This document shows, piece after piece, positions 1 through 64,000 of a stretch of DNA of 64,000 nt (its first letter is position 1; each line of letters begins with the position of its first letter). Under the pieces are notes generated by a model. The model was not told where the DNA came from. It saw only the letters and a list, made by a program, of their open reading frames with translations, and ran no database searches. This DNA comes from Diprion similis (taxonomy: Eukaryota; Arthropoda; Insecta; Hymenoptera; Diprionidae): contig NC_060106.1 of the NCBI RefSeq assembly GCF_021155765.1, forward strand, positions 8,997,501 through 9,061,500, given 5' to 3'. The position numbers and the translations under genes were made by a program.

Positions 1-1680
1 AAAGCACGTACTTATGCAGTTTCTACAAATTGATGCCATTAATTTATTCGAGGTACAAATTTGGTCATTGATACCGCTTCCTTTCGGACCACCACTAACC
101 TGTTCTTAAATATAATTCTATAACAACCAGTGGAAATGACGAGGTTGAAGTTAGTAACATTGACGTAACAAAACATTTGAATCAAATCATTACTTTAGAA
201 TTTTAGAGCGGTCTCGAATGAGTTGACTTTTCAAAGTGTGAGCACGTAAAGCTTCATTACAGTTTAATCAATTTTGGACAATCCTTGAGTTGCGAAAGAA
301 CTATTTTGCCTATATATGTGTCGGTACGCTACGTTACTAACTTCAACCTCATTAGAAAAATGAACCTAGCACTTGAGGCAATTTCTACTTATAATTATTA
401 CAAACATTATTCAGCTCCTGAATGGTTTAGATATCTACTAATGAGCCTCAAGCAGCATCTTGTAAGCATTCCCCTGTGCTTTGCCTTATACTTTATACTT
501 TGTACTCGCGCCACTTGTTTGGTGTTTGATCCTTGCTTTCAATTACCAGCTTTAATAGATCATAAACATTCTTTATTTTAAATCGTTTAAACATACTTTT
601 TATTCTTCCTCCGCAAAATAACTACTTACTATGTGTACAGTGTCAGAAAAATGAAAAGGAATCTAAAAGGCAAAAATGTTTTCACCTACTATAGACCATT
701 AGTTCTCAATTTCACATAGTGCAGTTATTTTGGTAGGACTTGGCCTGCAGTTAGCCAATGTGGATCACATTCTAATTTTATTCTGAGAACATCTAACGCG
801 TTTCCGTACTATTATCAAAATGATGTATCTATAACAAATACGAATATTATCTACTTCTGTTCTTTAAAATAATTTAACTTGCCATATATTCATAGCTTTT
901 CTTAAACATTGAAGAAACCTTAATCGAATATCTAATGAAGGGTAAAATGGTGTTTTAATAATTACAACAACCAAAAAGAATTATTCTTCAATATTATGAA
1001 CCAGAATCACTATGCCAATTAGTTTTTTCACATATTTTTATGTTGCCACATTTATTAAAATAATTTGAACAGAAGGACACAGACAATATATTTTTTAACA
1101 CGAATCATAACAAGGAATCTCTGTATCCGATTTAGATTCAGCCTAAAAAACTGTTTCTTCAACTTGCGATGCAATCAAAGTTAAACCTCGTCAAGGGCGT
1201 TGAGACCCAGCGATCTTTACTAGTGAGGATTCAGCTGAAACCTTTTCAAACAGACATTACTCAACTCTGGCTATTTATTCCGTGACATTCTTAGTATCAA
1301 CTTTCGTTTGGTAACGTTTCAAACATTTTCCTCATCGTACGTAAGGATGCTGAATCTCATTTACCAGAAAGGGTTTACATTCTTTGAATTTCACAACAAA
1401 CGAACCTCCTTCGATCTTTTCGCAGAGTCTGGATAAAAATCTAGTTGCAGTATGCAGACATCCTTGGATTCGCTATCCTGAGAATGGCTAATAAAAGAAT
1501 TCGGTAACATTTAGTTTTCAATTTTCTCCAAACGCATGTCGTTGCGGAAAATTTCCGTTAATAAGAATACCTTGTTGGAGGCCGAAGAACGCGCATGTTG
1601 GACGTTGTCGTGCTTTCAAAAAATCTAAACTAGGTTTGTGTTGAGGTCGGCGTTGAATAACAAAGCAAACGAGTTCATAC
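1..1680. other. gene-free stretch, nothing recognised
   Basis: AT-rich sequence with only short, compositionally random open frames (the longest is about 98 codons near 285-581 and looks non-coding). If the exon at 1,681-1,797 is real, this stretch would be the first intron of that minus-strand gene. I see no repeats or RNA genes. Confidence 0.5.
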
Positions 1681-1797
1681 CCTTGGTATCCATTCCGGCG
1701 GAGGCTCCCCGCTTCCCGGACTGACGTTGCTGGACGGACCTAGAGGAGGTTGGGGTTGCCAATCAGGCGGATAAACATTGATTTGATGCACTGGCAT
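1681..1797 (-). CDS. probable first coding exon of an unidentified minus-strand gene
   Basis: Reading the minus strand, an ATG at 1797-1795 opens 39 codons that end exactly at a good donor (AGG|GTATGA, junction at 1681/1680). The peptide starts MPVHQINVYPPDW, is rich in proline, serine and glycine, and ends PPPEWIPR. The exon is clearly more GC-rich than its surroundings, as is the sequence just upstream, which fits a promoter-proximal exon. The phase at the donor is 0. No following exon can be recognised in 1-1680, so the gene body would lie to the left of the window or beyond a long intron. I do not recognise the family. The reading rests only on the ATG, open frame, donor and composition; a chance ORF remains possible. 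Confidence 0.45.
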
Positions 1798-1913
1798 TGC
1801 GCTCCGACCACAGACGAACATTAGTGTGATTTATTGTTGGTATTATGGTGATTTAAGTACAAGGTAATCACGTCGAACGTTTCATCGTTCGTTTCGTCCC
1901 TGACTGTAGTTTC

Positions 1914-1934
1914 GTCATCGTCATCGTCATCGTC
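1914..1934. repeat. (TCATCG)n microsatellite
   Basis: A short uninterrupted run of TCATCG-like units, upstream of the putative exon at 1,681-1,797. Confidence 0.8.
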
Positions 1935-2747
1935 TTTTAAGTTAAAATGCGTGTGTTTTGAAAATGTTAACCTTTCAACGGCCGACAGCTCCTCGCGAAA
2001 TTATTAATTATTGCAGCCTCTTGACCCGTTGATGGAATCGAACCTTCCTTTTTATCGATTTATCAACAGCAACGTCTCTCTGAGAATCGTACGTTTCGGT
2101 ATTTTATGTCACTTCTTTTTCTAACGCTTTACCGCCTCTGCATTATACGATGCGGATAGATTTATCATCCGACGTTCGACGTTCGACGTTTCGCCGTTGA
2201 AGACGGATCTTCGAATCACAACGAGTTGTCAGATTTTTATTATACATTCAATATCTCGGAATTATACAGTCGTTCGAGAACTCGGTCAAGTATGTATACA
2301 AGTTTGAAGTTTGAAGCACAATTTTCGGCACACACTTGAAGCTCCGCTGTAAGTCGTCGGCGAAGAATTGAAACCCGGATACTTCGGTTGGTGCCGCCGA
2401 CTGGTTGACCGCGGAGTACAGTTATATTGCATTTATTACAAAATCCTGGATAATTAACCACACGAAGCTCTGAACATGACACACTTATTCGTACACGATA
2501 TTGAAATTTACTATATAAAAAGCGTATTTACGATCAAAACGGCCGTTCGCGAACAAGGTGACGGCGAAAAAACATTCTATTTACTGGTTTACTGTGTTCT
2601 GTTTTCTGTATTTCTTCTGACCAGACGTTTTATTGGAAAAACGTGAAATATCGCTGACGAGCAGTTAGCAATACAATGTATTTTTAAGCGTTCTTTAAAC
2701 AAACTGAACAACACACGACGAGGCGTAAGCTAATAATAGATGTTTCA

Positions 2748-2773
2748 GATTTTGATTTTGATTTTGATTTTGT
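2748..2773. repeat. (GATTTT)n microsatellite
   Basis: Four tandem copies of the hexamer GATTTT, followed by a further T-rich tail. Confidence 0.85.
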
Positions 2774-5717
2774 TTTATTTATTTTTGATTAATTTTCTCA
2801 CGATAGGTATTTTGAAGATATTTACAGCTTTATTAAATTCACTTCAGGGATGTGCGTACGCGCATATGCATTACACATTACGTAGGTATTGCATGCATGT
2901 ATTGTACATGCATACGTACAGATCACAGACTCTAAACAGATTTGACACAACGAATAAGAGTCGATGACTGCACGGGTCCCCGGAGAGATATCATCTACGC
3001 GTCGAGTCTTCAGCGCTCGCATTTAAATGAAATGATTAATTTTTTACTTCAATGCCAAAATACCGGCACTGCCGCTACATGCACGCATTATTTACAGAGG
3101 GACTTTCCAAGCAACGATTAAAAGATAAGCAAAGCAGGTTCACTCTGCAAGTGCGAACACTATCCTTCCTTCCTTAGCGACGATATTATCTTGTTGCACC
3201 GCCAGAGCGTGTGGGCGTGGTAAAACAATCGCCAATCAGCTGTTACGGTGGCGCTAGAGTCGCGATACTAACGCGGCATTTTTCAAAATCCACATTATCG
3301 GTGACATTTGGATTGAAGACCATAAGCTGTTATTCCGTAGACGCTGATTGTTAAGATAACCGATGAATCACTTTCGACGATGTTTACATACTTTCTGCGA
3401 TAAATATTTCATTCATAAAAGCCAGTACACATACGCTATGTAAATATATAATAATATTCATAGAATAACTCCACTGTTTTAAGACCCGCGAGAAACGTTA
3501 CTTTGACGTGTACTTTTGATGATTGATTCGCTCTATCAAATATCGTACCAAATTGAGGAGGCGCGTATTACATTATCATCTTTTTATCACGAGAAGGACA
3601 TGTGACGATCCGTGTATGCATAATATACTTGGTTACTTGAATTTTTAACGTTAATACTTTATATTTACATTCTTAGGTACTCGAACAGTCAGAAACCTTA
3701 TCAGCAGATTATAAGTTGGATTTGCATTATGTTTTCAAATAGTTAATATAAAACCTGATGTCTAGAAATATCTTCGGCGCTGAAATCTACAAGCTTGAAA
3801 CGTGAAGAAATTGACTAACAAATACCTGAAATTATTGGAAATCTTCGATAATTCAAACAGAAACTTTACCTCCAGTTGGAGATTTTGATAAAAAATTTGG
3901 GTTTTTATTAAATTCGGTGTAATATTGTATTGTTTGCTTCCGAAATGGAGATGTACGTTACGTATTTTGAATATCATTATGGTCCAAGCAAGGTCTAATT
4001 TTGAAATCGTGAGTGGCAAAAACGGAAATCCTATCTCCTTCGCGTCTAGTAAGAATAAGACGCTTATAGAATATCAATCTGAAGTAGTACACATGTAACG
4101 GAACATTGACAACAATTAAAGCAGATTGAATCTGTAGTTTATTGGTTGGAAGATTATTGCAATGCTTGTCAGCGTGAGGAAAACATGATTTCCTACATCC
4201 TCCTTTTGTTACCCGAAATCTGGTTGATAAGATTAATATCTTGTTAATCTGATCCAACTCGCAGTTTATTGTTGAAATATATTTAGTCGAGACGATATCA
4301 TCGATCTGATGGCGATAAATCCAGTTCGTAATCCATCAAACTGTACCTGATCGGTCAATTTGAGTTTTAAGAAATTATCGATACAATAGAATTATCATTA
4401 TCATTACAATCATTGGCTAGAAATTGACCAGATTCAGTTCATTAAAAAATTACACTTTACCAAGGTCAGGTGGTATTATCTTTTTTCAATATGTTTAATT
4501 GTCAAATATTTTTCCATTTATTGAAATAGACGTCAAATATGTGTCACAGACGTGGAATCGAAGTTTAGTATGTCAAGGTGAAACGAATTTGCATTACTCT
4601 ATATTTCAAATGTACGTAACGAAATTCGCATTGCAATCTACGTGTCCAATTAATTGATGATCCATTGCGCAAACACCGCACTATTGCTCAAATATAGTAT
4701 GACGCAACCCAGGAATTTTATAAACATACATTTTGCAGCAGTGACACATGCCGATCCGTTTTTCTCGAAACCTGTGTATATATTAGCAAACATTCGAGAA
4801 GTCTGGGTACAAGAATCTTGAAATATTAAATTGTGCTAAATTTTCATGTATAGGAATTTATTAATGAATATTCAAGTGTTAAATTTATTGTTAGTAATGC
4901 TAGGATATAATTATAGAGAGATGATTTTGCTGTAACGTATAAAATAATATTTAAAAAATATGAGTTTTCAACAACAATTATACTCATAGTTCGGATATGC
5001 TGGTAGACTTTTACTTCGCGCAATCATCTTTTAGAGATGAAATAAAGTTAATCTCAAAACTGAAACAAGCAGACAATTCATAATAAAGTAACCTGAAATT
5101 AGGTAAAACTTGGCGTGTGTATAGTGGCTACAAAAAACCGTGAAAAAAATTCCCTGAGGAATTCACTATAATACAACGAGAAACTGAAATTCAATAAAAA
5201 TAAATAGTACCGTATACACACTATATTTTTACAATCAGCTTAGTATATTATAAAACATAAAAATTTCACGAAAGAAACAATTTATTTACAATTCCAACAA
5301 TCGCATTTTACAGCGATGGCTCGGTACAACGCTGTCAATGTATTAAAAAAAAAAAAAAAATGTGTACAAAATATTGGTTTATGTTGTCATTTTTGTTCAG
5401 GGGTATACAATTCAGAATAACTCACAGATTAGACGATTATTGCCACGTATGATTATAATGATAGTAACTAAATGAATCAGATCGGTAGGAATAGTCTCTT
5501 TCTCGCTGCACGACGGAAAAGATATTTGTAGAAAATTCATACCGAAGAAACGATGAACTTACGATTTGCCGTTCAATGTACATTATAAACTTTGTATTAT
5601 TTTTCTGTAAGAATTCTTTGTTCTGTCAATTATGAATAACAATGAACATCTGCGAGTAGCAATCAATATCATTCAGAAGCAACTTTAAATGTTATAATTA
5701 CATCCCTGCAAACATAT

Positions 5718-7073
5718 TCAAAAATAAAGTCTGATACAAGATTTAATCTTAACGGGCGCATTACATTTAGGGCAAGTTTTATTTCTAGATCCATGGAGTG
5801 TCTTTTTCAGGCACATTGCGCAAAATATATGCCCGCATGTCGTGGTCATTGGTTTTTGCTGTGCAGATAAGGGTTCAAAACAAATCGGACAACTTAAAAC
5901 AGTTTGTTCTCCACTGGACGAATCATTTATGCAGGGTACAGTTGTGCTATATTCTTCAAATGATGGTGAACTGTTGATGTCTCTGAAATCTTCTTCATTA
6001 GCGACGGAATTAACCGTTGATTGAGGTTCTTCTGGGTCAATAACTCTGCGAAAAAAAATAAAATATTGTATGTAAGTAATCTAGACACCATAAAGTGAAT
6101 GGTGAATACAATAAAGATAATTAGAAATAGATAAAAATTTAATAATCTATAACTTTGTTGATAAGGAATTTAACGACATCGTAACGTAGATACAAATATT
6201 TTTTGTTTCTACTTTTGAATTACGGAAAACATGCATCGTAAGAATTCGTATGTTCAATTTTCTGAAAACTACCAAATTATTTTGAATATTTCTCATAATC
6301 AATGAGATCTGAAGTTTTGAAATTTGAAAGACTAGGATTCCAGCATAAACTGCAAAGGAAGATTATTATAATTAAATCAAAAGCTCTGCTACAAAATTCT
6401 ATCTATTAAATCTGTAAGAAAAAGCAAAGTAAAAGTAAAACCCAAAAATAGTATTGATTTTTGCTATGCAAACTATTCACGTAGCGTGGTTTCCAACTTC
6501 TCATAAGACTGTATCGGCTTTGATCGGTAAACGACTCTTATTAAGACCAAAAATGAAGAAAAGTGTAAGTTCTGTAAAAAAAACACGCTAAGATACATGC
6601 CTATACTGTAGCTTCGTTGCCAATGACTTACTGAACTGACTGATTAGAACAACTCACTGAATGAAGGGATCATCCGGCTCAGAAATTCTTTCTGTATAGG
6701 ATGGATAGAGATGAAGCTGAGGCATATATCTTGGAAGACTTATTGGCTCCTGGGGCGGCAACAAGCGCCTTTGGAGATTGATAACATCTCGTGGCGGTCT
6801 GGTTCGATCCTCAAGATCATTCTGAGATATTGGTATGTGTCCTTCAAAGTTAGGCACGTGTCTTGGCACATTAGGTGTACGTTCAGATGTCTCTAACCGT
6901 CCCAAGAAGAAGTGCGATAATGGTGATAGTAATGGTCTTGGCATAGTACTGCGAGTATGTATAATCCTCGGTTGCACTGAATTCATAACCGGAGAATCAC
7001 CAGTCAGGTCAATAACTTCATTTGTAGAATCTAGTCGTGGGCGTGACAAATCTAATACCCTGGTTCTGTCCAT
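5718..7073 (-). CDS. dgrn: RNF4/degringolade-like SUMO-targeted E3 ubiquitin ligase
   Basis: Two exons on the minus strand: 7073-6658 (donor CA|GTGAGT) and 6045-5718 (acceptor CGCAG|A). They join in phase to give 247 residues. The N-terminal half is disordered and has SUMO-interacting-motif candidates: VLDLS at residues 6-10 and VIDLTGD at about 20-26, followed by acidic and serine-rich sequence. A C3HC4 RING occupies about residues 191-233 (CPIC, then CGHIFCAMC, then CPKC), and the chain ends 14 residues later in IRLYF, much as RNF4 ends just after its RING. Proteins of this type ubiquitinate poly-SUMOylated nuclear proteins; in Drosophila the gene is degringolade. The intron is 612 bp. The start is the first ATG of the open frame; 5' UTR exons were not located. 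The family assignment rests on the SIM plus C-terminal RING layout and is fairly secure. Confidence 0.88.
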
Positions 7074-7949
7074 TATGGTGCTAAATAATTGTCACTACGT
7101 AATCACGTTTCGATCGATTCTTGTCAATGGCTTCAATCTCAACTGGAATCTGAAAAAAAATTTGCCACAAGTCCACTTTAATCTTACCCAAAATGAATCT
7201 TCCTGACAAATGTGGCTAATCTTTGGAAAAAAAATCATAATACTGTTAGAAGCAGTGTAACATGCTTTCAATATAAACAGCAAGACAAAGCAACTTTGAA
7301 GGTCAAGAATGAAGGCTCAATGGTTGTATATTTGTTATATTGTTGATAACGGTATAGAATTTATAAATTAAGAAATATAAATATACTTGCGGTTATTGTG
7401 AAATAAATTAGAAACATACTTACTTCTATGTCCGAAATTATTGTTTCGACGGTTTTTTACGGTAGAAGAATGGCTCATATATGCGTAACTGGTAAGACCA
7501 GGATAAACCACGCAGCGACTAGAGCCATTAATTTCTGTTAGGTATACCCGGAGAAATACATGCAATGAATTTAGAGGTTATAATACCGTTGTTATTGTCG
7601 TTATTAGAAATGAAATGATATAACTATTTTTACGAGACTTCCCCAGGCACACTAGACATGCTTCTAACGTTAGGATATGCTCCATGACTTATCTACATTT
7701 CAAACATCTTGATTTTATTATTTAATTACCAAAATTGCATCATGTCCGAAACACCAAATCCATCCAATAACTGTCAAATACACAATATGACTCAGTAGGG
7801 ATTCTGGAAACGGCCAGCTGCAGATATGCGTACATGAATGGTGTGTGTGTGCATATTTTATGTGACGTACGCCGAACAAGGAAAGTCAGGGGAGTATGAA
7901 CGGAGTCGAACGGAGTATCACGGACAACTTATAGCTTATAGCACAGTGT

Positions 7950-8290
7950 GCGTTGAGCGAGTGCAGAGCCTGAGAACGCCCACGCTCGTGTTTTTCATGT
8001 CTCCGACCCTAGAGTCCCTGAATATTCCCGATTTAGTAACGCCCTCTGACGCGAAATAGGTGTTTGCTTTAAATTCTCAGATGCCTGAAGAGATCAGTGG
8101 CCTGAACGGAAAATGCATGTCGATAACAGATATACTCGGCCGTGTTTAGCATTACGAAAGCAGTCGATAGTGCAGAGCATATTTACCATAGCAAGGTGTT
8201 ACTGTAGTGCTCGAAACTGAACAAATCACAAACATTCGCATGCGTAAATAGTTGGTGAACTTTGTAAGCTCAAAATTTGCTGCAAGTAAT
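7950..8290 (+). repeat. dispersed repeat, copy A (matches 53,935-54,205)
   Basis: This stretch shares ordered blocks with a region 46 kb away in the same orientation: TAGTAACGCCCTC at about 8,035, a GTGTTTAG block near 8,142, the 17-mer TGAACAAATCACAAACA starting near 8,219, and ACTTTGTAAGCTCA near 8,260. Spacing between blocks is similar but not identical, as expected for two aged copies of one interspersed element. No terminal repeats or coding potential were found, so the class is unknown. Confidence 0.7.
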
Positions 8291-10831
8291 TAACATTCAT
8301 GTAATATTTACATGTCTATCGAAGGGCTGAACTTGGTTCATCCGAAGAATTCACCATTTCCAGCCAATCGTATCGAGAAAGAATCGGAGATATTTCACTG
8401 GATAGATAAAATATTTTATTAGTCCATGACAATATTGGATCATGTTACAAAACGTAATCAGAAAATGGAAAAACTGTTAAAAGGCTAACTACACTGCCTT
8501 AGGAGCCTACAAGGAACTCTAGGGGGGTCTGGCAAACGGACTCCATGATATAGAAATCTGCATATACCTACAAAGTGCAATGCGAACGTCTTACACGTCA
8601 ATTATTCCATTAGTTTTAATCGTACGTTGACACATCTTAATTAAAAGGACAAGGCTCGCAATTTTTTACTTATTTATCATTAATTTGTACGCATATTCTA
8701 TTCAATCGAAAGTCGTAAGAGAATTCAAATTTACGCCTGACGCCGCGCGCAACGGCAATTCGGTAAACATCCGATTACTTTTGGCACAGCTCGCCTAGCT
8801 CTTCCAACTTTTTCAGAGTAAGAACCCTTTCAGGGATGGGCTTTCCTGATATGTCGAATGACCGTGAGAATGATGTGATGATAAATGTCAAGTTTTGAAT
8901 AACTGAGTATATTTTATTACGATATAATTCATTTTACAGTCTATAAATAAACATCAATAACGAGCTCTAGTCATAAACACAACGGCTGTAATCAGTAATT
9001 ATTTTAGCGTGTGTTACGAACGTACCAAGTAAAAAAAAATAATGACAGACATAAATATTCACTCGGGATTTTGACCAACCTTGGCAATGTGTGGGATTTC
9101 ATCATTAAGTATCAATGAAAGTTCTTTATTGTCCTTTGACTTCTGTTCGACCATTTTCTCCAAAGAATTCAGTTCTTATCATGATAAGTATCTTATTGTC
9201 CCTGTATCGTGTTGCTTTCGGATCGCTTACAATATCAAATTTATCCTAGAAACCCGAAGATAAAGTTGCAGCTGTTTGAAATGCATAAGCCTTACTGATA
9301 TTTAAATAATATATCTGATGACGACTTTTGAAGCTGTGCCGTCGTGTGATTCTTACGTTGGTCATATCTGGCCATAAGCATTTTGCTCGCGCCTTTATCG
9401 TACTCCCCCTACATAGTCTGTAGTTTGATCGCTCAGAACCAGAGGGCAGGCGGGTATCGCTTAACGACCTGATAACTACTGATAACCGCGAGCGCGCGGA
9501 TTTTGGCAGACAAGTTTCGGCAGTGAACGAGTGCGGACGGGCGCAACTTGGCGCGTGTTCCCTAAGCCGTGTTACTCTGAATCAGGTTTCCCTGTATTTG
9601 GTCCACTCGCTATTAGGGACATTCCATGTATCAGGCTGCAACAGTCGAAGTGGATTGTTTGAATGTTGTAATTGGAGTGTATTTGATTGAGGATGGAATA
9701 GAAGTTGATTATACGAAAGTTAGGATTGAAATATACTTAATGAAGGATGGAATATAAGTGTATTAGATGGACGTTAGAATTGGAATCCCGGGGCAAAGAG
9801 TACGAGTACACGAATGGTGCGAGAATCCAGAATAGTGGAAAATAGAATTAGCAGAGTAAGGGCGATAGCGCTGGATAGACATAGGAGGACAGGATGGAGA
9901 CTATAAGGGATGTGAGAGAGTTAGCAGGTAATTAACAATTATGTAAAATTGTGTAAATCTTTGTGAATGAATATTAATACAAAATAGAATAAACTAGTAT
10001 TCCGAGACGGAAGTAAATTTCGAACGATGGTTATTGCCAACCCAATTTTTGTAAGAGTGTCAATTCTATCACCACTGCATCCTATATTCGAATATTCGAA
10101 TGCTGTGCCAAGGCCAGTTCTGGGGAAAATCTCCCATATCTGGTGAATTTACCAGGTCAAAGGATCTTCCGATTTTCAAAATGTATTTCATATTCGATGA
10201 AGTAAAGTGTTTATTCATAACAAATCGATGGCTAAAAATCAAGATTGATTGAATTTTAATTTGATAATTCGTTGTTAGTATGATGTTACCGATTGCTTTT
10301 CTGAGCAACAGAAATCATAAGAATCGTGAAAAAAGTAATCTTTACAACTACATCTCAAGAATAAAAAATAGTTTTATTATGTTTATCACTTACGTTCAAT
10401 TAGAAAAGATAACATCACATTTTATTTCAATGTATGTACATGAACGAACAAAACTATAGCTTAAATACTAGACTTTACACCTTAAATTTGAAATAGTATT
10501 TTAAGCAAGTTAACAAGCTCAAATATTTCGAAAAAATAAACAAATCAAGAATAATCACCACTCGGCTGAAATATCTTCACAGAAGAATTTATTACCAGAT
10601 TAGTGCAAAAATTCCCATTTTTATCATCACTGTATGGTTTTCGCGTTCCAAAAGTAACTTGTAAAATATTGAGTCACAGCATTTGGATGACCAATTCAAT
10701 TATTATCTTGATAAATGATGAAACGTAGTAACTTTTCACCACTGAAAAACTTATGCTTTGAGTTATCAAGAAATGATTTCTGGTCTATTCAAAACATTCT
10801 CCTATAGAATACACGACAAACCACAAGTAAA

Positions 10832-11013
10832 TACCATATTGTCTCGAATATAAGCCGACACCGCATATAAGATGACCCCCAATTCTGAGATAGTATTTGA
10901 AGGTGTTTTTCTTACAATTAATTACATAAGACGAGTCCACATATAAGACGAGGACGATTTTGGCGAATACTGTTAACGATAAAAACCTCGATTATATTCA
11001 GAACAATACGGTA
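10832..11013. mobile_element. 182-bp MITE with TA target duplication
   Basis: The left end (TACCATATTGTCTCGAATA) is mirrored by the right end, whose reverse complement begins TACCGTATTGTTCTGAATA. The inverted ends continue imperfectly for about 27 bp into an ATATAAGCCGA-type block. The outermost TA on each side can be read as a TA target-site duplication, as in the Tc1/mariner/pogo group. There is no coding capacity. A related larger element sits at 48,483-49,080. Confidence 0.75.
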
Positions 11014-11437
11014 ATCATTGCTTCTGTAAGTTAAGGTAACCGTAATCTGTACCCCAACCAACAAACCATTTTTCTTCATTACAAAGAAAGGAAAGTTTCA
11101 ATACTTTGTCGGTTATCAATTATAAGAAAATTTTGCTTCATACAGTAATTCAATTGTGTACGTGCTATTGCAATCGCGCTTAACAACTGTCCATTGCATT
11201 CAATATTTACGGCTAACAATTTATTAGTAACACTTGTACTGTTCAAATATATTTTTTTTGTATAACTTTCTGTAATAGATCTATCAATGTTTGTTAAAGT
11301 ATAGTACTTCTGGAATAAAACAATACAAAAGTTGCGCGAAATTCAAAGGCAGCTGAAACTAATGTACAATAGAAGATCAAGAGCTTGGTAAAGATAAATG
11401 ATAAACACCTAAATGTTCTGTCTCTAGAGCATCAATT

Positions 11438-13339
11438 TCACATCACTTCCATACTGTTTTGTGTATTTTCTGTGAAACCTAAGGTAGACGATGGGGTATC
11501 TTGCGTAGTTTGTTCCATTGTTTGTTCTGCCATACTATCGGAGACATTGGCACCAGTTGAATTCACTCCATCGTCCCAATTTATTTTGAACCGGGTCACT
11601 CGTGGTTTATTACCAAGTATATTTCTCTGAACTTTCTCAAATAGGGGTTGGGTGGGAGGATTTTCACGCAGTTCTGTGTCTGTGTATTCATTGTTGATAA
11701 AGTAACCAACGCGAACAAATTCATGACCCCGGTATGAACATGTTAAAAGAACCACGGTCACTCCTAAGGCATCATTTACAGGAATTCGACTGACATCTGG
11801 TGGGTCCGCCTGTGGAAAACATGTTACCATTAAAATTCTTCTTCAAATTAAATACTCGTCCTGTCATCAATATTGTAAGAAAAGTGCTCCTATTCGAAAA
11901 TCATATTTGCACCTCAGATGTCATGAAAACAGAAGGAAACAATCGCCAAGTTTTCATTTCATACGGATTCCTTATTGCTTATGCAGTTTAAATGTGATTT
12001 CTTCAACTGGGAAACAGCAAATTAAAAAAAAAAAACTCACTTTGGTTTGCATCATTTTTATATAAACTTTATGTAAAATAACAATGTTGCCATAAGAATA
12101 TCTTCAAAAATATTAGGCATTCAAAATTTGAAACATAGTTTCTTCGAAATGGGGACTCCGCAATTCATTTTATTGTATAGGGAAGATTTATACAGGAAAT
12201 TCCGGATAACCAATTGTTCTAAACACTTTAACAATCATGGTGACAAATATTCAGATTTGGAGTTTCAAAATTTCAGAAACATATTGACTCTTTGAACCAC
12301 AGTTGTTCTATTCTTGAAGAGTGAAGCCGCCACTTAATCTCTTAAAAACACCTGAGTAAATGACATAAAATATTTCTTTCTAAATGTTGCTGGAGTAGAT
12401 TTGAATCAAAATTTGACAGTGAATTCTAAAAATTATTATTCTGTACCATCTTTTTTACACCCAAGTTTCTTTGTTTCAATGAACATTTAAAAAAAAGTAT
12501 CCAACTAGAAATGCAAAAACATGTCTGTAGAAATATTGGGAAGTACATATTGCCATTCACTATAAAAGGCCGTGAAGAGATAAATCTTGTTATCCACCTG
12601 CAGGTAGACGAGTTTCAAATATTTAAAGACGATATCATATTAATACTGTTGTTTTAATTAAGGGTGGTTATTCCATAACTGTATCCTCGTTCAAAAAAGT
12701 AAGAATATCGCTACGATCAAGTGGTAGACCGCTTTAAACGTTTATTACTTTCATCATGGAGAATGAAGTTATAGAACAACCGTCTTCAGTGTTCGATTGG
12801 ACAACTTAGTTCTGGCTAAGAATTTTATAGAATCTCACCTGAAAGACAAACATGTGTCTTCCTTCAGGAATGGGTCCCACGTAGATCGTGTCGAGAACTT
12901 GATCAAATTCTTCCGACTCCGCACTACCGACGTAGATCATTTTCCATTCCAAATCTGTGAAAAATGAAGTAGAAGATCGATTGCACATTGAGAAGTAGCT
13001 CAGTAGCAGAAGTTGGCTTATAAAATTTTTTTTGCCCCAGCTGACGATGTTGAGATGAGGGCTTGAACTTTCGCGACCGAGTGTCAAAGCTCAGATTTCC
13101 TTTAGCAGAACTTAACCTTTTCATCGCTATGTTTTGCCAGGTTTTTGCATACAAGTTTAGCATGCGTTGAGATATTCATGCATTATCTATGTATTTAATA
13201 ACAGCGTCAGTTTCGTTTTTAAATACATACCTTCTTTAAGTTCTTCGATGCATTCAAAAGTAACTTCAAATTGAAAAGGATTCAGGAAAGGCGAAGGATT
13301 ATCCAAAACGGCTACATTAGCGAGTTGTACCTTGGCCAT
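11438..13339 (-). CDS. asf1: histone H3-H4 chaperone ASF1
   Basis: Three minus-strand exons, 13339-13231, 12954-12839 and 11809-11438, join in phase to give 198 residues. Donors are GTATGT and GTGAGA; acceptors are ACAG in both cases. The first 155 or so residues are the immunoglobulin-like ASF1 core and are near-identical to other animals: it opens [15 protein letters not shown], has Asp54 (in EEFDQVLD), Val94 and Arg108 (the H3-binding face), and the strand phrase [12 protein letters not shown]. The C-terminal tail (about 43 residues) is acidic and Ser/Thr/Gln-rich, with likely phosphorylation sites, as is usual. The protein hands H3-H4 dimers to CAF-1 and HIRA during replication-coupled and replication-independent nucleosome assembly. 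It is complete, with no anomalies. The start is the conserved initiating Met. Cnot4 lies upstream on the other strand, about 3.6 kb away. Confidence 0.97.
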
Positions 13340-16300
13340 TATTAAATTTTTAGAAAGCTAAGGTTTGAGTATGAACGGCGTTAAAGTTTGCTGAATATTC
13401 ACAAAAAGATGAGACCAACAATTTGAAGTGAGACGGTAATTTAAATCAAACGAGTTTAGGATATATATTAATAAATTTAACGGAAAAATAATTATTTCGC
13501 GCTACTTAGAGGTTGGTTTGGCGGCAAATGAGACCAAAATATATTTCTGTTTTTGTCTACGGAATAATCTAGAGAGTGAACGCAGCCCAAGAGTTAGTTG
13601 GCATTGGATCCGTTTTACTTCCTGGCCATTTCTGGGATTGGAGTAACGGCCTTTCCAGTAATCACTTCATTGGTAGGTTGCTAAGCTAACGTCATACTAG
13701 GAATGGCGGTCATTTATGAAAAATCATTTAATTTCTCGATCTGTCATAGAAACAAAATCGTCGGTAACACAGGATTATACAGTCGACACAATTACAATTG
13801 AATTGAGGAATAATCCGTAGTTGGAATTGAGTCAGTGTTATTGCGTGATAACATTGCGATTCTTGTGAAAAATTAGCTGTTTTCGAGATCAAAAGATAAC
13901 AGGAATAAAAGTCACATATAAAATGACAGATTGCCAATGAACGCAGCCGCGTCAATCAGTTGAGTAATATCCGGCTTTGGTGCGTGCGTTGCGCGCTAAA
14001 TGCAAACGAAAAATAATATCATCGGCAAATCTCCAAACAGAGACGATAAAATAATGCAACCAAGCAATTTTAAGAGCATGCATCGACGTAGTAATTCATT
14101 CACGGGTAATATTCGATCAAAAACAATGACTCTGAAAGAGTGCAAAAAGTATGGTACAAAATTTCGACGGTATTTTATTCATCGTCGAGTTTGGTATTTG
14201 TTTTGACCAAAGAGGGTTTTGACGTGCGCTTCATCGAGGGGTAACGTCCGCTCCTGCGCACCAGTACTGCGCACACGGCTATATTTCGTCGTCCATAAAA
14301 ATTTCCCAGTAAAGAAAAGATTTGTAGTGGAAAAGTTGATACGTAAGTAAACATTTGATTGAAAAGACAACTTTCCTTAGGGTAGATACAAATGAGGTAA
14401 ACGATCGTGCAAGTGTCCGTTCCAAATTTACACGGATATTATTGTAGAAGTTGAAAATTTCAGGGTAAGAATGCCAAGTTAAGGTTAAATCAGTCAGCTC
14501 TCAAGACTCAATGAAGGTTTTGCGAGTAAAATAGTGCATTTCAAGGAGTTTACGCTTATCGTCTCGTGGGAGGAGTCCCACTTTTGACTTATCTCTACTA
14601 CGTCTCGTACATATCTGAATATTAATTTGGAAACTCCATGAAACAATTGGCTTTCATTGGCTATTTCCATTTTCACCAATGATCATTTCGGACGTAGATT
14701 CCGGGCGTAGATAACGTAACGCGACGGATATTGACGGAATATAGATTGGCCAAGATTTATTTATGGTATTAATAAATAGTAGCGATTTCTTTGGGTTAAT
14801 GTTATTCGCGTAGCTACATTGGTCTGTTCCCCTCCACTCCTTTTTCGCACGCTCCCCGCCCCTGCCCCTTCCTCCCTCCCTCCCTTCGCTTATCCTCGTA
14901 TACTGCATAGTGTTATTCGGTTACCTTCCCCGCCCTCCGCGTCTTTTACGTGTCACTCCCCACTCTATAATTTTCCACCGTTTTCCTATCACCCCTCCTG
15001 TGCCTCTCACTTGACGTTTCCCATCAGTTTTAACAGCTGTTTACGTTGTCTTAACTCATCTTTGCGTCTCAAATGCGTTAAATAAGTTGAGTTATACGCC
15101 CTTGTTTTATAATACAAATTCGGTAATCATATTACGATTCATTTTACACCATCAGTGTTTGTCAAATGTTCAGTTAGTGATCAGTATCCTTTGTCTGAGC
15201 AACTGACAGTTCTTGTTAATCTTTATGTGAATGTGCTGATTTTACACTGATCACATGCTTACTTGTGTTAAAACATAGTGCTTTGTTGTTGATAATAATT
15301 GAAAATCAACAGTGTCCGAAATAACTATAAATTCGTCAGATTTTTTTATTATTATAAACAGGCATTACTACTCGACCATGTAATACCGCTGCTTCTTGTG
15401 AACGCAAAATCTCTTTGTGAGTTGATCTTTGTATTTTATGATGAGATTGTGGTAACCCATTACTGATTTATGGTGATCCAAGTGACAATCGTGAGCAATC
15501 CGTGTAAATTGTTAGATATTTTCACAGTGCATAAGAAATTTCAAAAAATTCTTATCATGTCAAGTCATGTGTTCGAAAATAATTAAAAGGTTGAACACAG
15601 TGTTTTACCTCGGAATTATTAGCTTGTATGTAATGATTCACTCCACGGGTATGACACATTTTTTCCAAGAAATTTACTTTGTCCAGAACCATAGGGAACT
15701 TGTAATAGTTTACTTGCTCCATCGTCTGGTATTTAAATTTTCTAGCATAACGAGATGTTTTACAATATTTTAATAATTTTCACACAGTTACATTTTATTT
15801 CTTATTCTACGTGTGTAAAAATTTACCGTAGAGCATGTTGCACAATGATACAACTGCTCACTTTCTCCGGTAATTTCTTGTCCTACTTGAACAAGGTGAA
15901 GGACTGTTTCTGAATGAAATATTTTAACGTCTAAAAAGCTATAAACATTAATTTAAATCATAAGTTGACCGTTTAAAATTGATGAAATACCGGATTATGG
16001 AATTTACTTTGTTACTTTGAAATCAATCTTTTGATTTCAGGTAGTTATCAGAAATAGAACTCAATCTAGGATCCTAGGCTTTACCATTGGCTCGGTACAG
16101 AAAAAATTAATATAAGTTTTAACGTGAGTAAAGACTTAACTATTATTTCACAGGACATTGCAGTCAGAGTGTCAGTCTTTTTTCCTAGAGGAACTGAAGA
16201 GTTTCGACAGTTTGAATTTGATTTTTAAACGAGTTATATATGTATACTATAGTTGGCAGTTAACTACAGACAAGGTAGATTATAGTATCAATGACAATAA

Positions 16301-16892
16301 CGAAAATATTTATATATTCCATACAATGAAACTGTGGAACAAATGAGAGGTGTAGAATTGACGTTCTGTCTTGAACAGTTAATGAAAGTAATATTTCTCA
16401 TTAATTATAATAAAGTTACTGAGAAATATCTGAGTCAGCATAAATATGGTATAAAATTTCAATTTCATTTGGATATACATCCAATGCAATTGCCTGATTT
16501 TTTAGTGTTACAAAGTAACGCTAGATACTGTACTATGTAAATATATAAGTGCAGTAGACCTGTAGAGATCGAAATAAAAGATCCATCGTTTAATAAACAT
16601 CTCCATTCCATGGTAGATGTATTGCGATCAAAATTGAAATTCTAAACAGTACGTTACGTACCTATAATTTGGTAGCCAATAATCTTAGAGTCCTATTTTT
16701 ATAGACAACCTTAGATAATGCAATAACTACATATAATACACCTATTTCGTTTATTCTCTTTTTGTTGTGTGCCAAGTTGTCGTGTTGTACAAATCAACCA
16801 TGCAGGATTGCTAAAGTAATCCAAATTTTTCAACTACATATTGATGTTCATTACCTTTTAAAAAGATTAATTTTGCTTCTATTCTTTTTTAG
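13340..16892. other. spacer between asf1 and Cnot4, presumed 5' regions of both
   Basis: The two genes diverge across this 3.55-kb gap, so it should hold both promoters and any 5' UTR exons of Cnot4. The sequence is GC-richer at about 13,970-14,300 and strongly pyrimidine-rich at 14,826-15,010. Small frames at 14000-14206, 14819-15085 and 16158-16540 show no recognisable motif and are not called. Confidence 0.5.
14854..14884 (-). promoter_or_regulatory. G-quadruplex-capable tract upstream of Cnot4
   Basis: The plus strand is a dense C-run stretch, so the minus strand has six runs of three or four G separated by 1-5 bases (three GGG runs, then three GGGG runs). This meets the usual G4 motif several times over, in an otherwise AT-rich region 2.1 kb upstream of the Cnot4 start codon. 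Function as a promoter element is inference. Confidence 0.55.
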
Positions 16893-16960
16893 GAACTTTG
16901 GGCTCAAGGTGTACTTCAGTTTTTTTTCCGAACTTAGCACGCCAAGTTGCAATAAGGAGC

Positions 16961-19900
16961 ATGTCGGTTTTGAATCAAAGTGGAGAAGATGCGGTTGAAT
17001 GTCCGCTATGCATGGAACCATTGGAGGTTGATGATCTGAACTTCTATCCGTGCACATGTGGTTACCAAATTTGCCGTTTCTGCTGGCACAGAATCCGTAC
17101 TGATGAAAATGGTTTATGTCCCGCTTGTCGGAAAGCATATCCTGAAAATCCTGCGGACTTTAAGCCTCTAACTAAGGAAGAAATTGCAAGGTATAATAAC
17201 CACATTTGTATTTAGTATATCAATTATCGTTGAGTAATTTTATTTATAATTGAACGTTGCATATTATTGTAAATGCAACTTCAAAAAGAGCTTTTCTGAA
17301 GAGATTGGTGTGCTTACAATCGAATTTCGAATAATACAGTTTTATTTTTTGAAACTGGATTTTATTTGTTTTCCATTTGCCGTTTGATTCGTAAATCTTT
17401 GCCATTTTGCACGAGTCCTGAACTTTGTCAGATTATATTTCAGTAGACCAGTGAACCATTGGATTGACATATCAGTTCTCTAAAAAAGTCACAATTGGAT
17501 TAACTTTCACACATAGTAGGAGATTAAATACACATTGATAATTGCTTCCGAGATTGCAACTTAATCGTGTCGTAATAATGGGGTAGAATTATCAATTCAC
17601 AGTTTTGAATGGGTAAAAACACAAGATTTAATTTATATTGAATGCAAATTGTCATGTAAGTTGATACATAAGCAATATTTGTTTAGGTTGAAGGCGGAGA
17701 AAAGACTGAAAGACCAGCAGCGGAAACAACGCGTAACTGAGAACAGGAAACATCTTGCAAACGTTCGGGTGGTGCAAAAAAATCTTGTTTTTGTTGTTGG
17801 TTTGCCAATGCGGCTGGCAGATGCTGATGTAAGTGCTGAAATATATCCTGATATTTTAAATCAAACAGTCAAATTGAGGGAGTATGGTATTTTGGTTATT
17901 CGATATTTCTTTATTTCTCATACATCTAACAAAAATCCCTGGGTCTATAGTTACTGAAATTAAGACTTAGGTGTTTTTACTTTTATTACTTCCCAAACTG
18001 TAATACTTTATGATTCCATGTTGTGCTCATGATATTCTAATTTTCTTATCACCTAAAGAGCTATCCTCGGGCATCTAAGATTTGCCATCTATTTTAATTA
18101 GATTTGCATTATTTGTAGAGATAAATTGGTGCACAGTATCTGCCATGATTTTAATTTTTGTAGGTTCTTAAGCGACACGAGTACTTTGGGAAGTTTGGGA
18201 AGATTCACAAAGTTGTAATAAATCAAAGTACCTCGTATGCAGGGTCTCAGGGTCCTAGTGCATCGGCGTATGTTACGTATCAAGTAAGTTGCAGCTTCAC
18301 AGGGTTTTATTTGAGGGGTGCTACAAAGTAAGAGTTATGCAAAAGTACTCTTGAAACCCTGGCATCAAATATTGAAAATAATGTACTTGCTCAATAATTG
18401 CACACCAAACATGTACATATGACTAGAATCTTTGACTTCTACCTATGCTGTTTACTGTTTTGACTGGTTATCATATTACTGTGCTTTTGCAATCAATTCT
18501 GATTCAAACTGATTTTTTATTATCTATGTTTTACAACTTTAGCGACAAGAAGATGCGTTGCGTGCGATAGAAGCAGTAAATAATATAGTAGTTGATGGGC
18601 GGACGGTCAAAACGTCACTAGGGACCACCAAGTACTGTTCGCATTTCATGCGTAACCAGGCATGTCCGAAACCGGATTGTATGTACCTTCATGACTTTGG
18701 CGACCAGGAAGCCTCTTTTACAAAAGAAGAAATGCATCAAGGCAAGCACCAGGAGTATGAGCGTAAACTTGTACAGTCGTTACACGCCCATGCATCTGCA
18801 ATACAACGGTAAATAAAAGTTTTTGCCCCTTGTTTACATTCTTGTAACTCTGCAGACATAAATTATAGACTCTTCTTATTTTGACTAACATCTCATATAC
18901 CTTTCGTAGAAAACCAACACCATCGCCACCAGTCACAGGTAGCACAGTTCGAGAGAATGGTACAGCAAATACACAAACAAAAGAAGCATGGCCTTCGTTA
19001 CATCCTGGGCAGACAAATAGTAAGTCAAACGTTTTATGTTATTATGTTATCTGAATTCGTCTGATAATTATTGAGTTCCCATTGCTAAACTAAGTTTCAG
19101 TTATATCAAATCTATTGAATTACCCATGTTTCAAAATTTTTTAAATCCAGTAACGAATGAATTACTGTAATAAAAAGATATAAAAACACATGGGATACAT
19201 GGGATATCCCAGAACTAAATGTAAACCTTTGAGGGGTTAATAGAGGGTATCGAGCTGACTAAATAAGCCCACAGAACATTTGGTCTGCGAGATAGCATTT
19301 GCAGGATTTGACTGTTTGAAACGTTAGGTGGATAACATCTACAATTTAATGCGTCAATCACTACTTCATTGAGCTTGACTATGCACCAAGTTAAAGGATA
19401 CAACTTTCAGCACTTCTTCTAACAAATGATTTTTGTAATAAAATATTTTTCCAAAGTACTTTCGTTTGAAGTTTCTAACTTCGAAAGTGATAGGACTCGC
19501 ATCCGCAGTCCAGCACGCTTATCAACTAGATTGCTGACCAATCACCGCCGAGTAGTCCATGCTGGTACATGCTGGTGCCTAATGCAACTTTTTAATTGGT
19601 TTTATAGGTCAATTGACTCAGCATGACACCCTCTCTTGCCCCTTTTATTTTTTTTTATCTATTTCTGGAACACAATTACTTGTTTAATTGATATTAAAAA
19701 TATCAGGTTTTTATTTTATTTTTTGTACTTCTGAGTATAGTTTTATGTAGATTGTCCACTGAAACGGCAAAATGTTTACAGGCACACAAACAAATAGTAA
19801 AGAACCATCTCCACCTGTGCACACGCCGGTGCAACAATCTAATGGCACAAACGGAAGTGTAAGCATACAGCAAAATCACCCAGCTGTCACGATAAATCAA

Positions 19901-22900
19901 CAAAATAACAACAACAAGGGAGAAGGAGGTCTGAGTCGTAGAGGCAAAAGTAATAGTGAAAGTAAGGCACAGGCTGCGCGCAACAAACACAAAAACTCAC
20001 AGAATAAAGAAAAGCATGGAGTACGGACTAGTTCTCGCTCGGAATCAAATTCAACGAATGGTCAAACTAGTTTACAGACGCAGAGTAACATGCAAAAGGA
20101 GTCTCTCGATTCTTCGGTCGATTCGGTTAGTGAAAATACACAGATGTCCAGCACTAGGAGTAAAATGGATCAACACAATACACAAAGTAAGGATCAAAAT
20201 CCATCGGAATTCCAGAACGACGAACCAAAGATTAATGGTGTCTTTGAAAATGGTGAGAGAAGTCAATCTGAGAGCGAAAGTGATCCTCCAAGGGAAGGCA
20301 GTACGCCAGCTAGCACTGTTTCAAGCACAGAAGAGTCTACAAATCTCAATGCAGGGTTAGTGGATTCCGAAGAAATTGGCAGTGTGGCTGTGTTAGGTGA
20401 GTTCTTTATACTCGCCGTTATTTCTGTCTGTCTCGACTGTCTTTTATTGAACTGATTGTGAATTTCGCTGTGAGTTTCTCAGATAGTGAGTACTTTCCCA
20501 AAACATAGGGTTTCCATTGCGCAGATTCAATAAGGTTTCAGAACAATGCCATATTAAAGTGATCGTAATTTTCGTAATAATCAAAGCACTTGAAAAACGC
20601 ATCAATTACGCCTTATTATATATCTGCATTAATTTTTACTTAAACTAGTCAGACATTAGTAGAATAAGTAGCATACATTTTATAGTCATTTATCGTGATT
20701 ATTGATTTTAATTCTGAAAAATCACTTGCTCATGCTTTATAAATAACAATGAAAATTGAATTTCGAAGTCTATGATGCATACGTGTACATAAAGTGCGGA
20801 TATTCAAGTATTTAAACGTTTAGTGCTTGGCATGCCATATTTGGCACAAAGAGGAATCGGAATTTTTTGAATATCTTCGTCTTACTCAATCAAAAAATAC
20901 TCCAAAAAGTTGACAAACTCTCGGGCAATATTAAGAAACGTTTAATACCAGAAATTCCATAAAAAGTTTGTTTACTTGGCTAAAGAAAAAAATGACTTAT
21001 CAAACCTACCATTTTTCACATATTTGGACTCAGAGAAATGTTTAGCAGTTGAAAAAAAGCTCCGCTTTTAGTCTTATTCGACGATATAAAGTAAAATTGA
21101 GCCGTTATTATTCAGCTGTACTGTAAAATATAACTTTCTTGTGAATTTCCGTGTGAGAAACAGGTAGTTGAATTTTTCAGTAGGATCTCATTACTCTCTT
21201 AAAATTTCCATGAATTTTTTCTATTGAGCGGTAATTGATTTTCAAATACGCTTTTTGCTCAACTTACCAACTAACTTGCTGTTATTTATGAAAACATGAA
21301 GCATTAGTTTTCATTGTTATTAATTTTGTATTTATACAACTGCATACTTCTACTAACTATGGGGAGGATAGATATAATATTTACATTTAATGAAATCTTT
21401 TATACAAACTGAAGAAATATAACAATTTCATTGCAACACAGTGTAAGAATCACTCAAGTATTCAATCACAGATCTTCACAGTAGAGCAAGGGAAGTTGTA
21501 TTCGAAAATACATTGCAATATTTAAAAAAAAAATCAATGTGAAACAAGAGTCTATGCAAACTCAATTAATATTCAATTTTGCAAACCGAAAGTTCGTAAT
21601 TTGATTAGACGTATTTGGTTGCAATTGTACTTTATGACTGACTGAATAATTCTGATTTTTTGATGATTGTGAAAAAATTTGAATACTGTACCCGTGTATT
21701 AAAGTTATGATCATGTTATTTTAAAACCACACGATTGGCCAATTACTAACTAGTAACTAGTTAAATTTCTGCCGATCTCTCTCCTACTTTTGTAATTGAA
21801 GAATCAGTATTTCCGGTTAGAATCAGGCTTTGCCTTTTATTATAATTAAAAAAGTTCAGTTTATTCTTTAAAGCTTAAAGTACTCTGTAGTGTCTACTAA
21901 ACATACCTATGCGCTTTAATGTGGATCTTATGATCTAAATAGTCAGGAAAGACTGCCGTACTATAAATATAAATATGTGTTTTAAGAGTAAATACCTATG
22001 CCAAGTGCCTATTGAAGAGTGTAGAATGATACATACTATAAAAAAATATAATATGCCAAAATAAAGAGAGTTAATCAGAAAATTGATCGTGTTGTGTCTT
22101 CGTGTGTGCTTATTTTTATCCTACACAGAGAATAGGCTAGTTAGATAAACGCGAACTTTGCCCAGAAAATCGTTAATTTTTGAGATTTTAGTAGACATGC
22201 TCTTTTTCTTAACAAGATTGTCAGGTAAGTATTGAAAGTAGGCAGATTCTATTGGTATATCCGAGAATTTCTGTCAACTTTTGTATACAGCCAAGTAAAT
22301 TCACTGTTTCAATTGAGATAATAACACAAAGTAATATTGATCTAATCTAGAACTGCAATTCATGTCGCATTATCAAAAGTTTGAATTTATATGCAAATGG
22401 TTTCTAGCAAATAAAATCGAATTATCAAAATAATGGAAAAATAGAAATTTTTCACACACACAGGCACGCACGTAGAAATACCCATGAGTTGGTGATGTTA
22501 ACTGACTTCAGTAATTGTTGTATAATCCTAATATTTGACTATAGATAATTTTTTCCAAATTTAACCTAGCCATATTTGTTACAAAACATTGATATAGAAA
22601 AATACCCATGTATGATATTTTTATCGTTGCTTTGAACCAGAAAGTTAGCTTCTCTTCCATTTTTGCATATGACACATGTCGCATGTTATTGAAGGAACTT
22701 CATTCCTGTAATGTACTACAGTATCTGTTTCAAAACTAAAATCTCAAGATAAAAGGAATCTGTCTAGTATTCTCTTGCATTTATCATATTTTCCATGTTT
22801 GTGTCACATAATTAGTTTTCTGGGCAAAGATGCAATCGATAGCTTTAAAGCAATTACAGTATTCTAACATTCAAACAAGGTAGCAACAAAATGTGGAGGA

Positions 22901-25900
22901 AATTATTTGGTATCATTTTGTTGGGAGCTGTTTATTCTGGCATTCTGGAGGAACCTTAAAACAAGTAGATCGCATCTCGTAGTGTAGCGGTTGTACGTGT
23001 CGTGTCTAGGTACATCACCGGCAAGTACGACTTCATCTCAAGATGCCTCACAGCAACTGCCCCCTGGTATCCGTGTACATAATGGCGGGTCGCAAATACA
23101 GCTGAATCATCGGTCCATCTTTCAAACGGATAACAACAGCTTTTTTAGTTCGAATACATTTCAGAAAGTATCATCTACTGTATCTACACCACCAACGACA
23201 CAAACCGGTATGCATATCAGGCATCTATCCAATTTTATCCGTAAGACTGATATTAAATATCCAGAAATTATCAATAAACCCTGTATTTATAGATAACCAG
23301 ATAATCCAGTGCGTTTACACAATAAGTCTATTCCACTAATAGTGATTTGTTTTACCTATTCACCGAATGTTTGTTATGAATAATTTTTACGCAGCAAATG
23401 TAAAGCAATAATCGTGGTATTTCGTAATATTGCAAGACTTGCTTGCATTGAGTGACTTTAGCAATTTTCGACACACCTTGTTCTCATTCTGCTAGCTACA
23501 CCTTGCAAGCATTGCTGTAATTTTGCTGTAAATTTTTAATGCACGTTATCTGGGTAATCAAAGTAATTGTATAAAATCACTATAACTAATTTATTGAACA
23601 CTGGTATATGATGCATATTTAATATTTTAATTGTGGTATTAATGTTTTTATATCGAAGTATTTTTATGTTTATATTCCAAGGGAGATATTCCGTTAGAAA
23701 ATAATGACAAAGATTGGTTTGTTTAACAGGGAGCACAAATTTAGATTGGATGAGTACAGGGCTGGTATCGATACCTGATTCCTTACCTACTGTCCACTCT
23801 AGTGAAGATTGGCAAGCTGCTTTTGGATTTCAACCGGAACCTTCTCATACAAATCTCCCCACACATAAGCCAAGTCCGTCTAGTTCACCAGGTGTCCCTT
23901 TCAATCCAGAGGAATTTATTGATGGAGAAGTCTTTACTAATTCGAGATATGCTGCTTTGGCTGAAAATGCAACTGTATTTGCTACCAATTTTCTCACAGA
24001 TTCACCAGCATCGAAGTTTATGGCTGATTTTCAACAAAATTCGTTGAGACAGAGGCTTGTAATGCAGGTAATTATTGTAAATACGAAAGGTTTATCAGGT
24101 CATTACTTAAGACACTTTTATACATTTGCAGGCGCAACAAAATCAGGAAAATTGTGATTACATAAAACAAAACGGTCAGACGTCGTTGGACGAGTTAAAT
24201 AAACATCATAATGAAGTAAATACAGAGATAAAGGCTGATGATGATTTGGGCTTTGATCCTTTTCATGAAACTCAAAAAGCATTAGCAGAATTAATGGAAA
24301 ATGAAATGTTGCAACACCAGAGACTGTTCCAGCAACAACAGCAACAACAACAACAGCTGAGAGAACGAGAAGACCAAAGCAGAGTGCAACAGCAAGGTCT
24401 TGTGGGTTTAGGTCAACAACACTTCCCCCAGGTCAGTAAACCTCAAACGAAACGTTTTAACTTCATTTCTACTTCTTATGTAACATTAAAAATTCTTGTT
24501 GTGTCTCAATATAGGTGGCTCATATTGCTCATTTGCAACAACAAGCACAACATATGCAGAACCTTCAAGCATTGCAGCAATCACATTCCCTGTTATCTCG
24601 ACTTCCGCCAAATTTATTACCGCCTAGTGGTACTCAAAGCCCTGCACCTACGGCAGCTACATCAACCAATCTTGGGCAGCGCAGTCGCCTACCGCCACCA
24701 GGCTTTCCAGGTTCGGCTCCAAATCACATGAACTCCTTTGGTTTGGGTATACCGCGACCGGCTCCCACAAACAATGCTCTTTCTGGTAAATAATGATTAA
24801 TTTTCCTTAAAGCGTGTCAAATAAAGTGGTCACTATCGTCAAATTATACATGGATACATGTTCCGAGGTGTTTATTTTTCGCTGTTCCCGTGAATGCATC
24901 TATTTTTGTAGCTGACCCAGACCCTTTTGACTATGAAGGATCGACAGTTTCCAGCAATCAATTTTTAGTACTGGAAATGGTAGCTGAAAACTGTTTTTGA
25001 GCATCATCTTCCATCATTGATCTCTGATACAGACAGAAAGTTGTACACTTGAAGTGATTCAGATATAAAATGTGATAATAAGACACGGGTATTGTCTTCT
25101 AACAATAAACCACTATATCCATCATAGGTGTAGATATTTACCATATGGCAAGAATGTACAGTGGCTTGGACTCGTGTTTGTGTTACAGAGTTGCTTATGT
25201 CTGCAGGTAGTAAGATACTGCCATTCATGAGTCACTCATCTGGGGTATTGTTCACTGGAGCCCAAACTCCACAGCAAAATACTTTTCTACCCAACGGTGG
25301 CCCACTACTTCGTTCACAAGGTATACAATGTTTCGTATTTTGTTCTTTTTTTCTCTTCCACCTTTTCAACTTTCTTAAAGTAGACCTTTGGGAATGATGA
25401 TTTTACAAACAGTAAAAGAACATGCACTTTATTTAGGTGTTGGTAAATGTGCCGGCGATGCTGTGTATAACTTGAAAGATTGGTGCGAAGTAGGCAGTCC
25501 GCAACAGCAATACCACCAACAGGTTCTACACCAAAAGACGGGGTGGAATAATATCGGACCAAATGCTGACTGGACTTCAATTGACCCAGCTATTGTTAGC
25601 TCATCTAGACCAGTTCCTTTCCAGGCCACAGCTACTTGGCAGTTTCCTCATGTTCAGTCTCCGCATACATCATCTCATACAACACAACAGGTCAATAAAA
25701 ATCTATAATGCACAGAAAAATGTTGAAAACCTTCTGGCTTTCAATAATCACATTGGTATTTCGGCCCATAAAATGCTAAACTTTACGAAAAATTGAATCA
25801 CATACCATTATTAATCGAAGAAATATTATACTTATCACTTGCTTACTACATTTTGAAATCAATGGACGCTTGTAAGTGATGTTATTGACAAATGTGTACT

Positions 25901-28900
25901 TGTCTTAATCTTCTTCTTCATCTTAATTTTCTCTGGTCTGTGGTTAGTTTTTCATACCTTGAGTCTATTGGGGTCCAATCTTGAAAAATGAATTTCTTGC
26001 AAATGTTGAAAAATGAACGTATTCTTCGATTTTAGGAGCAGAACCAGCCCCAGCACTGGGCAATGCAACCACCACCAGGCTTTGCTGCGCCATCGTCTTC
26101 GGCGCCACACAATGGTCAACAACCAAGCTCAGGGACACAATCGCATTCTAAACTAATTTCTGCTGGATCTGAGATTGAAAGTGAGTTATTATACGACCTG
26201 TTGTACCTACTTAAAACTAAATTTTCTATTGAGGCTAGGCTGGGTAACATAACAGTGAGTGGTATCAAATATAATGTCATTAAAGAAACTTATCACTTGT
26301 TGCAGACTTGTAAACATCATGAAAACAGGCCGACATACCAATACCACGCGATACACAGTACAGGCATCAGAGCGTAAAAAACAGCCAATGGCTGGTGACG
26401 TACCTTTTCTAACTTATGTCTATATCTATTTCCAGAAATATTTGATTTGTTTTCGTGCCAATGTCTATTTGGTACTGCAAAAAATAATGGAAATACTATT
26501 TTAGCATTTTTTTCCCCGATTTACAAGCATATGTTGATCATCCTTCTGATATGGTTATATTTAAACAATGTACATTAAAAATTCACTGACATTACACCTG
26601 AGATATTTTACTGCATATTCTCAAAGATATTCGAACTAAGTTTAGAAACAGAGATTTCATTTTCGATGATTGTGCAATATTACTGTGGTGTTTGCATTAA
26701 CATTATTACAAGCATTCTGAGATTTTCGCATTTCTTTCACTGGAGCAAAAGTCATTAATAGAGTTTAACTCACAAGTTCAAGTCAGTAAGGATTGCCAAA
26801 AGTTACTCAAAACACTGAACATGATTACTCTTTCAACTAATTATAATCAGAAAATTATTCTAAAGGCAGAAATAGTTGTCATAGTTTGAAACAATTAGTA
26901 ATATTTGATTTTGGTTTTTTTTTTTTATTCAGTTCTTTATGAAGACGTGTCTTCAGACAGTTTGAAATTCAAATTCTTGAGACAATTTTGACGATGTGAA
27001 GAACATCTGCAACTTTGATTGTTTCAAGCGAATAAAGAATTGAAAAAGATTATCACCTAGTCACATTTGCCAATTTCAGTACCAGAAAAAGTTGAAGTAT
27101 ATTACATTTTTCCTATTTTGTCAGTGAAAACAGTAAAGGGAGAACATCATGAATTGTAAGTTATGTGGCGCTTATTCCAATCTAAATATTGAGGATAATT
27201 GATTGTATAGCCATTACGGGAATTGAATAATAACAGTGTTGATGAAAGCACTGGTTTATTTTACGAAGGTTGAAAAAGGGTCACTTATCATATCTGATTT
27301 TGTAACACATCACATCTTCGAGTGGCGATTTGCATAAGTTCAGTTTGTAATTTAATTTGCTACGTACCTGTCCCTCGTTTTTCTGATGTAATATTCAGAG
27401 CAGCATAGTGGTATTTCTGTATTTATTCACGGTTCTAGACATTAATCAAAAGATTAACTATTTACATCAAATCCAAAATTGTGGCATAATAGATATCAGA
27501 GTATGTAGTAGTTTTCCAATTTAATCCGCAAATTCGTCAATGATCAAGGAAAAGATATAGACAGCTGTGTGTGGTCTCATTCGGTGGAGGGCATAGTGTG
27601 TGTGTATACTGTATATACACTGCAAATGTATACTGTACATTTATGTACTGGAAATTTATAATTTAAAATGAATTGTCGAAAAAAGCACAGGGCTGTAGTG
27701 AACAATGTCAAGGAAAATTGATTTTGGGACAGTTCACTAGTGATACTTAGTGCCATACTATTAGAATCAAGATATTAACTCAAGGTTACACATTTTTCGA
27801 TTTCTTTTCAGAACGTAGAAAATTAACCACTACAAATTGATGCGATAATGTAAAATTATGAAAAACTGTAACACTATTCTATATACTTGGCTTAGACTTG
27901 ATAAAATTTGGCAGCTGATAATCATTGGGCTCGTGATCTATCATTTTCAAATTTTTCCTTGATTTCAAACACTTCCCTGTGTTCTCGTTTTAGACACAAT
28001 ACATGGAGCATGAAGAGAGAGGTCAATTTGCATTCAAGTTGAGTATTCTGAACGTTAAGGGCAGAAACACAATTTGTATTCGCGATGTACAATTTTTGAT
28101 TTGATTCGCTCTATTTGAACCTGGCACACTGGACGTTAAGGACAGTTGTGCAGTATTAAAATCAAGCGAAAAAAAATTGAAGACCTCTTAAATATATGGT
28201 ATTAAAAAAGCACCTAGAAAAAGCAAATGCGTACTTTGACATGCAAAGATTGGACAGCTGCTGAGCTTTTTTTTTCTACAATCATCCAGCACAGTCCGCA
28301 ATTTGTATAAAATTATTAAAATAACAAGAGACGACGTCTAATTATTAATATTATTATAAACTGAAATTACACAATATTGAATGAGCGCGTAGCGATCTTG
28401 ATGACTGTCATGTCGCAAACAAATAGATACACAAGTGAATGAATGAAAAATTAAAATACGATTATTATAAATTTATTGATTGATTTAAGGTAATCGAAAA
28501 ATATACGATATGCGAGAGCAAAAATAAATCAATTGATTTCAAGTATTTTTCAAAGTACCTTTATCCTTCATGAACGAAGTTTTGTTCATTTACAAGCACG
28601 AATTGTACATATATATAGATGAAAAATTCATGCTAGACTCATAGATCACTAGCCTCATATATTTGCCACCATCGTTAGGAACAGTCTTAGGGCAAAATCC
28701 TAAAATTGATTATGCAACTGTGTTGTAATTTTAATATTGATGATGACGTTTTCTTCCATGAATAAAAGGTAATAAAAGAGATTCGACTTTTGGGAGAGAT
28801 GTAGATTAGAGGCGGATTTAATAAAATGGAATAACGAATGTTTTCCTGGAATTTATTTTTTGTTAAACTTGAAAAACTAAACACCATTGAAATCTTTAAA

Positions 28901-29736
28901 TTGTAAAGGTTTCAAGGCTGTTTACAGGTATGTTAAAATCTTGATTATAATGATGGATATATGAATTTTAACTTCCACAAATTCTTCATTCTCGGCGCTA
29001 TATAGAACTGAAAATGATATTTGCACTCTTACATTCGATTTTTTAAGAATTTTAACAAGTTTAACTGCTTGTTTTAGACGAAGACCAGTAACTTTATTTA
29101 TTACAATATAGTTCAGGCTTCCTTAACAAATATGTTACTAACAAACGGAAGCACATGATTGAACTTTACAAAGGGTTTGGGATTCACCAATTTCATACGT
29201 TTTTCAATAGTAACGAATTGCATAAATTACTTTCAATGTAACGAATTTTAGATAATTGCTGTAAACTAACTTCTAACTGTGAGCAGTTAAATATTTTATG
29301 GCAGCTACAATAAAGTAAGCGATATTCAATCCAGCATCTCAGAATGAATAAATTCTAAAATATATTAACTCGTTCACTTTAAAATGAAAAAATTGACTCA
29401 AAATGCCTATATTTGAGTGAAGAAACACTTTTTGGACATGTCTGAAACATGTGTTGAGTTTTGTTTAAAAAATTAGGTTTTTCTCGCAATGTGTGCATAA
29501 TTCTACAAAATAAATAGCGACAATCGATTTATCACAAAATTTCACCCCTATTTCATATGCTCGACAATTATTTAATACGCAGTATATATCGAGAAAATCG
29601 TAAAAAGTGTAAATCACTAATATGACAGAAAATATAGTATTATTTTTATTTTGCAGACATTACGGATGTAAACGGAGTCTCAACACCGGTGCTAGAAAGC
29701 GTAACATTCTATACAATGCAGCAAACTAGACATTGA
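16961..29736 (+). CDS. Cnot4: CCR4-NOT transcription complex subunit 4 (E3 ubiquitin ligase)
   Basis: Fourteen coding exons: 16961-17190, 17687-17828, 18164-18283, 18543-18808, 18910-19019, 19782-20396, 23010-23207, 23730-24067, 24132-24431, 24515-24785, 25207-25320, 25437-25690, 26036-26180 and 29657-29736. All junctions are GT-AG and in phase, giving about 1,060 residues. Domains: C4C4-type RING at residues 14-56 (CPLC, CTC, CRFC, CPAC), a basic coiled linker, an RRM at about 107-190, and a CCCH zinc finger with Cys196, Cys205, Cys210 and His214. The rest is low-complexity: Ser/Asn-rich, then Gln-rich, with repeated PPPGF motifs. CNOT4 ubiquitinates proteins at stalled ribosomes and links to mRNA decay and translational quality control. 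Exon 1 begins at 16893, so 68 bases of 5' UTR precede the ATG; further 5' UTR exons were not located. The last exon follows a 3.5-kb intron and is the least certain; an alternative ending is listed separately. Confidence 0.93.
24912..25001 (+). CDS. possible alternative 3'-terminal exon of Cnot4
   Basis: A good acceptor (TTTTTGTAG|CTGACC) at 24911/24912 continues the frame from the exon ending at 24785 (split codon G|CT gives Ala). It reads ADPDPFDYEG and 19 further residues to a TGA at 24999-25001, 29 residues in all. I see no strong donor inside it. Skipping it and joining 24785 to 25207 is also in phase. It may be an alternative terminal exon giving a shorter Cnot4, or a decoy. The acidic DPDPFDYE phrase looks protein-like. 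Confidence 0.4.
26181..29656 (+). other. long last intron of Cnot4, nothing else recognised
   Basis: This 3.5-kb stretch between a GTGAGT donor and a TTTTGCAG acceptor holds only AT-rich sequence and short random frames. The open frame of the preceding exon runs on past the donor to 26,377, so an intron-retained form would add about 65 residues. No mobile-element ends were found. Confidence 0.55.
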
Positions 29737-30110
29737 GCGTATTACGTTCACTTGAAATGTATGTAATATTTCATAATTCTACGTTCAGCATTCTTTTATC
29801 GCAAAAACAATTCGTGATTTTTTATAAATTGTGCCATAAAGGTACACTCATCTTTGCGGTAGTATATAAACTGCACCTGATACTTCTGTTTTCGTTAGAA
29901 AAAATATGTTAATTATTACGATAAAAAGTTATCGATGCAAGGTCAGAATGAGTTACAGCTTTCACCCATATATATAATATTATCTGTACTCACTACTTTG
30001 AATACAAAATCGTATGTGATTATGGTCATGATTGTCATTAACTATTCAGACCATGTAAAAGAATCGTCTGGATTACTATAACTTTGAATTCTACTTTTCC
30101 AGTATTGTCC

Positions 30111-32387
30111 TTACACGCCGAGTGGTTTTGATCGTAAGCTTTTCCTAGTAAGTCCCCAAAATGCTACAGGTCTAAGATCACTTTGAACTGCCGTGAACTT
30201 CCATCCCATGTGGACTCCACAGTTGCAAGAAGCTATTGTCCAAGCATACCTGAACAAAAGTTTTATTAATTTCACTCAAATTATTTACAGGATTTACCTA
30301 TATAGTTGCCAGAGCTGAAGGGGAATGACCTACAGTACTGAGAGATCAAGCTGTTTCATTCAACTGACGGCAAATATTGATCGGCACAAATAAATATAAG
30401 AGGAAATATTGTACCCTGGAAACCAGCTAAAATCGGTACACGGCTCCTCTCTGCTCAGTACCAGGCCTTGAGCTTTGTACAGAGTCACCGTATCATGAAT
30501 AATTCCGGCAGGATTACAATAAGCACTTTGCGGCCCTTCTTTACTCATAGGAATTATGTCAGACTGTTTTCCGATGAATTCGTCGCATTGGGAACACGTG
30601 AAAACTCGGTCCTACATGTATCAAATTAGAATTATTAATTATGAAAAGAATAAGGAAAGTAAATTGTATGAAAGAAAAATGCATTCACAGGCATTGATTG
30701 GAAGTTTGTTTCTGATGGTCCGTTGATTAACATTCCAACTACTCCATATTAATATACCTTGAACAGATATTTTATCTCCCATTGCAACCTAGGAATGGCA
30801 CAATTATAGGCCAGTAATAAAATTCTTTCACGGTCATCCAGTAGTAGATTTTGAGCAACCCAAAATGATAATTCTGTTTCATCTTCCGGAATACTACTGC
30901 CCTCTAAAACCAGAATAATTTCATCAACATTGATGTACTTACAAATTCTTTGCACAGAGTCCATATAACCATTTATAACAATGATATTCCTGTTAGAGAT
31001 TACGAGTATTTCTAACATATACTAATGGTAAAAAAACTAACGTGTTTCAATGTACTGTAAAATCTGCCTGATTCTGATTGCAAGTAATCTCGAATTGTAC
31101 TGTCTATAGACCCAGGATGGCCAAGGAGTTGTTACTGCGTCATATCTCTCTAATTTTTGCCATCTTTTCGCCTGCTGCTTATTAGTTGGAGGTGTTCTCA
31201 GGCGATCCAAGCTGACCAATCGTTCATCGAATAACGGTGGTCCAAGTGATATTTCTGGTAGTATTTTAACATCAGCAGATATTTTTCCCGAACCCTTCTA
31301 TGAGGAAAGAATATTGTGAATAATATCTTCACATTGTGAAATCGCCGAAAATCAATTTTATACAAACTGATTTAAACTCAGTAAATCATAGATAATAACG
31401 ATGTAAAACGTTACTAATTCGGTAAACAAACCTGTATTACACGCAATATTTTAAAGCGTTGCCTCCCCTTTGCTTTCACCTTAAACCCATATGATTGAAT
31501 TTCTGATTTGTATTGATAGATTTCAGCCGTTGTCCCAATAGGGATCATTTTGTCACGAGTCAAACAAACAACACCAAAAGTTCGATCCTTGTCTATACAT
31601 TTTTGGAGCATGTCGATAGTATCTGTTCCATGGACAGTTAGTGGCAGTGTTTGACCAGGAAATAAAATGACCGATTGTTTTACCAATAATGGCAGGTTCA
31701 TGTATATACCATCATCCAAAATAGTACGACCTCTCAGCTCTTCCAAGTTGTTTCCCAAATACTGAAATGGTGCAAAAGGAAAGGGTAAAAATTTGTGCTT
31801 CATTATGGGTTGACTCATTCTTGAAAAGAAGCGTTTGTTATTCATTTCATAAGTTTAAAAGTGAGCATTGTCTTATTTGCATCACTTTACCGAGTGAGTT
31901 GCAGGTAACGTTAAATCAAACGTGCCATCCGCGGATGGAAGTGATGCCACGTCTTCAATGTTTTCATCGGAATCAGATGTTTCCACAATGTATGATGCAT
32001 CTGTAAAATCAGAAATATAGGAAAAACAATTGAAATAGATAAGCTGGTGAAAGTTTGTACATCATGTTTGAAAGTTATGCAGTCTTACAAAATACCTAAT
32101 ACTACGAAGTTTGAAGTAACAATTCACATGATCTTTGGGAAAAGTAAAACGTATATTTAAGCACATAAATGTAAATATTTTCTACAATTTCGTCAAGTAT
32201 TCCTTTTGTTTTGAATTTTCAACAGAGTAGCAACTGTGGTTCATTGCCAGAATTATGTTTTCGTCCGTTTGAACTTATCGCGGAATGTCAAGTGAAAATT
32301 TTCATGTTCATAAAAATTATTGTTGCATTTACCTGAATTATTCTCTTCAGAAGCACTGGATTCATCTGTCTCCATTACAAAATTCAT
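30111..32387 (-). CDS. ohgt: cereblon (CRL4 substrate receptor)
   Basis: Seven minus-strand exons: 32387-32333, 32000-31891, 31761-31432, 31297-31042, 30903-30758, 30611-30415 and 30249-30111. All are in phase and give about 410 residues from the chosen Met; an in-frame ATG at 32507 would add 40. Order: an acidic N-terminus, a Lon N-terminal-like domain (about residues 56-190, with [14 protein letters not shown] and KAKGRQRFK), a helical DDB1-binding segment, and the C-terminal CULT domain (about 300-410). The three tryptophans of the CULT aromatic cage are present at 362, 368 and 381, in FSWFPG, YAWTIA and MGWKF. Zinc ligands Cys305 and Cys308 (CSQC) are normal, but the second pair is Cys373-Asn-Cys375, one residue tighter than the CxxC of human cereblon. 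It recruits substrates to the DDB1-CUL4 ubiquitin ligase. Drosophila calls it ohgata. It is tail-to-tail with Cnot4, 374 bp apart. Confidence 0.93.
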
Positions 32388-32941
32388 AACATAAGGGTTC
32401 CAAATGTGGGTAACCGTGAATATTTTTGGGTAAAATTGGAAGGATCTCGCATAAAATTGAGCAGTGTCATTTACGACAGATACGCCGAATTTCTCACACT
32501 GTTTCACTTGTGGATACGGTAGAAATGCAAAAAATTATCTGGATACTTCAATTGGTTGAAATTTATATGCTACGAGAATACTAGCCAATCATGATATTCC
32601 TCTTTAACGATATTGATTAGGAAAGCGCGGGTATTTTGACTTCATACGTTACAAAATTCATTTTTCTGATTTATCATAGTTTTCTCTTATTCGGGTTCAC
32701 CATTTCTCATTCCGTGAATCGTTTCTTGAATCATTGTACGTATCAATACACGATTAGGGATATTTTTCTAGCAGACAGCGAAGATTCTGATTGTCAGCTG
32801 TGCGATAATATATCGAATAGAGTATAGACATGCCTGTTAATAGATGTAACCCGTTGTTCCTGGTTCATGGCAGCGACAATTTTACGAATTTTGAAGTAAT
32901 TGTTGAATAGTTAAGTCTCGCGGTAAAAAATACAAATAATC
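32388..32941. promoter_or_regulatory. shared head-to-head promoter region, cereblon / ATPSCKMT
   Basis: Cereblon (minus) and the methyltransferase gene (plus) start 554 bp apart, or 434 bp if cereblon uses the upstream ATG at 32507. Both 5' UTRs and core promoters must fit in this gap unless further 5' exons exist, so a bidirectional promoter is likely. I cannot place TSS motifs with confidence. Confidence 0.5.
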
Positions 32942-34140
32942 ATGAAGGAACTACAGTTAGAAAATGAAGAATTATCTAGTGGCGTTCAAAAACGCACATC
33001 CAATATCGGTTTAATTTTTGTTGGACTTACCGGTGAGGTTATGTGGCATGATTTATTAGATAATCAGAAAGAAACTTGCTGCGAGCATAGACCTAGAGAA
33101 ATTATCTGTATTAATATTCTTGATATTCTTCATACGTTTAACTGAACCTAATATTTTCAGGCGGTGCAGCTGTAGCCATCAGTGCGGTATGCCTTCCATT
33201 TGTGAGTCCAGCATTGCGCAAGGTTTGTTTACCTTATGTGCCAGCCACCACTCAACAAGTTGAAAATGTTCTACAGGCATTGAAGGGGCGCTCAGGAACC
33301 TTAGTGGACTTGGGTAGTGGAGACGGACGTATAGTATGTCTATGCTTGTGATGATTTTTTAAATAAGTTAAACCAATTTTCAGAAGCAAGAATGTGCGTC
33401 CTATTTTCAATAAGATTATGATTTTATTCTATGTCGATTCGGTTCAGATACAATTGTGATTTGCCTCAACCACGTTTAGTTTAACTATGAAAGCAATTTT
33501 TTAAAGTAGTGACATTTGAAAATATATTAATTGTAGTTATTCTTTAAAATAAAACATTTTCTTCACATCGATATTTGTTTCAGGTCATGGCTGCTGCAAA
33601 AAAAGGATTTAAGGCAGATGGTGTCGAATTAAATCCATGGCTTATAGCGTATTCACGATTTACCGCTATAACGCGAGGACTGTCAACAAGGGTCACCTTC
33701 TTTAGAAAAGATCTTTGGAAATTTAATTTGAAAAAGTACGATAACGTTGTTATTTTTGGAGTGCAGCAAATGGTAAGCATGTATATAATCTTATAATTTG
33801 TATATAAAATAATTTCTTGATTGCGTGCAAATTGATTTGATTCATTTAGCTTTATTTGTCATATATTTAAATTCAAATAAAAACTGTTATTTTTTCTTGA
33901 ATTTTTTTGTGAGGCCGTTATTTTATAATAACATCAATGAATGACCATGAATTGAAAATTTAATGTTATGAAATTTTTGTACAGATGGATGAAGTGGAAG
34001 AGAAATTTAATTCAGAACTAAAGAGAGATAGTTTGATAATAGCTTGTCGTTTTCCATTACCCAACTTGGAACCTGTTGCAATACTTGGGCATGGAGTTGA
34101 TACTGTTTGGGTCTACAAAAGTGCGGCTTCATCAAAGTGA
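32942..34140 (+). CDS. ATPSCKMT: ATP synthase c-subunit lysine N-methyltransferase (FAM173 family)
   Basis: Four exons, 32942-33032, 33161-33333, 33584-33772 and 33985-34140, join in phase to give 202 residues. After a polar 20-residue start there is a hydrophobic segment (about 21-45, membrane anchor or mitochondrial targeting), then [15 protein letters not shown], a hallmark of the family. The seven-beta-strand SAM-binding motif is DLGSGDGR at residues 80-87; later family phrases are [12 protein letters not shown] and [17 protein letters not shown] and DTVWVY lie near the C-terminus. The human relatives are FAM173B (trimethylates Lys43 of the ATP synthase c-ring) and FAM173A/ANTKMT (methylates the ADP/ATP carrier). 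The close match at the LPYVPAT and C-terminal phrases favours the B type, but I cannot exclude the A type. Length is typical and no key residue is missing. It is tail-to-tail with the SLC38A9 gene. Confidence 0.9.
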
Positions 34141-34992
34141 GTTTAGATACATTATACTTAATATGTAGATAACTTTAATTGGTTTTGCAATAAATGTGGA
34201 GAGGGTACTAAAAAAAAACTCTTTTTTGTAACAGTAAAATTCTCTTCGAATCAATTTATATACGTACGTATATACATTGTTATAACAATGTACCAAAAAT
34301 GTTTGAGTGAATTCTTGATACGCACAAACAAGTCAATTAGTAATCACAGAAATTGTCGTACTTAAATTTATTACCGTACTCTACACGAGAGCTGTGGGAT
34401 GTAATAATATATGCATAAACGTAATATCAAGAGATCGTGATGAAAACTACTTAGCTCAAAGAGATATTTCAGAGATTCAGATAGGAAAGGCATAACACGC
34501 TGTATGGGTTTAAAAGAATGTAACTTAGTTCACCGCATATAAAATTTCTAAATATATCTCCAACATACATACTTTGAACTTTGTATGTTGAATTACGACT
34601 TTTTAAGCAGCCACATTGAGATACAACTATTCTATTTTTATTCTCTGACTGTGAAACATGTATTTTTCGTTGGCACTGTCAATCGAAAACGTGATATTTG
34701 AAGATTACATATACCAAATGTGGTAGTGTATTGGATAATTCGCATAATTTCTAAGGAAAATTCGAATTTGAACAAAATTTGAACGAGCTTACAAACTAAA
34801 TTGTGTAGTAACGAACTGTGAGAATCTTGACAATAAAGAAATATTCGTGTGGGGAAATAGCTTGTTAAGATGATTTCTTATATATTCTTTATTCAAAAGA
34901 CATATTAGGCAGATCAAAATATTATACAACTGAATCACATATTGTGTCCTCAAAATAAAAACGGCAACCAGGACTGGATTTGCCAACTATCG
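34141..34992. other. convergent 3' spacer between ATPSCKMT and SLC38A9
   Basis: An 852-bp AT-rich spacer holding the 3' UTRs of the two converging genes. I see no further gene or repeat. Confidence 0.5.
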
Positions 34993-37900
34993 TTAGTCTT
35001 CACTGACAAAAAATTGTGCTGCGAGATTGGATCCACCAATAATTGGTATGCCCAAATGTAAAATGGCTGATATGATGGTCATTTTACCTTGTTTATACAT
35101 AGAGATTAGGTGCAATAGACTCGGTAAAGTGAAAACATAAATGAAACCGCTCATTGCACCGGTGTATCTGATTATTGTACCCACCCGTGGCATAAATACA
35201 GCGAACAAAACACAGATTGTTACTGTTATGATATTTACAATCAAAACATGGCTCTTGGTATATTCGGAAGTTTTAAATATCGCTGATAATATTTGAATGC
35301 GCAGCATGTAGGCTATTAGAGGATACACGGTCAGTAACTGGAAGAGTAAAACAACTCGGGCGCCTACAGTCAAAGCATCCCATTTTTGGAAGTTGTTCAA
35401 TAAGTTCTAAAATCAAACCACGAATCATGTTCACATTTGATGAACTGTCAAGACACATTGATTAGGTGATGTTGTGTCATCATCTTTAAAATAACATATT
35501 TTGGTATTATAAAGGAACAGAAGTACTTACATCCTCAATGCATGATTTGGCCAATGGAAAGCAAATGTAGAACATAATTCCGATTATAATGTAGGTGAAT
35601 GTAACCAAAATATAAGCTATGGTCAGATCTCTTCCCTGAAAGCAATGAAAACATTTTTTGTTATACCACTCAACACAAGCCAGTGGTTGTACATTAGCAT
35701 TTTTTAAATCCTCATATCGATCATTTCACTTTGGCTGTGTAAAAATGACATTATCTGTTAATCTGCTATGATTACCATAGTTTTTGTCTAGCTAGATTTG
35801 TTGTATGTCTTTCACATCAAGGTACTTACATTATTCTTTTGATTTTCATTGTTCTGCATGATAGTGATGACAATGTTGTGTATGAAAAATGATAGCGCGA
35901 GCATTCCAGATAATGCAGGAAAAGTTGGTCTCAGTTCCCAACTACTTTCCCAGGCCTTGTTATCTATATTAATACCCCAGGAAGTCGACTTGACGATGAC
36001 AAACACAATCAAATAAAGGATTGATATTGTACCTATCAAAAGTAAAAGTAACATATCAGATAAAGTGAATTCACCATTACAGTAAAGTAATGCGATTCTA
36101 ATAGAGGCGATGGTTCCGATTGAAAGTTGTATCCATTTATTACATAATGTCAAAGGTGAACACTGAATCGTGCCTCAATCCCCTTCTGGTTATTTCCTTC
36201 GCTGTTATTTATTTAATGCACTTTTTCTTACCAAGGGAGTTGAATTTCATGAAGAAAGTTGCACTACTGAAGTTGAGCAAAGGGAATATAAGTATAGCCA
36301 AAAATATTGGCACTGTTTTATACAAGTCCCAGAGTGGTCCCATGTTATCATATGAACGGTCGTGGACGTTGCTATCATTGTACAATCCTTGTTTTGGGCA
36401 CAAAACTATAGGAGAAAAAGATTCAATTAAATTTTACGAAATATATTTAATTATAAAAACTAATCAAATAATTCGCAAGAATTTATAGAAATGCACCTTC
36501 TATTGGATGAGATTCGTTTGTAAATGGGGGGTGTATTGGCAGCCCGGCAATAGTATCTATAGCGAGTGGAAAATGATTAGTAATTGGCGTCTTGAAGATA
36601 TAGAAAAGAATCATAAGCATGTCATGAACGAACGACAATGGCTGTGATTCAAAGTAATCATTTTCATTACAGACCGTATAAAAAGTTCACCGAATAGTAC
36701 AAGAAGTTTGACATTAAAACCCAGTATGCAATATTTGCTCCCAGCATAACTGTAATGCTAAAAGTTTTTGCAATATATTCTGCCCAAGAGCCCAGTAGAG
36801 TTCGACTGAGTTCAGTAACATCTCCGTTACCTCCTGCTCCTAGAATGCGATATAATCGTTTATAGACAATTTAAACGTAATTCTTTAAGCTCGTTTGCTT
36901 TTTAAGTTTTTATCTCAAAATTTTACCATGATACTTATGGACTTGGAGTAATCTGTATGCTGTGTAAAGGCAAAGACCTCCCATAGCTAATATAAGTCCT
37001 ATCCCAGGAATTAATCCTGCCATTGCTATACCCCAGGGCATAGTTAACAATGAGGAACCTAGAATGGTATTCCATATTGAGAATCTGAAAAATATTCACA
37101 ATTTGTATCATGGTAATCATTCTTTTTTTCTTAGTACTATAACATACAGTATTACTCGAGACACAAATTATCAAGACTAATAATGTCAAAGGTGCAGATC
37201 GTGGGTGTAAATATGACAAATATAGGTCATTATTCTGCTGTACAGCTTTCGTATGAACGCGATTGTGTGCTTGGCTGGTAGAGAAGGGTAACCACGGTAT
37301 CCACCCTAGCAGGGGACAGTGAACTGACTAGACAGTTACCTAGGCAACAGACGAAGCAATACCCCTTACTATACTACAGTCTCGCAAGTTTCTGCCTCAA
37401 ATAATGTATAAAACTTCTATCCACCGTCTGTTTACAAGAGTATAGGTGATGTGATATTTGGCAGGGGTTTATATTCGTGTATAGGCAGCTAAAGCAGCCA
37501 GCGAATTGTACTCACTCTGCTAGACTACATACAAGAATTTTTTGAAACTGCAGAAATTGTTAGAAGCGTTTCCTTTTACACATTAAAATTTATCAATTTT
37601 TTATTGTAATTAAATAACGGGTGTCAATAATTTCGCGTATATGTGTTTAAATTTACAATAATTGATTTGGAGAAAGAACTTGATACACAATGACGATTAT
37701 GTATGCCATGTGCAGTGATGTGATATTATCATATTTTGGGTGATCATGAGAACGAAATGAAAATGTCTGAACTGCATACAAGTATTATTTTATAAATTCT
37801 TGCATGCATTTCTCATGAAATGTTTGGTGGAAATATGATATTTGTGGTCTTCTAATCGTATCATAAAAATTGTTTCAAATTTCCTTCAATGCATTACACT

Positions 37901-39724
37901 GCATTTCATACAGTGATTGCAGTATTTAAATTCTACTTAAAGTATCACAAAGTGAAGGTAAAAATCTTTAACCCTGCACACAATAATATCCTTATCTCTG
38001 TTTTAATGCTTCTACTGTAAACATTGTTTTATATTGTTTTACACTGTCTTCAAGAATAGCAACGTAAGTTAATCTCTCTCCTTAATGGTTTTATCAATCA
38101 TCAACATTTCAGTGTTGTGTCAAGGTTATTAAACGCTTGAATATTAAATGAAGCATAAGCATATTATGCAATTGTAATATAAGCAATAAGCTTTGTGTTT
38201 TATTCTTTTGTGCTTCAATCAAATAGAAAAAATATTTTATCATTGATTTATCATGAAATTTTACTTCAAGGCACCCACCAGATTTTTATTTGTGCCACAC
38301 ATAATTCATATTCATATGAACAACATGCCTTTCTGGGAAATTCCTGAAATTTGATATGTTTGTGAAATAAGTGACACCCTGTATATTGTGCCAGTAATTC
38401 TGATGAAACATTTGTTGATTCATACATCAGCTAAAGTTATACTGATAGAGGGCTATAAAATAATGAATAAAATAGCATCAATACTTATTTATTGCATATG
38501 TACGTGAAGTCAAAGCTTCTTTTATTCGCCACAGTTTGAAATCAGTGTGAAAAAATATATTCCCATATTTATTCATAGCCGTTACAATCTCGGAAAATGT
38601 ATGTTATAAAAAAATTCTCTGACCGAGATAGCAATATTTTTTTTCAGAATTACTAGCTATACTTCACGTGGGTTAGGAATGAATTGTATTAAAAAGTGAA
38701 TGAATATGGATTTGACAATTTGATGTAGTGAACGTTGGCGTTGGCATCTGGGAATTGTTAAAAAAATTTTGCTAGATAAAGTACACATCATGGTTAACAT
38801 GGGTTAAAATTTTATCACTCATCAAAATGATATGGTTTTATATGCATAGTATATTATGGGCTTACATTGTCACTAAAGAGCTCTGTGTTCGCTTTTTGGA
38901 CTTGGAAGATATTGGCGGAGGATCCTGTATTAGGGGTAAAGGTCTTGACAAAAAACTTCGAGCAACTTCCTTCATGATTGGTCGCGTGCCACCGTCTTTA
39001 CAAATTGAATCATCTGTGACCTATAGAATATTATTTTGATCAATAACTTACTTTCACACACGAATATTTTTGTAGAGTAAATAAAATCTTTGAAAAACTA
39101 CTAGGTATGAGAACTTTAGAGATTCAAAATGTGGTTGTACTCTTCAGTTGATTTGATTATCCTCGATTTCTTACCAGGTCCAACAATGAGTTGTGAATCT
39201 GGTAATATCCTTCTCGGGAATATGGTGGTGGTGGTGAAGTATTTGTTTTGTGCGATGTTATTAACGGACTATCGTGTGCTAAAAGAGGAACTCTTCTCGG
39301 TAATATTGCCATGGAGTTAAAGTTCGAAGTTCCCGCACTGCCGTATCTATAAACATTTATGACATTTTTTCTGTAATATGATTATCCAATGTCACGAGCA
39401 GTCACTCGCAGTAGAAAGAAAGAAGCGCAAAGTAGAAGAATCAAAATCCCTATTGAAAACATTGCGAATAAAATAGATGTCTTCTGCTGTGACTGTAATA
39501 AATTCATACGCATGTTACCTGGGAGAACCTGCAATGGGACTGGAGTCCAAGTCACTACTATCAGAGTCGTGAAAAATCATAGGTGGGAAGCTCATATGAG
39601 TTCCATAGCTTAGTAAGGGTGCACTTTCAGATCCACTGTCTTGTGGTAGAGATGTTTCACTTACACTCCACGCACGTCTTGGTTTTCGCTCGTACATACC
39701 TGTTTTATTTTCACAATTCATCAA
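34993..39724 (-). CDS. SLC38A9: SLC38A9-type lysosomal amino-acid transporter / arginine sensor
   Basis: Ten minus-strand exons: 39724-39519, 39346-39175, 39020-38866, 37084-36927, 36839-36675, 36556-36497, 36405-36232, 36032-35830, 35635-35531 and 35406-34993. All are in phase and give about 603 residues. A cytosolic N-tail of about 178 residues precedes TM1, which begins at VTIFSIWNTILGSS, the AAAP-family signature. The recognised order continues with WVLMSNFLYYS, a luminal loop with NDSN (possible glycosylation), FPLLNF, NSLGTISILYLI, LSFFIHNIVITI, FQLLTVYPLIAY and IIRYTGAMSG. SLC38A9 senses lysosomal arginine and signals to mTORC1 through Ragulator-Rag. The donor after exon 5 (G|GTCTGT) is weak, but it pairs in phase with an acceptor preceded by a near-perfect TACTAAT branch site. 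Other splice choices in that loop exist. A 5' UTR exon may lie near 40.7 kb. The start is the first ATG of the frame; the next codon is also ATG. Confidence 0.92.
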
Positions 39725-39775
39725 GACTGTGCATAATTTAGTTAAATTGAATTGTATGAAACGATGATAATCTTA

Positions 39776-39958
39776 TCATATTCTTCTGTTGACATTTTTT
39801 TTTTTTTTGGCGATGTTATAGATCAAATTTCTGTATTTCTCATATCTACCTTGCAGTTGTTCAGATGTTTCATTTTTACCGGAGAGCGTAGCGTGTGTTA
39901 ATAAGGATTCAAGACCTGTTTCTAACTCTGCTACTTCTGCTTGTCTTTTTGGCTTCAT
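39776..39958 (-). CDS. small unidentified ORF just upstream of SLC38A9
   Basis: A 60-codon minus-strand frame begins at 39958, seven bases after a plausible acceptor (CTATTAG). It reads as a charged, helical peptide (MKPKRQAEVAELETGLESL, later NETSEQLQGRYEKYRNL) and then runs into an A-homopolymer coding a lysine run before stopping. Composition is more protein-like than its surroundings. It could be a tiny gene, an upstream ORF, or an exon spliced on to SLC38A9: a CCG|GTAAAA donor inside it is in phase with an acceptor (ACAG|GTATG) within the first SLC38A9 exon. Family not recognised. The homopolymer makes the 3' end of the frame sensitive to sequencing error. Confidence 0.35.
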   Translation of the reverse strand: MKPKRQAEVAELETGLESLLTHATLSGKNETSEQLQGRYEKYRNLIYNIAKKKKNVNRRI

Positions 39959-41951
39959 TTTTCTCCTAATAGGAAATTTGGAATTATATCATACCATCAA
40001 TTATTCATTATAAGTTGGTTATTAATTTTGTACATCTCCAGATATTTTTTAATTGCATTTATTATCAAATAGTAGTGAATCCCTGATGACTTGTATTTAT
40101 CATGTAAAATGATAATAGATCAATAATGCTTTATACGTACCAGCTCTTGAATTCTAGTTGTCTTTCCTCACTGAGATGGGATTATACCGGTAGTAGTAAA
40201 TATGTAATATCTTGGTTTAGTTATGAAAATGATTTAAAATGAGTAGGTTGCTTGTTTAAATGATGGTATCTTCAATTCTAGCAAAGTATTAAAACACACA
40301 TCTTGTAAATAGTTTTTTTCTCACAAGCTATTGTTGTTTCAAACCTTTATATCATTTCTAATGTTATATGCAGTAACTTATTAGGTGTTCTATTAATAAT
40401 TAATTACAAATGACAAGTGTACGAAAACATTTACACACCTTATTTTTGTTTGTATTGCTACAAGTGTTTGGTTCAAATTTTTTATCGGCTTTCATTAGTA
40501 CGTACGTAATCATATTTTATTTTATTTCATTACTGCAAGTATGATATGTGTTATGCTGTCTTGTTGGGTGAGAAAATATTTTGGTATTATTTAGTGCATT
40601 TAAAATATTTGAACCAAGTGCTGTCCTTGTTACTGTATTCACCGTTCTTCCTGACTAAAGGTTTGACTTGGACTGACTTACTCGAAGAACTCCAGCTCTG
40701 TGCTTTCTACAGTATGCGATTATATCTAGGTTTTGTGACGTAATAAGTATCATCCCCTCTGCTGGTCATTATCTCATTTTTCGTTCACAACTGCTGAGCA
40801 ATAGAAAAACTTATTTAATTACTAAACGATAAAAGTATAACATTTGACTTGTTAGCGGGTTTCTCCAAAAATAACATTATATCAAGTCAGTAGCTAAAGA
40901 TGTGATATGATGAATTCGAAAGTTTATCATTTACTACCAACTAAATTGGACTTACACATATTTCTATCAACTTATCATATGAATTTGTTTGCACTATCTA
41001 AACGGAATTTTTTCATCAAATTAAATTCACCATTAGACAATTTTTATATCATATTAGTGTGGCATAATGATACTGCGCTGAGCTAACTTTCATTAACTGC
41101 TAGTCTGTACAATTACGTTGAACGACTCCTTCAAAAAGAATCTTACTTATCTCATTTATTTCCATATATGGCATAGGCTGAGACAATCGCAGTTCACCTC
41201 AATATTGTTGAGGCTAAATAAAGTATCGCTTTTGTCATGCAGCACAGAAAACAGGAGAGACTATATGCTATCCAAATGCAGATAACAATTTCAGATCCTC
41301 ATTAATGAAATGACAGGGATCCTTTTGCAATACAAAACATTTAAAGAATGCGCAATATTTTATTACCGTTTTATTTATTTATTCACGATTCACGGTTGCT
41401 ATAAATTAAGTTTGTATTAATTAAAACTTATATATGGTGCTTATAATTATTTCATGGTGCATAAGTAGGAACTGTTAGAATTATAGGTCAAGCTATTTCA
41501 TTTTTCGTTTTGTACTTTTGACGTCATTGCATATTATCAAAAGATTACTTTCTCAAAGTTTCATCAACCTTGTGATCCAGAACCACTGTTACAAAATAGA
41601 TTTTTATTATCTCTCTTTACGCACAACACAGTCAAGGTAGACAGTTATCAAGTTTCTCACCAAGTATATGATTCTACTAAATTTTATGTTAGCAGAAGAT
41701 TGACCCACATTAGGCTTGGTGAATTTATAGAGATGATTTAGATAGCTACATCCAGCTGACAGAAACGTGCAGACTGTATATCGACCTTGAACATATTGTT
41801 ACAAATAACAAGTATTGATAACTCGGAGGTCATGGCTACTTTTTCCAAACATGTCCTTGCAAATATACGGATAAATATAATTAACATGTGTGTTTTGTGA
41901 CCAGTTAAACGTAATACGAAAATCAGGTCGAATTTCTGAACAGAAATATAT
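39959..41951. other. gene-free stretch upstream of SLC38A9
   Basis: AT-rich, without convincing coding exons. On the minus strand there is a consensus splice donor (TTCGA|GTAAGTCAG, junction 40682/40681) preceded by about 50 bases after a TGTAG acceptor-like site. This could be a non-coding 5' exon of the SLC38A9 gene, but that is weak. The 65-codon plus frame at 40546-40743 overlaps this site and looks random. Confidence 0.4.
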
Positions 41952-43193
41952 TCAAGGATAGTCATTGTCCTTATCATACCAGTACTGTATAGTATGAAAA
42001 AAGTGACTTGAAAAGTCTGGAACCGAAACACCAACAGTTGAATTTTCCATTGTGAGACGTTCCAAATAATTTTCCACTGTATCGTCTTGTTTGTCATTTT
42101 GACCGTCTGCTTTGAAAACGTAGATAATACACATTAGAGCAAATAATTATATGTTTACTCATATATTTGTATTGACTGCAAAATCAGTCAATATCTATAT
42201 TATTATTTGCATACTATGTGTATGTACTCCCTAGCCATAAACAAAATTTATACTTATTGCATGCGTCACAGCACGTTTAAAACAAGTCTGTAAATGCGGA
42301 GCAATGTCACAGTCACAGAATTGTAGAGCAATGCATTTGTCAAATACAATAATGTAGAGTGAAAGTGTAAATTATCACTAAAACGTACAGTAAAGTCAGT
42401 ACAATTCAAAAATCGATAAAGTCTCAGCGACATTTTCATGAAAGCTATAGCGAAGGATGTATTTATAAAGAACTTTTTTCTCAATGCCCAGGTTTGTGAA
42501 TTGCAATTTCGTTTTCGTGTCGCAGAACGAAAATTCTTCAACGGATATCTAAGAAACAAAAGAGAATAACTCACAATGAGTAGGTACGAGATAGGGTATA
42601 AATTAGATATTTTTTTTTTTTTGTAAATTTATTATTACAACTTTCCAGCAGTTACGAAACTTAAATATTGCTCAATAATCAAATCTAGTTGACAAATATA
42701 CGCACACACGCAAATGACATACGATTTATGCGCGTTTATTCTTCGCTTTTCTTGCGTGCCGAAAATACAGTAAACATAAAAGATTTGAACTGTAATCTCT
42801 AATTCGGCGCACGAGGATAGAGACGAGGATAAAAGTAGTAAGTAGCCCTATAAAGTCTGAATTAAAAATGCTTGAGACGAGAATATCTTTTACACCGTAC
42901 TATCGTGATGAAAAAAGTAGCATATGCAACTTGATAAATGGATCGATTTGTTTCTAATTTTTTTCATGCCGGGGGTGAGCGACTCTTGCGCTTGCGAAAA
43001 TTATTCTGGCATGTGTGTACATATATTTTAGAGCTGTGAACGATATTATACATATGTACATATGTATGATCAGTGCGATAACCGTGGCTCCGTCTATCAG
43101 TTCGTGGCGATAACCGTCAGCACGAAGCTTGAAGTCCGATGTTTTCCGAATGAGTAATACCCGGGCTGTCGGATCCATGCCCTTGTGTGTCAT
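41952..43193 (-). CDS. candidate unidentified minus-strand gene, head-to-head with Pgm1
   Basis: Three minus-strand pieces look coding, but I cannot join them all. (a) From an ATG at 43193: MTHKGMDPTARVLLIRK through RHELIDGAT, to a possible donor ACG|GTTATC near 43,080. (b) From a strong acceptor (TTTGTTTCTTAG) at about 42,551: ISVEEFSFCDTKTKLQF through HENVAETLSIFELY, which follows (a) in phase 0. (c) From an acceptor near 42,118: ADGQNDKQDDTVENYLE through HTIQYWYDKDNDYP and a stop at 41952. The (b)-(c) junction does not close in phase with any donor I can see, so an exon may be missing or (c) may be unrelated. No family recognised. Pgm1 starts 167 bp from the start of (a) on the other strand, as in a divergent pair. 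Confidence 0.35.
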
Positions 43194-43359
43194 TGGCAGA
43201 TAAAATTTAGTCTGCTAGCAACCGCGGCGACGGGACTGGCGGTCGATTCACTGAACGTTTTCTGGGCTCGGTATTTGATCGTATGTTTACAATTGTTGTC
43301 TGACATCGAACTGCGGTATTGTATATTTGCACATCAAGCGTCATTATATTAAACAAAAC

Positions 43360-47707
<4,348 letters not shown>

Positions 47708-48482
47708 AACTTATTAGCTAGTCCACATTCATCTACAGTACCTAGCACATTTCATCGCAGCAGTATGTATAGTATATCTAATTATACAAATTTTGTGTTG
47801 GACATACAATGCATATTTGAATAGTTTTAATTTTATGCAAAAAAATTTCTGAATCAAAGTTTAATATGGTAAAAGAAGGTCCGATTTTACCAGAGACTCT
47901 AATCATAAACTTCTTTACCGAACTTTTCACTGCAGAATGCAACCTTTGTGATATTTACAATGCCAAATACACCTCTTCAATTTATATCATATAGTCGATT
48001 ATACAGAATTGTAATGAAATGCATAATACCGTTTGATGAAAGAAAATGCTTCTTACAATGTTATTAAAGCAAACAACCATGTTACAATTAGATTGAAATA
48101 GAATGTAAAAGTTGTTTTCCTTAAATTTTTCTTATACAAAAAAAGCAATAATGTAGAGGTTAACATGAGTAAATTTTACATACAGGAAGTAAGTGTAATA
48201 TAGCCTTAGAAATTTGAGTTGCCATCTGAAAAAAATTTATCTGGAAAGTAATATTACTGCTCAACTTTTTTTTTTCACTTTTACACGAATTTTTCACGTA
48301 CAAGAAGCATTATCTCAATTTTATTCATGAGAACAACTCTGCGATTTGAATATTATATTCTGGAACTTTGCAGATACTTAAAATTTATATATTTTGAATA
48401 ATGGATTTTTATGGTCCGATTATATATGTTCTTAATATAAATCACTTACTCTAAAAGCACAGTTTATGATATAACAATGAAA

Positions 48483-49080
48483 TACGTATTAGCCCGAATA
48501 TAAGTCGAGGTTTTTGGTAACCGACTTTACCCCCAAAAAGCGTACTCGATTTATATTCGGGCTCGACTTATATTTGGGACTTTTTAGGAGATTTGCACTA
48601 TCAATAGGATACATCGTTATTGAGCGCTATGGTAATATTTTAGCAATGCATTGCATATTCGTGTACTGCACGTGCGCTCCTAATCTCGAAGATTGAATTT
48701 CGAAAATTCGAACTTGAATTTTTTTCAAAGCATAAGTCAGAAGTTGGGATAGACAAATTGTTAATTAGATATTTCGTGCGTACAATAATTGAGTATTGTT
48801 GTTGAAATGAATGTTCAGAGTGCAGATAGAAAGGGATCTAGGAGTTCTCAGACAAATCAGGTAAACAAAAACAGCTGGGAGGGCACCGATGAAGTCTGTT
48901 GTCTTTGCTGATTGAAATATACCTGAAACAATTTCTAATTTTGTTTGACTCAAGTTTAATTTATGTAATGTATTTAAAATGATAATTGGCTTCTGAAATT
49001 CGACTTATACTCAGATCCAAAAAAAGTCCTGAATCAGAGGTTCAAAATTGGTGGTCCACTTACATTTGGGCGAATACGTA
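48483..49080. mobile_element. 598-bp MITE related to the element at 10.8 kb
   Basis: The left end reads TACGTATTAGCCCGAATATA and the reverse complement of the right end begins TACGTATTCGCCCAAATGTA, continuing into matching AAGTCGAGG/AAGTGGACC blocks (about 28 bp of inverted end). The terminal TA on each side is consistent with a TA target duplication. A second pair of ATATAAGTCGA-like phrases is inverted just inside the left end (about 48,497 and 48,566). No transposase frame. The terminal sequence is clearly akin to the 182-bp element at 10,832-11,013. Confidence 0.7.
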
Positions 49081-52000
49081 GGTTAAATTTACTGCAAAAG
49101 ATGAAGACGCTTTACTTTACTACATTACTTTACATTATGGTATGAAAAATCGCAAAGTATTGGTAGAGATTGTTTTTGATCGTTGAAAAATCAATGTCAT
49201 TAGCTGTCTGTAAGTTTTGACATACCAACAGAATCAATTACTTACATGAACCTAAAAAGTGGGAACTTTTCAACTGTCCAAGTAATTAAACAAAAACCTT
49301 GAATACATTCAGTAAAAAATTCGCTTTAGAACTAAATTAAATAGTGTGGTCTAATATTACCTATTAGTTTATCTTACCGTTAACTTGACTATAAAGAAAA
49401 TGACGACGCAGTTATCATAGTTTGATAGATATCTATTATGATCATATCAATACGAATTACTTTTAGTATTTAAAGATTGCACCTTGCAATATAACTTGAT
49501 ACTACTGTTTACCAGTGTTACAAGTTCTTCAATTTAATAATTTATGACATAATTGTCGAGTCATCAATGTGAACAAATATCAGTGCCTGAACATGAATTT
49601 GAAAGTTATCGAATGAAAAAATCCAGCTGTTTTCGTGGCAAATAATGAGTTCCTCACAATTTTCATCACAGGGCTTCAATACAACTCACCTCTTTGTATT
49701 CAGGAAGAAAAACATTCTCACTATACTAATCATCGATACTTAATAGTATATCGACATGCATACACTACATTCTGACATGATCTGCTGTTCTGGTATATCG
49801 ACATGAATTGCTCAGTGATGAAAAATCTTTCGCGACAAGGATTGAAATGGGTGGTTTGCTTACTCCTTGTCATGTGCTTTAGATTCTCAACACTATTTTA
49901 ACAATCATATATAATATTATTTTTTGAAACGTCCATGAGACAATTGCGAACTTAGGTACTTATGATTGTGCATCCCGTTTGTCCATAAATCAGTAACTTG
50001 GTAGTAAAGTGAATTTATTTTGCATGCAATTTTTATTTCTTTGTCAATTATAGCTTGCATTACAAATATTCAGTGAATTTGTATTTGATGCTTTAGTCAG
50101 TGCATGGCTGTGCGGAATACCAGTAATTTTTCTAATATCTAGGAACAATTATATAATTGAAAGTTTCAATTTTCTATGAGGTTTGAAAAAATGTCCCTCC
50201 ACTTCGCTGAGGTTGATCGTAGTTTTGAATGTAAGAGATACCTACAAATTTGTTATGAAAATATGATGGTGATGTAAAATTAACAATGACACCATTTTGT
50301 TTGTGATGTTCGTGTCTCTTTCATACAAAACTATACATAGAGTAAGTTGTACTAAACAGTTTAATACTAAAAGTATTTCAAGAAATGTGAACGTCAGCAT
50401 GACATTCACCAAGCAATTTCAAAATAAATTTAATTGGTATGAAAATGTACATTTACGAAGAAGTGTACAAAAAAAACCAACTATCTACATTTTTAAAAGT
50501 TCACTAAATACAGTGTTAAGTAATCGTAAAGAAAAAAACAATATTATGCTAAATAAAGAGGTATAATGGTAATCATTTTATACGAATATTGTCCCAAATA
50601 GAAATATTTTTAGTTCACTTTTTGCTTTTATTAATTGTTGCTTCAGCTTATGGAAAATAAGTAAAAAACACACAAAAAATGTATATATACATTCACGTAA
50701 CACACTAATGGGATCTATGTTGCTTGTATAAATGTGAGATTAATCTCCTTGGTTCTTGAAAGTTTTTTTTTCAAACAATATTGTTTTAGCGCTAAGTATT
50801 TAACAAAAAAGTAATATATGTTAATAGCTAGTGTATTTTGTCAGCAACTATCATTTCATTGAATCAAAATTCGATTTGTAAAGGACTGTAGGTTATGATA
50901 ATTGATGAAGAATCCTAGAGAAAAACGTCGTTTTCAAGTACAATGGCCAATTTGACATAGCAGACTTTTTATGAGTTTTCATCTTCGGTCTTAATTTTTT
51001 TTTTAATTTTTTTTTTTTTTTTGCAAACGACGTTTTCAGGTGGGTCTGAAATTTTTTGAGATTATGCGTCTGGAAGATTCCAATGGAATTCTGTAAATAA
51101 TCGATGATGAGCGGGAGGATACTTGGGGACCTGAGGCGACACAAGCTCCCATTCGACTCAAACCTCCATGTCACAATTCAATACACATGTAGTTATCTTG
51201 GAAAATATTTAAACGTCTATGTTAAGATGATTAAAAAAAATGGTGTTTGTAGAATTTTTCATGTTCTAAGTTTCTTATTGTGTCGAGTTGAGAGGAAAGT
51301 TTTAAAGTTTCCAAAGATATAACGCGATATTACGAAGCTTAAATTGGAAATTTAGAATGTTTTGCTGCTATTCAAAAATTGTGGTTTGCGTTTCACCCTG
51401 TAACTTGTTACTTATTGTGGGAAAACAATTTGAAATTTGCAATGCTCTGTTTTCAATATCATGATACTCTTTTTTTACGAAGTCATGTCAGATGTATGAG
51501 CTTCTCGCCTTCAGTCTAATTCTCCAAGTCCAAAGCCAATTGGTGTGGAATCTTGAACTGAAAAAAAAATTACTGTTTTTCGTTAGATATTCTCATCCCC
51601 ACGTATAGATTCATAACTGCACTGTAATTACGGCTACAAAAATGTTGTCATATCGGGGAGGAAACTGAAAACATGCAAGATCTGAAAATGAATGATAGAC
51701 ATTCTAAATCAATATTGTCGACACATATTGTATTTTTTCTGTATAATTTGTTCATCAGATATGTGACATGGTCTAAGGTCGTGATGTGGTAGCTGTGTCA
51801 CAAGAGACCAGCGATGACTGCCGATTGTACTATAAAACATAAACATATAACATTTGTATTATAGTAATTATTGTCTAAGAGTTTTCAAGTGAATGCCTAA
51901 AGCTGTACGTGTTATTATCCCTAATGTGGACTTATTTTCTGTTCGATTAGATGTAAAAACTACTCTTCCTTCATCCAATTCATTGCATGGCATTAGTAGA

Positions 52001-53934
52001 CTCTCATATTCCATTTGTACTAAGATTTTGTCATGATACAAAGTTGTTATATTAGTGCATTTATCAAGTCAAAATATTAGGCAAAATGGAATGTGGATTT
52101 GATATAATTCGTAATGTATATAATTAATTTATGATTGACTTCTATTCATATCTCTTGATTTCGATTTCATTCTAACAGCTTGAAATTGAAGACAGACGAT
52201 ATGTCCAATCTTGGTTGAATTGCTTTGTAAATTGCTTAAATATTGCTGCGCTTCATGTCAGTAAATGGTAAATCAAACTCGTACTATTATTTCATTAGCA
52301 TGCACGTGCATTGTATCGTATCACACTGATCATCCTGATACTACTGTTGTTACATACCCTAAGTACATTTCATATCAGCGGAACATATAATTAGAGGCTA
52401 TAATCGCTGATTAATCATCTACTTGGTGCATGTGTTATGGAATCTTCATTTATGCATCGGAATTAGATGTTAAAGTTCCATATATGATGTAGAGGGAAGA
52501 AATCTGACTAGAATGTTTAAGATTACGTGGATTCGATAACTCGAGCACTGATTATTTTTCGTTACTTATTCTAATAAGTGAGTGATGAGAAGTGAAGTTG
52601 TAACCCATCAATCACACTTAACAGAAAAAGTGAGATCATGTCAGAATAATGTATGACTTTACTTATGAGATGTGAAATACTTGAAACTCTTGTGTTTCCA
52701 AGCACATTATTATAGACTGGGTACTTCCATGTGTACATCCTGACAAAATTGGTTGTTATCATCGAGTATTGAATATGTACTGTGAGCAGGATACTTCATA
52801 CTAAATACGAACCTCAATTTTTTCTGTCCCACCTTTTTAGCGTGGAGGGTATCTTGATCTGTGAATTTACTTTTTCTTATTTATGCAAACCTGATGAAAT
52901 CTCAGCTGCTGTATATTATTTTAAACAATTCGCCTAACTTATATCCGACTAGTTATTGAAATATTTTGATGATGATTAGTGAAACTCATATGCCCTGGAA
53001 TAAAGTCAACGGAATGTGTACAGTGGAGAGTTATAAATCATGTAGGGTCCGTAAACATTTTAACAAAGTAGTATGTTTAATTATTGTATGTGTTTGTAAT
53101 ATACTTGGCACATTTTTTTGCAAAACCAGAATAACGGGGTGATTATAAATTGGAATTTCCTTGGTAAGTGTTTTATGCGGTAGTGAACATCTGTGATTTC
53201 ATAATTGATGGTAATGGTCGTTTCATAAGAAATTAAACTTTGTTGAGTATTTTATTGTTATTATTGCTATACTTTAGACGCTATTGAATATTGGAAAATA
53301 AAGACATCAGGTATATAGATGCCATATATCGAATGATTGACAATTTTTGAAAATTTATCGACACGAGAAATTAAATACCCGAGGTGCGTCACCATTTATT
53401 GAATCAGTACTTTGCAAAGACTATTGTTGTAGATACGCATTGTGGCGATGTATATTAGCAACCATTCATTCTACGACGGCAACTTTTCTGCCGAACTAAA
53501 ATAATATAAAAAATTTATCGTCCTATTTTTTTCTTCAGCAGAAAAGGTTGATTTTTTTAATTTTTGCAGAACACTACGCGATAAATCATTCGATACATAT
53601 TTTCTGATGGCTCATAAAAAAATGATTGCGACCAGTTCCAATCCATTGCGATAATCGATTTCACAAAATCGACCGAAAATCACAGAAATTCCCTCGTATG
53701 TTTAAAGCTATTGATCCTACGTTCTGATAGTGTTTTTTAATTTCAAATTTGCTTTGTATCAAATGAGTCGGAAAATCCTTCCACAGATCGATTCTAGGAC
53801 GAAGAGTTTTTGGCTTCCAAAACGGCACAATCGGAATATTAACTCATCCGGATATTTCGGCAATTTTTTCGCTGATTTTGAAAAACGCTGAAATAAAATT
53901 TTTCTAAACCACAGAAGAGCCTACGAGAATCCAC

Positions 53935-54205
53935 GCCTGCATTTTCCATATCCCCGAAATAGTAACGCCCTCGGACACAAAACAGGTTCTTGAAACTCAT
54001 TTTCAAAGTGCCTGATTATTAAATGTAAATCGGCAACCGACTTTACTCTGTTGTGTTTAGAATCACGAATGCAGTGCATATTTGTAACAGCAAAATGCCA
54101 AAATGCCGACTGAACAAATCACAAACATTAACAATTGCTATTACTTGGCAGTATGATGAAATAATTGACAAAACTTTGTAAGCTCAGAATCACTGGAAAC
54201 CTTCT
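53935..54205 (+). repeat. dispersed repeat, copy B (matches 7,950-8,290)
   Basis: Shares, in order and orientation, TAGTAACGCCCTC (about 53,961), a GTGTTTAG block (about 54,053), TGAACAAATCACAAACA (about 54,111) and ACTTTGTAAGCTCA (about 54,173) with copy A. Intervening sequence is diverged. Class unknown. Confidence 0.7.
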
Positions 54206-54435
54206 GCAAAACATTGTCATCTATGAAAAATTAAAATTTCATTTTATAAAATTTGTTGTCATTTTTTGTTTTTACAAATGGCAAAATTATACAGTCGAAA
54301 ATAATCCGAGGCTAAATCCTTGGCTGTACAGCACTCAACCAACCAAGAAAGCCATCCTAATACCCGAGGCCAGGAATGCATAGTGGTTGCAATTTTTAGC
54401 TAAGATTTGGTCATCTGCGCCGGACAACAAAGCTT

Positions 54436-54759
54436 CTAGCTAATCCTTGGTAGTTCTTCGAGATAATTTACAATCATTAACGGATGTGTAATACTTGACA
54501 ATTTGGCCAGTAAATCTGAAACTTCGATAAACGCCGTCAATGTTATCGCTTTCAGACGCCTATTGTTATTGAGAATACTTGTTTGCTCAATCACTCTAAG
54601 GTAGCAATCTATTTTACTTATAATTTCAGCTTTGGAAGTCTTTTCCTCCAACGGTCGATTATCTTTGCGAAATGGCTTCAGTCTGGTGCTACTTGCCTTC
54701 TCGGCCGATGGTGACCTTCTTCGGACGTTGCTGCTTGATGGTGGGCACAACGATCTCAT
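54436..54759 (-). CDS. orphan 107-codon ORF, unidentified
   Basis: A complete ATG-to-stop frame on the minus strand. The first third is basic and Ser/Arg/Pro-rich (RRRSPSAEKASSTRLKPF). The rest looks like two amphipathic helices (SKAEIISKIDCYLRVIEQ, later TLTAFIEVSDLLAKLSS) and ends YLEELPRIS. Composition is unlike the random frames nearby. It could be a small single-exon gene, the last exon of a longer gene, or a remnant of a mobile-element ORF. Family not recognised. Placed between a dispersed repeat and a satellite edge, an element remnant is quite possible. Confidence 0.35.
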   Translation of the reverse strand: MRSLCPPSSSNVRRRSPSAEKASSTRLKPFRKDNRPLEEKTSKAEIISKIDCYLRVIEQTSILNNNRRLKAITLTAFIEVSDLLAKLSSITHPLMIVNYLEELPRIS

Positions 54760-55137
54760 AGTACTACCTACTTAAGTGGTATTTGGAGTGACTGTGTTTT
54801 GTTGGGGAATCGCAGATGCATATTGAGAGGATTGAAGTCTCCCTATAGATGAACGAATTGAAGACAAATGGTGTTACGGGTTTTTAATGAACGCTTAAAT
54901 TATTGGTTTTTATGATTCCAGTAGATCTTAGTTATTTGCGACGCATGGTGGAAATGTTTGCAGTTGAATCGAATACTCTGGCTGTTTTAAACTCGATTGA
55001 CTGGGGATACTGCGATAAAAAAACGCCATATACTCTTCCGCTTGCGGTGGTATGGAAACGAGTACGTGTGATCCATTCAATTACAATAAATATATACTAT
55101 TGATGATTATTCGTCGTTGTTTTCTCTGTCGCGGTAT

Positions 55138-55202
55138 AGGACAGGACAACGGTGGACAGTGGCGGGCAGCGGAGCTGCCCGGTCTTGTTCCGGTCCTGTC
55201 CT
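55138..55202. other. 65-bp imperfect hairpin at the satellite border
   Basis: The left arm (AGGACAGGAC, later CGGGCAGC) is complementary to the right arm (GCTGCCCG, later GTCCTGTCCT) around a GGA loop at 55,171-55,173, with a mismatched middle. It is far more GC-rich than its flanks and ends about 12 bp before the first decayed satellite monomer. Confidence 0.7.
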
Positions 55203-55214
55203 TCAATTGACCCT

Positions 55215-55525
55215 CAGAAACGCAGAAAACATATCAAAAAGTGCATGGAATTAACAAAACAGGAATTACGAAGGAAATCTTCCGCTTTTCGGTTGCATTT
55301 TTGGATACGTCGCTGGTAGGGTATTCGGACTGTACGCGAAATCGATTTCTCCCGCAAAATTACGTCGATATAGTGCATCAAAAAACTAATTCGAGCATTT
55401 TTCATAACCGCCAAAATTTTCACTAAAAATTCGCAGGGGTTCTCCTTACTTGTTTTGATGAGTAAAGAAACTTCTGTCTCAAAATCGATTGGTATGACCC
55501 TTACCAGACGTATTGGACACTGAGC
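55215..55525 (+). repeat. isolated, strongly diverged 304-bp-satellite monomer
   Basis: Aligns across its length to the array monomer: AATCGATTTCTCCCGCAAAA, ATTACGTCGATATAGTGC, AAAATTTTCACTAAAAATTC, GCAGGGGTTCTCCTTAC and AAAATCGATTGGTATGAC are all diverged forms of monomer phrases in the right order. It is separated from the next monomer by about 450-500 bp of unrelated sequence. Confidence 0.8.
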
Positions 55526-56040
55526 CACGCAAAAAACAATATGAAAAAGATAAGACAGCAGAGAAAATAGGAAGAAAACACATAGAGATTTATTTGTTTA
55601 TTTATTTGAATTCAAGTGACATAAAACAATACAGTGTTACATATATGGTATCCTGCGGTGGTGTATTGCACCAGTGCGCGGTGTGGAACTCAAAATACAT
55701 GTACTTACAAACTACATTAATTACCATCTCATATATGTACTGCTTTTCATCTGCTGCTTAGGGTAAGATGAGATGTACATTTTTGCCTTAACGTATTGGT
55801 CAGCTTTAGTATGGAATGTTCAATCACTTTTCTATATTTTTTCTCGAATTCTTTAGATTTTATTTGGCAACTTGTTCACGTACAATATACTGACACCTGA
55901 ACATATGTGCTAAGTTGATTGCGTAATAAATTGACTGGAACAGGAAAAGAAACGTAGCTTTGTAACTATGTACTTGTTATTTCCTTCCCCAGTATTTTAA
56001 GAATTTGTTACGAGTTTGATTTGTTTTAGCCGGTCTTTTT
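55526..56040. other. non-satellite insertion between edge monomers
   Basis: AT-rich sequence without similarity to the monomer. It separates the isolated edge copy from the main array. I see no terminal repeats defining it as a mobile element. Confidence 0.45.
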
Positions 56041-56310
56041 AGTCCGATTCTCAGGGTATATTCGGCAAACGTTGAATCGACTCTTTTCGCAAAATTGCAT
56101 CGATGTGGAGAATCACATAAGTGTTTGCGGCACTTTTCGAATTCGTCAAGATTTTCACTAGAAATTTTTTTTGTCTCGGAATCGATTTTTATGACCATCT
56201 CTAGAGTAATTCGACCCCAGGAACTCAGAGAACAGATCGAAAAGAGCGTAGGACCAGCAGCGGAGAAATGACGACGGAAATCATAAGTTTTTCGGCTGTA
56301 ACTTGACAGG
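56041..56310 (+). repeat. diverged, shortened edge monomer of the 304-bp satellite
   Basis: Matches the consensus from the CGCAAAATT phrase to CGGCTGTAAC but is about 39 bp short, lacking the GCAAAGGGGTTAGCC block and part of the T-run that follows it. Divergence is intermediate between the isolated copy at 55.2 kb and the array proper. Confidence 0.85.
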
Positions 56311-59300
56311 TGTTGCTCGCAGCGTATTGGGACTGCGTTTAATCGATTTCTCTCGCAAAATTACGTCGGAATAGTGCCCTACAGAATTATTTGCAGCACT
56401 TTTCAAACTCGTCGAAATTTTTACCAAAAATGCAAAGGGGTTAGCCTTGGATTTTTTTTGGCCGAAGAATCTTTTGTCTGGGAATCGATTCGTATGACGT
56501 TTTCTAGACTGATTCGACGCCCAGGAACTCAGTAAACACATCAAAAATAGAGTAGGACCAGCAGCGGAGAAATGACGACGAAAATCATGATATTTTCGGC
56601 TGTAACTTTACAGGTGTTGCTCGCAGCGTATTGGGACTGCGTTTAATCGATTTCTCTCGCAAAATTACGTCGGAATAGTGCCCTACAGAAATAATTGCAG
56701 CACTTTTCAAAGTCGTCGAAATTTTCACCAAAAATGCAAAGGGGTTAGCCTTGGATTTTTTTTGGCCGAAAAATCTTTTGTCTGGGAATCGATTCGTATG
56801 ACGTTTTCTAGACTAATTCGACGCCCAGGAACTCAGTAAACACATCAAAAATAGTGTAGGACCAGCAGCGGAGAAATGACGACGAAAATCATGAGTTTTT
56901 CGGCTGTAACTTTACAGGTGTTGCTCGCAGCGTATTGGGACTGCGTTTAATCGATTTCTCTCGCAAAATTACGTCGGAATAGTGCCCTACAGAATTAATT
57001 GCAGCACTTTTCAAAGTCGTCGAAATTTTCACCAAAAATGCAAAGGGGTTAGCCTTCGATTTTTTTTGGCCGAAAAATCTTTTGTCTGGGAATCGATTCG
57101 TATGACGTTTCCTAGACTAATTCGACGCCCAGGAACTCAGTAAACACATCAAAAATAGCGTAGGACCAGCAGCGGAGAAATGACGACGAAAATCATGAGT
57201 TTTTCGGCTGTAACTTTACAGGTGTTGCTCGCAGCGTATTGGGACTGCGTTTCATCGATTTCTCTCGCAAAATTACGTCGGAATAGTGCCCTACAGAATT
57301 AATTGCAGCACTTTTCAAAGTCGTCGAAATTTTCACCAAAAATGCAAAGGGGTTAGCCTTCGATTTTTTTTGGCCGAAAAATCTTTTGTCTGGAAATCGA
57401 TTCGTATGACGTTTCCTAGACTAATTCGACACCCAGGAACTCAGTAAACACATCAAAAATAGCGTAGGACCAGCAGCGGAGAAATGACGACGAAAATCAT
57501 GAGTTTTCCGGCTGTATCTTTACAGGTGTTGCTCGCAGCGTATTGGGACTGCGTTTAATCGATTTCTCTCGCAAAATTACGTCGGAATAGTGCCCTACAG
57601 AATTAATTGCAGCACTTTTCAAAGTCGTCGAAATTTTCACCAAAAATGCAAAGGGGTTAGCCTTCGATTTTTTTTGGCCGAAAAATCTTTTGTCTGGAAA
57701 TCGATTCGTATGACGTTTCCTAGACTAATTCGACGCCCAGGAACTCAGTAAACACATCAAAAATAGCGTAGGACCAGCAGCGGAGAAATGACGACGAAAA
57801 TCATGAGTTTTTCGGCTGTAACTTTACAGGTGTTGCTCGCAGCGTATTGGGACTGCGTTTAATCGATTTCTCTCGCAAAATTACGTCGGAATAGTGCCCT
57901 ACAGAATTAATTGCAGCACTTTTCAAAGTCGTCGAAATTTTCACCAAAAATGCAAAGGGGTTAGCCTTTGATTTTTTTTGGCCAAAAAATCTTTTGTCTG
58001 GGAATCGATTAGTATGACGTTTCCTAGACTAATTCGACGCCCAGGAACTCAGTAAACACATCAAAAATAGCATAGGACCAGCAGCGGAGAAATGACGACG
58101 AAAATCATGAGTTTTTCGGCTGTAACTTTACAGGTGTTGCTCGCAGCGTATTGGGACTGCGTTCAATCGATTTCTCTCGCAAAATTACGTCGGAATAGTG
58201 CCCTACAGAATTAATTGCAGCACTTTTCAAAGTCGTCAAAATTTTCATCAAAAATGCAAAGGGGTAAGCCTTCGATTTTTTTTGGCCGAAAAATCTTTTG
58301 TCTGGGAATCGATTCGTATGACGTTTCCTAGACTAATTCGACGCCCAGGAACTCAGTAAACACATCAAAAATAGCGTAGGACCAGCAGCGAAGAAATGAC
58401 GACGAAAATCATGAGTTTTTCGGCTGTAACTTTACAGGTGTTGCTTGCAGCGTATTGGGACTGCGTTTCATCGATTTCTCACGCAAAATTACGTCGGAAT
58501 AGTGCCCTACAGAAACAATTGCAGCACTTTTCAAAGTCGTCGAAATTTTCACCAAAAATGCAAAGGGGTTAGCCTTGGATTTTTTTTTGCCGAAAAATCT
58601 TTTGTCTGGGAATCGATTCGCATGACGTTTTCTAGACTAATTCGACGCCCAGGAACTCAGTAAACACATCAAAAATAGTGTAGGACCAGCAGCGGAGAAA
58701 TGACGACAAAAATCATGAGTTTTTCGGCTGTAACTTTACAGGTGTTGCTCGCAGCGTATTGGGACTGCGTTTAATCGATTTCTCTTGCAAAATTACGTCG
58801 GAATAGTGCCCTACAGAATTAATTGCAGCACTTTTCAAAGTCGTCGAAATTTTCACCAAAAATGCAAAGGGGTTAGCCTTCGATTTTGTTTGGCCGAAAA
58901 ATCTTTTGTCTGGGAATCGATTCGTATGACGTTTCCTAGACTAATTCGACGCCCAGGAACTCAGTAAACACATCAAAAATAGCGTAGGACCAGCAGCGGA
59001 GAAATGACGACGAAAATCATGAGTTTTTCGGCTGTAACTTTACAGGTGTTGCTCGCAGCGTATTGGGACTGCGTTTAATCGATTTCTCTCGCAAAATTAC
59101 GTCGGAATAGTGCCCTACAGAATTAATTGCAGCACTTTTCAAAGTCGTCGAAATTTTCACCAAAAATGCAAAGGGGTTAGCCTTCGATTTTTTTTGGCCG
59201 AAAAATCTTTTGTCTGGGAATCGATTCGTATGACGTTTCCTAGACTAATTCGACGCCCAGGAACTCAGTAAACACATCAAAAATAGCGTAGGACCAGCAG

Positions 59301-62300
59301 CGGAGAAATGACGACGAAAATCATGAGTTTTTCGGCTGTAACTTTACAGGTGTTGCTCGCAGCGTATTGGGACTGCGTTTAATCGATTTCTCTCGCAAAA
59401 TTACGTCGGAATAGTGCCCTACAGAATTAATTGCAGCACTTTTCAAAGTCGTCGAAATTTTCACCAAAAATGCAAAGGGGTTAGCCTTGGATTTTTTTTG
59501 GCCGAAAAATCTTTTGTCTGGGAATCGATTCGCATGACGTTTTCTAGACTAATTCGACGCCCAGGAACTCAGTAAACACATCAAAAATAGTGTAGGACCA
59601 GCAGCGGAGAAATGACGACGAAAATCATGAGTTTTTCGGCTGTAACTTTACAGGTGTTGCTCGCAGCGTATTGGGACTGCGTTTAATCGATTTCTCTCGC
59701 AAAATTACGTCGGAATAGTGCCCTACAGAATTAATTGCAGCACTTTTCAAAGTCGTCGAAATTTTCACCAAAAATGCAAAGGGGTTAGCCTTCGATTTTT
59801 TTTGGCCGAAAAATCTTTTGACTGGGAATCGATCCGTATGACGTTTTCTAGACTAATTCGACGCCCAGGAACTCAGTCAACGCATCAAAAATAGTGTAGG
59901 ACCAGCAGCGGAGAAATGACGACGAAAATCATGAGTTTTTCGGCTGTAACTTTACAGGTGTTGCTCGCAGCGTATTGGGACTGCGTTTGATCGATTTCTC
60001 TCGCAAAATTACGTCGGAATAGTGCCCTACAGAATTAATTGCAGCACTTTTCAAAGTCGTCGAAATTTTCACCAAAAATGCAAAGGGGTTAGCCTTCGAT
60101 TTTTTTTGGCCGAAAAATCTTTTGACTGGGAATCGATCCGTATGACGTTTTCTAGACTAATTCGACGCCCAGGAACTCAGTAAACGCATCAAAGATAGTG
60201 TAGGACCAGCAGCGGAGAAATGACGACGAAAATCATGAGTTTTTCGGCTGTAACTTTACAGGTGTTGCTCGCAGCGTATTGGGACTGCGTTTAATCGATT
60301 TCTCTCGCAAAATTACGTCGGAATAGTGCCCTACAGAATTAATTGCAGCACTTTTCAAAGTCGTTGAAATTTTCACCAAAAATGCAAAGGGGTTAGCCTT
60401 CGATTTTTTTTGGCCGAAAATGCTTTTGTCTGGGAATCGATTCGTATGACGTTTTCTAGACTAATTCGACGCCCAGGAACTCAGTAAACGCATCAAAAAT
60501 AGTGTAGGACCAGCAGCGGAGAAATGACGACGAAAATCATGAGTTTTTCGGCTGTAACTTTACAGGTGTTGCTCGCAGCGTATTGGGACTGCGTTTAATC
60601 GATTTCTCTCGCAAAATTACGTCGAAATAGTGCCCTACAGAATTAATTGCAGCACTTTTCAAAGTCGTCGAAATTTTCACCAAAAATGCAAAGGGGTTAG
60701 CCTTCGATTTTTTTTGGCCGAAAAATCTTTTGACTGGGAATCGATCCGTATGACGTTTTCTAGACTAATTCGACGCCCAGGAACTCAGTAAACGCATCAA
60801 AATAAGTGTAGGACCAGCAGCGGAGAAATGACGACGAAAATCATGAGTTTTTCGACTGTAACTTTACAGGTGTTGCTCGCAGCGTATTGGGACTGCGTTT
60901 AATCGATTTCTCTCGCAAAATTACGTCGGAATAGTGCCCTACAGAATTAATTGCAGCACTTTTCAAAGTCGTCGAAATTTTCGCCAAAAATGCAAAGGGG
61001 TTAGCCTTCGATTTTTTTTGGCCGAAAAATCTTTTGTCTGGGAATCGATTCGTATGACGTTTCCTAGACTAATTCGACGCCCAGGAACTCAGTAAACACA
61101 TCAAAAATAGCGTAGGACCAGCAGCGGAGAAATGACGACGAAAATCATGAGTTTTTCGGCTGTAACTTTACAGGTGTTGCTCGCAGCGTATTGGGACTGC
61201 GTTTAATCGATTTCTCTCGCAAAATTACGTCGGAATAGTGCCCTACAGAATTAATTGCAGCACTTTTCAAAGTCGTTGAAATTTTCACCAAAAATGCAAA
61301 GGGGTTAGCCTTCGATTTTTTTTGGCCGAAAATGCTTTTGTCTGGGAATCGATTCGTATGACGTTTTCTAGACTAATTCGACGCCCAGGAACTCAGTAAA
61401 CGCATCAAAAATAGTGTAGGACCAGCAGCGGAGAAATGACGACGAAAATCATGAGTTTTTCGGCTGTAACTTTACAGGTGTTGCTCGCAGCGTATTGGGA
61501 CTGCGTTTAATCGATTTCTCTCGCAAAATTACGTCGAAATAGTGCCCTACAGAATTAATTGCAGCACTTTTCAAAGTCGTCGAAATTTTCACCAAAAATG
61601 CAAAGGGGTTAGCCTTCGATTTTTTTTGGCCGAAAAATCTTTCGACTGGGAATCGATCCGTATGACGTTTTCTAGACTAATTCGACGCCCAGGAACTCAG
61701 TAAACACATCAAAAATAGTGTAGGACCAGCAGCGGAGAAATGACGACGAATATCATGAGTTTTTCGGCTGTAACTTTACAGGTGTTGCTCGCAGCGTATT
61801 GGGACTGCGTTTAATCGATTTCTCTCGCAAAATTACGTCGGAATAGTGCCCTACAGAATTAATTGCAGCACTTTTCAAAGTCGTCGAAATTTTCACCAAA
61901 AATGCAAAGGGGTTAGCCTTCGATTTTTTTTGGCCGAAAAATCTTTTGTCTGGAAATCGATTCGTATGACGTTTCCTAGACTAATTCGACGCCCAGGAAC
62001 TCAGTAAACACATCAAAAATAGCGTAGGACCAGCAGCGGAGAAATGACGACGAAAATCATGAGTTTTTCGGCTGTATCTTTACAGGTGTTGCTCGCAGCG
62101 TATTGGGACGGCGTTTAATCGATTTCTCTCGCAAAATTACGTCGGAATAGTGCCCTACAGAATTAATTGCAGCACTTTTCAAAGTCGTCGAAATTTTCAC
62201 CAAAAATGCAAAGGGGTTAGCCTTCGATTTTTTTTGGCCGAAAAATCTTTTGTCTGGAAATCGATTCGTATGACGTTTCCTAGACTAATTCGACGCCCAG

Positions 62301-64000
62301 GAACTCAGTAAACACATCAAAAATAGCGTAGGACCAGCAGCGGAGAAATGACGACGAAAATCATGAGTTTTTCGGCTGTAACTTTACAGGTGTTGCTCGC
62401 AGCGTATTGGGACTGCGTTTAATCGATTTCTCTCGCAAAATTACGTCGGAATAGTGCCCTACAGAATTAATTGCAGCACTTTTCAAAGTCGTCGAAATTT
62501 TCACCAAAAATGCAAAGGGGTTAGCCTTCGATTTTTTTTGGCCGAAAAATCTTTTGACTGGGAATCGATCCGTATGACGTTTTCTAGACTAATTCGACGC
62601 CCAGGAACTCAGTCAACGCATCAAAAATAGTGTAGGACCAGCAGCGGAGAAATGACGACGAAAATCATGAGTTTTTCGGCTGTAACTTTACAGGTGTTGC
62701 TCGCAGCGTATTGGGACTGCGTTTAATCGATTTCTCTCGCAAAATTACGTCGGAATAGTGCCCTACAGAATTAATTGCAGCACTTTTCAAAGTCGTTGAA
62801 ATTTTCACCAAAAATGCAAAGGGGTTAGCCTTCGATTTTTTTTGGCCGAAAATGCTTTTGTCTGGGAATCGATTCGTCTGACGTTTTCTAGACTAATTCG
62901 ACGCCCAGGAACTCAGTAAACGCATCAAAAATAGTGTAGGACCAGCAGCGGAGAAATGACGACGAAAATCATGAGTTTTTCGGCTGTAACTTTACAGGTG
63001 TTGCTCGCAGCGTATTGGGACTGCGTTTAATCGATTTCTCTCGCAAAATTACGTCGGAATAGTGCCCTACAGAATTAATTGCAGCACTTTTCAAAGTCGT
63101 CGAAATTTTCACCAAAAATGCAAAGGGGTTAGCCTTCGATTTTTTTTGGCCGAAAAATCTTTCGACTGGGAATCGATCCGTATGACGTTTTCTAGACTAA
63201 TTCGACGCCCAGGAACTCAGTAAACGCATCAAAAATAGTGTAGGACCAGCAGCGGAGAAATGACGACGAAAATCATGAGTTTTTCGGCTGTAACTTTACA
63301 GGTGTTGCTCGCAGCGTATTGGGACTGCGTTTAATCGATTTCTCTCGCAAAATTACGTCGGAATAGTGCCCTACAGAATTAATTGCAGCACTTTTCAAAG
63401 TCGTCGAAATTTTCACCAAAAATGCAAAGGGGTTAGCCTTCGATTTTTTTTGGCCGAAAAATCTTTTGTCTGGGAATCGATTCATATGACGTTTCCTAGA
63501 CTAATTCGACGCCCAGGAACTCAGTAAACACATCAAACATAGCGTAGGACCAGCAGCGGAGAAATGACGACGAAAATCATGAGTTTTTCGGCTGTAACTT
63601 TACAGGTGTTGCTTGCAGCGTATTGGGACTGCGTTTAATCGAATTCTCACGCAAAATTACGTCGGAATAGTGCCCTACAGAAACAATTGCAGCACTTTTC
63701 AAAGTCGTCGAAATTTTCACCAAAAATGCAAAGGGGTTAGCCTTGGATTTTTTTTGGCCGAAAAATCTTTTGTCTGGGAATCGATTCGTATGACGTTTCC
63801 TAGACTAATTCGACGCCCAGGAACTCAGTAAACACATCAAAAATAGTGTAGGACCAGCAGCGGAGAAATGACGACGAAAATCATGAGTTTTTCGGCTGTA
63901 ACTTTACAGGTGTTGCTCGCAGCGTATTGGGACTGCGTTTAATCGATTTCTCTCGCAAAATTACGTCGGAATAGTGCCCTACAGAAATAATTGCAGCACT
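56311..64000 (+). repeat. 304-bp tandem satellite array (25 full monomers plus a partial)
   Basis: The anchor word TGTTGCTCGC (TGTTGCTTGC in two monomers) recurs at 56311, 56615, 56919, 57223 and so on to 63911. Every spacing is exactly 304 bp, with no insertion or deletion over 25 complete monomers; the array continues past the window. Monomers differ only by substitutions at a limited set of sites (for example AATAGCG/AATAGTG, GTCTGGG/GACTGGG/GTCTGGA, TTCGAT/TTGGAT, AACACATC/AACGCATC). A typical monomer carries 21 CpG dinucleotides, high for this AT-rich neighbourhood. A few monomers have 60-73-codon open frames on either strand, but these are not kept across monomers, so they are not genes. 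The array may be pericentromeric or another heterochromatic block; the sequence alone does not say. Confidence 0.97.

Follow-up and report, generated by a model that had tools for sequence, protein, structure and literature searches.

Probable growth of a near-constant 304-bp satellite array of Diprion similis from an old dispersed repeat

The 304-bp satellite array on contig C2 of Diprion similis probably grew from an old dispersed repeat in which satellite monomer lies on either side of a sequence here called X; growth would have taken place 3' of X and have been followed by homogenisation within and between sites. The unit length of this array is near-constant, though imperfectly so, and 304 bp is not fixed genome-wide. 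Indels are in deficit in the homogenised units, an effect that is real on present evidence and of moderate size. The origin of satellites and the constancy of their length amid sequence drift are old questions, and here a single assembly (269,008,206 bases in 60 contigs) contains the presumed seed, decayed controls and long arrays that fall into two or more length classes. The contigs seen include some of 11-28 Mb, so that growth direction and indel removal can be counted. If the polarity holds genome-wide, it would allow the sites of array origin to be predicted from a rule that can be tested.

The window, which is the whole stretch of 64,000 nucleotides that was analysed (G000:C2:8997501-9061500), contains the 5' edge of the array, where a decayed monomer is followed by X, a transitional decayed monomer and the array itself. 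The features, in window coordinates, are:

55205..55578, plus strand: detached decayed satellite monomer, with 74% identity to the best consensus and 8 indels per 371 aligned bases
55579..56047, plus strand: X, a dispersed sequence of ~420-470 bp at the 5' array edge, from genome matches and edge alignments
56048..56168, plus strand: transitional decayed monomer in which a deletion spans the hinge, from sequence alignment
56169..64000 and on to ~112,750, plus strand, with an inverted block at 108903-112539: homogenised 304-bp satellite array, from Tandem Repeats Finder (TRF) and anchor spacing
56440..56484, plus strand: hinge of the first anchored unit, with a T8 run at 56452-56459, recurring every 304 bp

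TRF, a check proposed in an earlier note on this DNA, was run on the 64-kb window and returned a single array at 56169-64000 with a period of 304, 25.8 copies, 97% matches and 0% indels. The earlier note had placed an anchor word at 56311+304n for every n from 0 to 25, and the 25 bases from 56311 do recur at all these positions with at most one mismatch per copy. Self-identity of the window array is 97-98% at shifts of 304k (k = 1 to 12) and reaches at most 32.5% at any other shift in the range 20-1599, hence the 304-bp periodicity is far above chance. The 25 full window units contain 117 substitutions in 51 variable columns, in line with the claim that substitutions are common, and no indel. 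The companion claim, that no indel survives, is correct for these 25 units and fails for the whole array. Six adjoining 10-kb stretches show that the array reaches ~112,750, and 170 of the 172 units measured in its forward part (56353-108943) are 304 bp long, while the other two, anchored at 88273 and 90096, are 303 bp long and share an identical T8 to T7 change. This is the one distinct indel in the 172 forward units, as opposed to 145 distinct substitutions, 69 of which occur in single units. The inverted block, kept outside these counts, has 12 anchors, the 11 intervals between them measuring 304 bp each, and is followed by ~200 bp that are again forward, up to the array end. Unit lengths are those of the assembled sequence. 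With its 25.8 window copies and 172 forward units the array is long, head-to-tail and non-coding, as is typical of satellite DNA; 304 is not divisible by 3, and among the window frames of at least 95 residues just two enter the homogenised array, the edge frame 55977-56360 and the frame 56281-56607 (108 residues).

A genome search with X gave at least 41 matches including itself (40 candidates scored), the others having 66-80% identity and several being partial; the count is incomplete, as the match table lacks the X copies of other sampled arrays. With X and short flanks as the query, 15 of the other 43 matches listed span the junction from decayed monomer to X. At the array edges the distribution is one-sided: X occurs at seven of eight sampled 5' edges, always in the satellite orientation and never in the opposite one, and at none of five 3' edges (Fisher p = 0.0047), the latter being counted as sampled and possibly including apparent ends. 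The alignment scores of X at the 5' edges are 117-343 against shuffle maxima of 38-44, and the best scores at the 3' edges are 38-49 against 36-49. The match covers only 144-202 bp at the C1 2.448 Mb and C11 2.56 Mb edges, and the distance from the end of X to recognisable satellite is 26, 951, 18, 3, 16, 261 and 266 bp at the seven edges. The 5' edge without X, that on C5, is formed by a non-LTR-type retrotransposon that has reading frames 592 and at least 677 residues long as well as zinc knuckle, endonuclease and reverse transcriptase domains, and that joins undecayed array directly at phase 82, with satellite matches continuing past the element. It is inserted in its array, so that the count for true edges would be 7/7; the unfiltered 7/8 is kept here.

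Eight further X loci (L044-L051) were chosen, non-randomly, from the match tables, and in the 1.1-1.6 kb read at each of them no homogenised units were found. Decayed monomer adjoins X on one or both sides in all eight. It is detected by BLAST on both sides at L044, L045, L047, L049, L050 and L051, and only on the left at L046, where X itself is interrupted; L048 has no BLAST monomer, and its alignment scores are 99 on the right, where the shuffle maximum is 29, and a weak 43 on the left, where it is 39. At L044, L045, L047 and L051 the 3' monomer gives way to other, non-satellite DNA for at least 130 bp. Monomer sequence is thus carried by eight of eight further copies, with non-satellite DNA beyond it in these four, and its occurrence in a dispersed element outside arrays is a property shared with Tetris-type satellites. 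The stretches at L046, L048, L049 and L050 stop before or soon after the 3' monomer, and an array may lie farther on. L048 is located ~13-15 kb 5' of satellite pattern matches on the same strand of C13 and may therefore be one more 5' array edge.

The left monomer stops near a common GAAAA in 12 loci and the right one restarts near GTTTTT in most of them, while the outer ends of the monomer-X-monomer composite vary between copies, as seen in junctions read by eye. At L045 and L047 the right monomer extends past the junction phase, beyond one unit. An LTR-like (TRIM) element with the monomer as its terminal repeat was rejected on account of these two observations. The shared junction point and the differing outer monomer extents would also suit a mobile element, perhaps a short antisense retroelement, that inserts site-specifically at one satellite phase and whose insertions survive at array edges. 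The partial state of several genome matches is consistent with this, as is the TTTATTTATTT tract with which X opens in the satellite orientation and which would be a tail read antisense. Such an origin of X is nevertheless rather unlikely. Eleven of the 12 aligned copies, which are 62-77% alike (64 of 66 pairs), are 409-469 bp long and the twelfth 274 bp, which is not the pattern of variable truncation; X is found at 5' edges and at none of the five 3' edges sampled, and it is absent from the single interior array gap examined. Moreover, the sole retrotransposon found within an array, that on C5, sits at a different phase, 82.

The preferred explanation, growth from a dispersed composite, has to account for the similarity of arrays at different sites. 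Eight arrays, located via monomer matches and an exact 26-mer and not a random choice, were read in part: three on C1, two on C11 and one each on C2, C5 and C10. Comparison of the 304-bp units shows the nearest relative to be in the same array for 170/170 units on C2, 43/43 at C1 2.448 Mb, 71/76 on C10 (2 ties), 42/48 on C5 (2 ties), 21/34 at C11 5.19 Mb (13 ties) and 41/52 at C11 2.56 Mb (10 ties). Units are thus more alike within arrays than between them, as in concerted evolution. C2 units differ by 2.3% on average, and neighbours are hardly closer than distant units (6.65 vs 7.06 differences), indicating that mixing is array-wide. A higher-order repeat in C2 was not accepted, the minimum lag mean of 6.44 (lag 47) being borderline against the 5% shuffle bound of 6.47. 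The 304-class arrays on C2, C5, C10 and C11 are alike, with interiors differing by 4.3/304 (C10 vs C11 5.19 Mb) up to 13.7/304 (C2 vs C5), whereas the edges on C2, C10 and C11 carry old, diverged copies of X, those of C10 and C11 5.19 Mb being only 66.7% identical. Had the arrays been founded locally without exchange, their interiors would be expected to be about as far apart as their edges; the far greater likeness of the interiors suggests that monomers were exchanged between sites after founding.

The satellite is abundant. The exact 26-mer has 6625 genome matches (3620 + 3005) and its reversed control none, and the hinge pattern occurs 9860 times with T8, 22 times with T7 and 52 times with T9; at 304 bp each, these 9934 exact matches correspond to ~1.1% of the assembly. 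A 25-mer compared with viral contigs has no match there. Five arrays were read to both ends, and their spans range from ~14 to 57 kb.

The eight arrays gave 573 units with 250-350 bp spacing, 544 of them within 8% of their own array consensus, and the lengths of these 544 are 304 bp (423 units), 312 (89), 309 (10), 303 (7), 313 (6), 305 (6), 311 (2) and 301 (1). The 312-bp class is formed by two C1 arrays, and alignment of its consensus with that of the 304-bp class reveals one differing 8-bp block, within the variable stretch adjoining the T run, i.e. the hinge. The third C1 array stays at 304 bp despite a consensus 41 substitutions away from that of the window. From pattern positions alone, a further array, C1:3903353-3945910, spans 42,557 bp, which is 140 units less 3 bases. 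In part of the C11 array near 10.58 Mb every fourth unit has the T9 form, at 1217-bp steps, which shows that amplification can carry a length variant along.

The indel share of all changes was used as the measure for comparing homogenised with decayed copies. The homogenised core units of the eight arrays have 13 distinct indels and 941 distinct substitutions (13/954, 1.4%), each distinct change being counted once per array, and the decayed monomers beside X have 38 indels and 704 substitutions (38/742, 5.1%), with all changes counted; the two shares differ with Fisher p = 9e-6. The decayed control consists of 10 stretches trimmed to their BLAST limits and omits shorter or fragmented pieces as well as the transitional unit of the window with its large deletion. 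X copies provide a second reference, with 723 indels and 6882 substitutions when 12 copies are compared in 64 of their 66 pairs (the other two having less than 150 aligned bases), or 47 indels and 497 substitutions (47/544) in five non-overlapping pairs; mariner, as an indel-rate control, gave a single match. Diverged units within arrays contain 17 indels and 586 substitutions (17/603), a weak contrast to the core (p = 0.057). Nine of the 13 core indels and 144 of the 941 substitutions fall in the hinge (45 bp, or 53 bp in the 312 class; Fisher p = 2e-5, post hoc, the limits having been drawn after the indel positions were known). The deficit is strongest outside the hinge, where 4 indels stand against 797 substitutions.

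A strict functional constraint on unit length, by two phased nucleosomes or a phased binding protein, would explain the depletion of indels in homogenised units and could accommodate their concentration in the hinge. In its favour is also the AA/TT/TA power near 10 bp, which is equalled by only 3 of 200 shuffles. This explanation is unlikely, since the 312-bp class speaks against it, as does the periodic spread of the T9 variant on C11, and there is no internal dimer: the candidate 152-bp dimer was rejected, its score being equalled or exceeded in 127 of 200 shuffles. No 30-bp block is avoided by substitutions on C2, C5 or C10 (p = 0.38, 0.13 and 0.39, correspondingly), and C5 has one 30-bp block with excess variation (p = 0.008). 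A 34-bp run is invariant across five consensuses (p = 0.0055); it was not used as a protected block because several arrays had been found by an exact 26-mer within it. The alternatives put forward in the earlier note were recent homogenisation and a constraint on length. Homogenisation is borne out, while a strict 304-bp length is contradicted by the 312-bp arrays, the T9 variant and the units of 301, 303, 305, 309, 311 and 313 bp.

Recency alone fares no better. Plain recent amplification followed by neutral drift, with the lack of indels due to chance or low indel input, is compatible with the window, where 0/55 fits the decayed-copy rate (P = 0.056, marginal), and with the small mean distance between C2 units. 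It is quite improbable in view of the full C2 array, with 1/146 (P = 0.004), and of the eight arrays, with 13/954 (P = 6e-10); the decayed monomers are ~26% diverged and partly saturated, and the values corrected for multiple hits are 0.014 and 4e-7. Judging from these sequences, recency by itself is insufficient for the near-constant length, because substitutions have built up with hardly any indels, and indels make up a smaller share of the changes than in decayed copies. Erasure of indels by assembly or polishing is highly improbable, as the same assembly retains T7, T8 and T9 variants, units of 303, 305, 309 and 313 bp and 69 substitutions that are each confined to one C2 unit.

Under the favoured explanation, an old repeat, the putative composite of monomer, X and monomer, would have become scattered through the genome. 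At some sites tandem monomer 3' of X may then have been amplified by unequal exchange or rolling-circle reinsertion, and monomers may later have been exchanged among pre-existing sites by interlocus conversion or circle insertion. Copies outside arrays would decay and collect indels, while homogenisation would preferentially discard indel-bearing units and so hold the length near-constant, 304 itself not being required; removal could proceed through loop-biased mismatch repair of heteroduplex or through weak selection for repeat phase. An indel in the hinge that spreads could lock an array at another length, and the 312-bp class may be an example. Growth on the 3' side could mean either that a suitable tandem junction exists on that side only or that X itself helps. 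The more specific proposal, that X is a cis-acting start of one-sided amplification and homogenisation a proof-reader of length while substitutions drift, is decidedly unlikely.

Among the cases found in which a satellite was seeded by a dispersed element, Tetris with its TIR-220 repeats in Drosophila virilis comes closest. In the part of that account used here (PMC4079207), satellite-like arrays likewise arise from a repeat within a dispersed element, and adjacent units are no closer than distant ones. As a foldback transposon, Tetris has terminal inverted repeats, whereas none were recognised here by reading the junctions by eye, and unlike in Tetris, as described in that part, array growth here is on one side of X. 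A review covers satellite arrays that are scattered in euchromatin and transported by mobile elements, and the sections used (PMC10048060) include the 1.688 satellite of D. melanogaster and the Tribolium satellites; these resemble the present one, without sequence comparison, in being dispersed along chromosome arms near genes, although 1.688 mostly has up to six repeats, in contrast to the tens of kilobases reached here. The Helitron-linked satellites of Crassostrea gigas are, in the same sections, also tandem repeats dispersed with a (formerly) mobile element, but no Helitron ends were recognised here, by inspection without a dedicated tool (PMC10048060). Centromere repeat length is not conserved according to the portion used of a survey of 282 species (PMC4053949). 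In the literature consulted no description of this monomer was recognised, and six k-mers of the unit had no match in papers.

No coding or RNA-structural role was found. The window has no Rfam match at gathering scores, and thus no known RNA family or ribozyme, and the fold z values of one unit (0.45 and -1.67 for the two strands) show nothing convincing. A CENP-B box is absent, within 2 mismatches, from four of five consensuses including that of C2; the C1 2.925 Mb consensus has one 2-mismatch match. C1 starts with TTAGG telomere repeats, which speak against a dipteran genome. A domain scan covering 20 of the 46 window frames located the following gene fragments in the left part of the window:

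16.9 kb: RING domain PF14570, presumably of the CNOT4 type
31.4 kb, minus strand: LON-substrate domain
35 kb, minus strand: amino-acid transporter
43.3-47.4 kb: phosphoglucomutase exons

The array is accordingly interstitial and lies ~9 kb from recognised coding sequence.

Near the 3′ end of the array on C2 lies an inverted block of 12 units, with a spacing of 304 bp in 11 of 11 cases. The block, opposite in orientation to the remaining array, occupies window coordinates 108903-112539 (L041), outside the window itself.

An array on C11 (G000:C11:10565642-10614954) contains the T9 variant, a unit with nine T in the hinge run, and its copies are partly spaced at 1217-bp steps, which suggests a higher-order repeat of four units.

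The C5 array is interrupted at phase 82 of the satellite unit by a mobile element:

L039:6260-10000 (C5:2268260-2272000), antisense to the satellite: non-LTR-type retrotransposon, GC-rich, with long open frames.

A single locus on C1 contains a 304-class stretch and a 312-class stretch on either side of a 1.3-kb non-satellite gap (L030:2114-3426, C1:2927114-2928426), and X, the dispersed array-edge sequence, was not detected in this gap. On the 3′ side of the C1 array, 0.8 kb past its edge, is a tandem duplication of ~98 bp (L027:8877-9065).

The X copy on C13 (L048, C13:5784351-5785450) lies on the 5′ side of same-strand satellite pattern matches ~13-15 kb away, and possibly marks the edge of a further array. 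Another copy, on C6 (L046, C6:4040201-4041600), is split by ~670 bp of non-X sequence.
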